From positions 1 to 45,338 of the forward strand of contig JALSMA010000048.1 in NCBI GenBank assembly GCA_026988015.1: DNA of 45,338 bases. Direction: 5' to 3'. Every line of letters begins with the position of its first letter. Position 1 is the first letter of the stretch. Both the position numbers and the translations under genes were made by a program. A model generated the notes under the pieces. The model was not told where the DNA came from and ran no database searches. It worked only from the letters and a program-made list of their open reading frames with translations. Shown here one piece after another: positions 1 through 45,338 of the stretch. The DNA is from Desulfobulbaceae bacterium. GTDB taxonomy: Bacteria; Desulfobacterota; Desulfobulbia; Desulfobulbales; Desulfocapsaceae.

Positions 1-84
1 ATTTACGGACTGGCTCATGTCAGTAAAATCCATTCAGCTTGTAGCTGGATGACTTATTGAGGAAGCTCTAAAAAATTAATACCC

Positions 85-1635
85 ATGATGCAATCGTTAC
101 AATCTGGTAAAAAATTATCCCTGAAAATCAACGCCATCAGCAGTTGGTTACCGCTGGTAGTTAATTTTCTGGTCGGGATATTCCTCACCCCCGTGCTGAT
201 TATAGAGTTGGGTAAGACACCTTATGGGATATGGGTGTTAGCTGGATCATTGGTGGGGTACTATGGATTGTTACGCTTGGGTGTGGGGGCGGCTATCATG
301 CGTTATCTGCCCTTTCATGATAGTAAGGGGAATGTAAAAAAGGCTAATGAAATTGTTAATACAGCCTTAATCTTTTACGTGCTTATTGCACTGGTAATTC
401 TTCTGATCTCCAGCAACTTGAATAGGTTTCTAGCAGACTTTTATCAAGGAGGAGGTGAGATGGCCGAGCTTGTCAGAGTTGTGGGGTTGGCCGCGGCGCT
501 GGAATGTTCGTTTTTGGTCTTTGACGCAATCATTCGTGCCAGAGGGTATTGGATATGGGCAAATGGCATTGTCACAATTGCAGCTGTCTCCAGAGCATGT
601 GGTCTATTATTTTGTGCATTAAACGGTTATGGCTTGGTAGCAATGGGCTGGGTTCTGGTCGGGGTAAACCTGAATTCTCTGTTGTTGTTTTACCTGCTTG
701 TCTACAGATTTTTTCCTGACGTAGAGTTACGATTAAAATATGTGTCCACAAGTCAGTTTTACTCATTGCTGACGTACGGTTTTTCAAGTCTTCTTATCGC
801 GATTTCACTCACACTGACTCTTCAGGGCCATAATTTTATCATAGGCAAGGTCCTCTCTCTTCAGGATGTGACAGTTTATGCAGTCATTGTAATCTTGATT
901 CGTAACGCAAGGGAAGCCGTTGTCGCACCAAACCGTGTTATTTTTCCACGTTTTGCATTTCTAGATGGTCAAGGAAATCATGGAGCAATTAGATTGCTCT
1001 TTTTAAAAGCTTCAATTGTTAATTCTCTCAGTGCTGGCTGGGTTTATCTGTGTGTGGTTATTCTTGGGCCATCATTTGTTTCTCTTTGGGTGGGGCAGGG
1101 TTTTGAGCGGGCATATTATGCTCTTATTATCCTTGGAGCTGGTTTTCTGGTTGATTCAATGCTGGCAGCTGTTCCTTCATTTATGGGAGGCATCGGCGAA
1201 CAGAAAACAATGGCAAGGTTTGCTGTTTTTGAAGGCGTGGCAGGCCTTGTGATGAGCTATCTGTTGACACTTTCTTACGGAATGACCGGTACTGCAATCG
1301 GGCTGTTGGGTGCGATAATCTTGGTAAGAGGTGTGTTTTGTCTCATGTGCATATGTAAACGATTGAAAATATCATACCTGCGATTTTGCAAGGAGAAATT
1401 GCTTTTTCCAGTTTTGGTTCTGAGTATTATCTATTTATTAAATCTCTGGGTGGACTTTACCGGGTATATTGTTTCGTGGTTAGGTCTGGTTGTTGCTTTT
1501 TTTCTGTTAACAAGTCTCTATGTCGTTCTTGTACATGTATTTGTTGCATGGCGACAACAGAAAGTAGTTTCCTCATCCGCGCTACTTTTTACAGATCCAC
1601 GCTTGTATTTTAAAAATCTGATAGATGGATATTGA
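85..1635 (+). CDS. Polysaccharide flippase (Wzx-like, MOP superfamily)
   Basis: Integral membrane protein of 516 residues made almost entirely of hydrophobic segments, about 12 to 14 of them, which is the size and layout of Wzx/RfbX-type flippases that move lipid-linked sugar units across the inner membrane. The N-terminus (SWLPLVVNFLVGIFLTPVLI, then ELGKTPYGIWVLAGSLVGYY) is typical of the family: an amphipathic start followed by a GxxxYGxW-like loop. It lies directly upstream of a glycosyltransferase whose possible start overlaps its stop codon, so the two are probably co-translated. Two ATGs occur in tandem at the start and no clear Shine-Dalgarno site is seen. Function is assigned from family resemblance; the substrate cannot be told. 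Confidence 0.85.
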   Translation: MMQSLQSGKKLSLKINAISSWLPLVVNFLVGIFLTPVLIIELGKTPYGIWVLAGSLVGYYGLLRLGVGAAIMRYLPFHDSKGNVKKANEIVNTALIFYVLIALVILLISSNLNRFLADFYQGGGEMAELVRVVGLAAALECSFLVFDAIIRARGYWIWANGIVTIAAVSRACGLLFCALNGYGLVAMGWVLVGVNLNSLLLFYLLVYRFFPDVELRLKYVSTSQFYSLLTYGFSSLLIAISLTLTLQGHNFIIGKVLSLQDVTVYAVIVILIRNAREAVVAPNRVIFPRFAFLDGQGNHGAIRLLFLKASIVNSLSAGWVYLCVVILGPSFVSLWVGQGFERAYYALIILGAGFLVDSMLAAVPSFMGGIGEQKTMARFAVFEGVAGLVMSYLLTLSYGMTGTAIGLLGAIILVRGVFCLMCICKRLKISYLRFCKEKLLFPVLVLSIIYLLNLWVDFTGYIVSWLGLVVAFFLLTSLYVVLVHVFVAWRQQKVVSSSALLFTDPRLYFKNLIDGY

Positions 1636-2501
1636 AGTCTGAATCGATGGCAGCCGCAAAGAAAATGAATATTGAATTAGTTTTGGTGAGCTATAACAGG
1701 TTGCCATATATCAAGCATGTGGTTCAGTCTTTGTTTGCCAATCAATCTGAAGATTTCACTGTGGTTTTCTGGGATAATGGTTCGACAGATGGAACAAAGG
1801 AGTATCTAGCCAGTCAAACTGATCCCCGCATATCAAAGAAAGTTTTTTCGAAGAATAATGTTTGGGTACATGGCGCTGCCAATGCAGTTTTTGAAGATTC
1901 AAAAGCTGAGTTAGTGGGGATACTGAATGATGATATTATCCTTTCGCCTGGATGGACGAAAATATTATCCAGGGCACATTCAGATATCCCTGAACTCGGT
2001 TTTATAGGGTGTTGGCATTTGGGGCGGGAGTTTTTTCATTATCATCGGGCCAAACACAAAATACAAACTTTTGGAGAGCACAAAATTTTGCGGCACCCTT
2101 GGACCGGAGGAGCGTCAGGACTTGTGAAACGAAATGCGTGGAAGGAGGTCGGGCCTTTTGAGTCTAAACAGACTACTAATTTGTGGCTGCGTATGGCAAA
2201 GAAAGGGTATGTGAATGGGTTTTATTTTCCATTGATCCATGTGGAGCATATGGATTACGTCTGGTCGCAATATTATATGTTTAAAGATGACATAGGTTAT
2301 GGCCTGTCCCGTAGTGTCACAGCAGCTGTTCAGGGGGTTACCTCCATAGAGGATGCAAAAGCATGGCACAAGAAAGTTGTGGGTAATATATTGGATAGTC
2401 CATGGGATCCCACTCATTACCTTGGGCTAAGAAATAAACTGAGAAGGGTCAGGGAGAAATTTATCCAATGGAAGAAAAAATTTGGGGCAGGTTACGATTG
2501 A
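1632..2501 (+). CDS. Family 2 glycosyltransferase
   Basis: A GT-A fold glycosyltransferase of about 285 residues. Near the N-terminus it has the family-2 opening LVLVSYNRLPYIKHVVQSL, then DNGSTDGTKEYL, and a nucleotide-sugar/metal site GILNDDIIL standing in for the DXD motif. The TTG at 1632 overlaps the flippase stop; ATGs at 1647 and 1665 are also possible, and the last sits right before the conserved fold (MNIELVLVSYN). No membrane segment is seen, so it should act at the cytoplasmic face on a lipid-linked acceptor. Donor and acceptor are unknown. Confidence 0.85.
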   Translation: MKSESMAAAKKMNIELVLVSYNRLPYIKHVVQSLFANQSEDFTVVFWDNGSTDGTKEYLASQTDPRISKKVFSKNNVWVHGAANAVFEDSKAELVGILNDDIILSPGWTKILSRAHSDIPELGFIGCWHLGREFFHYHRAKHKIQTFGEHKILRHPWTGGASGLVKRNAWKEVGPFESKQTTNLWLRMAKKGYVNGFYFPLIHVEHMDYVWSQYYMFKDDIGYGLSRSVTAAVQGVTSIEDAKAWHKKVVGNILDSPWDPTHYLGLRNKLRRVREKFIQWKKKFGAGYD

Positions 2502-2526
2502 CAATCTTGTAAAAAGCTAAAATAAC
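2498..2526 (+). promoter_or_regulatory. Possible sigma-70 promoter
   Basis: TTGACA at 2498-2503 is a perfect -35 box. It is followed after 17 bases by AATAAC (4 of 6 to TATAAT). It overlaps the end of the glycosyltransferase and would drive the FrhB-like gene through a leader of over 200 bases. A TATAAT also occurs at 2749-2754, only 6 bases before that gene's ATG, but with no good -35. Weak evidence. Confidence 0.3.
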
Positions 2527-2759
2527 CGATGGCTAAGTAGGTAGGTGCAGACTCCGAAAATCTTCAGATGCACTCCAATAGAACACCTGAGGGCACTAGA
2601 TGCTCATTTATTATGTTTAATATCTGCATTCTAGGGTGTGTTGCAATTGAACAAAAATGTACCCCAAATGGTATTTCCTAAAGGGAGTTTAACGAAGCAG
2701 GAGAAGAGTTTTTAGTAATCCAACAAGATTATAACTCTAGAATTTTTCTATAATCTCTT

Positions 2760-4028
2760 ATGAATACGTTCAAAAACTTATTAAGTCTTCCGGAAAGTCA
2801 CCTTTGTTGCGGATGTGGAATATGTGCGTACCTGTATCCAGAAGATATCAAAATGCAGGATGTGGTATCAAGGGGACGCCGTCCGGCATTCATTCGAAAG
2901 GTCAGGTCGGGCGATGTATACCCAGAGGCTTTCACTGTTTGCCCGGGAATCCATCTATCACATTCAGCAGAGACATTGTGTCAACAAGGATTATCAGACT
3001 CTCTTGTCAAGTCGTGGGGACCGATTTTTGAATTATGGGAGGGATATGCTGCAGATCAAGAAATCCGGTTTAAGGGATCCAGTGGCGGGGTTATGAGTGC
3101 ATTAGCACTGTATTGCCTTGAAAAGGGAAATATAGCAGGAGTTCTGCACGTTGCAGCGGATGAACAAAAACCACATCTTAATAAAACAATTTTCAGTGAA
3201 ACAAAAGAGTCAATTCTTTCGGCAACCGGTTCCAGGTATAGCCCCGCAAGCCCCTGTGAACATTTAAAACAAATAGATAACGCCAATGCTCCATGTGTAT
3301 TTATGGGAAAGCCATGTGATGTTGCCGCTGTAAAGAATTTGACCGATATCCAAACAGGATGGTCTAAAAAGATAGCGCTCAGTATTGCCTGTTTCTGTGC
3401 TGGAACACCGTCAACCGAAGGAACGCTGGAGATGCTTGCTAAAATGGGGGTAGAGGACACAGCCACCCTGCTAAGCCTTCGATATCGTGGTTGTGGCTGG
3501 CCAGGGAAAACCAGAGCAGAACAGAAAAAAGGCCAGAACTCTGAAAATAAGTTTTCAGAACTGGATTATCATGAGTCCTGGGGAGAGATTTTACAGAAAC
3601 ACAGGCAGTGGCGTTGTTATATATGCCCTGACCATACGGGTGAGTTTGCAGACATTTCAGTGGGGGATCCGTGGTACAGGAACGTAACAGAAAGTGATTC
3701 TGGCCGTTCACTCATCCTCATTAGAACTGAAAAGGGGCGTGCCGTATTGCAAAGGGCAATTGCCGATGGGTATCTGATCGCTGAAAAACGAAATGAAGAG
3801 GTGCTGTCTGCTTCCCAGTTTAATCTGGAGAAGGCCAGGGCAAGACTCTGGGGGCAACTCGTTGCTTTAAAGATTTGCCGTGTCCCTTATCCAAATTACA
3901 GTGGATTTTCTTTGTACCATTGCTGGAGACATAACCTGACTTTTACAGAGAAAGTTAGATCAATCCTTGGAACGGTTAAAAGGGTTTTTGTGAAAAAGTT
4001 GCGAGAGAAGTGCAAAACTTCCCAGTAA
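2760..4028 (+). CDS. FrhB-like Fe-S/flavin protein (F420 hydrogenase/dehydrogenase beta-subunit family)
   Basis: A 422-residue protein with the FrhB/FdhB domain pair: an N-terminal Cys cluster (C16, C17, C19, C22) and a later region with YRGCGWPG (residues near 240) and CYICPDHTGEFADISVGDPW (near 290 to 310), typical of the C-terminal domain. Members are common in polysaccharide clusters next to glycosyl- and pyruvyl-transferases; the exact reaction there is mostly unknown, and F420 use is not implied. The usual fourth Cys of the first cluster (CxxCxxCxxxCP) is Tyr26 here, so the cluster is incomplete or of another kind. No Shine-Dalgarno site is visible before the ATG. Confidence 0.75.
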   Translation: MNTFKNLLSLPESHLCCGCGICAYLYPEDIKMQDVVSRGRRPAFIRKVRSGDVYPEAFTVCPGIHLSHSAETLCQQGLSDSLVKSWGPIFELWEGYAADQEIRFKGSSGGVMSALALYCLEKGNIAGVLHVAADEQKPHLNKTIFSETKESILSATGSRYSPASPCEHLKQIDNANAPCVFMGKPCDVAAVKNLTDIQTGWSKKIALSIACFCAGTPSTEGTLEMLAKMGVEDTATLLSLRYRGCGWPGKTRAEQKKGQNSENKFSELDYHESWGEILQKHRQWRCYICPDHTGEFADISVGDPWYRNVTESDSGRSLILIRTEKGRAVLQRAIADGYLIAEKRNEEVLSASQFNLEKARARLWGQLVALKICRVPYPNYSGFSLYHCWRHNLTFTEKVRSILGTVKRVFVKKLREKCKTSQ

Positions 4029-4054
4029 CATGAAGCTGTAGTGCTGTCATCTCA

Positions 4055-5128
4055 ATGAAAATTACACTTGGGGCAATAACTTTTTTTGTAATTATGATCT
4101 TTTTTTATGTCATAGTAAATGGCTTCCTGCAGTCCTTGAGTGGTACTCCCGTATGGGGGAGTATTACTCATCCCCAATATATTCTGTTGTCAGAAAAGAT
4201 ACCAGTTTCTGTTTTATATAAGGATATAATTTCACCGGTTCAAATGCACATAAAGACAATCTATCGTAATAAAGCCGGCAAATATTATGGAGAAAAACAT
4301 TATAAGGATCTGATTGTCATCCTAAGGGGCTCGGGAAAGAAAACAATAGTCCTTCCGGCCATTAGGTCAGACAGTATCGCTCAGGTACGGATTAGAGTGG
4401 TTTTGTTTCTGGAGAGAGCAAGTGCTGGAGATGGGAGTAGGAACCTTGAAGTGTTTGGTAAGCCAATCAGGTCCCGGTGGATATCTGTATCTGGTACGCC
4501 TCTAACGATGGATGGGAGGAGTCCTGGGGTTTGGGATATAATCTCAAATGGGTATCAAACCGGTTTGTGGAAAACTAACAGGGGAGACTATTCGTTTTCT
4601 GGATGGATGATAACTTTTTTTTATATATGCTCATTTGTTGTGTTGTTGTTTGTCGCAGGTAAATCCTCCGGGGTTGCCATACGGGACAAGGTCTTCTGGC
4701 ACTCCATCTGTGCCATAATTCTATTTCTTTCAATAAATAAACAGTTGGATATCCAGATGCTGTTCACTGATATTGCGAGAACTGCAGCAAAAGAGTATCA
4801 GGTTTATGCTATAAGGAAACCCTTCCAGATACGGATTATCTCATTTTTCGCTTCCATGGGAATCAGCTTTTTTATTCCCCTTATGATTCTCCTTCGCCGT
4901 TGTCACAAGAGTATCTTTTTGGCGACTGGCGGCGTGTTTTGTCTTTTTACCTTTCTCTGTCTGCGGTTGGTTTCGCACCATAAAGTTGAGGCAGTTTTTT
5001 CTCATTCTGTAGGAATATTTACTTATTTTGACTTTCTGGAGTTGCTGGGTATTTTCTTGGTCAGTAGTTCTGCCGTCTGGTATTTTAGAACTCTTGTTAC
5101 ATCCAGATCTCAGCTACAGGCAGAATGA
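4055..5128 (+). CDS. Polytopic membrane protein of unknown function
   Basis: I do not recognise a named family. There is one N-terminal membrane segment (residues about 5 to 25), then a soluble, beta-rich, probably periplasmic part to about residue 180, then about five membrane segments to the C-terminus. A conserved-looking stretch, LSINKQLDIQMLFTDIARTA near residue 230, sits between two of these and is rich in charged and polar residues for a loop, so it may be functional. It is 26 bases downstream of the FrhB-like gene and 81 bases upstream of a large secreted protein in the same direction. A role in surface-polymer assembly is only inferred from context. Confidence 0.6.
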   Translation: MKITLGAITFFVIMIFFYVIVNGFLQSLSGTPVWGSITHPQYILLSEKIPVSVLYKDIISPVQMHIKTIYRNKAGKYYGEKHYKDLIVILRGSGKKTIVLPAIRSDSIAQVRIRVVLFLERASAGDGSRNLEVFGKPIRSRWISVSGTPLTMDGRSPGVWDIISNGYQTGLWKTNRGDYSFSGWMITFFYICSFVVLLFVAGKSSGVAIRDKVFWHSICAIILFLSINKQLDIQMLFTDIARTAAKEYQVYAIRKPFQIRIISFFASMGISFFIPLMILLRRCHKSIFLATGGVFCLFTFLCLRLVSHHKVEAVFSHSVGIFTYFDFLELLGIFLVSSSAVWYFRTLVTSRSQLQAE

Positions 5129-5209
5129 ATAGAAGGATACTCCCCAAAAAAACTTCGTGAATTTGTCACAGGTTTCAGGATAAGTCAAAATTATTTTCAA
5201 AGGTTGTTT

Positions 5210-7828
5210 ATGCTCTCCACGTTTTTTTATGGTGTAAATGTTTCTTCAAGGATGAAGGAAAAAATACAAAAATGGAACAATCTGTTTTTAGGCTTGGGTC
5301 TTGTTCTTCTTTTCTTTTCCTGTACCTGCTCCGGCGCATGGGCTCAACAACAATCGGAGGAGGTTCTTGCTCCCCGGGATATCCTTAAACAGTTGCTGCC
5401 GTTGTCAGAGAATGTACATCGTGCGATTAAAAATCCATATCATGCCGATGCGATGTGGAAACTCTGGGCTGTCGACCCTACTCCTGTAGTTTTGGATACG
5501 CCCCATTTTCAAGGTCGTTTTGAGTCTCTTTATGAGGAAAATTATCCTGTTCCATTGTTTGAGGGTGAGCCGGGAACTCCGGTATCATTTCAAAGAGAAA
5601 GTGCAACATCGATGGCTGGCTTTTTTGATGATGTTTATTTGAGCCTTGATCATGGCCACACAAACCTTGGCTACCCACCCGGCAAATTTTTCCTGAATGC
5701 CGGGAAGATGGGAACAGCGCGGGATTACCGGACTCGCTTTCAACTTGGAGTCAATTTTACCAGCCAGTCATATTCCGGTCGGGGGCGTGCCATTGTTGAT
5801 GATCTGTTTAATGTTTTAAATACTGAGAAAAACTTTTTTTTTGCTAACTGTGTTCGTGCAACTCCTGCCCATAATTCTTTCAAAGACACTCAAGAAGATG
5901 CGGTAACAGATTTATACGATGGTTTATATGGTTTCTCATATCAATCAATAGGACAGTCAGGAAGTGAGGTACATGCTCTTTCTAAAATGATGATAGCCGG
6001 CGCATCAATGCCGCGTACCATCAAAGATCTACTCAAAAAGAATGGTTCGTATGCCATTACCCTGTTGACTCTTTTTAAAATGGCATTGCCCTATGCCGAT
6101 AAAGATGGGAAACCCCTAGCATTTGAGAATGAATTACGTCATATGCCTGCCTACAGTTCCAATGGTGACCCTGTCCATAAGCACTTCTGCTCTGCCAATG
6201 TCCATTTCTACGGGTATGATGAAGGTCTTCATGTATGGGAAATGGCCAGGCTTGCCAGGGAAATGGAAATAGCCCCACCGGTTACAGTGATAACCCTTGC
6301 CGGACTTCGTATAAAAACTCCGGAAAAGATAATTACTGAGCGTACTGTAGTTGGTAAACGTATAAAAAGTATGGGATTGACATCCATCAGGGTCTGGGGT
6401 GAACCTGGTGAAACACTTGAAGCAGTGGTGGATTTACGGAAAAGCTATGATTTGCAGGGGCAGGACCTGCAGTATAATTGTCAGAAGCTGTATCCTAATC
6501 AGAAGAATATCACTATTCAGGCTGTTGCTCCTGGGCTGTTTTCTGTGAAGGCTGAGCACGACATGTTGCTCCCTAAAGGACGCATACCCATTATCTGCAC
6601 CGTCCGTAATCAGGGTGATATCCCAGGCAATCCAGTATTCCTGAATTTTTACTGGCCTGGTGTTGACGAGCTGTCAGACTACGGTCTGCCAAAGAAAATA
6701 GTGAAAGCAAGGGGGCTTAAAAGACTTCCGGTAACGATAAATAATCGTCCTAGAGTGTTAACGGATTTTGTTGGTGACAGTATTGCATGCAACCCAGGGG
6801 ATACAGTTCAATTCAACATTAGTGGTAAAGACCCGGAAGGATATCCAGTTATCGTATACCGGCGCCTGGGGCAACCTGGCAGCTTTACTGATGGCACGGT
6901 TGAGGTAAAGATATCTGAGTATGCACAAGAGCATATTGAACCCATACATTTTCTTTTTTCCGACGGAACAGGTGGATATAGCGCCAAGCAGGTTAAATTA
7001 TGTGTCGGTAAGGCTCAGGATGTGCTGGAAAAAAACTGGTCAGTAAGTCTATTGGGTAAAAAGGCATCATTGAGTTCACAGGTGGCTCAGGAAGGCGCAT
7101 ATTTCAAGTTTACAGGTGGGACTGCTGCAAAATCCTTCAGGGAAGTTCAAGGAATCTTTGTGTTTCAGCCGTTTCAAGGTGATATAGATCTTGTTGCCCA
7201 AATCCCTGGAAATTCCAATCAGGTAACCCTGGGTGTGTTTTTAACGAACAGTCTGGATTATTTTTCCAGATCAGTCTTTATAGGTATTTCTCACGGGCGT
7301 GTATCGGCACGGTTGCATGGGACCGAAAGAAAGAATAAGAGCAGGATAAGTTTCCTCCCTGATACCATCTCCGGAAAACCTGAACTTTTTAGAATTGTAA
7401 GTCGCAACGGTTATACAGGTGTATTTATTTCAAAGGATGGTGTCGCGTGGACTCAGTTGGATTCTATGAAAATAAAGTGGTTTAGAGAGATCTATGCCGG
7501 TTTTTTGTATGGAGGGGGGGGGGACCCAGTTGTTGTCCGCTGGGTGAAATCTACGGGAACATTGGTGTTGATAAACCCGGTTCGTGCCAAGAGAGACAAT
7601 AATGGGAATTATTATGCCCCTTTGCAATTAGAGGTTCGTTCGCCAAGGGCACTTGCTACCTATTATACCCTGGATGGTACCGAACCAACTCTTGAATCTC
7701 CAGAGGTGGACGGAACTATCGAGTTGACTCATCCTGGAAAGTATCAACTGCGCCTGGCCAATTTTGAACAAGATAAACTGATTGCAACAACGGTAGTTTT
7801 TTATTCTGTGGTAAGCAGGAAGAAGTGA
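5210..7828 (+). CDS. Large secreted multidomain protein of unknown function
   Basis: Exported protein of about 870 residues. The ATG at 5210 has AAAGG just upstream; TTG 5204 and ATG 5252 are other options. From 5252 there is a textbook signal peptide (MKEKIQKWNN, a long hydrophobic core, cleavage after AWA). The N-terminal 350 residues are not recognised; they are rich in aromatic, His and Cys residues. A beta-sandwich part follows (near 520 to 600, with FLFSDGTGGYS), then a DUF1349/laminin-G-like stretch (GVFLTNSLDYFSRSVFIGIS), and at the C-terminus a chitobiase/FN3-associated-type unit (TYYTLDGTEPTLESPEVDGT). The family of these small domains suggests carbohydrate contact. A run of ten Gs lies at 7514-7523 in the coding region. 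Confidence 0.65.
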   Translation: MLSTFFYGVNVSSRMKEKIQKWNNLFLGLGLVLLFFSCTCSGAWAQQQSEEVLAPRDILKQLLPLSENVHRAIKNPYHADAMWKLWAVDPTPVVLDTPHFQGRFESLYEENYPVPLFEGEPGTPVSFQRESATSMAGFFDDVYLSLDHGHTNLGYPPGKFFLNAGKMGTARDYRTRFQLGVNFTSQSYSGRGRAIVDDLFNVLNTEKNFFFANCVRATPAHNSFKDTQEDAVTDLYDGLYGFSYQSIGQSGSEVHALSKMMIAGASMPRTIKDLLKKNGSYAITLLTLFKMALPYADKDGKPLAFENELRHMPAYSSNGDPVHKHFCSANVHFYGYDEGLHVWEMARLAREMEIAPPVTVITLAGLRIKTPEKIITERTVVGKRIKSMGLTSIRVWGEPGETLEAVVDLRKSYDLQGQDLQYNCQKLYPNQKNITIQAVAPGLFSVKAEHDMLLPKGRIPIICTVRNQGDIPGNPVFLNFYWPGVDELSDYGLPKKIVKARGLKRLPVTINNRPRVLTDFVGDSIACNPGDTVQFNISGKDPEGYPVIVYRRLGQPGSFTDGTVEVKISEYAQEHIEPIHFLFSDGTGGYSAKQVKLCVGKAQDVLEKNWSVSLLGKKASLSSQVAQEGAYFKFTGGTAAKSFREVQGIFVFQPFQGDIDLVAQIPGNSNQVTLGVFLTNSLDYFSRSVFIGISHGRVSARLHGTERKNKSRISFLPDTISGKPELFRIVSRNGYTGVFISKDGVAWTQLDSMKIKWFREIYAGFLYGGGGDPVVVRWVKSTGTLVLINPVRAKRDNNGNYYAPLQLEVRSPRALATYYTLDGTEPTLESPEVDGTIELTHPGKYQLRLANFEQDKLIATTVVFYSVVSRKK
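7514..7523 (+). repeat. G10 homopolymer inside a secreted-protein gene
   Basis: Ten consecutive Gs encode the GGGG of YGGGGDPVV at about residue 768. Slippage by one base would cut off about 100 C-terminal residues, including the FN3-associated-type unit. Such tracts are known sites of phase variation in surface genes of other bacteria. Confidence 0.9.
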
Positions 7829-7840
7829 GTATCCCCTGTT

Positions 7841-8287
7841 TCAAGATGCTGGAGTATCTATTATTCCCCATTTCTTTGTTGTTATATGTGTCTTAATGGG
7901 CTTTGCCGGGTTTCCTGCAACAATAGTATTGCTTTCAACATCTTTTGTAACTATTGCGCCCGCTGCGACAACAACCTGATCTCCAATTGTTACCCCAGGA
8001 AGAATAATACTGTGTGCACCGATAAAACAGTTCTTCCCTATTCTAACATCCTGAGCAATATTTCTTGACATATCGTGACACAAAATTGTCGCCCCAAAGG
8101 CCAGGTATGATCCTTCACCAATAATAACGCCGCGAGGATAGGTTCTGTCCAGATTGGCTTTCAGAGAAATTCTGACATCTTTTCCGATGCTCATCCCATA
8201 TATTTTTCTCAGATAGATATTACGCAGAGAAATGATGGTGTGTCGAATGGAAAAAAACAGTTTTTGTACAAGCTTGTTATTAAGCAT
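7841..8287 (-). CDS. Left-handed beta-helix (hexapeptide) acyltransferase
   Basis: A 148-residue protein of the LbH/hexapeptide family (CoA-dependent acetyltransferases such as WbbJ and the maltose or galactoside O-acetyltransferases). Imperfect hexapeptide repeats run from residue about 50 onward, with the active-site-like region AFGATILCHDMS followed by IGKNCFIGAHSIILPGVTIG and the usual ending VVAAGAIVTKDVESNTIVAGNPAKPIK. It is short for the family, with only a small N-terminal cap. It starts 11 bases after the SGNH-hydrolase stop, in the same direction, so both should be one transcript. Probably it O-acetylates a sugar; the acceptor is unknown. Its stop lies 12 bases from the stop of the convergent secreted-protein gene. 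Confidence 0.85.
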   Translation of the reverse strand: MLNNKLVQKLFFSIRHTIISLRNIYLRKIYGMSIGKDVRISLKANLDRTYPRGVIIGEGSYLAFGATILCHDMSRNIAQDVRIGKNCFIGAHSIILPGVTIGDQVVVAAGAIVTKDVESNTIVAGNPAKPIKTHITTKKWGIIDTPAS

Positions 8288-8298
8288 TGTCTGTAGTA

Positions 8299-9045
8299 TC
8301 AGTTGACTGGGGTTTGATGGTCATGTTCTGCTACTATTTTTGTTATTTCAACAGTTAGGAGTTTATATGCATTGTCATTCCAATGAAGGGCATTGCTGGA
8401 AAGATCCTCTTTCCATTCATTTTTATCAAAATCAAAAAAAATTGCTTTCATATCATAGATCTGTACTTTGTCTGGGAGTTCATTGAGTAGTCTTTTTGAA
8501 GTTCTGGCTGTTTCTTCTTCAATCCCATCACCCCAGACAAAAGACCTTAATGTATCAGGTGAAATAGGGGGGACTATGGTTAGAATGAGTATATTGCTCC
8601 CGGTGGATGCAAGTTTTGTTATGATGCGTTTGATATTCTCCAGTATCTGATCCTGAATTTTTGTCCGTTCTTCCTTTTTCATCATACTGGCAGCGACAAT
8701 ATCATTTATGCCAACTTGAACTATATACCACTCAGGAGTCAAATTTAAAATAGTGGCATCAATTTGGCAAAGTGTTTCCCGTGATGTGGCGCCACCAGTA
8801 CCAAAGTTAATAACCTCTATATTCTTGCCCAGATCTGGCTTACCCCAATCCTGGATTCGGGAATCCCCAATTAGGACTATGTTTTTTTTAGCAGATGCGG
8901 GGTGTGGTTTTGTCTGAATGTCTATCCCGTGTGGGCATGTTTCCAGTCGGGCTATTTTGGTCTTTTTATAAAGATTGATTGTGTAAACAATACTGATACA
9001 TAGCAATAAAATGATGCCTGCTGTAATGTACATAACTGTTTTCAT
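8299..9045 (-). CDS. Membrane-anchored SGNH/GDSL-type hydrolase
   Basis: About 248 residues from the ATG at 9045 (TTG 9081 would add 12). One N-terminal membrane segment (MKTVMYITAGIILLLCISIV) would place the catalytic domain in the periplasm. SGNH blocks are visible: IVLIGDSRIQDWG (block I, nucleophile Ser), INFGTGGATSRE (block II Gly), VQVGINDI (block III, GxND) and ALHWNDNAY (block V His). The Asp of the usual block-V DxxH is Asn in this copy (NALH), so activity may be altered. Family members act as esterases or deacetylases, including on glycans. It pairs with the acyltransferase just downstream: one may add and the other remove acyl groups. Confidence 0.8.
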   Translation of the reverse strand: MKTVMYITAGIILLLCISIVYTINLYKKTKIARLETCPHGIDIQTKPHPASAKKNIVLIGDSRIQDWGKPDLGKNIEVINFGTGGATSRETLCQIDATILNLTPEWYIVQVGINDIVAASMMKKEERTKIQDQILENIKRIITKLASTGSNILILTIVPPISPDTLRSFVWGDGIEEETARTSKRLLNELPDKVQIYDMKAIFFDFDKNEWKEDLSSNALHWNDNAYKLLTVEITKIVAEHDHQTPVN

Positions 9046-9571
9046 AATGATTGGTGAGATGCAAATATAAAAGGCCACCAACTGCCTTCCAGATTATGGG
9101 CAGACAACGATTTGCCATGAAAAATAATTATGACACAACTGGATTTCATACATTGGATAAGTAAAAGATTGTTCAGGAGTGCCTGAGTGATATTATAAGT
9201 AAGAGTTTTGTAGCTGTATTTTTTTTATATTTTACCGTTATTATAGATAATTTTACCTGAATATGTCACCGATTCAGATTGCAATAAAATATCCAAGTCA
9301 TCGCTGATGATAACATGGGAAGTGTTCAAATGCTAAAGTAAATCGTTGAGTTGACGGAGGAGCGATGCTTCTGGCAGATATCTTGTTTTTGAAAATATAG
9401 ATGAGTTTCAGTATGTTATCCAAGAAACAAGCAGTAAGTCCTCACGAATTCAGGGGAGTGTTACTGTTATTGTTTATCCGGTGGTATTGGTGGGATATAA
9501 GGGAACATGTCATTTCCCGTAAACTCTTCTTATCACATTTTTTTAATGTTCATTGCTGAGGTTAGCGACTT
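9046..9571. other. Intergenic region between divergent genes
   Basis: About 525 bases between the SGNH-hydrolase start (minus) and the ligase/polymerase start (plus). It must hold promoters for both. I see a small inverted repeat TCAGG-AGTG-CCTGA near 9174-9187, a near match to a -24/-12 element at 9372-9386 (TGGCAG, 5 bases, TTGT instead of TTGC), and two tiny in-frame ORFs described separately. Nothing else recognisable. Confidence 0.5.
9365..9559 (+). other. Two tandem mini-ORFs, possible leader peptides
   Basis: A very strong Shine-Dalgarno site (GGAGGAG, 9357-9363 region) precedes ATG 9365, which opens an 11-codon ORF (MLLADILFLKI) ending in TAG at 9398-9400. The next codon is an ATG (9401) opening a 52-codon ORF in the same frame, with hydrophobic and Trp-rich LLLLFIRWYWWDIREH, ending at 9559, 12 bases before the TTG start of the ligase-like gene. 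Read-through of the TAG would give one 64-residue peptide. Could be chance, a leader, or the remnant of a gene. Confidence 0.2.
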
Positions 9572-10867
9572 TTGAATGGTGTAACTCCCGCATTTTTGCT
9601 GCTGCTGTCTGTTCTTTGTCTTGCCATTGTTACGGTTAAGAAAGAGAATATCATAGTACCCTTGATTGTCGCCATGTGTTTCCTACCTGCCGATATTTCG
9701 TTACAGATTCTGACACTGGATTTCTATGCAGTAAGAGTCGTGGCTTTAGTTGCATTAGTGCGGATTTATTTTAGTGGTGACAATGATAGAATCAGGATGA
9801 ACTCAATAGATCATCTTTTTATTTTTTATAATGTCTTGGGAGCAATTATTTATATACTGGCCAGCCAGGATAGAGCAGGGGCCTTTATATATAAAAGTGG
9901 AAGTTTTGTTGACAGTGTGATTCTGTACGTTGTTATCAGGAATGCTATCTACTCCAAAGAGAGTCTGCACTTGATCATTAAGACTTTTTCCATCTGTGTG
10001 GTTGTACTCCTGCCGTTTATCATATTTGAGTATTATTCTGCAAATAATCTGTTTGCAATACTGGGTCGAAGTGCAATCTCGATCCGGAATGGTGAAATAA
10101 GAACATCTGCCACATTCAGTCATTCAATTTTGTTTGGTTCCTTTGCTGCTGCATTAGTTTCCGTGCTATGGGCAGAGTACAAGTGTGGTCGGAGTGTTCT
10201 TAAACTGATGGCTGTCGTTTGTTGTGTGTTTTTCGTCTATACATCTTCTTCAAGCGGGCCCATTGTCGTTCTTGCAGGAGTTGTTTTCTTTCTGTTTTTT
10301 TTCAGGTGGAAACAGTACAGCAGCCTCCTGTTCTGGGTGTCCCTTGCTGTGGGAACTATTGTTCATTTTGCTCGTGAGTCACCCATATGGCATTTGCTGT
10401 ATGTTCGGATATCAGTGAAAAGTGGTTCCACGGGGTGGCATCGCTATCAATTGATGGAAGCTGCTGTTAAAGAATTCCGGGATTGGTGGCTCCTCGGCTA
10501 TGGTGATATGGGGCCACAATGGCACACCAAATACTGGGCCTATACCCATGCTACTTTCACTGACGTAACAAACCATTACCTGTTGCTTGGGGTTCGTGGT
10601 GGTTTTTTTACCATGTGTTTGTTTATGATACTTTGTTATAAAGTTATAAAAACATTGGGTGCGTATTCTACTGGTCAGGATGCCATGGAAGATCAGTGGC
10701 TCTGGTGGGGGTTTACTGTTATGATGTTGGCACATTGCATCACATTTTTATCCGTGGCCTATTTTGGCCAGATAACCATGTTGCTGTATCTGTCCATAGC
10801 CGTAGGTGCTTTTGCACGTGATGAATTGATGCGAGAAAAACAGGAACAGGCTTATTTATACTCTTGA
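9572..10867 (+). CDS. O-antigen ligase/polymerase-like membrane protein (WaaL/Wzy family)
   Basis: A 431-residue polytopic protein with about 10 to 12 membrane segments. The large outer loop typical of the family is visible near residues 280 to 345: STGWHRYQLMEAAVKEFRDW then WWLLGYGDMG, followed by TNHYLLLGVRGGFFTMCLFM, matching the R...lLGyG...HN.yL..GG pattern of WaaL and Wzy proteins. These join a polysaccharide to lipid A core or polymerise repeat units on the periplasmic side; sequence alone does not decide which. The start is TTG at 9572 with GAGG about 11 bases upstream; the ATG at 9577 is out of frame and stops at once. Confidence 0.8.
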   Translation: MNGVTPAFLLLLSVLCLAIVTVKKENIIVPLIVAMCFLPADISLQILTLDFYAVRVVALVALVRIYFSGDNDRIRMNSIDHLFIFYNVLGAIIYILASQDRAGAFIYKSGSFVDSVILYVVIRNAIYSKESLHLIIKTFSICVVVLLPFIIFEYYSANNLFAILGRSAISIRNGEIRTSATFSHSILFGSFAAALVSVLWAEYKCGRSVLKLMAVVCCVFFVYTSSSSGPIVVLAGVVFFLFFFRWKQYSSLLFWVSLAVGTIVHFARESPIWHLLYVRISVKSGSTGWHRYQLMEAAVKEFRDWWLLGYGDMGPQWHTKYWAYTHATFTDVTNHYLLLGVRGGFFTMCLFMILCYKVIKTLGAYSTGQDAMEDQWLWWGFTVMMLAHCITFLSVAYFGQITMLLYLSIAVGAFARDELMREKQEQAYLYS

Positions 10868-10883
10868 ATCCATGACGGATTCA
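10865..10883 (+). terminator. Weak hairpin after ligase-like gene
   Basis: TGAATCC-ATGAC-GGATTCA, a perfect 7-bp stem that includes the stop codon, followed by TAATTGTTTTCTTT. AT-rich stem and an interrupted T tract, so termination would be partial. Confidence 0.35.
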
Positions 10884-11067
10884 TAATTGTTTTCTTTATA
10901 ACGTACTGAATTATAAGTGTAAGGTTCACTGTCAGGTATGTTTCAATACATAGCACTCCGCCCTTCAGGATACTTTTCATGGAGATTGTTTTGTTAGCAA
11001 GGGACTTTTTTCTGGTTCTGGTCCTTGGCTTAACAACGAGGTCGTCAGTGATCATAGAATAAAAAAC

Positions 11068-11997
11068 ATGTTATTATCCATTATAATCGTAAATTTTAAT
11101 ACTCCTGAATACACCTTGGAAACTTTGGCGTCAGTCTTTGCCGAATGTGAAATTGATGATTTCGAAGTAATAGTATTGGATAATGCATCCTTGGATAATT
11201 CGGTGGAAAGAATAAGGGACTCCTTTGGAGAGAAGATTCACCTTATCCATTCTGAAACAAATCTTGGTTTTGCCGCGGGAAACAATTTGGCTGTTACCCA
11301 TGCCAAAGGAGAGTACATCCTTCTGCTTAATCCAGATACAGTTATTTTGGATCATGCAGTTGATAAATTACTTCATTTTGCCAGGCAATATCCCGATGCA
11401 GGAATATGGGGCGGGAAAACGGTTTTTTCTGATGGGAGCTTGAACCCCTATTCGTGCTGGCAGCGGCAAACTCTATGGAGTTTGTTTAGCCAGGTGGCTG
11501 GGTTAACGTCACTTTTCAGAAAATCGAGCCTTTTTAATCCGGAAGGTCTTGGAGGGTGGAATCGGGAGGGCATTCGTGACGTGGATATTGTGTCCGGTTG
11601 TTTTCTGCTTATAACACAAAAGTTATGGAACGATCTGCAAGGTTTCGATCCGGATTTTTTCATGTATGGAGAAGAGGCCGATCTCTGTTTAAGGGCAAAG
11701 AAAAAAGGGGCGCAGCCGATGGTGAGCTCACAAGCCACAATTGTACACTATGGTGGAGTGTCTGAGAAAAATCCCAGTGATAAGCTGGTTAAGCTTATCA
11801 AGGCTAAAATATTGCTCATTCATCGCCACTTTAGACCGAACACCATTCAAATTGGTATTGTCCTGTTTGCCTGTTGGCCATTATCGCGTTATGTTGCCCA
11901 TGGGTTCCTTGCGATGGTTGGTAGAAAGTCTTCAAGCGAGCCTTTCAGAGTGTGGAGGGAAGTGTGGAAGCGGCGGAAAGAATGGTTGTATTGTTAA
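11068..11997 (+). CDS. Family 2 glycosyltransferase, rhamnosyltransferase-like (WbbL-type)
   Basis: A 309-residue GT-A enzyme. Motifs in order: SIIIVNFNTPEYTLETLASV at the N-terminus, LDNAS, ETNLGFAAGNNLAV, LLLNPDTV (the DXD-like site), and FFMYGEEADLCLRAKKKG, which carries the ED pair of the family. This NxGFaaGnN plus EExDLC pattern is that of WbbL-like rhamnosyltransferases, though the sugar cannot be proven. A hydrophobic stretch near residue 260 (QIGIVLFACWPLSRYVAHGF) may associate with the membrane. It is followed after 37 bases by the Alg14/Alg13-like pair, probably in one transcript. Confidence 0.88.
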   Translation: MLLSIIIVNFNTPEYTLETLASVFAECEIDDFEVIVLDNASLDNSVERIRDSFGEKIHLIHSETNLGFAAGNNLAVTHAKGEYILLLNPDTVILDHAVDKLLHFARQYPDAGIWGGKTVFSDGSLNPYSCWQRQTLWSLFSQVAGLTSLFRKSSLFNPEGLGGWNREGIRDVDIVSGCFLLITQKLWNDLQGFDPDFFMYGEEADLCLRAKKKGAQPMVSSQATIVHYGGVSEKNPSDKLVKLIKAKILLIHRHFRPNTIQIGIVLFACWPLSRYVAHGFLAMVGRKSSSEPFRVWREVWKRRKEWLYC

Positions 11998-12034
11998 TAA
12001 TTATCACTGTCTTGACTAATACCTGAAGATTATA

Positions 12035-12532
12035 ATGATACCTGTGAAACAAAAACGTGTTTTAGCTATAGCCTCCTCCGGAGGACACTGGGTTGAACTG
12101 AGACGATTGCGCCCTGCCTGGAAAGATTGTCAATTGATTTATGTTTCCACATCTAAAAGTCGCGAACAGGAGTTAATTAAGGAAGCAGAGGAGGACGGGA
12201 CTCCTCTACCGGTCTTCTATGATGTGGTGGAGGCTTCACGTTGGGAGAAATTAAAGCTTATACGGCAACTCCTTCAGCTTCTCATAATACTGTTGAAAAC
12301 TCGTCCTGATGTCATTGTTTCAACAGGTGCTGCTTGTGGTTACTTCGCATTGAAAATTGGAAAGACACTTGGTGCCAGAACCGTATGGGTTGATAGCATT
12401 GCCAATGCCGAGGAGCTTTCTTTATCTGGTGAAAAAGTAGCAGGTTGTGCTGACCTCTGGCTTACCCAGTGGGAACATCTCGCTGAGAGTAACAGGAAGG
12501 GGACACTACGATATGAGGGGACTGTTGTATGA
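12035..12532 (+). CDS. Alg14/PssD-like subunit of a two-part glycosyltransferase
   Basis: A 165-residue protein with the Alg14/PssD/EpsE signature SSGGHWVELRRLRPAW near the N-terminus, and IVSTGAACGYFALKIGKTLG in the middle. In eukaryotic Alg13/14 and streptococcal Cps14F/G-type pairs, this half anchors the enzyme and binds the acceptor, and the second protein supplies the nucleotide-sugar site. Its stop overlaps the start of the Alg13-like gene by 4 bases (ATGA), which is how obligate partners are often coupled. The family includes beta-1,4-galactosyl- and GlcNAc-transferases; the donor cannot be told. Confidence 0.85.
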   Translation: MIPVKQKRVLAIASSGGHWVELRRLRPAWKDCQLIYVSTSKSREQELIKEAEEDGTPLPVFYDVVEASRWEKLKLIRQLLQLLIILLKTRPDVIVSTGAACGYFALKIGKTLGARTVWVDSIANAEELSLSGEKVAGCADLWLTQWEHLAESNRKGTLRYEGTVV

Positions 12533-13023
12533 TGTTTCTAACTGTTGGTAACGAACTTCCCTTTGATCGTCTTGTGAAGACGGTTGATCAGTGGTGTGGA
12601 GCGAGTAAACAACATACGGTATTTGGGCAGATAGGATCCGTCGGGGAAGAAGGATATAAGCCGGTTCATTTTGAGTGGGAGGAGTTTTTGTCTCCACAGG
12701 CGTACCAGGACAAGTGTGCTGAGGCTGAATTGATCATTGCTCATGCTGGCATGGGGTCTATCATAACTGCTTTGGAGGTATCTAAACCTGTTTTGATTAT
12801 GGCTCGCCTCGCCGCTCTTGAAGAGCACAGGAACGATCACCAAGTGGCCACTGCAGATAGATTTTCCCAACGTAAAGGTGTCTTTGTCGCTGAAGATGAG
12901 CACATTTTGATTGAAATGCTCGATGAAAAAAGCTGCAGGAGTGGGAATATGGCGCTAGAGCAAATTGAACCATACGCCGAAGAGCGCCTTATACGAACGA
13001 TAAGAAATTTTATTTTAAGCTGA
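12529..13023 (+). CDS. Alg13/PssE-like catalytic subunit of a two-part glycosyltransferase
   Basis: A 164-residue GT28 C-terminal-type domain: FLTVGNELPFDRLVKTVDQW at the start, then ELIIAHAGMGSIITALEVSK followed by PVLIMARLAALEEHRNDHQ, the nucleotide-sugar-binding region of Alg13/PssE/MurG-like enzymes (HaGxGsi..al...kPvi..pr....EHqndHQ). It depends on the preceding Alg14-like protein for membrane attachment in characterised pairs. GAGGGG lies before ATG 12529; a second ATG follows at 12532. Last gene of the first polysaccharide block. Confidence 0.88.
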   Translation: MMFLTVGNELPFDRLVKTVDQWCGASKQHTVFGQIGSVGEEGYKPVHFEWEEFLSPQAYQDKCAEAELIIAHAGMGSIITALEVSKPVLIMARLAALEEHRNDHQVATADRFSQRKGVFVAEDEHILIEMLDEKSCRSGNMALEQIEPYAEERLIRTIRNFILS

Positions 13024-13068
13024 ATTATTTTCGAGTGCCACCTGTGAAGTGTTAAAAAAAATGTATAT

Positions 13069-13094
13069 ACCAAATCTGTGGAATTAGATTTGGT
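13069..13094 (+). terminator. Hairpin after the Alg13-like gene
   Basis: ACCAAATCT, 8-base loop, AGATTTGGT: a perfect 9-bp stem with an A-run on its left (13054-13060) and GTTATT on its right. It sits between two convergent genes and could stop transcription from one or both sides. The stem is AT-rich and the T tract is poor, so confidence is moderate. Confidence 0.4.
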
Positions 13095-13289
13095 GTTATT
13101 AGTATTTGTCCATAGATAGCCTTTTTCTAAGAACTCTTCATTGTTGTTAAGAAAATCTGAAAACATCAACAATATGTGCTCAGAAAGCATTTCATGCCGG
13201 AAACTCGCGGTAAGCTTTTCTTCGTGCTTTGGTGTAGAGAAATTATTCGCATTGATGAATAGACACTTGCAGCCCTTTGTAACACATAT

Positions 13290-14711
13290 TCATCGCCTGA
13301 ATTGATCACCATTTATACTATACCGACGAATTATTTTCTGTAAAGCAGCCCGGGTCAGATTGGATAGACGTGCTGCTTGAGATATATTTCCATTACACTG
13401 CTCAAGCAAATGATGGATGTACTGTCGGGTAAAAGAATCCAGACAGGATTCTTTCGCCTCTTTATAAGGAATGATACTCTCTCCATATCCCTGATTCACG
13501 GGAACACTCGAAGACGATAACGAGGATCTGAGTTGCAGATGTTTCTCATCAATGACAGGGCCCGGACAGAAAAGAACGGCCCGACGGATCACATTCTGTA
13601 ATTCCCTGATGTTTCCCGGCCAGTTATGTTGCAGTAGGGGGTCCAGTGCAGTTTCTGAAAGCACTTTTTCCCCATTGTTAAGTTCGGAAAGTGCTGTTTT
13701 TAAAAAGAAATTAGCCAACAGAGGGATGTCCTCCCGTATCTCGACAAGAGATGGCATACGCAAAGTGAGAACCTCGAGACGGTAATATAAATCTTCCCGA
13801 AAAATACCTTCTGCTATTTTCTGCTCAAGATCGGCATTGGTTGAAGCAATAATGCGAACATTTATTTTTATGGAAGCAGTAGTTCCCAGCGGTTTTATTT
13901 CCTGCTCTTGAAGAACTCGCAGCAATTTAGTCTGGAGACCGACAGGAATATCTCCAATCTCATCTAGACAAATAGTCCCGCCATTGGCCTGAGAAAACAA
14001 TCCTGCATGATCTTTATCTGCACCGGTGAATGCTCCTTTTGTGTAACCAAAAAGCTCGGACTCAAGCAGATTCTCCGGTATTGCAGGACAGTTTACCATA
14101 ATAAAAGGTTTTGCCGACCGTGGGCTGAGACTATGTATAGCCCTAGCACAAAGCTCTTTACCTGTTCCAGATGCTCCCCGGATAAGAATAGTATACTCGC
14201 TTTCAGCTGAAATTTTTATGGATTCGTAAAGATGGTGCATTGCAGGACTTTGACCAATAAATTCAGGAATCATCCTTGCAGAGTCAACTCTGCTGCGCAA
14301 CTCTTTGTTTTCAAGCAGGAGCCTGCTCCGTTCCAGTCCCTTGCGGAGGATTCTGGTCAGGTTGTCAAGATCCAAGGGCTTGGTCACAAAATCCCAGGCT
14401 CCACGACGAATGGCATCCACAGCCAGTTCGATTGTGCCGTAGCCAGTCATCAGAATTACTGTCTGCTCGGGATCATCAGTGCAGATATGGCTAAGGGTTT
14501 CAAGACCATCCATATCACCCATCATGATGTCCATCAGAATTAGGGATACATCTTGTTTCTGCAGAACTTTTAGTGCTTCCTCACCACTTGTTGCGCTGAG
14601 AATTTCCACTTCTGGTAGTCGTTTGGTAAAGGCTCGTCTTAAACCGCTGAGCAGGTCAGGTTCATCATCAACAAGCAAAATTCTATCAATAAAAGGAAAT
14701 GGCTTATTCAT
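13290..14711 (-). CDS. Sigma-54-dependent response regulator (NtrC family)
   Basis: A 473-residue NtrC-type activator from ATG 14711. Receiver domain at residues about 8 to 120 (RILLVDDEPDLL; phosphoacceptor Asp in LILMDIMMGDMDGL; Lys in VTKPLDL). AAA+ domain with Walker A GASGTGKELCARAI, the sigma-54 contact loop ELFGYTKGAFTGADKDHAG, and Walker B GGTICLDEIGDI. A Fis-type helix-turn-helix closes it (NISQAARLSNLTRAALQKII). The GAFTGA loop is intact, so it should open sigma-54 promoters. Its ATG overlaps the end of the histidine kinase by 8 bases, so the two form a coupled two-component pair. Targets are unknown; I found no clean -24/-12 site nearby. Confidence 0.95.
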   Translation of the reverse strand: MNKPFPFIDRILLVDDEPDLLSGLRRAFTKRLPEVEILSATSGEEALKVLQKQDVSLILMDIMMGDMDGLETLSHICTDDPEQTVILMTGYGTIELAVDAIRRGAWDFVTKPLDLDNLTRILRKGLERSRLLLENKELRSRVDSARMIPEFIGQSPAMHHLYESIKISAESEYTILIRGASGTGKELCARAIHSLSPRSAKPFIMVNCPAIPENLLESELFGYTKGAFTGADKDHAGLFSQANGGTICLDEIGDIPVGLQTKLLRVLQEQEIKPLGTTASIKINVRIIASTNADLEQKIAEGIFREDLYYRLEVLTLRMPSLVEIREDIPLLANFFLKTALSELNNGEKVLSETALDPLLQHNWPGNIRELQNVIRRAVLFCPGPVIDEKHLQLRSSLSSSSVPVNQGYGESIIPYKEAKESCLDSFTRQYIHHLLEQCNGNISQAARLSNLTRAALQKIIRRYSINGDQFRR

Positions 14712-17196
14712 CGGTGACGCTCTCCAGTAACATAGGTAAAATAACTGTAAAGCATGATCCATGCCCGGGGTTTGACTGCACCCGTATCTCACCACCATGT
14801 TCTCGTATTATGCCATAACTGACGGATAGGCCAAGTCCTGTTCCCTGGCCGGAAGACTTGGTGCTGAAAAAGGGGTTGAAAATCTTCTCCATAATTTTCT
14901 TTTTAATTCCTACGCCATCGTCTTCTATATCTATAAAGATTTCTCCATCCTCAGATCGGGTACTGATTGAGATTTTCCCGCCGCTGCCAATTGCATGTAT
15001 ACCGTTCATTATCAGATTCACCAGTACCTGTTGAATACGCCTGTTGTCTATTAAGCAATGAGGTAATTTATCATCCAGGTTCAGCTGAAGGTTGATCTGG
15101 TTTTTCTTGAATTGCTGGCTGATCATCGAAATGACGCTTTTAATGGAAACATTGACAGATTCCGGTTGTGGTTTCAGTCCATGCTCTCCACTGTGTGAGA
15201 AGTCGAGTAGATCAGCTACAATTCGCTTACAGTTTTCTGCATGTCGTTCAATTATACAGATATCACTATATATCTCTTTATTATCCTTATTCTCTTCTTT
15301 TATTATATCTGTATGGCAGAGAATTACCCCGAGAGGGTTGTTAATCTCATGTGCTACACCCGCGGCTAGTTGGCCAACGGCCACAAGCTTTTCCGTCTGC
15401 TGAATTCTCTGTTCTGTTTCCTTTATAACACTGACATCTTTTGCAAGACAGACAATGGCCTGGACCGAATCGTCCTTGTCTAAAATCGGGTAAAAAGAAA
15501 TCACAAATGTTGAACCATCGTCCAGTTGAACCTCTTTTGCATGCTGCTCTTCTTTCACCAAATTCAAGCTTTGAAATTGCCCACTGAAAAGACACTGTTG
15601 ATTTAGGGAAATGGTTTCAATGTTCTTTCCTAAGACATCGGCAGCTTTCAAATTATTTCGCAGCAAAAAACTCTGATTAGCCATTTGCAGACTTCCATCA
15701 GGTGCCAGGAGAATTAATGGATCACTTATACCTTCAAACACAGACTGAAGCAGTGCTGTACTCTGTCGCAGGCTCTGCATATTCTGCATACTTTCAATGG
15801 TCAGGCCGATTTGTTGCCCAATGGAAAGAAGAAGTTCCTGCAGTGCATCATCTAGCATCTCACACCTGAGCTCGGTGATGTGCATAATTCCAAGGAGGCG
15901 ATTTCGACAACTGAGTGGAATACTTACATTAAGCATATCATATTGTTCTGCAGGTACAGTCCTGATCTTATCGAGCTCAATGCTATCCTGGTGTGGTTCA
16001 AGCATTGGTGCCTTATCAGTCGTTTGTAAGGTGTATTTGTTTGTCTTAGTGTCATATAGGTAAATCCCAGCACCTTTACCAGGAATAACCTGCAGGGCCT
16101 CTTGCAGAACCCGCTGTAGTGTTGTTTGTAACTCGTCCGTACTGGTTATGAGACTGGTCAGGGTGTTGTGCAGGGATAACTCCTGATTTCTTTTTTTTAC
16201 CTGTTTCCTTGCTCGATTTTCAGACAGTTTCAGGGCTTCCGTTCGCTCTGAAACAATGATTTCAAGGTTATCCATATGTTTAACTAGGCTGGACCGGCTT
16301 TCCTGCAAATCTCTTACCAGAGTTCTGGCACTACGAAACAGTTCTTCAAGTTCTTCTTTATGCCCCTTGATCCTGTGTGGTAACTCCTGATTTTTATTGT
16401 CTCCCAGGGTTGTGCGAAAAAGAGTCAGCAGATCCTGAAGGTTTGTTATGATAAGCTGATGGAAAAGGACCCAAATGGTGAAATAGAGTAGTAATGCAAG
16501 AATCAAAACTGCCCCGAACATCCGAAAAGCTCCCCTCCATATTTCGGCAAGACTCTCTTCCAGGGGGATGGAAATGGAAAGAATACCACCTGTTTCGTTG
16601 TCATTGCGGTGAAATCCTCTTGATTCTCCGTAAGACATTTTAATGGCTGAGGGTGCATTTTCAGGTTCACCGTGGCAGTGCATGCAGGAAGTATTGAAAA
16701 CAACGGGGCGATATAATGTAAAGTATCGTTTTGACTCCAGCCGTCTAACCGTATGCCACTCAGGTTTTGCAGGGTGGGTACGAAAATACTCTATCATTCT
16801 AATTTCTTCTTCGTTTGCCTCATAGTCAGGATTCCTTGCATTTATTGCTGCGCGCCGATATTTGAAATCGGGTAGGGCATCTTTAAAACGGTCCATAATG
16901 ACTCTGGTAATATATGAAGTTGACATAGCCTCAATGATAAACTGGTCTTCGCCCAGTTCTTCGTACATACGTGGCCGTAATACCTCACGGATATAGCTGC
17001 GGGTAGACTCGAGAGACATCATAACCAACTCGGTCTGTCTGAAGGTTTCTTCTTCGAGCAGGTTCTTCTGGAAATGATAAATAAATGTTGTCGTAAAAAG
17101 GCAAAAGCAAAAGAGTATAATTCCCAAGCCGACTTGAAATCGTAACTTGAGGTTATGCTGATCCTTATCTGCCAGATCTCGAATAATGTCTCTCAT
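14704..17196 (-). CDS. Haem-sensor histidine kinase (DUF3365-GAF-PAS-HisKA-HATPase)
   Basis: 830 residues from ATG 17196. Order: membrane segment (about 20 to 40); periplasmic DUF3365/Tll0287-like domain with a c-type haem motif CMHCH at about 171 to 175; second membrane segment (about 227 to 250); HAMP-like linker and coiled coil; GAF domain (about 360 to 490); PAS domain (SVFEGISDPLILLAPDGSLQ); HisKA with GQLAAGVAHEINNPLG (His near 613); HATPase_c with NLIMNGIHAI, IEDDGVGI and GTGLGLSVSYGI. Tll0287, the structural model, binds haem covalently and is thought to sense redox state or a ligand. It is coupled to the NtrC-type regulator downstream. Its sensor closely resembles that of the kinase at 23893-25608. 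Confidence 0.93.
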   Translation of the reverse strand: MRDIIRDLADKDQHNLKLRFQVGLGIILFCFCLFTTTFIYHFQKNLLEEETFRQTELVMMSLESTRSYIREVLRPRMYEELGEDQFIIEAMSTSYITRVIMDRFKDALPDFKYRRAAINARNPDYEANEEEIRMIEYFRTHPAKPEWHTVRRLESKRYFTLYRPVVFNTSCMHCHGEPENAPSAIKMSYGESRGFHRNDNETGGILSISIPLEESLAEIWRGAFRMFGAVLILALLLYFTIWVLFHQLIITNLQDLLTLFRTTLGDNKNQELPHRIKGHKEELEELFRSARTLVRDLQESRSSLVKHMDNLEIIVSERTEALKLSENRARKQVKKRNQELSLHNTLTSLITSTDELQTTLQRVLQEALQVIPGKGAGIYLYDTKTNKYTLQTTDKAPMLEPHQDSIELDKIRTVPAEQYDMLNVSIPLSCRNRLLGIMHITELRCEMLDDALQELLLSIGQQIGLTIESMQNMQSLRQSTALLQSVFEGISDPLILLAPDGSLQMANQSFLLRNNLKAADVLGKNIETISLNQQCLFSGQFQSLNLVKEEQHAKEVQLDDGSTFVISFYPILDKDDSVQAIVCLAKDVSVIKETEQRIQQTEKLVAVGQLAAGVAHEINNPLGVILCHTDIIKEENKDNKEIYSDICIIERHAENCKRIVADLLDFSHSGEHGLKPQPESVNVSIKSVISMISQQFKKNQINLQLNLDDKLPHCLIDNRRIQQVLVNLIMNGIHAIGSGGKISISTRSEDGEIFIDIEDDGVGIKKKIMEKIFNPFFSTKSSGQGTGLGLSVSYGIIREHGGEIRVQSNPGHGSCFTVILPMLLESVTDE

Positions 17197-17610
17197 TCCA
17201 AAACTCCAGGTTGTAAATAATAAAGAGCAAGTGGTGCTTCCGTAAGTATACACTATCCAGTATTCATTTGTATACTCTAGTATGCACCCTCTGGCTCTTC
17301 CGGGCAGGCTACCTGAACATTAGTGGCCTGATGGGACCGTGATATTAGCTAGTTGGTGATTTTGTCATCTTTTGAATAAATCAGGAACGTCATTTGCAGC
17401 TGACGTAAGCCGAGGCCACTTAACCTTGATATGCTTGTGAATAGTAGAAATTTAGATGGTCAGGTAAAAACCCTCAGATGCGAGGCGCATACTTTGTTTG
17501 TTTAATTTTGTGGTACCACGGTGCGTCGTATTTAAACAAATAAATGCTGGAATGTCACAGTAAGGAATTTTAAAGACATCATCAACATCATACGTTGAGG
17601 AGAAATCACC
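17197..17610. other. Divergent control region between sensor kinase and transporter module
   Basis: About 410 bases separating the histidine kinase (minus) from the small membrane protein and YeiH-like gene (plus). It contains two short perfect inverted repeats, at 17478-17490 and 17510-17519, listed separately. I searched by eye for a sigma-54 -24/-12 element and saw only sites with wrong GG-GC spacing (for example near 17292 and 17512). No gene is supported. Confidence 0.5.
17478..17519. promoter_or_regulatory. Paired inverted repeats, possible regulator sites
   Basis: ATGCG-AGG-CGCAT at 17478-17490 and the palindrome GTGGTACCAC at 17510-17519, centres about 30 bases apart (three helical turns) and 90 to 130 bases upstream of the small membrane protein start. 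This is the place where upstream activator sites of NtrC-type regulators usually lie, but the two repeats differ in sequence, so a shared protein is not shown. Confidence 0.25.
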
Positions 17611-17886
17611 ATGCAACGAACATTTATTGTACCTACTCTGGTTCTATTCGGAATAATAGGGCTCTGTTTTCTGATGGCAACCACGAAGCTGTTTGATCCG
17701 CTGATTGTCTTCATCCATACTGGAGTTATTAGCCCTACACAGGCGGTACTTTGCCTCATCTTTACGGTAGGAGGTTTTGCTGGCTATTTTTACCTGTTAA
17801 ATCTTATTTGCAGTTATTTCGTCCCTCGCATTAAAGCAGAGGACAGAACCAAAAGAAATATTAAAGGAGGATTAACACAGCAATGA
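17611..17886 (+). CDS. Small membrane protein upstream of YeiH-like transporter
   Basis: 91 residues with two hydrophobic segments (TFIVPTLVLFGIIGLCFLMA and a second near 45 to 70, CLIFTVGGFAGYFYLLNLIC) and a positively charged C-terminal tail (PRIKAEDRTKRNIKGG), which suggests the tail is cytoplasmic. GAGGAG is placed well before the ATG. I know no family for it. It is 49 bases upstream of the YeiH-like gene, which has its own strong ribosome site, so the two are likely co-expressed, and it may be an accessory subunit. Confidence 0.75.
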   Translation: MQRTFIVPTLVLFGIIGLCFLMATTKLFDPLIVFIHTGVISPTQAVLCLIFTVGGFAGYFYLLNLICSYFVPRIKAEDRTKRNIKGGLTQQ

Positions 17887-17935
17887 TTAGGAAGAGGAAG
17901 ATAGATATTATTACAAACGATGAAGGAGGAATTAG

Positions 17936-19564
17936 ATGTCTAAAGTAAAAGAGCAGATGCCCACTCTGATAATGGGTGCGGGATTACTGGTTTATGGGCT
18001 TATTGCACAATCTGGTGCATTGTTACCTATTGCACAATACCTGCATACCCATAAGACTTTGGATTTACAGGTTACCATGTGCCTGATAGTTGGTTGTATT
18101 GCACTTGCTGGAGCTCTTGTTAATTCTGTTAGAAAACCAGGGCATTCCAATCTAGATACATTTATCCTGCAGCCCCTTGGCGGGATTGTATTAATTCTAG
18201 TGATGGCAATGCTTATTCGTTGGTATGCAGAACCGTTGATGAAGATTATAAGTCAATCTTTGCAGCCAATTCTTGGCTTTAAAATCTATAAGGTTTTAAA
18301 TCTCAACTATGTTGTCCTTGGAATTCTGGCAGGAGTTGTGTTGACAAATACTTGGGGAATTCCTAAATTTGCAGCTCCTGGAGTGAAATGTGCCCGCTTT
18401 GTTTTAAAGATGGGTGTCATTATGCTTGGTGCTCGCTATTCATTTGCCGAGCTTGCAAAACTCGGTGTATACTCTGTCTTTCTCGTTGGATTCTTCGTAC
18501 TCGGTACGGTTTTTCTGGTTTTGTGGTTGGGAAATATTTTCAAACAGCCTAAATCCATGACCGGCGTTCTTTCAGCAGGAATGGGTGTTTGTGGTGTTTC
18601 GGCCACTGTTGCTGTAGCACCTGTTGTAAAGGCAAAATCTTCTGAGATGGCTTATACTATAGGAACAATTCTTTCTTTTGGTATTGTCTGCATGTTCATC
18701 TTCCCTACAATAGGAAAGCTTGCCGGCATGAGTCCCGTACAGTTTGGAGCATGGGCGGGTACTGGGATTTTAAACTCTGCCCAGGTTGCAGCGGCAGCAC
18801 TGGCTTTTAATGCTGTAGATATTGAAACCCTGAAGGTTGCTGAAATATTCAATATTACCAGGGTTCTCTTTCTGCCCATTATCGTCCTTGTCCTGGCCAC
18901 TTGGTTTGGGAAGGAATCCGGACATAAGTTAAGCTTCAAAACTGTTGTTATTGATAAGTTTCCGGTTTTCATAATTGGTTTTCTTATTCTCTTTTTCTTG
19001 TCCTCAATTGGAATGTTCTCTCCCCCAAGTCATTATAAAGGAAAGTATATAGATGTTTCTTATAATGACCGTACTCAAGTTACTCATGAAGAGTGGGAAA
19101 CATTAAACAATGCCATTGCAGCTGGCGAGTTTTCCGGACTGACTCCAAAGCAACTTGAAGCAGTAACTGACCTTGTTAAACAGCGCCAGGTAGCAGGAAA
19201 CTTTGAAGATCGTGGTAATAAAAAGGAGTTTGACCATGTTGGTCGGGCTCGAATGACGCAGCTCGAAGGTATTCTTGCAGCTGCTAAAGCGAAGCAGATT
19301 CAATTATCTGCCGATGTTAAAAGTGCAATCAAACATGCCGTTAAACAGGTACATAAAAAGTCAAAAACAGTTGTTACTCTCACTGACTTTATGATCTGGT
19401 TTTTTGCCTTTGGGTTAATCGGTCTTGGTATGCAGATCACCAAAAAATCAATTACTCAGGCAGGCGGGTGGCCTATTGTTATGGGTGTAATTGCCGGAAT
19501 TACCAAAGCAACACTTTCATTCTTCGTTGTTCTCTGGCTAATCAAGGATGTTGTTTTAAATTAA
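17936..19564 (+). CDS. YeiH-family (UPF0324, Cons_hypoth698) membrane transporter with large insert
   Basis: 542 residues, against about 350 for E. coli YeiH. The core is clear: CARFVLKMGVIMLGARYSFA, then the signature SMTGVLSAGMGVCGVSATVA, AYTIGTILSFGIVCMFIFPT and GTGILNSAQVAAAALAFNAV. The family is annotated as putative sulfate/sulfite or sulfonate-linked exporter, with little direct proof. Odd here: about 110 extra N-terminal residues with several membrane segments, and a soluble insert of about 100 residues (near 360 to 465, starting at SHYKGKYIDV, rich in Lys, Gln and Ala) before the last three membrane segments. AAGGAGGAATTAG gives an excellent ribosome site. It is flanked by two tiny membrane proteins in one transcript. 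Confidence 0.85.
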   Translation: MSKVKEQMPTLIMGAGLLVYGLIAQSGALLPIAQYLHTHKTLDLQVTMCLIVGCIALAGALVNSVRKPGHSNLDTFILQPLGGIVLILVMAMLIRWYAEPLMKIISQSLQPILGFKIYKVLNLNYVVLGILAGVVLTNTWGIPKFAAPGVKCARFVLKMGVIMLGARYSFAELAKLGVYSVFLVGFFVLGTVFLVLWLGNIFKQPKSMTGVLSAGMGVCGVSATVAVAPVVKAKSSEMAYTIGTILSFGIVCMFIFPTIGKLAGMSPVQFGAWAGTGILNSAQVAAAALAFNAVDIETLKVAEIFNITRVLFLPIIVLVLATWFGKESGHKLSFKTVVIDKFPVFIIGFLILFFLSSIGMFSPPSHYKGKYIDVSYNDRTQVTHEEWETLNNAIAAGEFSGLTPKQLEAVTDLVKQRQVAGNFEDRGNKKEFDHVGRARMTQLEGILAAAKAKQIQLSADVKSAIKHAVKQVHKKSKTVVTLTDFMIWFFAFGLIGLGMQITKKSITQAGGWPIVMGVIAGITKATLSFFVVLWLIKDVVLN

Positions 19565-19585
19565 CCTCCAACAAAGGAGTCAATT

Positions 19586-19792
19586 ATGACTGAAGAAGAT
19601 AAAAAAGTTACCATTGAAACCGGTGAGGCTGGTAAAGGAACAACTAAACTTCCGAAAGATGCCAATACCGAGGAGTTGGAAGAGCGTGCTCTTTCTGTTT
19701 TTTCCAGTGATCGTAATGAGGATATAACGGCTCTTATCTTTTGCCTTATAACAACGTTTCTAGTTGTACTCTTTACCAAGTGGCTGGTATAA
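19586..19792 (+). CDS. Small tail-anchored membrane protein downstream of YeiH-like transporter
   Basis: 68 residues: a charged, Glu/Lys-rich N-terminal part (TEEDKKVTIETGEAGKGTTK) and a single C-terminal membrane segment (ITALIFCLITTFLVVLFTKW). AAAGGAG precedes the ATG at good distance, 21 bases after the transporter stop. No known family. Size, topology and tight spacing suggest an accessory or regulatory subunit of the transporter. The strong terminator at 19828 closes this three-gene unit. Confidence 0.75.
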   Translation: MTEEDKKVTIETGEAGKGTTKLPKDANTEELEERALSVFSSDRNEDITALIFCLITTFLVVLFTKWLV

Positions 19793-19827
19793 TAATCTCA
19801 GAGTATAAAGGGTAATAGTATTGGAGC

Positions 19828-19864
19828 GCCATGACCAGCGAGATTGGCTGGTCATGGCTTTTTT
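19828..19864 (+). terminator. Rho-independent terminator
   Basis: A perfect 12-bp stem (GCCATGACCAGC at 19828-19839 and its complement at 19847-19858) with a 7-base loop, directly followed by six Ts. It ends the transporter operon. Confidence 0.93.
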
Positions 19865-19946
19865 GTCTTTGTTTGCAATAACGGCGTAGTAAGAAATCTT
19901 CTCCAGGTAGATTTTCTTTACGTTCGTAAATACTTATTAGATCAAT

Positions 19947-20420
19947 ATGTTTAGCAATATCCTGCTCTGTACGCATGGTACTGATGGGGCACAAAAAGCA
20001 GAATCATTGGTTTTTAGAAAACAGGAATCGGTACCCGACATGGTGGTCACTGTACTCACTGTACTGGATGAAGACTGGCGCCAGATGACGGGTGATGACT
20101 GGCTGAATTCGAGCAAAACACACACTGTTTTTCTTGATCACGTTGAAGAGCAGATGAATGAGGAGATAGCGGAAGAATGGCAACGTATAAAGAAACATTA
20201 TCCACTTGCAACCCAGGCCAAATTTGTCCAGAGAACAGGGAATATCTCAGAAATAATTACGAAAACCGCTAGGGAACTGCACTGTGACCTTATCGTTATC
20301 GGTCCCTGGACCAGAAGAAAAAAATTCTCCATACATAGCACCGGAATGGGGCTGCGGTCCACAATGAAAAACAAGGAGTTACATCCACTGTTACCATGTC
20401 CTCTTCTTATAGCTCCATAG
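19947..20420 (+). CDS. Universal stress protein (UspA family)
   Basis: 157 residues with the Usp fold: opening strand MFSNILLCTHGTDGAQKAES, a central helix pair, and the closing CDLIVIGPWTRRKKFSIHST followed by CPLLIAP. The ATP-binding pattern G-2x-G-9x-G(S/T) is not present, so this is probably a non-nucleotide-binding member. No obvious Shine-Dalgarno site. It is the first of a run of signalling genes on the plus strand and overlaps the start of the next ORF if that ORF begins at its first ATG. A Usp domain also occurs inside the kinase at 21186-23132. Confidence 0.85.
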   Translation: MFSNILLCTHGTDGAQKAESLVFRKQESVPDMVVTVLTVLDEDWRQMTGDDWLNSSKTHTVFLDHVEEQMNEEIAEEWQRIKKHYPLATQAKFVQRTGNISEIITKTARELHCDLIVIGPWTRRKKFSIHSTGMGLRSTMKNKELHPLLPCPLLIAP

Positions 20421-20983
20421 ATACCATTCCTCTAAATGTCACAGAGGAAATAGATTTGGGGCTGCATCAATTCCCCCTTGCTTTTGACTTGCAATCTCTT
20501 TTTCCAGGAGATCGCTTGCTTCGTCTGCACCCGAACTGGTTTGTTTCTGGTTTTGAACAGGATCAATCATCCTTCACTGTCACCATTAAAGATTACGTTA
20601 CTGATGATGAATTTCTGCTATCAGGAAGTTTTCTTTTTAATGCCAATAAAACTGAATTGCTGCACATCCAGCTAATTGATCCTATAGATACGAAAATCTC
20701 TTTTTTAACTCGTGATGGTAAGTTGCTGGTTCAGATTTACACACATGAGAAAATTAATGCTGATGATCCTCTCCTGCTGTGGATACGAGCAATAAAAGAA
20801 TATATTCGCATCTACCTCAAAAAAACGCCAGGGACTCTTTTCTTCCGTTTCTTGATGAATAAAGTTTTGTTGAAAATGGATCCTTCTCAGCGAAAGATCA
20901 GCCTGATGATAGCAAAAATTACTGCTGTGGAAATACTTGTTATTCTCCTTATTGTAATTGCGTACGTCATCTTTGTTCTTTGA
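20396..20983 (+). CDS. Tail-anchored protein of unknown function
   Basis: Up to 195 residues. The first ATG (20396) overlaps the Usp gene by 25 bases and lacks a ribosome site; TTG 20456 has AGAGGA 7 bases upstream and avoids overlap, giving 175 residues, and looks the better start. The body is soluble, with beta-strand-like text (FTVTIKDYVTDDEFLLSGSF, ISFLTRDGKLLVQIYTHEKI), and ends in a single membrane segment (VEILVILLIVIAYVIFVL) with almost nothing after it, so it should be anchored with its bulk in the cytoplasm. No family recognised. About 200 bases separate it from the kinase gene. Confidence 0.65.
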   Translation: MSSSYSSIDTIPLNVTEEIDLGLHQFPLAFDLQSLFPGDRLLRLHPNWFVSGFEQDQSSFTVTIKDYVTDDEFLLSGSFLFNANKTELLHIQLIDPIDTKISFLTRDGKLLVQIYTHEKINADDPLLLWIRAIKEYIRIYLKKTPGTLFFRFLMNKVLLKMDPSQRKISLMIAKITAVEILVILLIVIAYVIFVL

Positions 20984-21185
20984 TGACAAGAAAGATGTGA
21001 ACCGGAGCGTCCAGAGAGATACCGAATCCTGTACCTGAACAACCCTGCTAGTGCTAAATCATCGTAAAAGTGTGTGGTTATTCAGCATTGATGTGACACT
21101 GGGACAAGAAGTGTTTCCAAGAGGGACTCCTGGGAAATATTTTTCAAATAGCTGTGAAACCTGTCTGTTAATGGAGGGGTAGAAT

Positions 21186-23132
21186 ATGGCTTTTCCAGAA
21201 GTCGGTGATACTCTCGATATCTTCACTATTATTTCGAAGCTCCATGACGGTGCGCTGACCACTATTTTTTTAGCTGAAGATCAACTTACACGTGAAGAAG
21301 TTGTTTTGAAGATCCCCTGTGGCGATATCCTGAATAAACCTATCATTCTCTACCACTATCAGAACGAAGAGAGAATAAGCAGACGGATCGAGCATCCAGG
21401 GATTGTACGTTTTATACACCGTCATAGAAGCAGACAATACCTTATAATGGAGAAACTTTCCGGGAAGGATCTGCGTGCAGAAGTTGGCACAAACCACATC
21501 CTCGAACTTCACGATGCCCTTGTTCTTATGAAGCAACTTTGTGAAATAGTAGGGTATCTCCACAAGCAGTCAATTGTCCATCTAGATTTGAAGCCCGAAA
21601 ATATACTCCGGCTGAACAACTCAACAATTAAACTGATTGATTTCGGTCTGGCCAGTTGTGCATCTCTTCCTGATCTCCTCACACTTGACTTCCAGAATCC
21701 TCAGGGAACGCCTTGGTATATTGCCCCGGAACAGCTACTTGGGGAGAGGGCTGATCCGCGATGTGATATCTATTCAATGGGGATGATATTATATGAAATG
21801 TTCACGGGAAAATTACCATGGCCGCGCTCCAGTAAGCTCAACACTGCCCGTCGCCGTTTGCGCCATGACCCGATTCCACCGCGTTACTACCAACCGGATA
21901 TACCGCCACAAATTCAGTCAATCATACTCCGTGCCCTTTGTCGTCATCCATCGGATCGTTACAGTTCAGTCCCTGATTTACAGTATGATCTAAATTACTG
22001 GCGTCAACTGCCTGTAACACCACAGGGTACAAACAGCAGGAAGCCTTCTATCTGGAAACGAATTTTTCCCGGAAAACCTGTACAGCTCAATAGCTCACGG
22101 TACCAAAAAACAAAACTCTTAAAACGCAAACCACAAATTGTTGGTGCTTTGATTGATTCCTCGACTAGTCACGATATGTTAATGGAAGTTCGTAAGCAGG
22201 CACTCATCCACTCTGCTGAGATCACCTTGGTTCACGTTATTCAGGAAGAGAGTGACCCACACACAACACATTACGGGATTACTGTTGAGGGTGAAGAGTT
22301 GATGGCAGAATTTGAGAGAAGTGTCCAAAATCTCCGTAGATTCAGTATTGATCCAAGTATCCGTATTATTCGCGGAGATCTTATTGATGTCCTGGAGGGA
22401 CTATGCAGGACTTTGGAGGCAGACCTGTTGGTTCTGGGAACATCTCGCAAAGAAAAGAGTCTCCTCCGCGGTGCATCTGTACGGCGCCGTTTGGAAAGAA
22501 GGAAAAATTTTCTATCCAAGGTTACTGTTGCTGAACAGGAGCTATTTTCTCCGGTGACAGACTTAAGAAACCTGCAACCAGAGAGTCTCACCGAGCAGCA
22601 GGTACTGTCATGTGATATTTTTCTGGTGGATCTCTGGTTCGAACAGCTCCATCTGCATACCGAATTTATCTATAAACTCCTTCTCCAGCAGGAACAGAAA
22701 AACGACTCATATGTGGACAATTGCCGACTTGGCCAGTTTCTAGAGTCCCTTGAAAAATCGGAGTGCTGGAATCATATTTGGTCCATACTGGATTTGATTC
22801 ATCGGCAATTTCATAGTATCACCACGAAAATGTCAAAGGTTTCACCTTCTGATCACACAGCTCTTCAGAATATCTATACTCTTGAGTCACTGCCACTGGC
22901 ATGTACATTTAAAAAATCATTGGGACAGGTCTCCAGGATCCTGCGAGCCAGACTTGAAGAGAAACCTCCTCCGGTACCTTTTCTCGTTGATACCTCCTGC
23001 CCGGTTACCATGCCGTATCTTGCCTGTTACGGCCCGCTGTTGCGCGCCCTGACTCTTGACCGGGATCTTTGTGTTCTGATAGAAAAGAACTGTACCCGGC
23101 TTTCCAACTCTGGATTGAGTGGAGTCCACTAG
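21186..23132 (+). CDS. Ser/Thr protein kinase fused to Usp-like and CZB-like zinc-binding domains
   Basis: 648 residues, no membrane segment seen. Residues about 8 to 275 are an intact-looking Hanks-type kinase: Lys42 in VVLKIP, catalytic loop HLDLKPEN (Asp134), IDFG (Asp152), GTPWYIAPEQ, and CDIYSMGMILYEMFTGKLPW. Residues about 314 to 440 are a Usp-type domain (VGALIDSS, LEADLLVLGTSRKEKS) without the ATP-binding glycines. Residues about 475 to 545 match the chemoreceptor zinc-binding (CZB) pattern: His489/His491, NCRLGQF with Cys513, and HRQFH with His539 and His543. CZB domains bind zinc through three His and one Cys and sense zinc or oxidants such as HOCl. GGAGGGG lies before the ATG. The phosphoesterase ATG follows its stop directly. 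Confidence 0.9.
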   Translation: MAFPEVGDTLDIFTIISKLHDGALTTIFLAEDQLTREEVVLKIPCGDILNKPIILYHYQNEERISRRIEHPGIVRFIHRHRSRQYLIMEKLSGKDLRAEVGTNHILELHDALVLMKQLCEIVGYLHKQSIVHLDLKPENILRLNNSTIKLIDFGLASCASLPDLLTLDFQNPQGTPWYIAPEQLLGERADPRCDIYSMGMILYEMFTGKLPWPRSSKLNTARRRLRHDPIPPRYYQPDIPPQIQSIILRALCRHPSDRYSSVPDLQYDLNYWRQLPVTPQGTNSRKPSIWKRIFPGKPVQLNSSRYQKTKLLKRKPQIVGALIDSSTSHDMLMEVRKQALIHSAEITLVHVIQEESDPHTTHYGITVEGEELMAEFERSVQNLRRFSIDPSIRIIRGDLIDVLEGLCRTLEADLLVLGTSRKEKSLLRGASVRRRLERRKNFLSKVTVAEQELFSPVTDLRNLQPESLTEQQVLSCDIFLVDLWFEQLHLHTEFIYKLLLQQEQKNDSYVDNCRLGQFLESLEKSECWNHIWSILDLIHRQFHSITTKMSKVSPSDHTALQNIYTLESLPLACTFKKSLGQVSRILRARLEEKPPPVPFLVDTSCPVTMPYLACYGPLLRALTLDRDLCVLIEKNCTRLSNSGLSGVH

Positions 23133-23873
23133 ATGCGTTTAATGATCTTTTCTGATATTCATGGCAACCTCGAAGCTCTGCAAAGTGTATTTTCTGATGC
23201 CGATAAACGAAACATACACAGGAGTATTTGTCTGGGTGATCTTGTAGGATACGGGCCCTATCCAAACGAGTGCATAGAACTGGTTAAAAAGAGAAAAAAC
23301 TGTCGATGTCTTGCAGGAAATCACGATGTGGCAGCACTTTGGGAAACCTCTCCCTATGGAATGTCAAAGTCTGCACAGGATGCAATCCTCTGGACTATGG
23401 AACAGCTAAGTGATACGAACAAAAAGTATTTACAAAGTCTGCCCGACCGGATTGATCTTTTTAATATGACATTTGTTCATGCCAACCCATATAACCCCAG
23501 AGGGTGGCGCTATATAACGGATCGCAAATATGCGCTGCGAAGTTTCTCTGCTACCAGTTGTCAGTATCTTTTTATTGGACACAGTCACAAACCGCTGGTG
23601 ATTACCAGGAAACGTTTTTTCTCGATCGACTTTCAAAAAGTATCAGGGCCACAAAAGATAACCATAAAAGACCAGAGACGGTATATTATTAACTGTGGGA
23701 GTGTGGGGCAACCAAGAGACAATAATCCAGATGCCTGTTATCTGGTTTTTGATATCCTCAGCAACAGATTAGAGTATTACAGGGTACCGTATGACTCCAA
23801 AAAAACAGCCCAGGCAATTCGTTTATTCAAGTTACCGCCAGCCACAGGAAGACGTTTGTTGAAAGGAACGTGA
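23133..23873 (+). CDS. Metallophosphoesterase (calcineurin-like)
   Basis: 246 residues with all family motifs: FSDIHGNLEAL (D-x-H), LGDLVGYGPYPNE (GD), LAGNHDVAAL (GNHD), FVHANP and IGHSHKP (GHxH). Such proteins bind two metal ions and cleave phosphate esters; relatives act on phosphodiesters, nucleotides or phosphoproteins. Its ATG follows directly on the stop of the Ser/Thr kinase and 19 bases separate it from the next kinase-like gene, so it may be the phosphatase that reverses their action. That role is inferred from position only. Confidence 0.9.
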   Translation: MRLMIFSDIHGNLEALQSVFSDADKRNIHRSICLGDLVGYGPYPNECIELVKKRKNCRCLAGNHDVAALWETSPYGMSKSAQDAILWTMEQLSDTNKKYLQSLPDRIDLFNMTFVHANPYNPRGWRYITDRKYALRSFSATSCQYLFIGHSHKPLVITRKRFFSIDFQKVSGPQKITIKDQRRYIINCGSVGQPRDNNPDACYLVFDILSNRLEYYRVPYDSKKTAQAIRLFKLPPATGRRLLKGT

Positions 23874-23892
23874 CTGGTCAGGAGTATTTCCC

Positions 23893-25608
23893 ATGAAAAT
23901 AAAGCGATATTGCCACGGAGCCACCCCCAACCTCAAACAACGATTTCTTTTCTGGTCAGCGTTTTTGTTAATCGGAAGCGGTTTCATTATATCTATACTT
24001 TCTTTCTGGAACACCCGGCGACTTCTCATGGCTGATGCAATGACAAAGTCTGAAGTAATTCTTCGTGAAGTTGAAGCAATCCGTTCCTATGTGAAGGAGG
24101 AATTACGACCTAAAATGTACGAATTGCAGGGCGGAGACACATTTGTTATCGAAGCTATGTCTACCACATATATCAGTACTCGTATCATGAAACGGTTTGC
24201 TGAATCCATGCCCAATTACACATACAGAAGGGCCTCACTCAACCCACATAATCCAGACAATATGGCAGATCCTTTTGAAGAGGAAATGCTGGATTGGTTT
24301 GAAAAAGATCCCAACCGTCTATTTTGGCAGGGAGTAATTAAAAAGAATGGTGACTCTTTTTTTATTTCTATCATCCCTGATTATTTTGAAGCATCCTGCA
24401 TTCGGTGTCATGGTAAGGCAGAAGATGCCCCTAAAGAATTAACAGATCGATACGGAATAAATGGTGGATTCCGTTTTAAAGCAGGTGATCTCGCAGGTAT
24501 TAACTCTGTGGCAATTCCAGTCTCCGATTCCCTTCGTGAAGCCTGGCAGGGTAGCTTCGTTCTTTTTGCCGTTACTTTGGGGGGTACTCTTCTTCTGTTA
24601 TGGCTTCTAATGCTTCTCTTTCAACGTCTGGTAATAGAACGCCTTGGTGTCATGCTCTCGCTTGTGGCCCAAAAAGGTAACGAAAGCAAAACTATTACCG
24701 GTGATGAGCTTGATGTGTTACAAGCCTCTCTCGGTTCTTTGCGAAATTATGTTCGTTCTGCTCGGAAAGGTTCTTCACTTGAACCTAATTTTATTGGTAA
24801 CTACATTGTAAATAAACCGATTGCTGCTGGTGCCATGTCGTGGTTGTATAAGGGGCATACAACTGACACAGGCGAAATGGTATCTCTTAAAATCGGTTTT
24901 GATGAAACCATGCAGAACCCATTATATCGATCTTGCTTTGAATCAGAGCTGCACTTTTTCAAGACATTATCACACCCTTGTCTACCCAAGGTGAAAGAAC
25001 GTGTGGATGATGTTCTGGTCCTTGAAGAGGTTTGTGGGAGAAACCTTTTTCATTATCTTGGAAATGGAGGGCTGGAGAATAGGTTCCTTCTTCCTGTTTT
25101 TGCGCAGCTATGTGATATGATCGCATCTTTTCATGCCGTCGGAATGGTCCACCATGATCTTCGTCCACAAGTACTAATATTGGATACCAGGCAACAGCTG
25201 AGCCTTATCGATATGGGACTTGCCTCAAGCGATCAACATCAGGACCCGATTACGGCTGCTGGACTAGGTCCTCAGGGTGATTTGCTGTATCTTGCACCGG
25301 AACAGATTCAAGGAAAACGTGGCGATTCACGCAGTGACGTTTATGGAATAGGTCTGTTGCTGTATCTTGCTGTGACTGGTCACTTTCCCTTCTCAGATAC
25401 AAGGAAATCTCCCAGAAACTGGCTGCGGCACAAGCGACAGATTGAAAGCCCTAGAACATATCGTCCTGAATTGCCGGAAGCTCTGGAACAGATTATGCTT
25501 CAAGCATTATCCTATGATATCGATACTCGTTACCAGTGGGTAGAAGATATGTGGGATGAACTGGCAGCACTGAACAAGCGAGCGCCTGAGTTTTTTTCTA
25601 TGTCATGA
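23893..25608 (+). CDS. Haem-sensor protein with degenerate Ser/Thr kinase domain
   Basis: 571 residues. Membrane segment (about 16 to 38), periplasmic DUF3365/Tll0287-like domain with haem motif CIRCH at residues 169 to 173, second membrane segment (about 220 to 245), short linker, and a Hanks-type kinase fold from about 298 (YIVNKPIAAGAMSWLYKGH; Lys333; CDMIASFHAVGMVHHDLRPQ; YLAPEQIQGKRGDSRSDVYG). In the catalytic loop the usual HRDLKPEN is HHDLRPQV: Asp422 is kept but the conserved Lys and the metal-binding Asn are Arg and Val; DFG is DMG (Asp440). It may be weakly active or a pseudokinase. CAGGAG precedes the ATG. The sensor is a clear relative of that in the histidine kinase at 14704-17196 (shared IEAMST-Y, SY-(R/K)E-LRP-MYE). 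Confidence 0.9.
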   Translation: MKIKRYCHGATPNLKQRFLFWSAFLLIGSGFIISILSFWNTRRLLMADAMTKSEVILREVEAIRSYVKEELRPKMYELQGGDTFVIEAMSTTYISTRIMKRFAESMPNYTYRRASLNPHNPDNMADPFEEEMLDWFEKDPNRLFWQGVIKKNGDSFFISIIPDYFEASCIRCHGKAEDAPKELTDRYGINGGFRFKAGDLAGINSVAIPVSDSLREAWQGSFVLFAVTLGGTLLLLWLLMLLFQRLVIERLGVMLSLVAQKGNESKTITGDELDVLQASLGSLRNYVRSARKGSSLEPNFIGNYIVNKPIAAGAMSWLYKGHTTDTGEMVSLKIGFDETMQNPLYRSCFESELHFFKTLSHPCLPKVKERVDDVLVLEEVCGRNLFHYLGNGGLENRFLLPVFAQLCDMIASFHAVGMVHHDLRPQVLILDTRQQLSLIDMGLASSDQHQDPITAAGLGPQGDLLYLAPEQIQGKRGDSRSDVYGIGLLLYLAVTGHFPFSDTRKSPRNWLRHKRQIESPRTYRPELPEALEQIMLQALSYDIDTRYQWVEDMWDELAALNKRAPEFFSMS

Positions 25609-25666
25609 GCAGTGTCAGTGGTATAGGTCGATTGTATAGGAATTAAGCTTTATTGTAACTGTATGA

Positions 25667-26629
25667 CTATACCTGCTTGCGACTCTCTGTGCCGGGTTGA
25701 TTTATTTTGTTTCCGCTCAATACACGTTGCAGTTGCTCTTTTCTTAGGAATGCCACAACACTGTCAGGAAGTATGGTTTTATCACGTCTGACTGCTGCCA
25801 ACAGATAGCCACTGAACCGTAGAATACTCCCCAGAATGTACGGTTTTTCCAGAATGGCTCGGCGTAAAACCTTGAGAAGAAAGAACAGGGGGTGGACGGC
25901 CATATTGTATTCACAGATTCCTTGTCTGAACCGTGCTGATAGAATATTACTCACAGCGCCAGTACCGGTAGGACGAAGATGTACTGCCTCAATATCTGGA
26001 AATGACCACGCTTTCCATTTGTGTATCCGTGCCATGACACAGGAAATAGTATCTTCGCCGCCCCATTTCAGAGGAATAAACCCTCCTATTTCTTCAAAAA
26101 CCTTTTTGCGAAAGACCTGAATGGCTTTTGGGGTCGACCTGCGATCGTGTAAAACAGTGCATAACTTTCCCTTTATTAGATTGACATAAATTCCAGAGGC
26201 TACTCCTAGGTTGGGATCTTGAATAAATTTTCCCAGTATCCATTCGTAGTAATTTGCAGGGAGTACGATATCTGCATCCAGCACTGCAAGAAAATCATAT
26301 GTCATTTCTTTTGATTTTTCATAAGCCTCCATGATAGCAAAGACGTTGCTGGCAAAGTATTCCTGTCGAGCCACTTTCTCTCTGAAACAGTAGTGAATAA
26401 ACGTATGTTGCTCTGAATAGCTTTTTATAATATTAGCAGTGTTATCAGTGGAGCCATCGTCAACGATTAGCCATTGCAGGGGCTGAACAGTTTGTTGCAA
26501 TACACTCTGTATTGTTTTTTCGATATACTGTTCTTCATTATATGCCGGGGTAATTATTACATACCTGGGGGGGGCAATTTTTGATGCTGATGCTACCTGG
26601 TTTGTTTTTTCAGGTTGTTTATGGTTCAT
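25667..26629 (-). CDS. Family 2 glycosyltransferase
   Basis: About 320 residues from ATG 26629 (a TTG at 26743 would overlap the upstream barrel gene by 32 bases and adds unconserved residues). The GT-A opening PRYVIITPAYNEEQYIEKTI is followed by IVDDGSTDNTA, LAVLDADIVLP (DXD) and KWGGEDTISCVMARI. It resembles glycosyltransferases that make polysaccharide backbones or add the first sugars; donor unknown. Last gene of the minus-strand polysaccharide operon. A run of eight Cs on the coding strand (26567-26574) sits about 18 codons after the start. Confidence 0.87.
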   Translation of the reverse strand: MNHKQPEKTNQVASASKIAPPRYVIITPAYNEEQYIEKTIQSVLQQTVQPLQWLIVDDGSTDNTANIIKSYSEQHTFIHYCFREKVARQEYFASNVFAIMEAYEKSKEMTYDFLAVLDADIVLPANYYEWILGKFIQDPNLGVASGIYVNLIKGKLCTVLHDRRSTPKAIQVFRKKVFEEIGGFIPLKWGGEDTISCVMARIHKWKAWSFPDIEAVHLRPTGTGAVSNILSARFRQGICEYNMAVHPLFFLLKVLRRAILEKPYILGSILRFSGYLLAAVRRDKTILPDSVVAFLRKEQLQRVLSGNKINQPGTESRKQV

Positions 26630-26711
26630 TGTATCAACGGGGCAGGTGGGTGGGTTGCGCCTGTGGAGAGGTTCAGAAAGGAGGAGAGTTTGTTTCCAGA
26701 CGCCACCAGGG

Positions 26712-28184
26712 TTACCATCGTAATAGTTCTTTTTGTACGGCAAGGGTCAGATATACACGGTGTTCGTCAAAACTGTCATTAATCAGATCTGAGTTCTGGT
26801 TTCTATAGTTGTAGCTCAGAGATGTGGTCCAGAATTGTTGGAATGTATATTTCAGTGTTCCACCGGCCTGGTAGATGTTCCTGTTGAAAACACTCTCTTC
26901 CCGAAAAGCTTCGCGATCTGTATTTTCAAAATCGGTGCCGTTTTCGACAGAGGAAATCACCCCATATAGTACGTTTTCCTGAGTTTCCTCGCGATAGGAA
27001 ATAAAGATTTGGGTGGTGAGGTTGTCAAGTAACGCGTGGGAAAAGGACAGTTTCGCATTCCAAAATCCAGTCAACCCCTGGTTGCGTCCCAATGTAGTAT
27101 TGTCGTAGGAGAAGTTCTCCTGGTCGTATCCCTTGTCGATATAGGTTGATATCTTCGAATGTCTATCTACGTCATACTGGATATTTAGATGGGCGTTGTA
27201 GTTCCAGTTGGGATCAAAGGTATCAGTATTTTCATAAGAAGGCCCGCCGCCAAAAGACAGGGATAGCCTGGGAGAATATTGGTACTCTGCCCCAATGGTA
27301 AGGTTGTGCAGATATGTGTTGTTGCGCAAAATGGCGTCATAGTCTGTTCTTGAAAATTCATAACGTAACTGGACAGATTTCCGCTTGGAAAAGAGATGCT
27401 TTAGTTCGACATCAGCTCGATATTCACTGAGGTTATTTGACAGATTCGTTGTGTCAGTGTCATCTGTTATTCCGGGGGAGATGCTCTCAAATCCTTCTAT
27501 AACACTGTCTACTAATGGTTGGGATGGAGGATCAAAGAGCCCCCTAGTATAACTTGTGGCCAGTGTGATATTCCAGAATGGATTAATATGATGGATGAGT
27601 GACAGATCCGCTATGTGCCTGTCATAGTCTTCGTATCCGCCAATACCTGTGTAGTCGTTTCTCAGAATACGATTGTAATAACCGGCTTCCACAGTGTTTG
27701 TTCTACCATAGGCATAGCTTGTACCCAGGCTGAAGTCATTTGTCCAGTAGCGTTTCCGATCTTTCCTGTAGCTTGCGTTATTGTCGTCCGATGCGATCAG
27801 GCTGGGATCATCCGAGTAAATGAATTTTTCACTGAGATTGAGTTGGAGTCTCTGGGTAAAATGACGATTTGCTGTGAGAAAAAAATCATGTTCCCAGTTA
27901 TTATTATTGAGTTTTACATCGTGGGTATAGCTGGGGTTATATCTGGCTGTGATCTGGTCTTTGCGACTTTTTGAGTTGAATATGATTATGGGGCCAATGC
28001 TCAGCTTCTGCTTACTGCTGTTTCTTGAGGATGAGAGCTCATTATCGATATCAATGTATTTTGTTTCAGAGAAATCGATACCAGTGACAAGTCCACCACT
28101 AAGACTGTTTTGTCTTGCCTGCAGGGGCGAATCCAGAAAGAGTATTGAGAGAAGTATCAGGAACCCATATGGTGTTTTAATCAT
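26712..28184 (-). CDS. Outer-membrane beta-barrel protein
   Basis: 490 residues with a signal peptide (MIKTPYGFLILLSILFLDSP, cleavage near QARQ) and then alternating polar/hydrophobic strands ending in aromatic residues through the whole length, such as RLQLNLSEKFIYSD, LSLSFGGGPSYENT and TSLSYNYRNQNSDL near the C-terminus. This resembles the putative beta-barrel porin (BBP2-type) proteins found in exopolysaccharide clusters. It ends with W after hydrophobic residues, as many barrels end in an aromatic. It could be the export or secretion channel for the polymer, or a structural partner; no Wza-type protein is in the window. Confidence 0.75.
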   Translation of the reverse strand: MIKTPYGFLILLSILFLDSPLQARQNSLSGGLVTGIDFSETKYIDIDNELSSSRNSSKQKLSIGPIIIFNSKSRKDQITARYNPSYTHDVKLNNNNWEHDFFLTANRHFTQRLQLNLSEKFIYSDDPSLIASDDNNASYRKDRKRYWTNDFSLGTSYAYGRTNTVEAGYYNRILRNDYTGIGGYEDYDRHIADLSLIHHINPFWNITLATSYTRGLFDPPSQPLVDSVIEGFESISPGITDDTDTTNLSNNLSEYRADVELKHLFSKRKSVQLRYEFSRTDYDAILRNNTYLHNLTIGAEYQYSPRLSLSFGGGPSYENTDTFDPNWNYNAHLNIQYDVDRHSKISTYIDKGYDQENFSYDNTTLGRNQGLTGFWNAKLSFSHALLDNLTTQIFISYREETQENVLYGVISSVENGTDFENTDREAFREESVFNRNIYQAGGTLKYTFQQFWTTSLSYNYRNQNSDLINDSFDEHRVYLTLAVQKELLRW

Positions 28185-28209
28185 CGCAGCTCCTGCGGCC
28201 AGAAAGTTT

Positions 28210-29238
28210 TTATGCCATATGGGTTATATACCATTCCGCGGCCATGTCGAGTCCCTGTTCAATGGAAAAATTCGGAGTATATCCCAGTAACTTGTTTGCC
28301 TTTGAGATATCAGCCAGGGAGTGTCGTACATCACCAGCACGAAAATCACGGTAGATCAGATTTGATTTACCCTGTTTTGCACCACTGCGTTCGACACGTT
28401 CGCTGATCAGTTCGTGAAGACGGTTAAGGGTGGTACGTTCTCCGAAAGCTACATTATAGACTTGGTTAGTTGCTTCTCCTTCTTGGGTTGTTGCTGCAAG
28501 AAGGTTAGCCTGAACACAGTTATCAATGAAACAGAAGTCCCTGCTGGTCTCTCCATCACCGTTAATAAAAGTATCCTCACCGCGCAGCATACCGGAGAAC
28601 CATAAAGGAATAACAGCAGCATAGGCACCGTTGGGATCTTGACGCTTCCCGAAAATATTGAAGTAGCGAAGACCAATTGTGTTAAAATTATAGGTTTTTG
28701 CAAAAACATCCGCATAGAGTTCATTGACCAGTTTGGTCACTGCATAGGGTGATAACGGGTTGCCTATGTTGGGCTCCTGTTTAGGGAGATCGGGGTGGTC
28801 ACCATATGTAGAGCTTGATGCTGCATAGACGAAACGCTTTACCCCAGCGTCACGGGCAGCAATCAAGATGTTGAGAAATCCGGTGATGTTGTTGGCATTT
28901 GTCAGTGCAGGGTCTTCGATGGAGCGGGGCACTGATCCAAGTGCTGCTTGATGCAAAACATATTGAACATCCTTGCAGACATGGTGGCAATCTTCGATGT
29001 TACAGATATCACCTTTAACAAATGAGAAATTCTGCCACTGTTCTGTAGTTACCAGTCCTTTGACTTCGTCAAGGTTGTACTGATATCCTGTGGAAAAATT
29101 GTCGAGTCCGACTACTTTCTGATTGAGTTTAAGGAGTATTTCCAGGAGATTTGAACCGATAAACCCAGCGATTCCGGTTACAAGCCATGTCGACTGGTTA
29201 TTTTGGAGTTCTTTTGTGAGGGTGTTATATTGAGTCAT
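28210..29238 (-). CDS. wbpP: UDP-N-acetylglucosamine 4-epimerase (WbpP/TviC)
   Basis: About 342 residues from ATG 29238; the open frame extends further upstream but overlaps wbpO. SDR-type Rossmann fold: [20 protein letters not shown], then [20 protein letters not shown], the catalytic [15 protein letters not shown] with [17 protein letters not shown] (YxxxK), and [15 protein letters not shown] and [20 protein letters not shown]-type text, very close to P. aeruginosa WbpP. It interconverts UDP-GlcNAc and UDP-GalNAc. Together with the dehydrogenase gene just upstream it would supply UDP-GalNAcA, as in the Vi antigen and O6 pathways. Confidence 0.93.
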
Positions 29239-29269
29239 TTGAGTTATACTTGTTGGGAGAGGACACAAG

Positions 29270-30562
29270 CTAGAGTCTCCAGAAATTAACATTCTTGTCT
29301 GTAATGGAGTCAACGCCAAGCATAGACTTAACATCAATCAGACAACCATTTTTCTTCAATGTACTGGTGAAATATTCAAGGGGTTGCCTTGTGAATTCCT
29401 TATGAGGTACGGCTATTATCAGGGCGGCAAGATCCTTGAATTCTTCTGCTGGAGTAAGGGCTATTCCCACATAGTTCATCGCATCCTCTGCCTGCACAGC
29501 GGGATCGTGTACCAAGGGCTCAATACCATAATCCTGCAGCTCTTCTATAATATCAATGACTCTTGAGTTTCTGAGATCCGGACAGTCTTCTTTGAACGTG
29601 AGGCCAAAGATACCAACTTTGGAGTTTTTTGTATCCAGCTTGGCCTTGAGCATCATTTTTATAGTTTTCTCAGCAATGAACTTCCCCATATTGTCATTGA
29701 TACGTCGACCAGCGAGAATTACCTGCGGATTGTAGCCGGTGGATTCCGCTTTGTGAGTAAGGTAATAGGGGTCGACACCAATGCAATGCCCCCCAACCAG
29801 ACCTGGCCGGAAAGGGAGAAAATTCCATTTGGATCCGGCGGCTTCAAGTACGTTCAAGGTGTCAATCCCCAGCCGGTCGAAGATAATGGCCAGTTCATTG
29901 ATGAGTGCAATGTTGAGGTCACGTTGCGTATTTTCTATAACTTTAGCTGCTTCCGCTTCTTTGATGGATGGAACTGGGTAGATTCCAGCCTCAATGATGG
30001 AACTGTAAAGGGCGGATATTGCCTGTAAGCTTTCCTCTGTGTCACCTGAAACAATTTTGGTGATCTTGGTGAGGGTATGTTTTTTGTCTCCTGGATTAAT
30101 TCGTTCTGGCGAGTAGCCAACATTGAAGTCCTTTTTCCACGTCATTCCGGAGATTTTTTCAAGCACAGGAACACAATCCTCTTCTGTGGCGCCAGGGTAA
30201 ACAGTGGATTCAAATATTACTGTGGCTCCCTTTTTCATGTGCTTACCAGCAGTGGCAGCGGCGCCGAGCAGTGGCCGCAGATTTGGCTGGTTGGCGTGAT
30301 CAATGGGAGTGGGAACAGCAATGATTAAAAAATCTGCTTGGCTGAGTTGGACCGGGTCATCTGTGAAATTAAGGAATTTTGCTGAGTTGAACCCCTCGCT
30401 GTCCACTTCATTATTATGGTCAATCCCTTTTCTGTAATTATTTATAGCTGTCTGGTTCAGGTCATAACCAATTGTATTGTATTGCTTTCCAAATGTTATG
30501 GCTAGTGGGAGCCCAACATAGCCGAGGCCAAGGATACCAACTGTGGGTTTTGTATCTGTCAT
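29270..30562 (-). CDS. wbpO: UDP-N-acetyl-D-hexosamine dehydrogenase (WbpO/TviB)
   Basis: 430 residues of the UDP-glucose/GDP-mannose dehydrogenase family: [20 protein letters not shown] at the N-terminus, the catalytic Cys in [20 protein letters not shown], and the C-terminal substrate domain with [20 protein letters not shown]. The [10 protein letters not shown] and [12 protein letters not shown] features fit the TviB/WbpO group that oxidises UDP-GalNAc (or UDP-GlcNAc) to the uronic acid with two NAD+. Order wbpO-wbpP next to Wzz and a CapB-like ATPase is typical of capsule and O-antigen clusters. Confidence 0.92.
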
Positions 30563-30576
30563 GGTATTTAGAAAAA

Positions 30577-31671
30577 TTATTTTATGGTTGGGAGTTTTCC
30601 AATGATTGGGATATTTACCGCACTTGTAACATCGTTGTTATGACGAATGGTGCCTCGATAGTAGTCTAATAAAAGAATCGGGGCAATACCCGCGGCAGCA
30701 CCCAGCAATAACCCTATGAGAATAATAGGGATACGCATGTTCCTAGAGGGCTCAAGCGGCGACTGTGGAGGGTTGATTACCTTGATATTATTGACAACAG
30801 CCTTCTCTTTTCTGACAAGATCGAGGTAAATATCATCTATTTTTTTATAGCGCTCTTTCGCATTGCTGACCTTGTTCTGCAGGACATCCAGCTGTGACTG
30901 GAGTTCCATATCAGTCACTGACGAGAGGGCTGGCGGTATTTCAAATTTCTGTTTAAAGAGCCGTAGTTTCTTCTCCGACTCCTTCAACTGCCTGAAGTAC
31001 TCATCTCGCTGTGTTCTGGTAAAGCCCAGCTCGTGTCGGATAAGGCTTTTGTTGGTTTCCATATTTAAAGCAACCCAGATATCAATGTAACTTTGTACCA
31101 GAACCGTTGCCATTTCCTGCGCAAAACATGTTCCGGTTATCTGAATAATTCCTTTGGTGGGAATTCCCGTTATCAGAACGCGTTTATGGAGCATATCAAG
31201 GCGCTCAGGAGTGATGGTTATTTTTTCTCTGGTTAGTGTCGGGTCTTTATTGAGGAGTTTATTGAGGTATGGTTTGAGTTTCTTTTTCAGCTGGCCGGAA
31301 ACCTCCAGCGGGGTTTCCAGGTCTTTTTGCAGCTTATCGGGCAGGATTCTGAACACTTCTGTTCTGAAAGCAGTGCTGTTCATCCGCTCTATTGCAGCCG
31401 TTATATAGTTCTTATCCCCGGTTCTTGATGCGATCTCTTCAGTAACTTTGGATATCATCTGAGCTCGGGCTGTCTCGAGTTGGGTAGTGGCTGTGCTGCT
31501 GTACTGGGGCTGGATCATGAAACTTACAGGTAGAGCAATACCAAGGCCTAAGAGTGTTGTCAGCAACACTAGCCACTTATGTTCCCGGATCGGAGAAAAA
31601 TATTTGGCCATGAGGAATTGTGGATCCACCGGGCCTGGTTGAACGTATCGGGATTGGGGGGATGTTGTCAT
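30577..31671 (-). CDS. Wzz/GNVR-type chain-length determinant protein
   Basis: 364 residues. Wzz-type N-terminus (KYFSPIREHKWLVLLTTLLG then LGIALPVSFMIQPQYSSTATTQLET), a long periplasmic coiled-coil region (near 215 to 290, FRQLKESEKKLRLFKQKFEIPP), the Pro-rich stretch VINPPQSPLEPSRNMRIPII and a second membrane segment (GLLLGAAAGIAPILLLDYY). It sits in the inner membrane and controls polymer length together with a polymerase and a CapB-type partner, encoded here just upstream (18 bases between). There is no fused kinase domain, so the separate CapB-like protein should be its partner. Confidence 0.88.
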   Translation of the reverse strand: MTTSPQSRYVQPGPVDPQFLMAKYFSPIREHKWLVLLTTLLGLGIALPVSFMIQPQYSSTATTQLETARAQMISKVTEEIASRTGDKNYITAAIERMNSTAFRTEVFRILPDKLQKDLETPLEVSGQLKKKLKPYLNKLLNKDPTLTREKITITPERLDMLHKRVLITGIPTKGIIQITGTCFAQEMATVLVQSYIDIWVALNMETNKSLIRHELGFTRTQRDEYFRQLKESEKKLRLFKQKFEIPPALSSVTDMELQSQLDVLQNKVSNAKERYKKIDDIYLDLVRKEKAVVNNIKVINPPQSPLEPSRNMRIPIILIGLLLGAAAGIAPILLLDYYRGTIRHNNDVTSAVNIPIIGKLPTIK

Positions 31672-31689
31672 CTTCTGGTACTATCGTTG

Positions 31690-32763
31690 TTAGTGAGGAT
31701 ACGGACTGGTCTGTTTGGCAGGGGTATGCTCGTTCAGAACAATTCCATGTATGGTTCCGTTCCCTGCTTCTATAATGGTTTTGGTCTCTTTCAGGTCAGC
31801 CCTTGTTGTTCCTGATTGTTTGGTGATTAACAAAAAGTAATCAACCGCTGAGGTGAGGGAGACGATATTGACATTGTTTCGGTTCGGGGAAAGAACAGGA
31901 GAGGTGTCAAATATTATAAAGTCATATTGATTTCTGCTCTCTTGGAGAATTTTGGGAATATGTGAGTGACGAAGGTAATCTGAAAAGGTCTGACAGTCTT
32001 CGCCAGCTGTTATGACATCCAGGTTGTTTACCCCGGTTCTCTTGACCACTGCCTGCCATGGCAGGTTGTTTTTAACAAATTCCGTGAAGCCGTATGGCTG
32101 AGGCAGGTTGAAGAATTTGTGAAGCCCTGCGCGTCGCATATTGCAGTCAATGAGGAGGACTTTCTGCTGACAGGAACATGCTGCATTGTATCCAAGTGCT
32201 GCGGTAAGTAGAGAGCTTCCTGTGTTATCGTAAGGACTTGCAATAAGCAGAGTATTGCCACCGGCTTGTTCAAGGCTGGAAAATATCTTTTCCCGTATTC
32301 GTGTCAGTTCGGCGTAGTGATAGGCTTTTTCTATAATATGGGTAACCCTCTGATGTTCTGCGGGAGTATCCTGTGGTGATGCTGTTTCATAACTTCCCGA
32401 GTTTTTTGCGGAAGGTAGGTTTGATGGTGGCGTTGCGGGGAATTGCTTATTGTCTCCAGGTGTGCCTGGCTGAGTTGGTGTTGACTTAAGGGAGCTGACG
32501 GAGATGGTGGAGGACGTATGGGTGACCTTTAAAGTTGCGAATGTGGAGGGAGTAACCGACATCTCTTCAATGTCAATATTATCAAGTGGATTTAGGTCAA
32601 ACAGCTCACCTCTGTTGTTCTTTGAGTCAGATTCCGACTGACACATATTCCGAGGTGGAATACAGATTTTGTCAAGATTTAACCCCTCAAAAGGATCGAT
32701 GCTACCAGCTGACTGAATGGTGCTGCATATGTCTGCTTTGTTGTGATCCTTTTTTATTGACAT
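31690..32763 (-). CDS. CapB/CpsD-like (BY-kinase family) ATPase with atypical Walker A
   Basis: 357 residues. The first 140 are low-complexity, Ser/Thr/Pro-rich and probably disordered. The C-terminal 200 match the BY-kinase fold: LLIASPYDNTGSSLLTAALG in place of the P-loop, Walker A' KVLLIDCNMRRAGLHKFFNL, and Walker B YDFIIFDTSPVLS. The normal PGEGKS is DNTGSS: the lysine that holds ATP phosphates is absent. There is no tyrosine cluster at the C-terminus (it ends TPAKQTSPYPH). So it may be a non-catalytic partner that docks on Wzz. A promoter is predicted 72 bases upstream. Confidence 0.82.
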   Translation of the reverse strand: MSIKKDHNKADICSTIQSAGSIDPFEGLNLDKICIPPRNMCQSESDSKNNRGELFDLNPLDNIDIEEMSVTPSTFATLKVTHTSSTISVSSLKSTPTQPGTPGDNKQFPATPPSNLPSAKNSGSYETASPQDTPAEHQRVTHIIEKAYHYAELTRIREKIFSSLEQAGGNTLLIASPYDNTGSSLLTAALGYNAACSCQQKVLLIDCNMRRAGLHKFFNLPQPYGFTEFVKNNLPWQAVVKRTGVNNLDVITAGEDCQTFSDYLRHSHIPKILQESRNQYDFIIFDTSPVLSPNRNNVNIVSLTSAVDYFLLITKQSGTTRADLKETKTIIEAGNGTIHGIVLNEHTPAKQTSPYPH

Positions 32764-32834
32764 CGTAGTGGACTGAAGACTGTCGCCTGAGGTTGTGGTT
32801 TTATGTTTTTTGGGTCTTGGTATCTTAAGGCATT

Positions 32835-32862
32835 AGTATAACATAAAAAAAATCGTTTGCAA
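32835..32862 (-). promoter_or_regulatory. Sigma-70-type promoter for the CapB/Wzz/wbpOP operon
   Basis: On the minus strand: TTGCAA (32857-32862), 16-base T-rich spacer, TATACT (32835-32840, 5 of 6 to consensus). It lies 72 bases before the CapB-like ATG in the 170-base gap after the ParA gene, so the operon may be read apart from parA. Confidence 0.45.
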
Positions 32863-32933
32863 CATGGGGTATGCTTTTGGCGAGGAAACCTTTTAAGCAT
32901 CTTTTATGTTGCAGTGACTATGAGCTGTTCTGT

Positions 32934-33767
32934 TCAAATAAACCTTTTTCCATACAGCACATTGAAAATTTCCAGAAGCTCTCGGCCCAAGTTAGCATAA
33001 TCATTGGCACCGTAGCTATTTGGCGCAGACTCAAAAATCGTTTTTCTATCTACATGAGCCATATCAATTTCAGGGCAGTTACGAATATGGGTGTTAAAAA
33101 TACTGATTCCCCTCTGGGAAAAATATTTTTTTATCTGATTAAGGTTCTGGGATGAATTACCCCAGTCTGGATCGTATTTTGTGATGAGAGCAGCTAGTAG
33201 CTTGAGTTGGCTGTTGTGTTTACGAATTCCTGCGATGAGGTCAAGGTAGGCGGCCAGTCCATCTAGGGAAAATTGATCCGATGGAGGAATGGGAATAATT
33301 ACATAGTCTGTTGCCATAAGGGCATTATTCATCATCACCCCAAGATTGGGCGGGGTGTCAAAAAGGACAAAGTCGAATTCATGCAGGCCGGGGTCCTGCT
33401 CAATGAGTCTTCTGATGCCGAGAACAGCATCAGATTCCTGGGCTATCTGCCGTTCCCAAAGCATGCAGCGGGTGGTATTGGGAATGATCTGAATCCTAGG
33501 ATGATAAGTGGAGCAGGCAATAGTAGAAAGAAGGAGGGTGCTGTCTTCTAAGGATTCAAGCGCATTAACAAGAGAACACTTTTCCCTGTCATCGTAATTT
33601 TGTAATAGAATGGACGAGCAGTTTGCCTGGGGATCAGTGTCGATAATCAGGACCTTTTTCCCAAGGATCGCCAGGTAGCTGGCAAGATTGATTACGGAAG
33701 TTGTTTTACCGACTCCTCCTTTACGGTTTCCAAAGCTGATAAATATGGGTGGATCCTGGTGTGTCAT
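32934..33767 (-). CDS. ParA/Soj-like ATPase
   Basis: 277 residues of the ParA/MinD family: FGNRKGGVGKTTSVINLASY (deviant Walker A, complete), KVLIIDTDPQANCSS, FDFVLFDTPPNLGVMMNNAL, and the C-terminal region KYFSQRGISIFNTHIRNCPE. No ParB-like gene is nearby, which speaks against plasmid or chromosome partition. Its place upstream of the CapB-Wzz operon recalls BcsQ and other ParA-like proteins that place secretion machines at cell poles; such a role is inferred. A gap of 170 bases with its own promoter separates it from the next gene. Confidence 0.88.
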   Translation of the reverse strand: MTHQDPPIFISFGNRKGGVGKTTSVINLASYLAILGKKVLIIDTDPQANCSSILLQNYDDREKCSLVNALESLEDSTLLLSTIACSTYHPRIQIIPNTTRCMLWERQIAQESDAVLGIRRLIEQDPGLHEFDFVLFDTPPNLGVMMNNALMATDYVIIPIPPSDQFSLDGLAAYLDLIAGIRKHNSQLKLLAALITKYDPDWGNSSQNLNQIKKYFSQRGISIFNTHIRNCPEIDMAHVDRKTIFESAPNSYGANDYANLGRELLEIFNVLYGKRFI

Positions 33768-33960
33768 CGAGGGAGCCCTGTACTTGTCTGAGTTTTTTTA
33801 TGTTGTAACCGTAAGAGGAAGTCTGTGAAAAATATTTTCAAAAAGACTATAATACAAAATGTAAAATAGCAAGTTGGAAATACAGGGTTTTTACTGCTTT
33901 ATCTTTCTTTGTAACAGTAGGGGAACTACCTGAAAAAAGAGCACTATAAGGAATAAATCC

Positions 33961-34317
33961 ATGAGTAATGTAATAAAGGGTGTACTTTTTTCTGCCCTGA
34001 TCTTTCCTGGCGCGGGGCAGATCATTTTATCAAAGTATATCCGTGGTGCTTTTTTTTCTGCGGTAGCTTTTCTGAGCGGATTACTCTGTGTCACTGCCAT
34101 TGTCCGGCAGGCGGTTGTGATGTTGCAGGATCTTGTCGCTGCAGGAGAAGTGGCCACCATTCCCAAGGTAATGCTCATTGTTACTGAGGCCTCAACGACG
34201 GCGTCCTCGCTTTTTCTTAAAGTCTCTTTTTTGATATTATTCTGCTGCTGGCTGATCTCCATAGTGGATGCCTGGCGCATTGGCAGAGAACTTGATTTAC
34301 GTTCCACCGATGTTTAG
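33961..34317 (+). CDS. Small polytopic membrane protein
   Basis: 118 residues, AAGGA 8 bases before the ATG. Three to four hydrophobic segments, with LIFPGAGQIILSKYIRGAFF near the N-terminus, a Gly/Pro motif seen in small TM2-like and DUF6677-like membrane proteins, and a C-terminal segment VSFLILFCCWLISIVDAWRI ending in a charged tail. An opposing ORF on the minus strand is judged a shadow. It stands alone between the divergent ParA gene and the convergent SbcCD-linked membrane protein. Function unknown. Confidence 0.75.
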   Translation: MSNVIKGVLFSALIFPGAGQIILSKYIRGAFFSAVAFLSGLLCVTAIVRQAVVMLQDLVAAGEVATIPKVMLIVTEASTTASSLFLKVSFLILFCCWLISIVDAWRIGRELDLRSTDV

Positions 34318-34440
34318 TTCCTTATACCCTATAAAACTGTAATAAAAAACAGGAAGCGAGGTACGAGACTTTGAGAAACCGTGAGAGCTTTTTGAAATTA
34401 GAAGCTTAGAGTTTTCACCAAGGCATTTATTCAGCGACTC

Positions 34441-34755
34441 TTAAAAGTTTTCCGACTTGTCGGGTCGTCTTTTTTTGTTCAAAGCCCGTTGCCTGTCACC
34501 CAATGCCTCGAGCTCTTTAATTGCACTGTGATAACGAATGCTTCTTCGACACTCAGCAAGGATGACAAAAGAAAAAAAGATATGAATGACGGTGAAAATC
34601 ACTGAATAGGGCGGGGGAACATAAAAAATCTTGTAGAGAAGGTGAGCCGCAAGACTGGAGATTACAAGGATGCGAAGCGGTAATATCCAGTTGAGGCAGA
34701 AAACTCCACGGTTGGAGTCACTGTAGCGATGCATGATTTTTCTGCAGCAGCTCAT
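34441..34755 (-). CDS. Small membrane protein coupled to sbcC
   Basis: 104 residues with two hydrophobic segments (WILPLRILVISSLAAHLLYK and YSVIFTVIHIFFSFVILAEC) and a charged, Lys/Arg-rich C-terminal tail (ALGDRQRALNKKRRPDKSEN). Its ATG overlaps the sbcC stop by 4 bases (ATGA), so translation should be coupled. I recognise no family, and a membrane protein is unexpected behind a nuclease operon. Confidence 0.7.
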   Translation of the reverse strand: MSCCRKIMHRYSDSNRGVFCLNWILPLRILVISSLAAHLLYKIFYVPPPYSVIFTVIHIFFSFVILAECRRSIRYHSAIKELEALGDRQRALNKKRRPDKSENF

Positions 34756-37700
34756 GCATCACCTTTTGATACGCCTGGTCCACTGATTGTGCTGTTACCG
34801 CCACTGCCGGGGGATATTTCTATCTGTAACGGTACCCGGTCTTTCAGGGCTGCCACATGGGAGATGATCCCTATGAGCTTATTCTCTTCGTGGAGTCCAG
34901 CTAAAGTGTCAAGTGCCGACTCCAGTGCATCCTCATCAAGTGTGCCAAAACCTTCATCTAAAAACAGGGAATCCACCCGGACATTGTTTGAGGCCATCTT
35001 GGAAAGCCCCAGGGCGAGTGCCAGACTGACCAGGAACGACTCACCACCTGAAAGGTTTCTGGTTGACCTGATCTCATCTGCCTGGTAGGTGTCTATCACG
35101 TTGAGATCAAGTGGAAGCTCTTTATCCCGCAGCAGAATGTAACGATCACTCATTTTTCTGAGGTGATTGTTGGCGTGGTGAATCATCATCTCAAAGGTAA
35201 TACCCTGGGCAAAATTTCTGAATTTTCGGCCATCTGCTGAGCCGATGAGACTGTGAAGTTTACCCCAATTGCTGACAATCCTTTTTTGTTTTGCTATGGA
35301 AAGGAGTTGAGTCGTGGATTTTGTTTTGTCGATGTTGTTACGTTTTAACTGTTCTTTTGCTCTTACTGCCTCTTCCTGTTTTGCTTCCAGAAGTTGCTCT
35401 TCTTCCTGTAACTGCCGTTTGGTTTCTTCCAGGCTTTCCTGACAGAGTTGCTTTGCTTCTTCCGTCAGAAGCGTTGTTCTTTTTTCTTCGCACAGAGCAG
35501 TGAGTTCCTTTTCCTTGTCGTCGTACTGCTGTTGCAGCTGTTGCAGAACTTCGATCTCTTCAGGGGAGAGAAGGGATTTCAGGAAGTGAGGGCAATCTGT
35601 GAAGATTGAAAGTCCAAGAGCCTTATTAAATAGTTGCTGTTGCGTTTCTATCTTTTTTCTGCGCTCGGATATTTCCTGCTGCAGCCGGCTTTGTAATGTA
35701 GCAAGGCCTGAAATCCGGCGTTCCACTGTTCCGAGCTCCTGCTGCTGTCTACTGAGAGTTTTGCGCAGGTTGTCTACATTTTCTTCAAGGCGGGATTCCT
35801 CCTTGTCGGTGTTTTTGGCAGCGAAAAGGTCATGGCGCCTCTGTTGGGTTTCAGCACACTGTTTTGCCAGTAAATCATGGGAGATCTTTCTGACGGCAAG
35901 TTCCTCTTCTCTTCTTTTACAGAGGGCCTTTTTTTTATTTAATTCAGAGGTGAGGTCGGATAGTTCTGGAGTGATTATTTTTTCCCTTTCCTCTTTATTT
36001 TTCCAGAGCTTGATTTTTTGTTTGAGAGTACTCAGGATTGCGGGCAGTGATGCCGGGTCTGGTTCAGTTGCATCATAGGGACGAAGTTTATTTGCCAATA
36101 TGTTTTGTTTGGCGGTAATATCGTTAATCAGATTGTTCTCCAGGTTTACCAGTCGTTTCGCTTCGACATCCACAGCTGTGAGCTGATGTTTTGCTTCAAG
36201 AAGTGTATTTTCCAGCAGTCGCGCTTGCTCGGTTAATTCTTCCTCCCGGATAATGACTTTAGCAATCTCCTCATGCAATTTTTTCTGCTGCTGCCAGATT
36301 TTTTTCCGGGTGCTTATTGCTGTTGTCAATTCTTTTTCCGTGGTTTCAAGAAGATGTGGTGAGAAATCTTTAAAAGAGGGCAGGGGCAATGTGCTGCGCA
36401 ACTGTTCCGCTTCAGTCTGCAGCTGAATGATTTGTGAAGACACATCTTTTGACTGGCTGGTCAGAGAAACAAGTTTTTCTCTGTCCGCCACTTCCTGATG
36501 GGTCAATTTTTGAATATTTTCCTGGATAATTTTGAGCTGTGCCCTGGCATCATCAAGTTGTTTTTCTTCCTTGGATGCCTTCGGGATTTCCCCATGGCTG
36601 TAGGGGTGGTCTGTGGCACCGCAAAGGGGGCACGGACTGTTTTCTTTTAGCTGTTTCCTGTCTTCTTCCAGCGATTGGATTCGTGTGAGGAGGAGAACGT
36701 TTTTTTCAAGAAGGCGGATTTCTTTTTCTTTGGCGGTCTGTTCTTTGTGGTAAATGTCAAGCTTTTTATTGCGATTATTTTCCTTTTTTTTCAGTTGTTT
36801 ACGTTCCTCGTAAAGGGTGGCGTTTCTGTCGTTCAGCGTTTTGATGTTGTGGTGGAGAAGAGAGAGGCTTTGGCAGTTTTTCAGCTGGTTTTCTGCTGCG
36901 AAAATTTTTTGTTGTAGCTCGGCTGCATCGATACCCTGCATTAATGCATCAAGTGAGCTTTGTAGCTGTTTTTTAAGGGCGCCTGTGCTTTCTGTTGCCT
37001 TTTGATGGTGTTTGAGCGCCGTCTTACTCTGCTTGAGATTTTTCTTACAGGATTGGAGTTGTTGGGTGATGTTTTTTTTCTCCTTCTGGATATCCAGTTG
37101 CTGTCCTGCGAGCTTGTTCAGGCTGGTGGAAATAATTTCAATGGCGTTAAAATCTTCGATAAGCTGTTTGTATTGCTGGTGCTCGCTGAAAAAAGTTTCA
37201 AGACTGTTTAGTTCCCTGCGTTTTTCCTGAATTTTCAGGCGAAGTGTGGAAATGGCCTCTTGTTCCTTACGAAGGCGATTTTTTTCACTGGAAATGGTGA
37301 CGATCTCTTTATTGAGTTCATCCCTTTTTCCTGCGAGGTCATGATCAATGGTGCGAACTTGTTTTATGGTTATAAGACCATGCCTGCGAAGTTCTTCAGC
37401 GTGTTGCAGTGCTGTTTCAGAGATCTTCGTTGTTGCTTTCAGTTTTATCTGCTTTTCTTCTTTTGCCCTGTACTGCGCTGCCAGGGTTCTTTTTTCACGA
37501 AAACTTTCTTCCTGCCTCGATATAAGGTTATTTGTTGTAATATAAGCTGGTTCGAGTTCTTTTGCGGCAAGTCCCGGTTGCAGCCGTGTCAACTCCTCTG
37601 ATTTGGATTTTCTGGTCTGTTGCAGATCGTCGAGGGCTTTCAGATATGTGGCCAGATCTCTTTTGAGACGTGAAATATTATCAAGCCAGGCAATATTGGT

Positions 37701-38429
37701 ACGATGTCGGGTGATGGCTTTTCGTATGACACTGCTTTCTTGTTCTTTATCGGTAACAATTGTCTGGAGTGTCTTTTCTGCTTCAGGGGAAAGAAGCTCG
37801 ATGAGCTGTAGTGAATGCTCGAGTTCTTCAAGTTTTTTCTGCTCAATGAGACGCAGTTCGTGAACCTTAATAGAGAGCTGTGAATAGATTTCCGTACCTG
37901 TTATCTGCTCCAGGATCGGGGATCGTTTATCAGCGGTGGTCTCAAGAAATGCCGCAAATCCACCCTGGGCCAGCAGGGTAGAGCGGGTGAAGCGTTCGAA
38001 ATCCATCCCAGTGACTTTTTCGACTTTCCTGGCAACCTTCCTGATATGGCTTTCCAGGACAGTGTCAGTTAAGGCGTCTGTTATCTCATGTCGGGGTTGC
38101 TGTAATTCATTCCCCGGTCGCTGACGTGAGCGATGCTGGGACCAGTGACAGCGAAAACTACCTTTTACGGTCTGGAATGTCACTTCAGCAAAACAGACCC
38201 CGGTGTGACGGCTCATGATCTGGTTTGAGGATTTTGTTATTTTTCCAAGACGTGGAGTCATACCGTAGAGGGCAAGGCACAGGGCATCCAGCAGGGTTGA
38301 CTTCCCCGCTCCTGTCGGGCCTGTAATAGCAAAGAGGCTGTTTGCTGTATAGGGGTCTGTTGTGAAATCGATCTCCCATGTGCCACTGAGTGAGTTGAGG
38401 TTCTGAAAACGGATATGGAGGATTTTCAC
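34752..38429 (-). CDS. sbcC: SbcC, ATPase subunit of the SbcCD nuclease
   Basis: 1225 residues, longer than the E. coli protein (1048). N-terminal MKILHIRFQNLNSLSGTWEI and Walker A FAITGPTGAGKSTLLDALCL; two very long Glu/Lys/Gln-rich coiled coils; zinc hook CPLCGATDHPY at about residue 598; C-terminal lobe with signature RNLSGGESFLVSLALALGLS (about 1118) and Walker B SLFLDEGFGTLDEDAL (about 1152). With SbcD it cleaves hairpins and processes DNA ends, for example at palindromes. sbcD lies 4 bases upstream in the same direction. Confidence 0.97.
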   Translation of the reverse strand: MKILHIRFQNLNSLSGTWEIDFTTDPYTANSLFAITGPTGAGKSTLLDALCLALYGMTPRLGKITKSSNQIMSRHTGVCFAEVTFQTVKGSFRCHWSQHRSRQRPGNELQQPRHEITDALTDTVLESHIRKVARKVEKVTGMDFERFTRSTLLAQGGFAAFLETTADKRSPILEQITGTEIYSQLSIKVHELRLIEQKKLEELEHSLQLIELLSPEAEKTLQTIVTDKEQESSVIRKAITRHRTNIAWLDNISRLKRDLATYLKALDDLQQTRKSKSEELTRLQPGLAAKELEPAYITTNNLISRQEESFREKRTLAAQYRAKEEKQIKLKATTKISETALQHAEELRRHGLITIKQVRTIDHDLAGKRDELNKEIVTISSEKNRLRKEQEAISTLRLKIQEKRRELNSLETFFSEHQQYKQLIEDFNAIEIISTSLNKLAGQQLDIQKEKKNITQQLQSCKKNLKQSKTALKHHQKATESTGALKKQLQSSLDALMQGIDAAELQQKIFAAENQLKNCQSLSLLHHNIKTLNDRNATLYEERKQLKKKENNRNKKLDIYHKEQTAKEKEIRLLEKNVLLLTRIQSLEEDRKQLKENSPCPLCGATDHPYSHGEIPKASKEEKQLDDARAQLKIIQENIQKLTHQEVADREKLVSLTSQSKDVSSQIIQLQTEAEQLRSTLPLPSFKDFSPHLLETTEKELTTAISTRKKIWQQQKKLHEEIAKVIIREEELTEQARLLENTLLEAKHQLTAVDVEAKRLVNLENNLINDITAKQNILANKLRPYDATEPDPASLPAILSTLKQKIKLWKNKEEREKIITPELSDLTSELNKKKALCKRREEELAVRKISHDLLAKQCAETQQRRHDLFAAKNTDKEESRLEENVDNLRKTLSRQQQELGTVERRISGLATLQSRLQQEISERRKKIETQQQLFNKALGLSIFTDCPHFLKSLLSPEEIEVLQQLQQQYDDKEKELTALCEEKRTTLLTEEAKQLCQESLEETKRQLQEEEQLLEAKQEEAVRAKEQLKRNNIDKTKSTTQLLSIAKQKRIVSNWGKLHSLIGSADGRKFRNFAQGITFEMMIHHANNHLRKMSDRYILLRDKELPLDLNVIDTYQADEIRSTRNLSGGESFLVSLALALGLSKMASNNVRVDSLFLDEGFGTLDEDALESALDTLAGLHEENKLIGIISHVAALKDRVPLQIEISPGSGGNSTISGPGVSKGDA

Positions 38430-38433
38430 TTTT

Positions 38434-39651
38434 TTATTCCGTCATATTTTGTAAGGCATAAAGTGCTGTATTGAATCCAAAAATCAACTCGTCACGCTGC
38501 TCCTCTGGTACCTCATTTACCTCAAGACACTGTTGAAATACCTGTCGGGGAGTGAGCTCTTCCAGGGTCTTAACTTCAGAAGATTGTTTCAAAATATGGT
38601 CTCGAATATGCTTGTTGGATATACGCAGGACGGTGATTCTGCTATCCTGTACCGCACATGAAATCTGTTCCTGTAGATCATCAATAAGGTGGAAACCTTT
38701 ATAAAATATCTCAAGGAAAATGGATTCTTCTCCGGTACGGAGTTCCGCAATTTTCTCAAGGATAGTTTCAAGATCGCCGGAGATACTCTGTAGTTGCTGA
38801 AACCTTGGGACAGGAAATTCGTGCACAGTCAGAGTGGGTGCGGTTTCAATAAGGATGATTTTTTTTTCTTCATTGGCCTCTGAAAAACTCATGGCAAGGG
38901 GGGAACCGGAATAGCGTCTCCGTTCCTGTCCTGAAATTTTCTGGGGGAGATGGAGGTGGCCAAGGGCCAGGTAATCAATGTCATCAGGAAAGCTATCTAG
39001 GGTAAGATGAACCAGTGTCCCCACATAGAGTTCACGGATACCGTCATCCTGTCTGGTTTTACCTCCTTGACAAAAGAGGTGTCCCGTGGCGATGAGGGGG
39101 ACTGTGATGTGCATGTCCTTCTGTCTCTGCAAGGCAAGATCTGTAAGCGTTATATAATGCTCCCGAATACCGGTAAGAAGCTTCTGCTGCTTGTCGGCTA
39201 TACTTTCGCCTGCGACAGATGAACGCACATCTTTGTCACGGAGATAGGGAACCGCAAGGACCATGATTTCCGGAGTGTTGGAATCATCACGGATGAGAAT
39301 AATCTCATCTTCTCTGTTTTCAGGGGCCTTGCCAACAATATGGATGTTGAGAAAGCTCAGGATCTCTTTCGGTGCATTGAGGAGAGTGGGTGAGTCATGG
39401 TTTCCACCAATGATTATAACGTGGCGACAACATGACTTTGTGATTTCGGACAGAAACGAGTAGTACATGGCCAGACTCTGATTGGAGGGCGCCTGGCTGT
39501 CAAAGATGTCGCCAGCCACGATGAGTAGTTCCACCTTCTGTTCCTCTATGGTACGTGTCAGCCAGTTCAGGAAATCACCATGTTCCTGGTGTCTGGGGTT
39601 CCCGTAAAGTTTATGTCCAAGATGCCAGTCTGAGGTGTGGAGTATTTTCAT
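38434..39651 (-). CDS. sbcD: SbcD, nuclease subunit of SbcCD
   Basis: 405 residues of the Mre11/SbcD family with all phosphoesterase motifs: LHTSDWHLGHKLYG, LIVAGDIFDSQAPSN, IIIGGNHDSPTLL, ATGHLFCQGG and LALGHLHLPQKI, followed by RRYSGSPLAMSFSE and the capping domain. It supplies the Mn-dependent exo/endonuclease activity of the SbcCD complex. Only 4 bases separate it from sbcC, so they are one transcript. Confidence 0.97.
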   Translation of the reverse strand: MKILHTSDWHLGHKLYGNPRHQEHGDFLNWLTRTIEEQKVELLIVAGDIFDSQAPSNQSLAMYYSFLSEITKSCCRHVIIIGGNHDSPTLLNAPKEILSFLNIHIVGKAPENREDEIILIRDDSNTPEIMVLAVPYLRDKDVRSSVAGESIADKQQKLLTGIREHYITLTDLALQRQKDMHITVPLIATGHLFCQGGKTRQDDGIRELYVGTLVHLTLDSFPDDIDYLALGHLHLPQKISGQERRRYSGSPLAMSFSEANEEKKIILIETAPTLTVHEFPVPRFQQLQSISGDLETILEKIAELRTGEESIFLEIFYKGFHLIDDLQEQISCAVQDSRITVLRISNKHIRDHILKQSSEVKTLEELTPRQVFQQCLEVNEVPEEQRDELIFGFNTALYALQNMTE

Positions 39652-39670
39652 CGTGTCTGGAATGGAGATT

Positions 39671-41404
39671 TTATCTGGTTGGAAGGGCTATGATCTGCTT
39701 CAGGCTTTTGTTTAGTTTGAGCCTTCTCTTAGAGATCGTTTTTTTTAGTAGTAACTTGCAGTTTCCTATCCTCACCTCGGTACCGGCAAAGGCAGTTCCT
39801 CGAAGATCTATAAAGATTTTCTCGATACGAATACCCTTTGTTTCTATGCCGTCACTAGAGTCATTGGTGGATGTCACTTTGAGTGCGCCAACCCTGGAAT
39901 AGAGAGCAGTACCTGGGATAAGGTTCAGCTTAAGGAGTTTCATTTTGGTTTCGTCTACCAGAGCTTCCATTTTCCTGATCTTCCTGGATCTGGCATTGCC
40001 TCCGTATCGCTGCAGCCATACAATAACATCGTTTTGCTGGGTCAGGAGTGTTTCAGTGAGTTCCCGCTGCATACTGAGTCGTTCCATGTCAACACCTGCA
40101 GCAAGAAAGGCGGGCGTTCCATTTGGTGATCCTACATTTGCAACGGTAAGAGAGCCACCTGCAACCACATTGCCACCAATGATGGTGGTGAAGTCCTGAC
40201 AGCGAATGGCGCCTTTTGCAGAGAGGTCACTGTAATAGGATTGTTTGCGCATTATTATATTGCCACCCGATTCAATTCGACCTTGTTCAATGAACTTAAA
40301 ATCGATATCGCCAAGGGCGGAAATCACAGTGTTCTTTCCGGTGATTCCCCCTTTTATGACAACATTTGCTTCACTGTTAATGGTGGCTGACATTACTTCT
40401 TTTTTGATCTCAAGGTCTCCTCCAGTAACAACTTTAAAGCCCGGTTGAACAGCTCCGTGAACAATGACACAGTTTTTGGACTCAATATGACCGGTGTTGT
40501 AATCAATATCGCTGTGAATCTCCTGCTTGGAACAGACCTTTATTTCTGAATCGTTTATCACTGTGAGGATGCCATCCTTTGTGGCTTTAATCTCACCGCT
40601 GTTTTTATCAAAACTGACGTCCTGTTTGATATTAATAACTAGTTCTTTACCGCCCTCAGGTTCAATTTCTTTTCCAGTCACGTCAATTCCTGGGGTTCCT
40701 AAAATCTCTGGTATCTTGGTGGCGAGTAGTTCGTCCTTGCTCACTCCGATCATGATCCTTCGTTCTCGAAAGTCGATGGTTCCGTCTTCCAGGAGTTGCC
40801 CAGCAATGGGGCCTATTTCAATGGCAAATTTCAGGTAGGCATCCCTGCCGGGTTTTGGCGGTTGTCCAAACGCTATGGGGATATCATGAAAGTCGTTGAA
40901 ATTTTCTTCAATTATTTCCTGGGCTTTCTGCAGAGCGTTCTGGTCAATACCAAAAAGAATGCCAGCCTCTTTAAGGAGTTCCGGGAGCGGTTCTTTACGT
41001 ATCGCAAAATCTTTTGATATGGGGGGGTGGAGAAGCAGGGTGGCTGTCATTCTGTCGTCAGATATCTTCACCAGAGGAGTTACAGAGACAAGAAGGATGG
41101 GCTCTTCGTTTTCGCCCTGTTCCATGACATCTACCCTGGGGTAGCCTATGGTATCAGAAAGGAGCAACTCAGTGTCATTTGAAAAATGGGTGAACTTTCC
41201 AGCTCGGATGGGGCTTTTTTCATATCCTCTATCGGAAAATTTTTTGAATTCAGGGAAAGACAAGAGAGGCTGGTTCTGTTTAACCAGTTCTGAGACGGTG
41301 ACTTTATGTGCTCGATCTTCAGGACCTACCATTATACGTTTTCTGGTAAAATGAAATGTTGGTTCCAGATATTTTACCGCAGGTTTTTCAGTGCTTTTTG
41401 TCAT
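39671..41404 (-). CDS. DUF342 (FapA-like) beta-helix protein
   Basis: 577 residues matching the DUF342/FapA family: N-terminal part with a KH-like region, then ATKDGILTVINDSEIKVCSK, the repeated Gly-rich beta-helix VIKGGITGKNTVISALGDID and GRIESGGNIIMRKQSYYSDL, GGNVVAGGSLTVANVGSPNG, and a C-terminal coiled coil (MERLSMQRELTETLLTQQND). In Vibrio and Bacillus relatives affect flagellar assembly, but the general role is unclear. No flagellar genes are in the window. It begins 20 bases after an upstream gap and is followed closely by sbcD. Confidence 0.88.
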   Translation of the reverse strand: MTKSTEKPAVKYLEPTFHFTRKRIMVGPEDRAHKVTVSELVKQNQPLLSFPEFKKFSDRGYEKSPIRAGKFTHFSNDTELLLSDTIGYPRVDVMEQGENEEPILLVSVTPLVKISDDRMTATLLLHPPISKDFAIRKEPLPELLKEAGILFGIDQNALQKAQEIIEENFNDFHDIPIAFGQPPKPGRDAYLKFAIEIGPIAGQLLEDGTIDFRERRIMIGVSKDELLATKIPEILGTPGIDVTGKEIEPEGGKELVINIKQDVSFDKNSGEIKATKDGILTVINDSEIKVCSKQEIHSDIDYNTGHIESKNCVIVHGAVQPGFKVVTGGDLEIKKEVMSATINSEANVVIKGGITGKNTVISALGDIDFKFIEQGRIESGGNIIMRKQSYYSDLSAKGAIRCQDFTTIIGGNVVAGGSLTVANVGSPNGTPAFLAAGVDMERLSMQRELTETLLTQQNDVIVWLQRYGGNARSRKIRKMEALVDETKMKLLKLNLIPGTALYSRVGALKVTSTNDSSDGIETKGIRIEKIFIDLRGTAFAGTEVRIGNCKLLLKKTISKRRLKLNKSLKQIIALPTR

Positions 41405-41506
41405 GATTTTCCATGATTATTACTGGTCAGTTCTGCTTTACCCGAACTTGTAAGCGTTTGACCATAAAAGAAGTGAGTGATTTTTATTAAGTATGCAAGT
41501 TTGTGA

Positions 41507-41536
41507 ATTATATGCTTGGGTAACTCAATGAGTTAC
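41507..41536 (-). promoter_or_regulatory. Possible promoter with overlapping palindrome
   Basis: Minus-strand TATAAT (41507-41512) about 100 bases before the DUF342 gene, with the perfect palindrome GTAACTCA-A-TGAGTTAC (41520-41536) covering the place of the -35 box. The arrangement fits an operator that blocks or activates this promoter. Suggestive only. Confidence 0.35.
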
Positions 41537-41597
41537 GAAAAAAACAATTACGAAGCCGTCGCGGATTCAGGTGAAAACTATTTTACAGGGAAATGGT

Positions 41598-43328
41598 TCA
41601 GGGGTGTGTTACCCCTTCAAGATCTACCTTCACATTATCGTCAGCACCTTTGGCGTTTAGTTTTTTCGGGTTTGTTTCAAGTCGAGAAATACGACGGGTG
41701 ATTCTGTAGATATTATCTAGAATATCTACTATTTCAACTTCGCGAGCATAAGCTGTGATTCGATTGGGAACATCTGTCGCAAGACGTTGAATTTCCTCCC
41801 GTGTGAAATCTTTGTTCATCCGTGTCACCCCTTCCTTCATGGCACGTACATTTTTGGCAAGTTTTTTATCGCTGCTGGCAATTGCCATGAGGGCAGTATC
41901 AAGCGCTTTCACAACCTCATGGTGAAATTTCATCAGCACTCTGGATGTTTGCTGGCTGACGACAACATTTTCCTTGATACGTTTAACTGAAGAGACCACA
42001 AGATCCGTCGCAATTCTATCGGCGATTCTCTCTAAGCTATTGACGATCAGGATCAAATTCACCAGTTGTTTTGATTGGGATTCGGTGAGGTCACTGGAGC
42101 TGATCCTACTGAGATATTCAAGTATATGATGATGCAGGCTGTCGATAACTTTGTCTTTCTCAGCAAGTTTTTTTACTTCATGCAGGTTGCTGGAGAGCGC
42201 AAGCGGCATTGATTCGTCGACAATGTTCCTGGTAAAGGTACCCATTCTGACAATTTCACGACTCACGGTTTCAAGTGCAGTTGAAGGGGTTATCAACAGC
42301 GATTCGTCAAGAAATTTTGGGAGAAGATTCTCGTCAACCGGAATGGGCTTATCAGGGATCAGCCATTCAACAAGCCTTGCAATCTGAGTCGTAAACCCAA
42401 TAAAGAGAGCTGCATTTGCCAGATTGAAAACAGTGTGGACGTTTGCAATTTGACGTGGAGATTCTGCGGCAAGGCGTGCCAGGCCGCTTAATTCGGTATG
42501 TACAGGAGAAAGCCAGCGGGCGATATCTGCGAGTTGTGGAATCAGGCCAATCCAGATGATGGCACCCAGAACATTAAATAACGTGTGTACAAGTGTTGTT
42601 CGTACAGCCTCGCGTGGTTTTCCTACTGAAGCAAGGCCGGCAGTTACGCAGGTACCTATATTAGAACCGAGAATCAACGCTATTGCCGCATCAAGACTAA
42701 GGATACCCTGGCCAGCCATAACTATCAGGATACCTGTTGTCGCGGAGGACGATTGGATTATGGCTGTGAAGGCAGCACCAATTATAACGGCCACAACTGG
42801 ACTTTCAAGGGTGGCCATAAAGTTGATAAATGGTTCGTACGAGCGAAGGGGGGTCATACCCTCACTCATGACATTCATACCATAGAAAACCAGACCAAGT
42901 CCAAGCACCATTGATCCATAGTGGCGAATCTTCTTTTTCTTTGCAACTATGGATAGAAAAAAACCTGTTGCAATAAGCAATAAGGCAAATTTTGTTACCT
43001 TGAACGCCAGGATCTGTGCTGTGATGGTGGTTCCGATATTTGCACCTATTATCACAGGGACACTCTGGGCCATGGACATAACCCCGGCAGAGATAAACCC
43101 CACCAACAGAACTGTTGTTACAGACGAAGATTGTATGATTGATGTAATAATTGCGCCCATCCCCGCACCAATGAAACGATTACGGGTGAACCTAGCAAGC
43201 AGATCCCTCATGTGATTACCAGCTGTGAGCTTTAATGCCTTAGTCATTAAATCCATTCCGAACAGAAATAATGCAAGTCCACCAAATAAACCGCCCCACA
43301 ATTCAAGGCTGGCAAAGGGATTATTCAT
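41598..43328 (-). CDS. Na+/phosphate cotransporter with PhoU-like domain
   Basis: About 576 residues from ATG 43328 (GAGGAA directly upstream; the TTG 12 bases earlier is not needed). NptA/YjbB-type: LWGGLFGGLALFLFGMDLMT, then two inverted repeats each with QSSS and GxNIGT motifs (SIIQSSSVTTVLLVGFISAG, IIGANIGTTITAQI and IIQSSSATTGILIVMAGQGI, LGSNIGTCVTAGLA), and a C-terminal PhoU-like helical region (from about 370, SREIVRMGTFTRNIVDESMP). It moves phosphate with sodium. Its start overlaps the Usp gene by 8 bases, so the two are coupled. Confidence 0.93.
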   Translation of the reverse strand: MNNPFASLELWGGLFGGLALFLFGMDLMTKALKLTAGNHMRDLLARFTRNRFIGAGMGAIITSIIQSSSVTTVLLVGFISAGVMSMAQSVPVIIGANIGTTITAQILAFKVTKFALLLIATGFFLSIVAKKKKIRHYGSMVLGLGLVFYGMNVMSEGMTPLRSYEPFINFMATLESPVVAVIIGAAFTAIIQSSSATTGILIVMAGQGILSLDAAIALILGSNIGTCVTAGLASVGKPREAVRTTLVHTLFNVLGAIIWIGLIPQLADIARWLSPVHTELSGLARLAAESPRQIANVHTVFNLANAALFIGFTTQIARLVEWLIPDKPIPVDENLLPKFLDESLLITPSTALETVSREIVRMGTFTRNIVDESMPLALSSNLHEVKKLAEKDKVIDSLHHHILEYLSRISSSDLTESQSKQLVNLILIVNSLERIADRIATDLVVSSVKRIKENVVVSQQTSRVLMKFHHEVVKALDTALMAIASSDKKLAKNVRAMKEGVTRMNKDFTREEIQRLATDVPNRITAYAREVEIVDILDNIYRITRRISRLETNPKKLNAKGADDNVKVDLEGVTHP

Positions 43329-43809
43329 GCTTTTCCTCAACGTTGGCAGGAGATTTCACAATTACTACCGGAATATCTGATATCTGCGCAACTCGTTCGG
43401 CAACGGAGCCAAGGAGGATATGGGAAAGACCGCTTCTACCACGACTTCCAATCACTATAAGTTGGACCTGCTCTTTTCTGGCAAATTCAACAATACGGCC
43501 AGGCGGGAGCCCGGAGACGAATTCAATGCGAGAATCATGGAGGCAGGAGAGTTCCGGGTGCTTCTTCTGCATATTTTTTATAAAATCTTTTGCCATGTGG
43601 CTCGCTACCGCAGCAAGTGGTTCTGTCCAATCATCTTTGTCTCTTCGATAAAACCCGGGAGTGTCTGCGGGATCGTGGACAACATGCAATATGATTAGAG
43701 GAGCATGGATGTGACTTATATAATTACTTGCCCAGAGCAATGCAGCTTCGGAGTCTGTCGAAAAATCAATGGCAACAAGAACTGGCTTGGTATCTGCTAT
43801 GTTGTTCAT
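43321..43809 (-). CDS. Universal stress protein (UspA family, ATP-binding type)
   Basis: 162 residues: VLVAIDFSTDSEAALLWASN at the start and LIVIGSRGRSGLSHILLGSV near the end, which has the complete ATP-binding pattern G-2x-G-9x-G-S. This differs from the Usp at 19947, which lacks it. Directly coupled to the Na/Pi cotransporter, so it may modulate transport or serve as its stress-linked regulator; this is inferred from the overlap. Confidence 0.93.
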   Translation of the reverse strand: MNNIADTKPVLVAIDFSTDSEAALLWASNYISHIHAPLIILHVVHDPADTPGFYRRDKDDWTEPLAAVASHMAKDFIKNMQKKHPELSCLHDSRIEFVSGLPPGRIVEFARKEQVQLIVIGSRGRSGLSHILLGSVAERVAQISDIPVVIVKSPANVEEKHE

Positions 43810-44036
43810 AAGAAATGCCTGTTGTTGATATTTGTAAAATTTCTCCTGAAAAAGCAGGAATGGAATCCTGGTTTTGCCCGGTCAATGACGGAGGCGTTGG
43901 GGGCCAGAAACATGAGACAATCTTTACCCCAAATCGTTTAGATTGTTTGAGGTGCAACTGTGAATACTTTCTCCCTACATCTTCATGATAAAGTATATTC
44001 ATGGTGTGAATAATCTGGAAGTATATCTTTTTTATT

Positions 44037-44066
44037 CTTGTCATGTTCAAAACATAGCATGACAAG
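44037..44066 (+). promoter_or_regulatory. Inverted repeat upstream of methyltransferase
   Basis: CTTGTCATG and CATGACAAG, a perfect 9-bp inverted repeat with a 12-base spacer, 18 bases before the methyltransferase ATG and after a T-rich stretch. It may be an operator or an mRNA hairpin near the ribosome site. Confidence 0.5.
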
Positions 44067-44084
44067 GGGTGATGTCAACGAGTA

Positions 44085-44729
44085 ATGGGTATTGTGTATC
44101 TAATACGCTCTTATGGTGAGGAAATTGAACGGGAAAGTTTTCTTATGGGCATGTTTAATCTGGCTATGGAGTTAGTTCCCGGCATTGTAGAAAAAATTGA
44201 CCTGTCTGGCCGCGCCCGTCTTCTAGATTTAGGAGGAGGGCCCGGGACCTACGCGATCCATTTCTGCCTGGAAAACCCTGAACTCCGTGCTGTAATCTAC
44301 GATCGCCCAACCACTCAGTCAATTGCTGTTGCAACAGCAGAGAAGTTTGATATGACTGAGCGGGTGACATTTATGGGTGGTGATGTTATATGCGACAGTA
44401 TCTCTGGCGGTCCTTATGATGTGGTTTGGCTGTCTCATCTTCTGCATAGTAATGGCCCTGAGGTTTGTCAGCGGATTATTGATAAGTGTGTGGCCGCAAT
44501 GGAGCCGGGGGGCCTGATTATGATACATGAATTTATCCTTGATAACAGCAAAGATGGGCCAGAATTTCCGGCCCTCTTTTCCCTGAATATGCTGGTGAAC
44601 AATCCTGAGGGACGGGCATATTCGGAAGGAGAATTGACTGCCATGCTTCAAAAGAGCGGTGTCAACAATATAAAGCGGCTTCCATTTCGGAGCCCTAGGG
44701 ATTCGGCCATTCTGTTCGGAGTTGTTTAA
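44085..44729 (+). CDS. O-methyltransferase catalytic domain (acetylserotonin/HIOMT-like family), N-terminally short
   Basis: 214 residues, against about 340 in the family. The SAM-binding half is complete: LLDLGGGPGTYAIHFCLENP (motif I), MGGDVICDSISGGPYDVVWL, LSHLLHSNGPEVCQRIIDKC, PGGLIMIHEFILDNSKDGPE then FPALFSLNMLVNNPEGRAYS. The N-terminal winged-helix dimerisation domain that full-length relatives have is missing, and I found no frame upstream that encodes it. It may be a natural short form or a 5'-deleted copy. There is no good Shine-Dalgarno site; ATG 44072, behind AAGGGG, opens a 15-codon ORF in another frame. Confidence 0.75.
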   Translation: MGIVYLIRSYGEEIERESFLMGMFNLAMELVPGIVEKIDLSGRARLLDLGGGPGTYAIHFCLENPELRAVIYDRPTTQSIAVATAEKFDMTERVTFMGGDVICDSISGGPYDVVWLSHLLHSNGPEVCQRIIDKCVAAMEPGGLIMIHEFILDNSKDGPEFPALFSLNMLVNNPEGRAYSEGELTAMLQKSGVNNIKRLPFRSPRDSAILFGVV

Positions 44730-45001
44730 ACAGGTGGCCGATGCTGAGTAATTTGATGAAATGCTGACATGAGGCAATGCCAAACCTATCGATTGAGTAA
44801 GGATACTGATTATTTCCCTTTGCACATCAGGTTGTTCGAAAAATTTCGTATGGCAAACCCTATCCTGAGATGTACCGTCTGTATTAAAGGATACTGGAGT
44901 ATGGAGCTCTGGCTATGCGGTGGCTGAAACTATAAAATGAAATTCAAAAAAACAACACAAAACGGAATAAACATTTGGCATAGCAACATAAAAAGTTACC
45001 T

Positions 45002-45063
45002 CTTCTTGAGGGGAATTGATCACATAGTTCGTATACATAATACGATCAATTCGCCCGAAGAAG
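45002..45063. repeat. 62-base imperfect hairpin
   Basis: Nested complementary arms: CTTCTT (45002-45007) with AAGAAG (45058-45063); GAATTGAT (45013-45020) with ATCAATTC (45045-45052); CGTAT (45030-45034) with ATACG (45040-45044). Could form one long stem with bulges in DNA or RNA. Confidence 0.7.
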
Positions 45064-45192
45064 CGGCCTAATAGAAGAATAATGATGGATGGTTATGTGA
45101 AACTCTAAACTTCAGCCTAAAGAAAGGGTAATCATCCCATTCTTAAAGGGTTTTAAAAGTAGAGTTTTTTGTTTCCTAATCTTCTTAACTTA

Positions 45193-45248
45193 GCTTTAAT
45201 TTTTTCTTCCCTCCCTTTGCAAAAAGGGAGGGAAGAAAAAATTAAAGC
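45193..45248. repeat. Perfect 26-bp inverted repeat with GCAA loop
   Basis: The arm at 45193-45218 (GCTTTAA, T-run, CTTCCCTCCCTTT) is matched base for base by 45223-45248, with a 4-base GCAA loop between. It starts 4 bases downstream of the transposase stop. T-run first and A-run last is the reverse of a terminator, so it is not a simple terminator. Confidence 0.95.
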
Positions 45249-45252
45249 GGTA

Positions 45253-45338
45253 TCATGTTGCCAGTTGTAATTTCTGCTTGGGAGTTATCCCCCCGATCCC
45301 CATATTCGGGCGCTCATTGTTGTAACTCCAAAGCCACT
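45253..45338 (-). mobile_element. IS3-family transposase OrfB, C-terminal end (partial)
   Basis: The minus strand from the window edge reads WLWSYNNERPNMGIGGITPK followed by QKLQLAT and a TGA at 45253-45255. This is the typical IS3-family OrfB (rve-type integrase) ending, with YNxxRPhxxxGxxTPxxK. The rest lies beyond the window, so completeness cannot be judged. Confidence 0.85.

Follow-up and report, generated by a model that had tools for sequence, protein, structure and literature searches.

A Hanks-type kinase joined to a Usp domain and a CZB-homologous domain in a conserved gene cassette of Desulfobulbales

The stretch of DNA analysed here (the window, 45,338 nucleotides of a Desulfobulbaceae bacterium) encodes a single protein in which a Hanks-type kinase is followed by a Usp domain and then by a C-terminal domain homologous to CZB (PF13682), and I hold, with slightly better than even confidence, that this is a soluble Hanks-type Ser/Thr kinase whose C-terminal regulatory domain descends from a CZB zinc sensor, with the Usp domain between the two. 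At the level of sequence, the three modules, the homology to CZB, the conservation of the fusion in Desulfobulbales relatives and the conserved cassette of genes around it are all established. The parts of the protein, with their positions in the window, are as follows.

21186 to 23132, plus strand: kinase-Usp-CZB fusion, an open reading frame of 648 aa (ORF call, Pfam, orthologs)
21228 to 21965, plus strand: Hanks-type kinase domain, residues 15-260 (Pfam Pkinase, E 3e-42)
22146 to 22451, plus strand: Usp domain, Pfam match over residues 321-422 (E 4.4e-6)
22593 to 22955, plus strand: CZB-homologous four-helix domain, about residues 470-590 (Pfam, hhalign, predicted fold)
22644 to 22646, plus strand: codon of Gln487, at the column of the canonical first zinc-binding His (DgcZ His22) by hhalign, structural alignment and Pfam position 1
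22650 to 22658, plus strand: His489 (22650-22652) and His491 (22656-22658), both off that column
22722 to 22724, plus strand: Cys513, the canonical CZB cysteine, in CRLGQFL
22800 to 22814, plus strand: His539-x3-His543, the canonical pair of His ligands
22956 to 23129, plus strand: C-terminal tail with mostly conserved Cys605 and Cys614 (CPV...LACYGPLL), modelled with low confidence from residue 608

That three modules share one chain had been claimed in an earlier reading of the letters alone (the sequence-only reading), and Pfam bears it out with matches to kinase, Usp and CZB, in this order, within the one 648-aa frame. The features by which a Hanks-type kinase is recognized (a catalytic Lys, HxDxKxxN and DFG) are all present as K42, HLD134LKPEN139, where HLD replaces HRD, and D152FG, and K42, D134, K136, N139 and D152 are kept in every one of the 35 readable kinases among the 36 distinct sequences collected. 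In VIA, the full-length model finds PknB as its top match (Z 26.3, rmsd 2.6, 249 residues aligned); since the matches of this model in fold searches are all kinases and so uninformative on the CZB part, residues 464-600 were folded alone for the CZB fold comparison. The organism's own genome has three Pkinase matches, and only two of these score over the cut-off, both within the cassette. The Usp module scores 27.7 bits against a cut-off of 24 and was found at E<=0.001 in 21 of 21 relatives scanned. Nucleotide-binding Usp proteins carry the pattern G-2x-G-9x-G(S/T), from which the motif of the window protein, GTSRKEKSLLRGAS, as read in the sequence, departs. When compared with the nearest relative, L004, dN/dS is low throughout (kinase 0.13, Usp 0.13, CZB 0.15), and this, together with the hhalign match of the CZB part described below, supports the fusion as more than a chance joining.

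The relatives were gathered by several searches. One of 56 genomes, the organism's own included, returned matches at E<=1e-20 in 34 genomes, and the family taken from it runs from L003, which is the window itself, to L016; a contig scan gave 20 named loci from Desulfocapsa, Desulfobulbaceae, other MAGs, Desulfosarcina cetonica JCM 12296 and Ca. Desulfobulbus rimicarensis; and a search of 242 genomes of the order found the CZB domain and tail in 29. The resulting 64 sequences became 36 distinct ones once contained copies had been removed. In a sample of 395 genomes from the phylum, with up to six candidates scored per genome, only the match of the window genome, among the matches listed, spans Usp and CZB, and the fusion therefore looks confined within the sample to the order Desulfobulbales, bar one record named Desulfosarcina cetonica. 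This record (L048, strain JCM 12296) holds the cassette and is placed by NCBI in the order Desulfobacterales, not Desulfobulbales, pointing to either a transfer or a misassigned record.

The sequence-only reading had also taken the third module to be a relative of CZB and proposed a profile search as the check; the search gives a match, at 27.0 bits and E 5.8e-6 for residues 475-555 alone, 22.0 bits and E 2.1e-4 for residues 495-545 within the whole protein, and 26.6 bits in a search of the whole genome, all of them under the Pfam gathering score of 29.4. Among 21 relatives scanned, 11 match CZB at E<=0.001 and 10 fall below that level. Homology is borne out further by hhalign, with which an alignment of 33 kinase-linked C-terminal domains (A6, the 36 distinct sequences minus L014, L015 and L052, where the domain is absent or cut) was compared with one of 20 classical CZBs drawn from genomes within the phylum (A5, 20 of the 27 domains found in 20 loci); the two match with a probability of 98.2% and E 5.7e-14, and the 110 matched columns extend from helix 1 through to the helix at the C terminus. 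The A5 loci were hand-picked among CZB matches, and because the pattern used to locate their domains demanded H, C and HxxxH, ligand conservation in A5 is by construction. When only the 20 Desulfocapsa-type rows are used (A7), the match to A5 is at 96.4% and E 1.1e-9 and starts just ahead of the Cys motif, with helix 1 unaligned.

It is these profiles that carry the homology, and the predicted fold agrees with them without proving it. The AlphaFold (AF2) model of residues 464-600 (pLDDT 87.5, pTM 0.83) has helices at 470-500, 509-512, 514-521, 526-550 and 557-587, and its top re-aligned structure in VIA-align is 3t9o_B, the CZB domain of DgcZ (Z 11.2, rmsd 2.8, 113 of 120 residues); the fold is no proof because other four-helix sensor bundles come within 1 of this Z, which lies in a range that helical bundles commonly reach according to the tool, and because Foldseek alone found no PDB match at E<=0.001 for the same model. 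With the CZB segment as query, phmmer found no match among PDB sequences up to E 10. One could take the tied Z, the Foldseek result and the sub-threshold Pfam score to mean that a four-helix bundle unrelated to CZB makes up the C-terminal region and resembles it by chance, but an hhalign E of 5.7e-14 with ligand columns lining up, and relatives that carry the full HxxW-C-W-HxxxH set, leave that reading close to refuted. A second CZB match in the genome, at 55.9 bits, lies in a 599-aa ORF that by eye looks like a chemoreceptor whose CZB sits near the N terminus. Residues 556-648 of the fusion gave no Pfam match, and the tail cysteines Cys605 and Cys614 (window 22998-23027), with no known domain around them, may form an extra redox or metal site.

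Canonical zinc-binding CZBs are characterized, in the part of the CZB survey cited here (PMC8262984), by a 3His/1Cys core and a CX(L/F)GXW(Y/L) motif, and the window protein departs from both. Its motif reads CRLGQFL, with Phe518 in place of a Trp that is found at this column in L016, L044, L045, L048, L049, L052 and L071-L079, and the canonical first-His column falls, by hhalign, on residue 487, which is Gln, so that the core is incomplete at the canonical columns. In L071, L075 and L079 it is the His of this same column that takes Pfam position 1, followed by a Trp at +3, a spacing shared by many classical CZBs, and the structural alignment starts with model residue 9 (= 472) against residue 7 of 3T9O, which therefore puts DgcZ His22 on 487, provided that helix 1 is ungapped. 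The ligand set of the window is Q487, C513, H539 and H543, or 2His/1Cys, plus the off-column H489 and H491. The sequence-only reading had placed His489, His491, Cys513, His539, His543 and the change of the motif Trp to Phe518 correctly in the sequence, and in the zinc-ligand set that it drew from them Cys513, His539 and His543 are indeed canonical; His489/491 are not, since the canonical column is occupied by Gln487, and the agreement of hhalign, structural alignment and Pfam position 1 rules them out as the canonical first ligand. His491, one helical turn after that column, is a possible substitute ligand, and in the window species either His491 replaces the first His or a weaker site of 2His/1Cys is left.

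How the site fares across the family was scored in 33 distinct rows at columns 487, 513, 539 and 543. The full quartet of H487, C513, H539 and H543 is present in 23 rows, Q487 with the C, H and H kept in two (the window and L004), other ligands are lost in seven, and one (L052) is cut after the Cys; column 487 holds His in 28 of the 33, and a canonical HxxW...C....W...HxxxH is intact in six relatives that are 38-42% identical (L071, L073-L076 and L079). A tree was built from 33 rows with a readable CZB and L014, in which CZB is absent, L015 and L072 having been dropped as each is cut by a contig end; on this tree, a quick search with 10 open forks among 31 inner branches and two long branches (L016 and L081) that meet, five lineages have a changed site, and three of them lost two or more ligands. 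L051/L069 lost every ligand, L011/L012 lost Cys and His543 (L012 having Tyr at 487 as well), L005 lost both His of HxxxH, L077/L078 lost His543 alone and window/L004 lost His487 alone. Loss of Cys513 is always joined by loss of His543 (two events on the tree), and wherever His539 has gone His543 has gone too (two events), as expected of ligands that form one site; independent-pair tests of joint loss had two pairs only, which puts significance out of reach.

Rates of change were compared as ratios of CZB to kinase divergence, from amino-acid distances between pairs that I chose, with L046 used twice. The CZB of the window lineage looks constrained because its ratio (1.42 for window/L004) falls within the range of pairs with a complete site, 1.20-1.58 in seven of eight and 2.84 in the very close eighth, as against about 2.5 in the ligand-loss pairs L005/L007 (2.58) and L051/L069 (2.49). 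The ratio is 1.44 for L011/L012, in which Cys and one His are lost and CZB is no faster, and 1.68 for L077/L078. With small numbers and non-significant pair tests, the pattern favours a real ancestral zinc site that some lineages have let decay and that remains under constraint in the lineage of the window, and a zinc-gated Hanks kinase is well supported as the putative ancestral state of the family.

The same pattern can be read differently, in that the CZB-homologous domain may by now be a zinc-independent dimerisation or docking element, here and perhaps in much of the family, with its Cys and His as relics, a reading that I would take seriously while doubting it. It would account for Gln at the canonical first-His column of the window, for ligands that changed in five lineages with the kinase intact (and the cassette too, where fetched), for an ortholog (L014) that manages without the domain, and for the 20 Desulfocapsa-type rows, where none of the ligand columns is invariant and helix 1 holds 11 of the 23 invariant columns. 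It accounts less well for three of the five lineages losing two or more ligands together, as a real site would, and for Cys513, His539 and His543 all being kept in the window and L004 at the ordinary CZB rate (1.42), unlike the rate of about 2.5 in L005/L007 and L051/L069. Zinc sensing is dispensable for the cassette, because seven of the 33 rows have lost other ligands and L014 has no CZB. The zinc gating proposed by the sequence-only reading would fit the CZB family, and has repeated ligand changes beside an intact kinase as evidence against it.

Gating by hypochlorous-type oxidants, offered in the same reading, is without specific support because the Desulfocapsa-type relatives are free-living, sulfur-cycling anaerobes of sulfidic sediments, not host-associated bacteria, and because recent work points to labile Zn2+ instead. 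In the part cited of this 2026 preprint (PMC13370339), labile Zn2+ is argued to be what CZBs sense, as a stand-in for redox and O2, and is preferred as the messenger. Direct sensing of HOCl or other oxidants by the kinase via Cys513 would follow what has been proposed for DgcZ and TlpD, for both of which the cited part of PMC8262984 reports direct oxidation of Cys by HOCl, and the cysteine column is common to classical CZBs; with four of 33 rows carrying Ser or Trp instead of the Cys, in addition to the habitat and the preprint, I find this very improbable.

The descent of the domain from a CZB zinc sensor, which I prefer, gains its setting from the neighbouring genes.

13290 to 14798, minus strand: sigma-54-dependent response regulator
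14704 to 17253, minus strand: divergent sCache_heme/PAS histidine kinase
17611 to 17886, plus strand: 91-aa membrane-type protein, no Pfam match
17936 to 19564, plus strand: PF03601/YeiH-like transporter, the most conserved cassette protein (E 6.3e-49)
19947 to 20420, plus strand: stand-alone Usp protein (Pfam, E 3.3e-9)
20396 to 20983, plus strand: 195-aa protein with a C-terminal hydrophobic segment, no Pfam match
23133 to 23873, plus strand: metallophosphoesterase, directly after the kinase stop codon (Metallophos_2, E 1.4e-15)
23893 to 25608, plus strand: second Hanks kinase, with a Tll0287/sCache_heme domain (CIRCH) (Pfam)

The core of the cassette runs from the YeiH-like transporter through Usp, 195-aa protein, fusion kinase and metallophosphatase to the sCache_heme Ser/Thr kinase, and gene order is that of the window at every one of the 20 named loci. 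The 195-aa gene and fusion kinase are present at all 20, stand-alone Usp, metallophosphatase and sCache_heme Ser/Thr kinase each at 19, the transporter (75-95% identical) at 16, the 91-aa protein at 14 and the divergent sCache_heme histidine kinase at nine; where any of the six genes from transporter to second kinase is missing, this coincides with the end of a fetched stretch. At L044 the 1.27 kb read on the upstream side of the 91-aa gene held no match to the histidine kinase, and at L051, which retains the transporter-to-second-kinase part with every ligand lost, no match to the 91-aa protein was found. The transporter cassette is also present at five of seven further loci (L123, L124, L125, L128 and L129), with kinase and phosphatase only at L126 and the kinase without phosphatase or transporter at L127, and it is conserved in relatives that are about 40% identical. 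L014 (L128), an ortholog from the same genus in a like-ordered cassette, has kinase and Usp without CZB and is thus a natural deletion, its ORF ending after Usp and running straight into the phosphatase. Between the 195-aa gene and the kinase, where the window has only about 200 bases, Pfam finds a radical SAM/SPASM gene in L124 (4403-5503), L125 (7555-8670) and L129 (6921-8036), an ORF of this kind was read by eye at the same spot in L034 (3447-4586), and L038, L039, L046, L047 and L051 have gaps of about 1.1 kb. For a sigma-54 promoter pattern the window has 21 matches where 24.1 would be expected, which is no signal.

YeiH is reported to confer sulfite resistance in Salmonella in the part of PMC12880088 cited. 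The window transporter has 542 aa with a family match confined to 118-362, and it is a divergent family member, scoring 96.9 bits against TIGR00698, where the cut-off is 232.6, so that sulfite export is only a lead. The Ser/Thr kinase at 23893-25608 and the histidine kinase at 14704-17253 share the sCache_heme (Tll0287) type of sensor, of which the genome holds seven domains, and NO-sensor properties are described for sCache_heme domains fused to signalling modules (PMC12889525, in the part cited).

In the mechanism that I would propose, the CZB part would serve as input and dimerisation element of a cytosolic kinase, Zn2+ occupancy of its 3His/1Cys site would depend on labile zinc, sulfide, oxidants or O2, and this occupancy would alter the packing of the helical dimer and thereby the activation of the kinase in trans. 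Probable local targets would be the YeiH-like transporter, the stand-alone Usp or the 195-aa protein, the adjacent metallophosphatase may reverse the phosphorylation, and the sCache_heme Ser/Thr kinase may provide a second (NO/redox) input. The boldest version, in which CZB would drive protein phosphorylation in place of chemotaxis or c-di-GMP in a zinc/redox-gated class of Hanks kinases, this class, paired with the heme (NO/redox) kinase and the phosphatase, would govern a YeiH-like exporter of sulfite in bacteria that disproportionate sulfur or reduce sulfate, and the first ligand of the window protein would have moved from His487 to His491, retuning the sensor, is in my view unlikely as a whole.

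With the CZBs of Escherichia coli DgcZ and Helicobacter pylori TlpD the fusion shares profile homology and the Cys and HxxxH columns, and its predicted four-helix fold, tied with other bundles in the comparison, agrees, whereas a Hanks kinase with Usp takes the place of GGDEF or MCP as output, and the window protein has Gln for the first His and Phe for the motif Trp. Kinase and Usp in one chain are already known from Ser/Thr kinases of Mesorhizobium, Bradyrhizobium and Nitrosomonas, which belong to other lineages, and for which the cited part of PMC1262709 mentions neither CZB nor zinc; the Nitrosomonas protein, unlike the fusion, is of the ABC1 family with an N-terminal Usp. KdpD, as an atypical serine kinase, likewise has its activity in a chain with Usp as input (UspC, c-di-AMP), but is fused to histidine-kinase parts, and CZB goes unmentioned in the part of PMC11018627 cited. 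With the sCache_heme (DUF3365/Tll0287) sensors the likeness lies in the neighbouring histidine kinase and Ser/Thr kinase, not in the fusion itself, and their outputs as described in the cited part of PMC12889525 are histidine kinases, MCPs and GGDEF/EAL proteins, with no mention of a serine or protein kinase. Novelty of the architecture, which the sequence-only reading had suggested, agrees with the survey of 10,140 CZB sequences, since none of its seven subgroups, in the part of PMC8262984 cited, is a Ser/Thr kinase. The literature search found no report on CZB with threonine kinase, nor on CZB with zinc and Usp.

CZB domains are known for their input to chemotaxis and c-di-GMP signalling and, if the proposal is true, zinc/redox sensing would extend to protein phosphorylation in anaerobic sulfur bacteria. 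Because the cassette holds both of the over-cut-off Hanks kinases in the genome and adjoins a transporter of a sulfite-resistance family, only a small number of inputs and candidate targets comes into question, and these can be tested directly; the relatives, whose zinc sites range from intact through partly lost to absent, provide a natural series of mutants.
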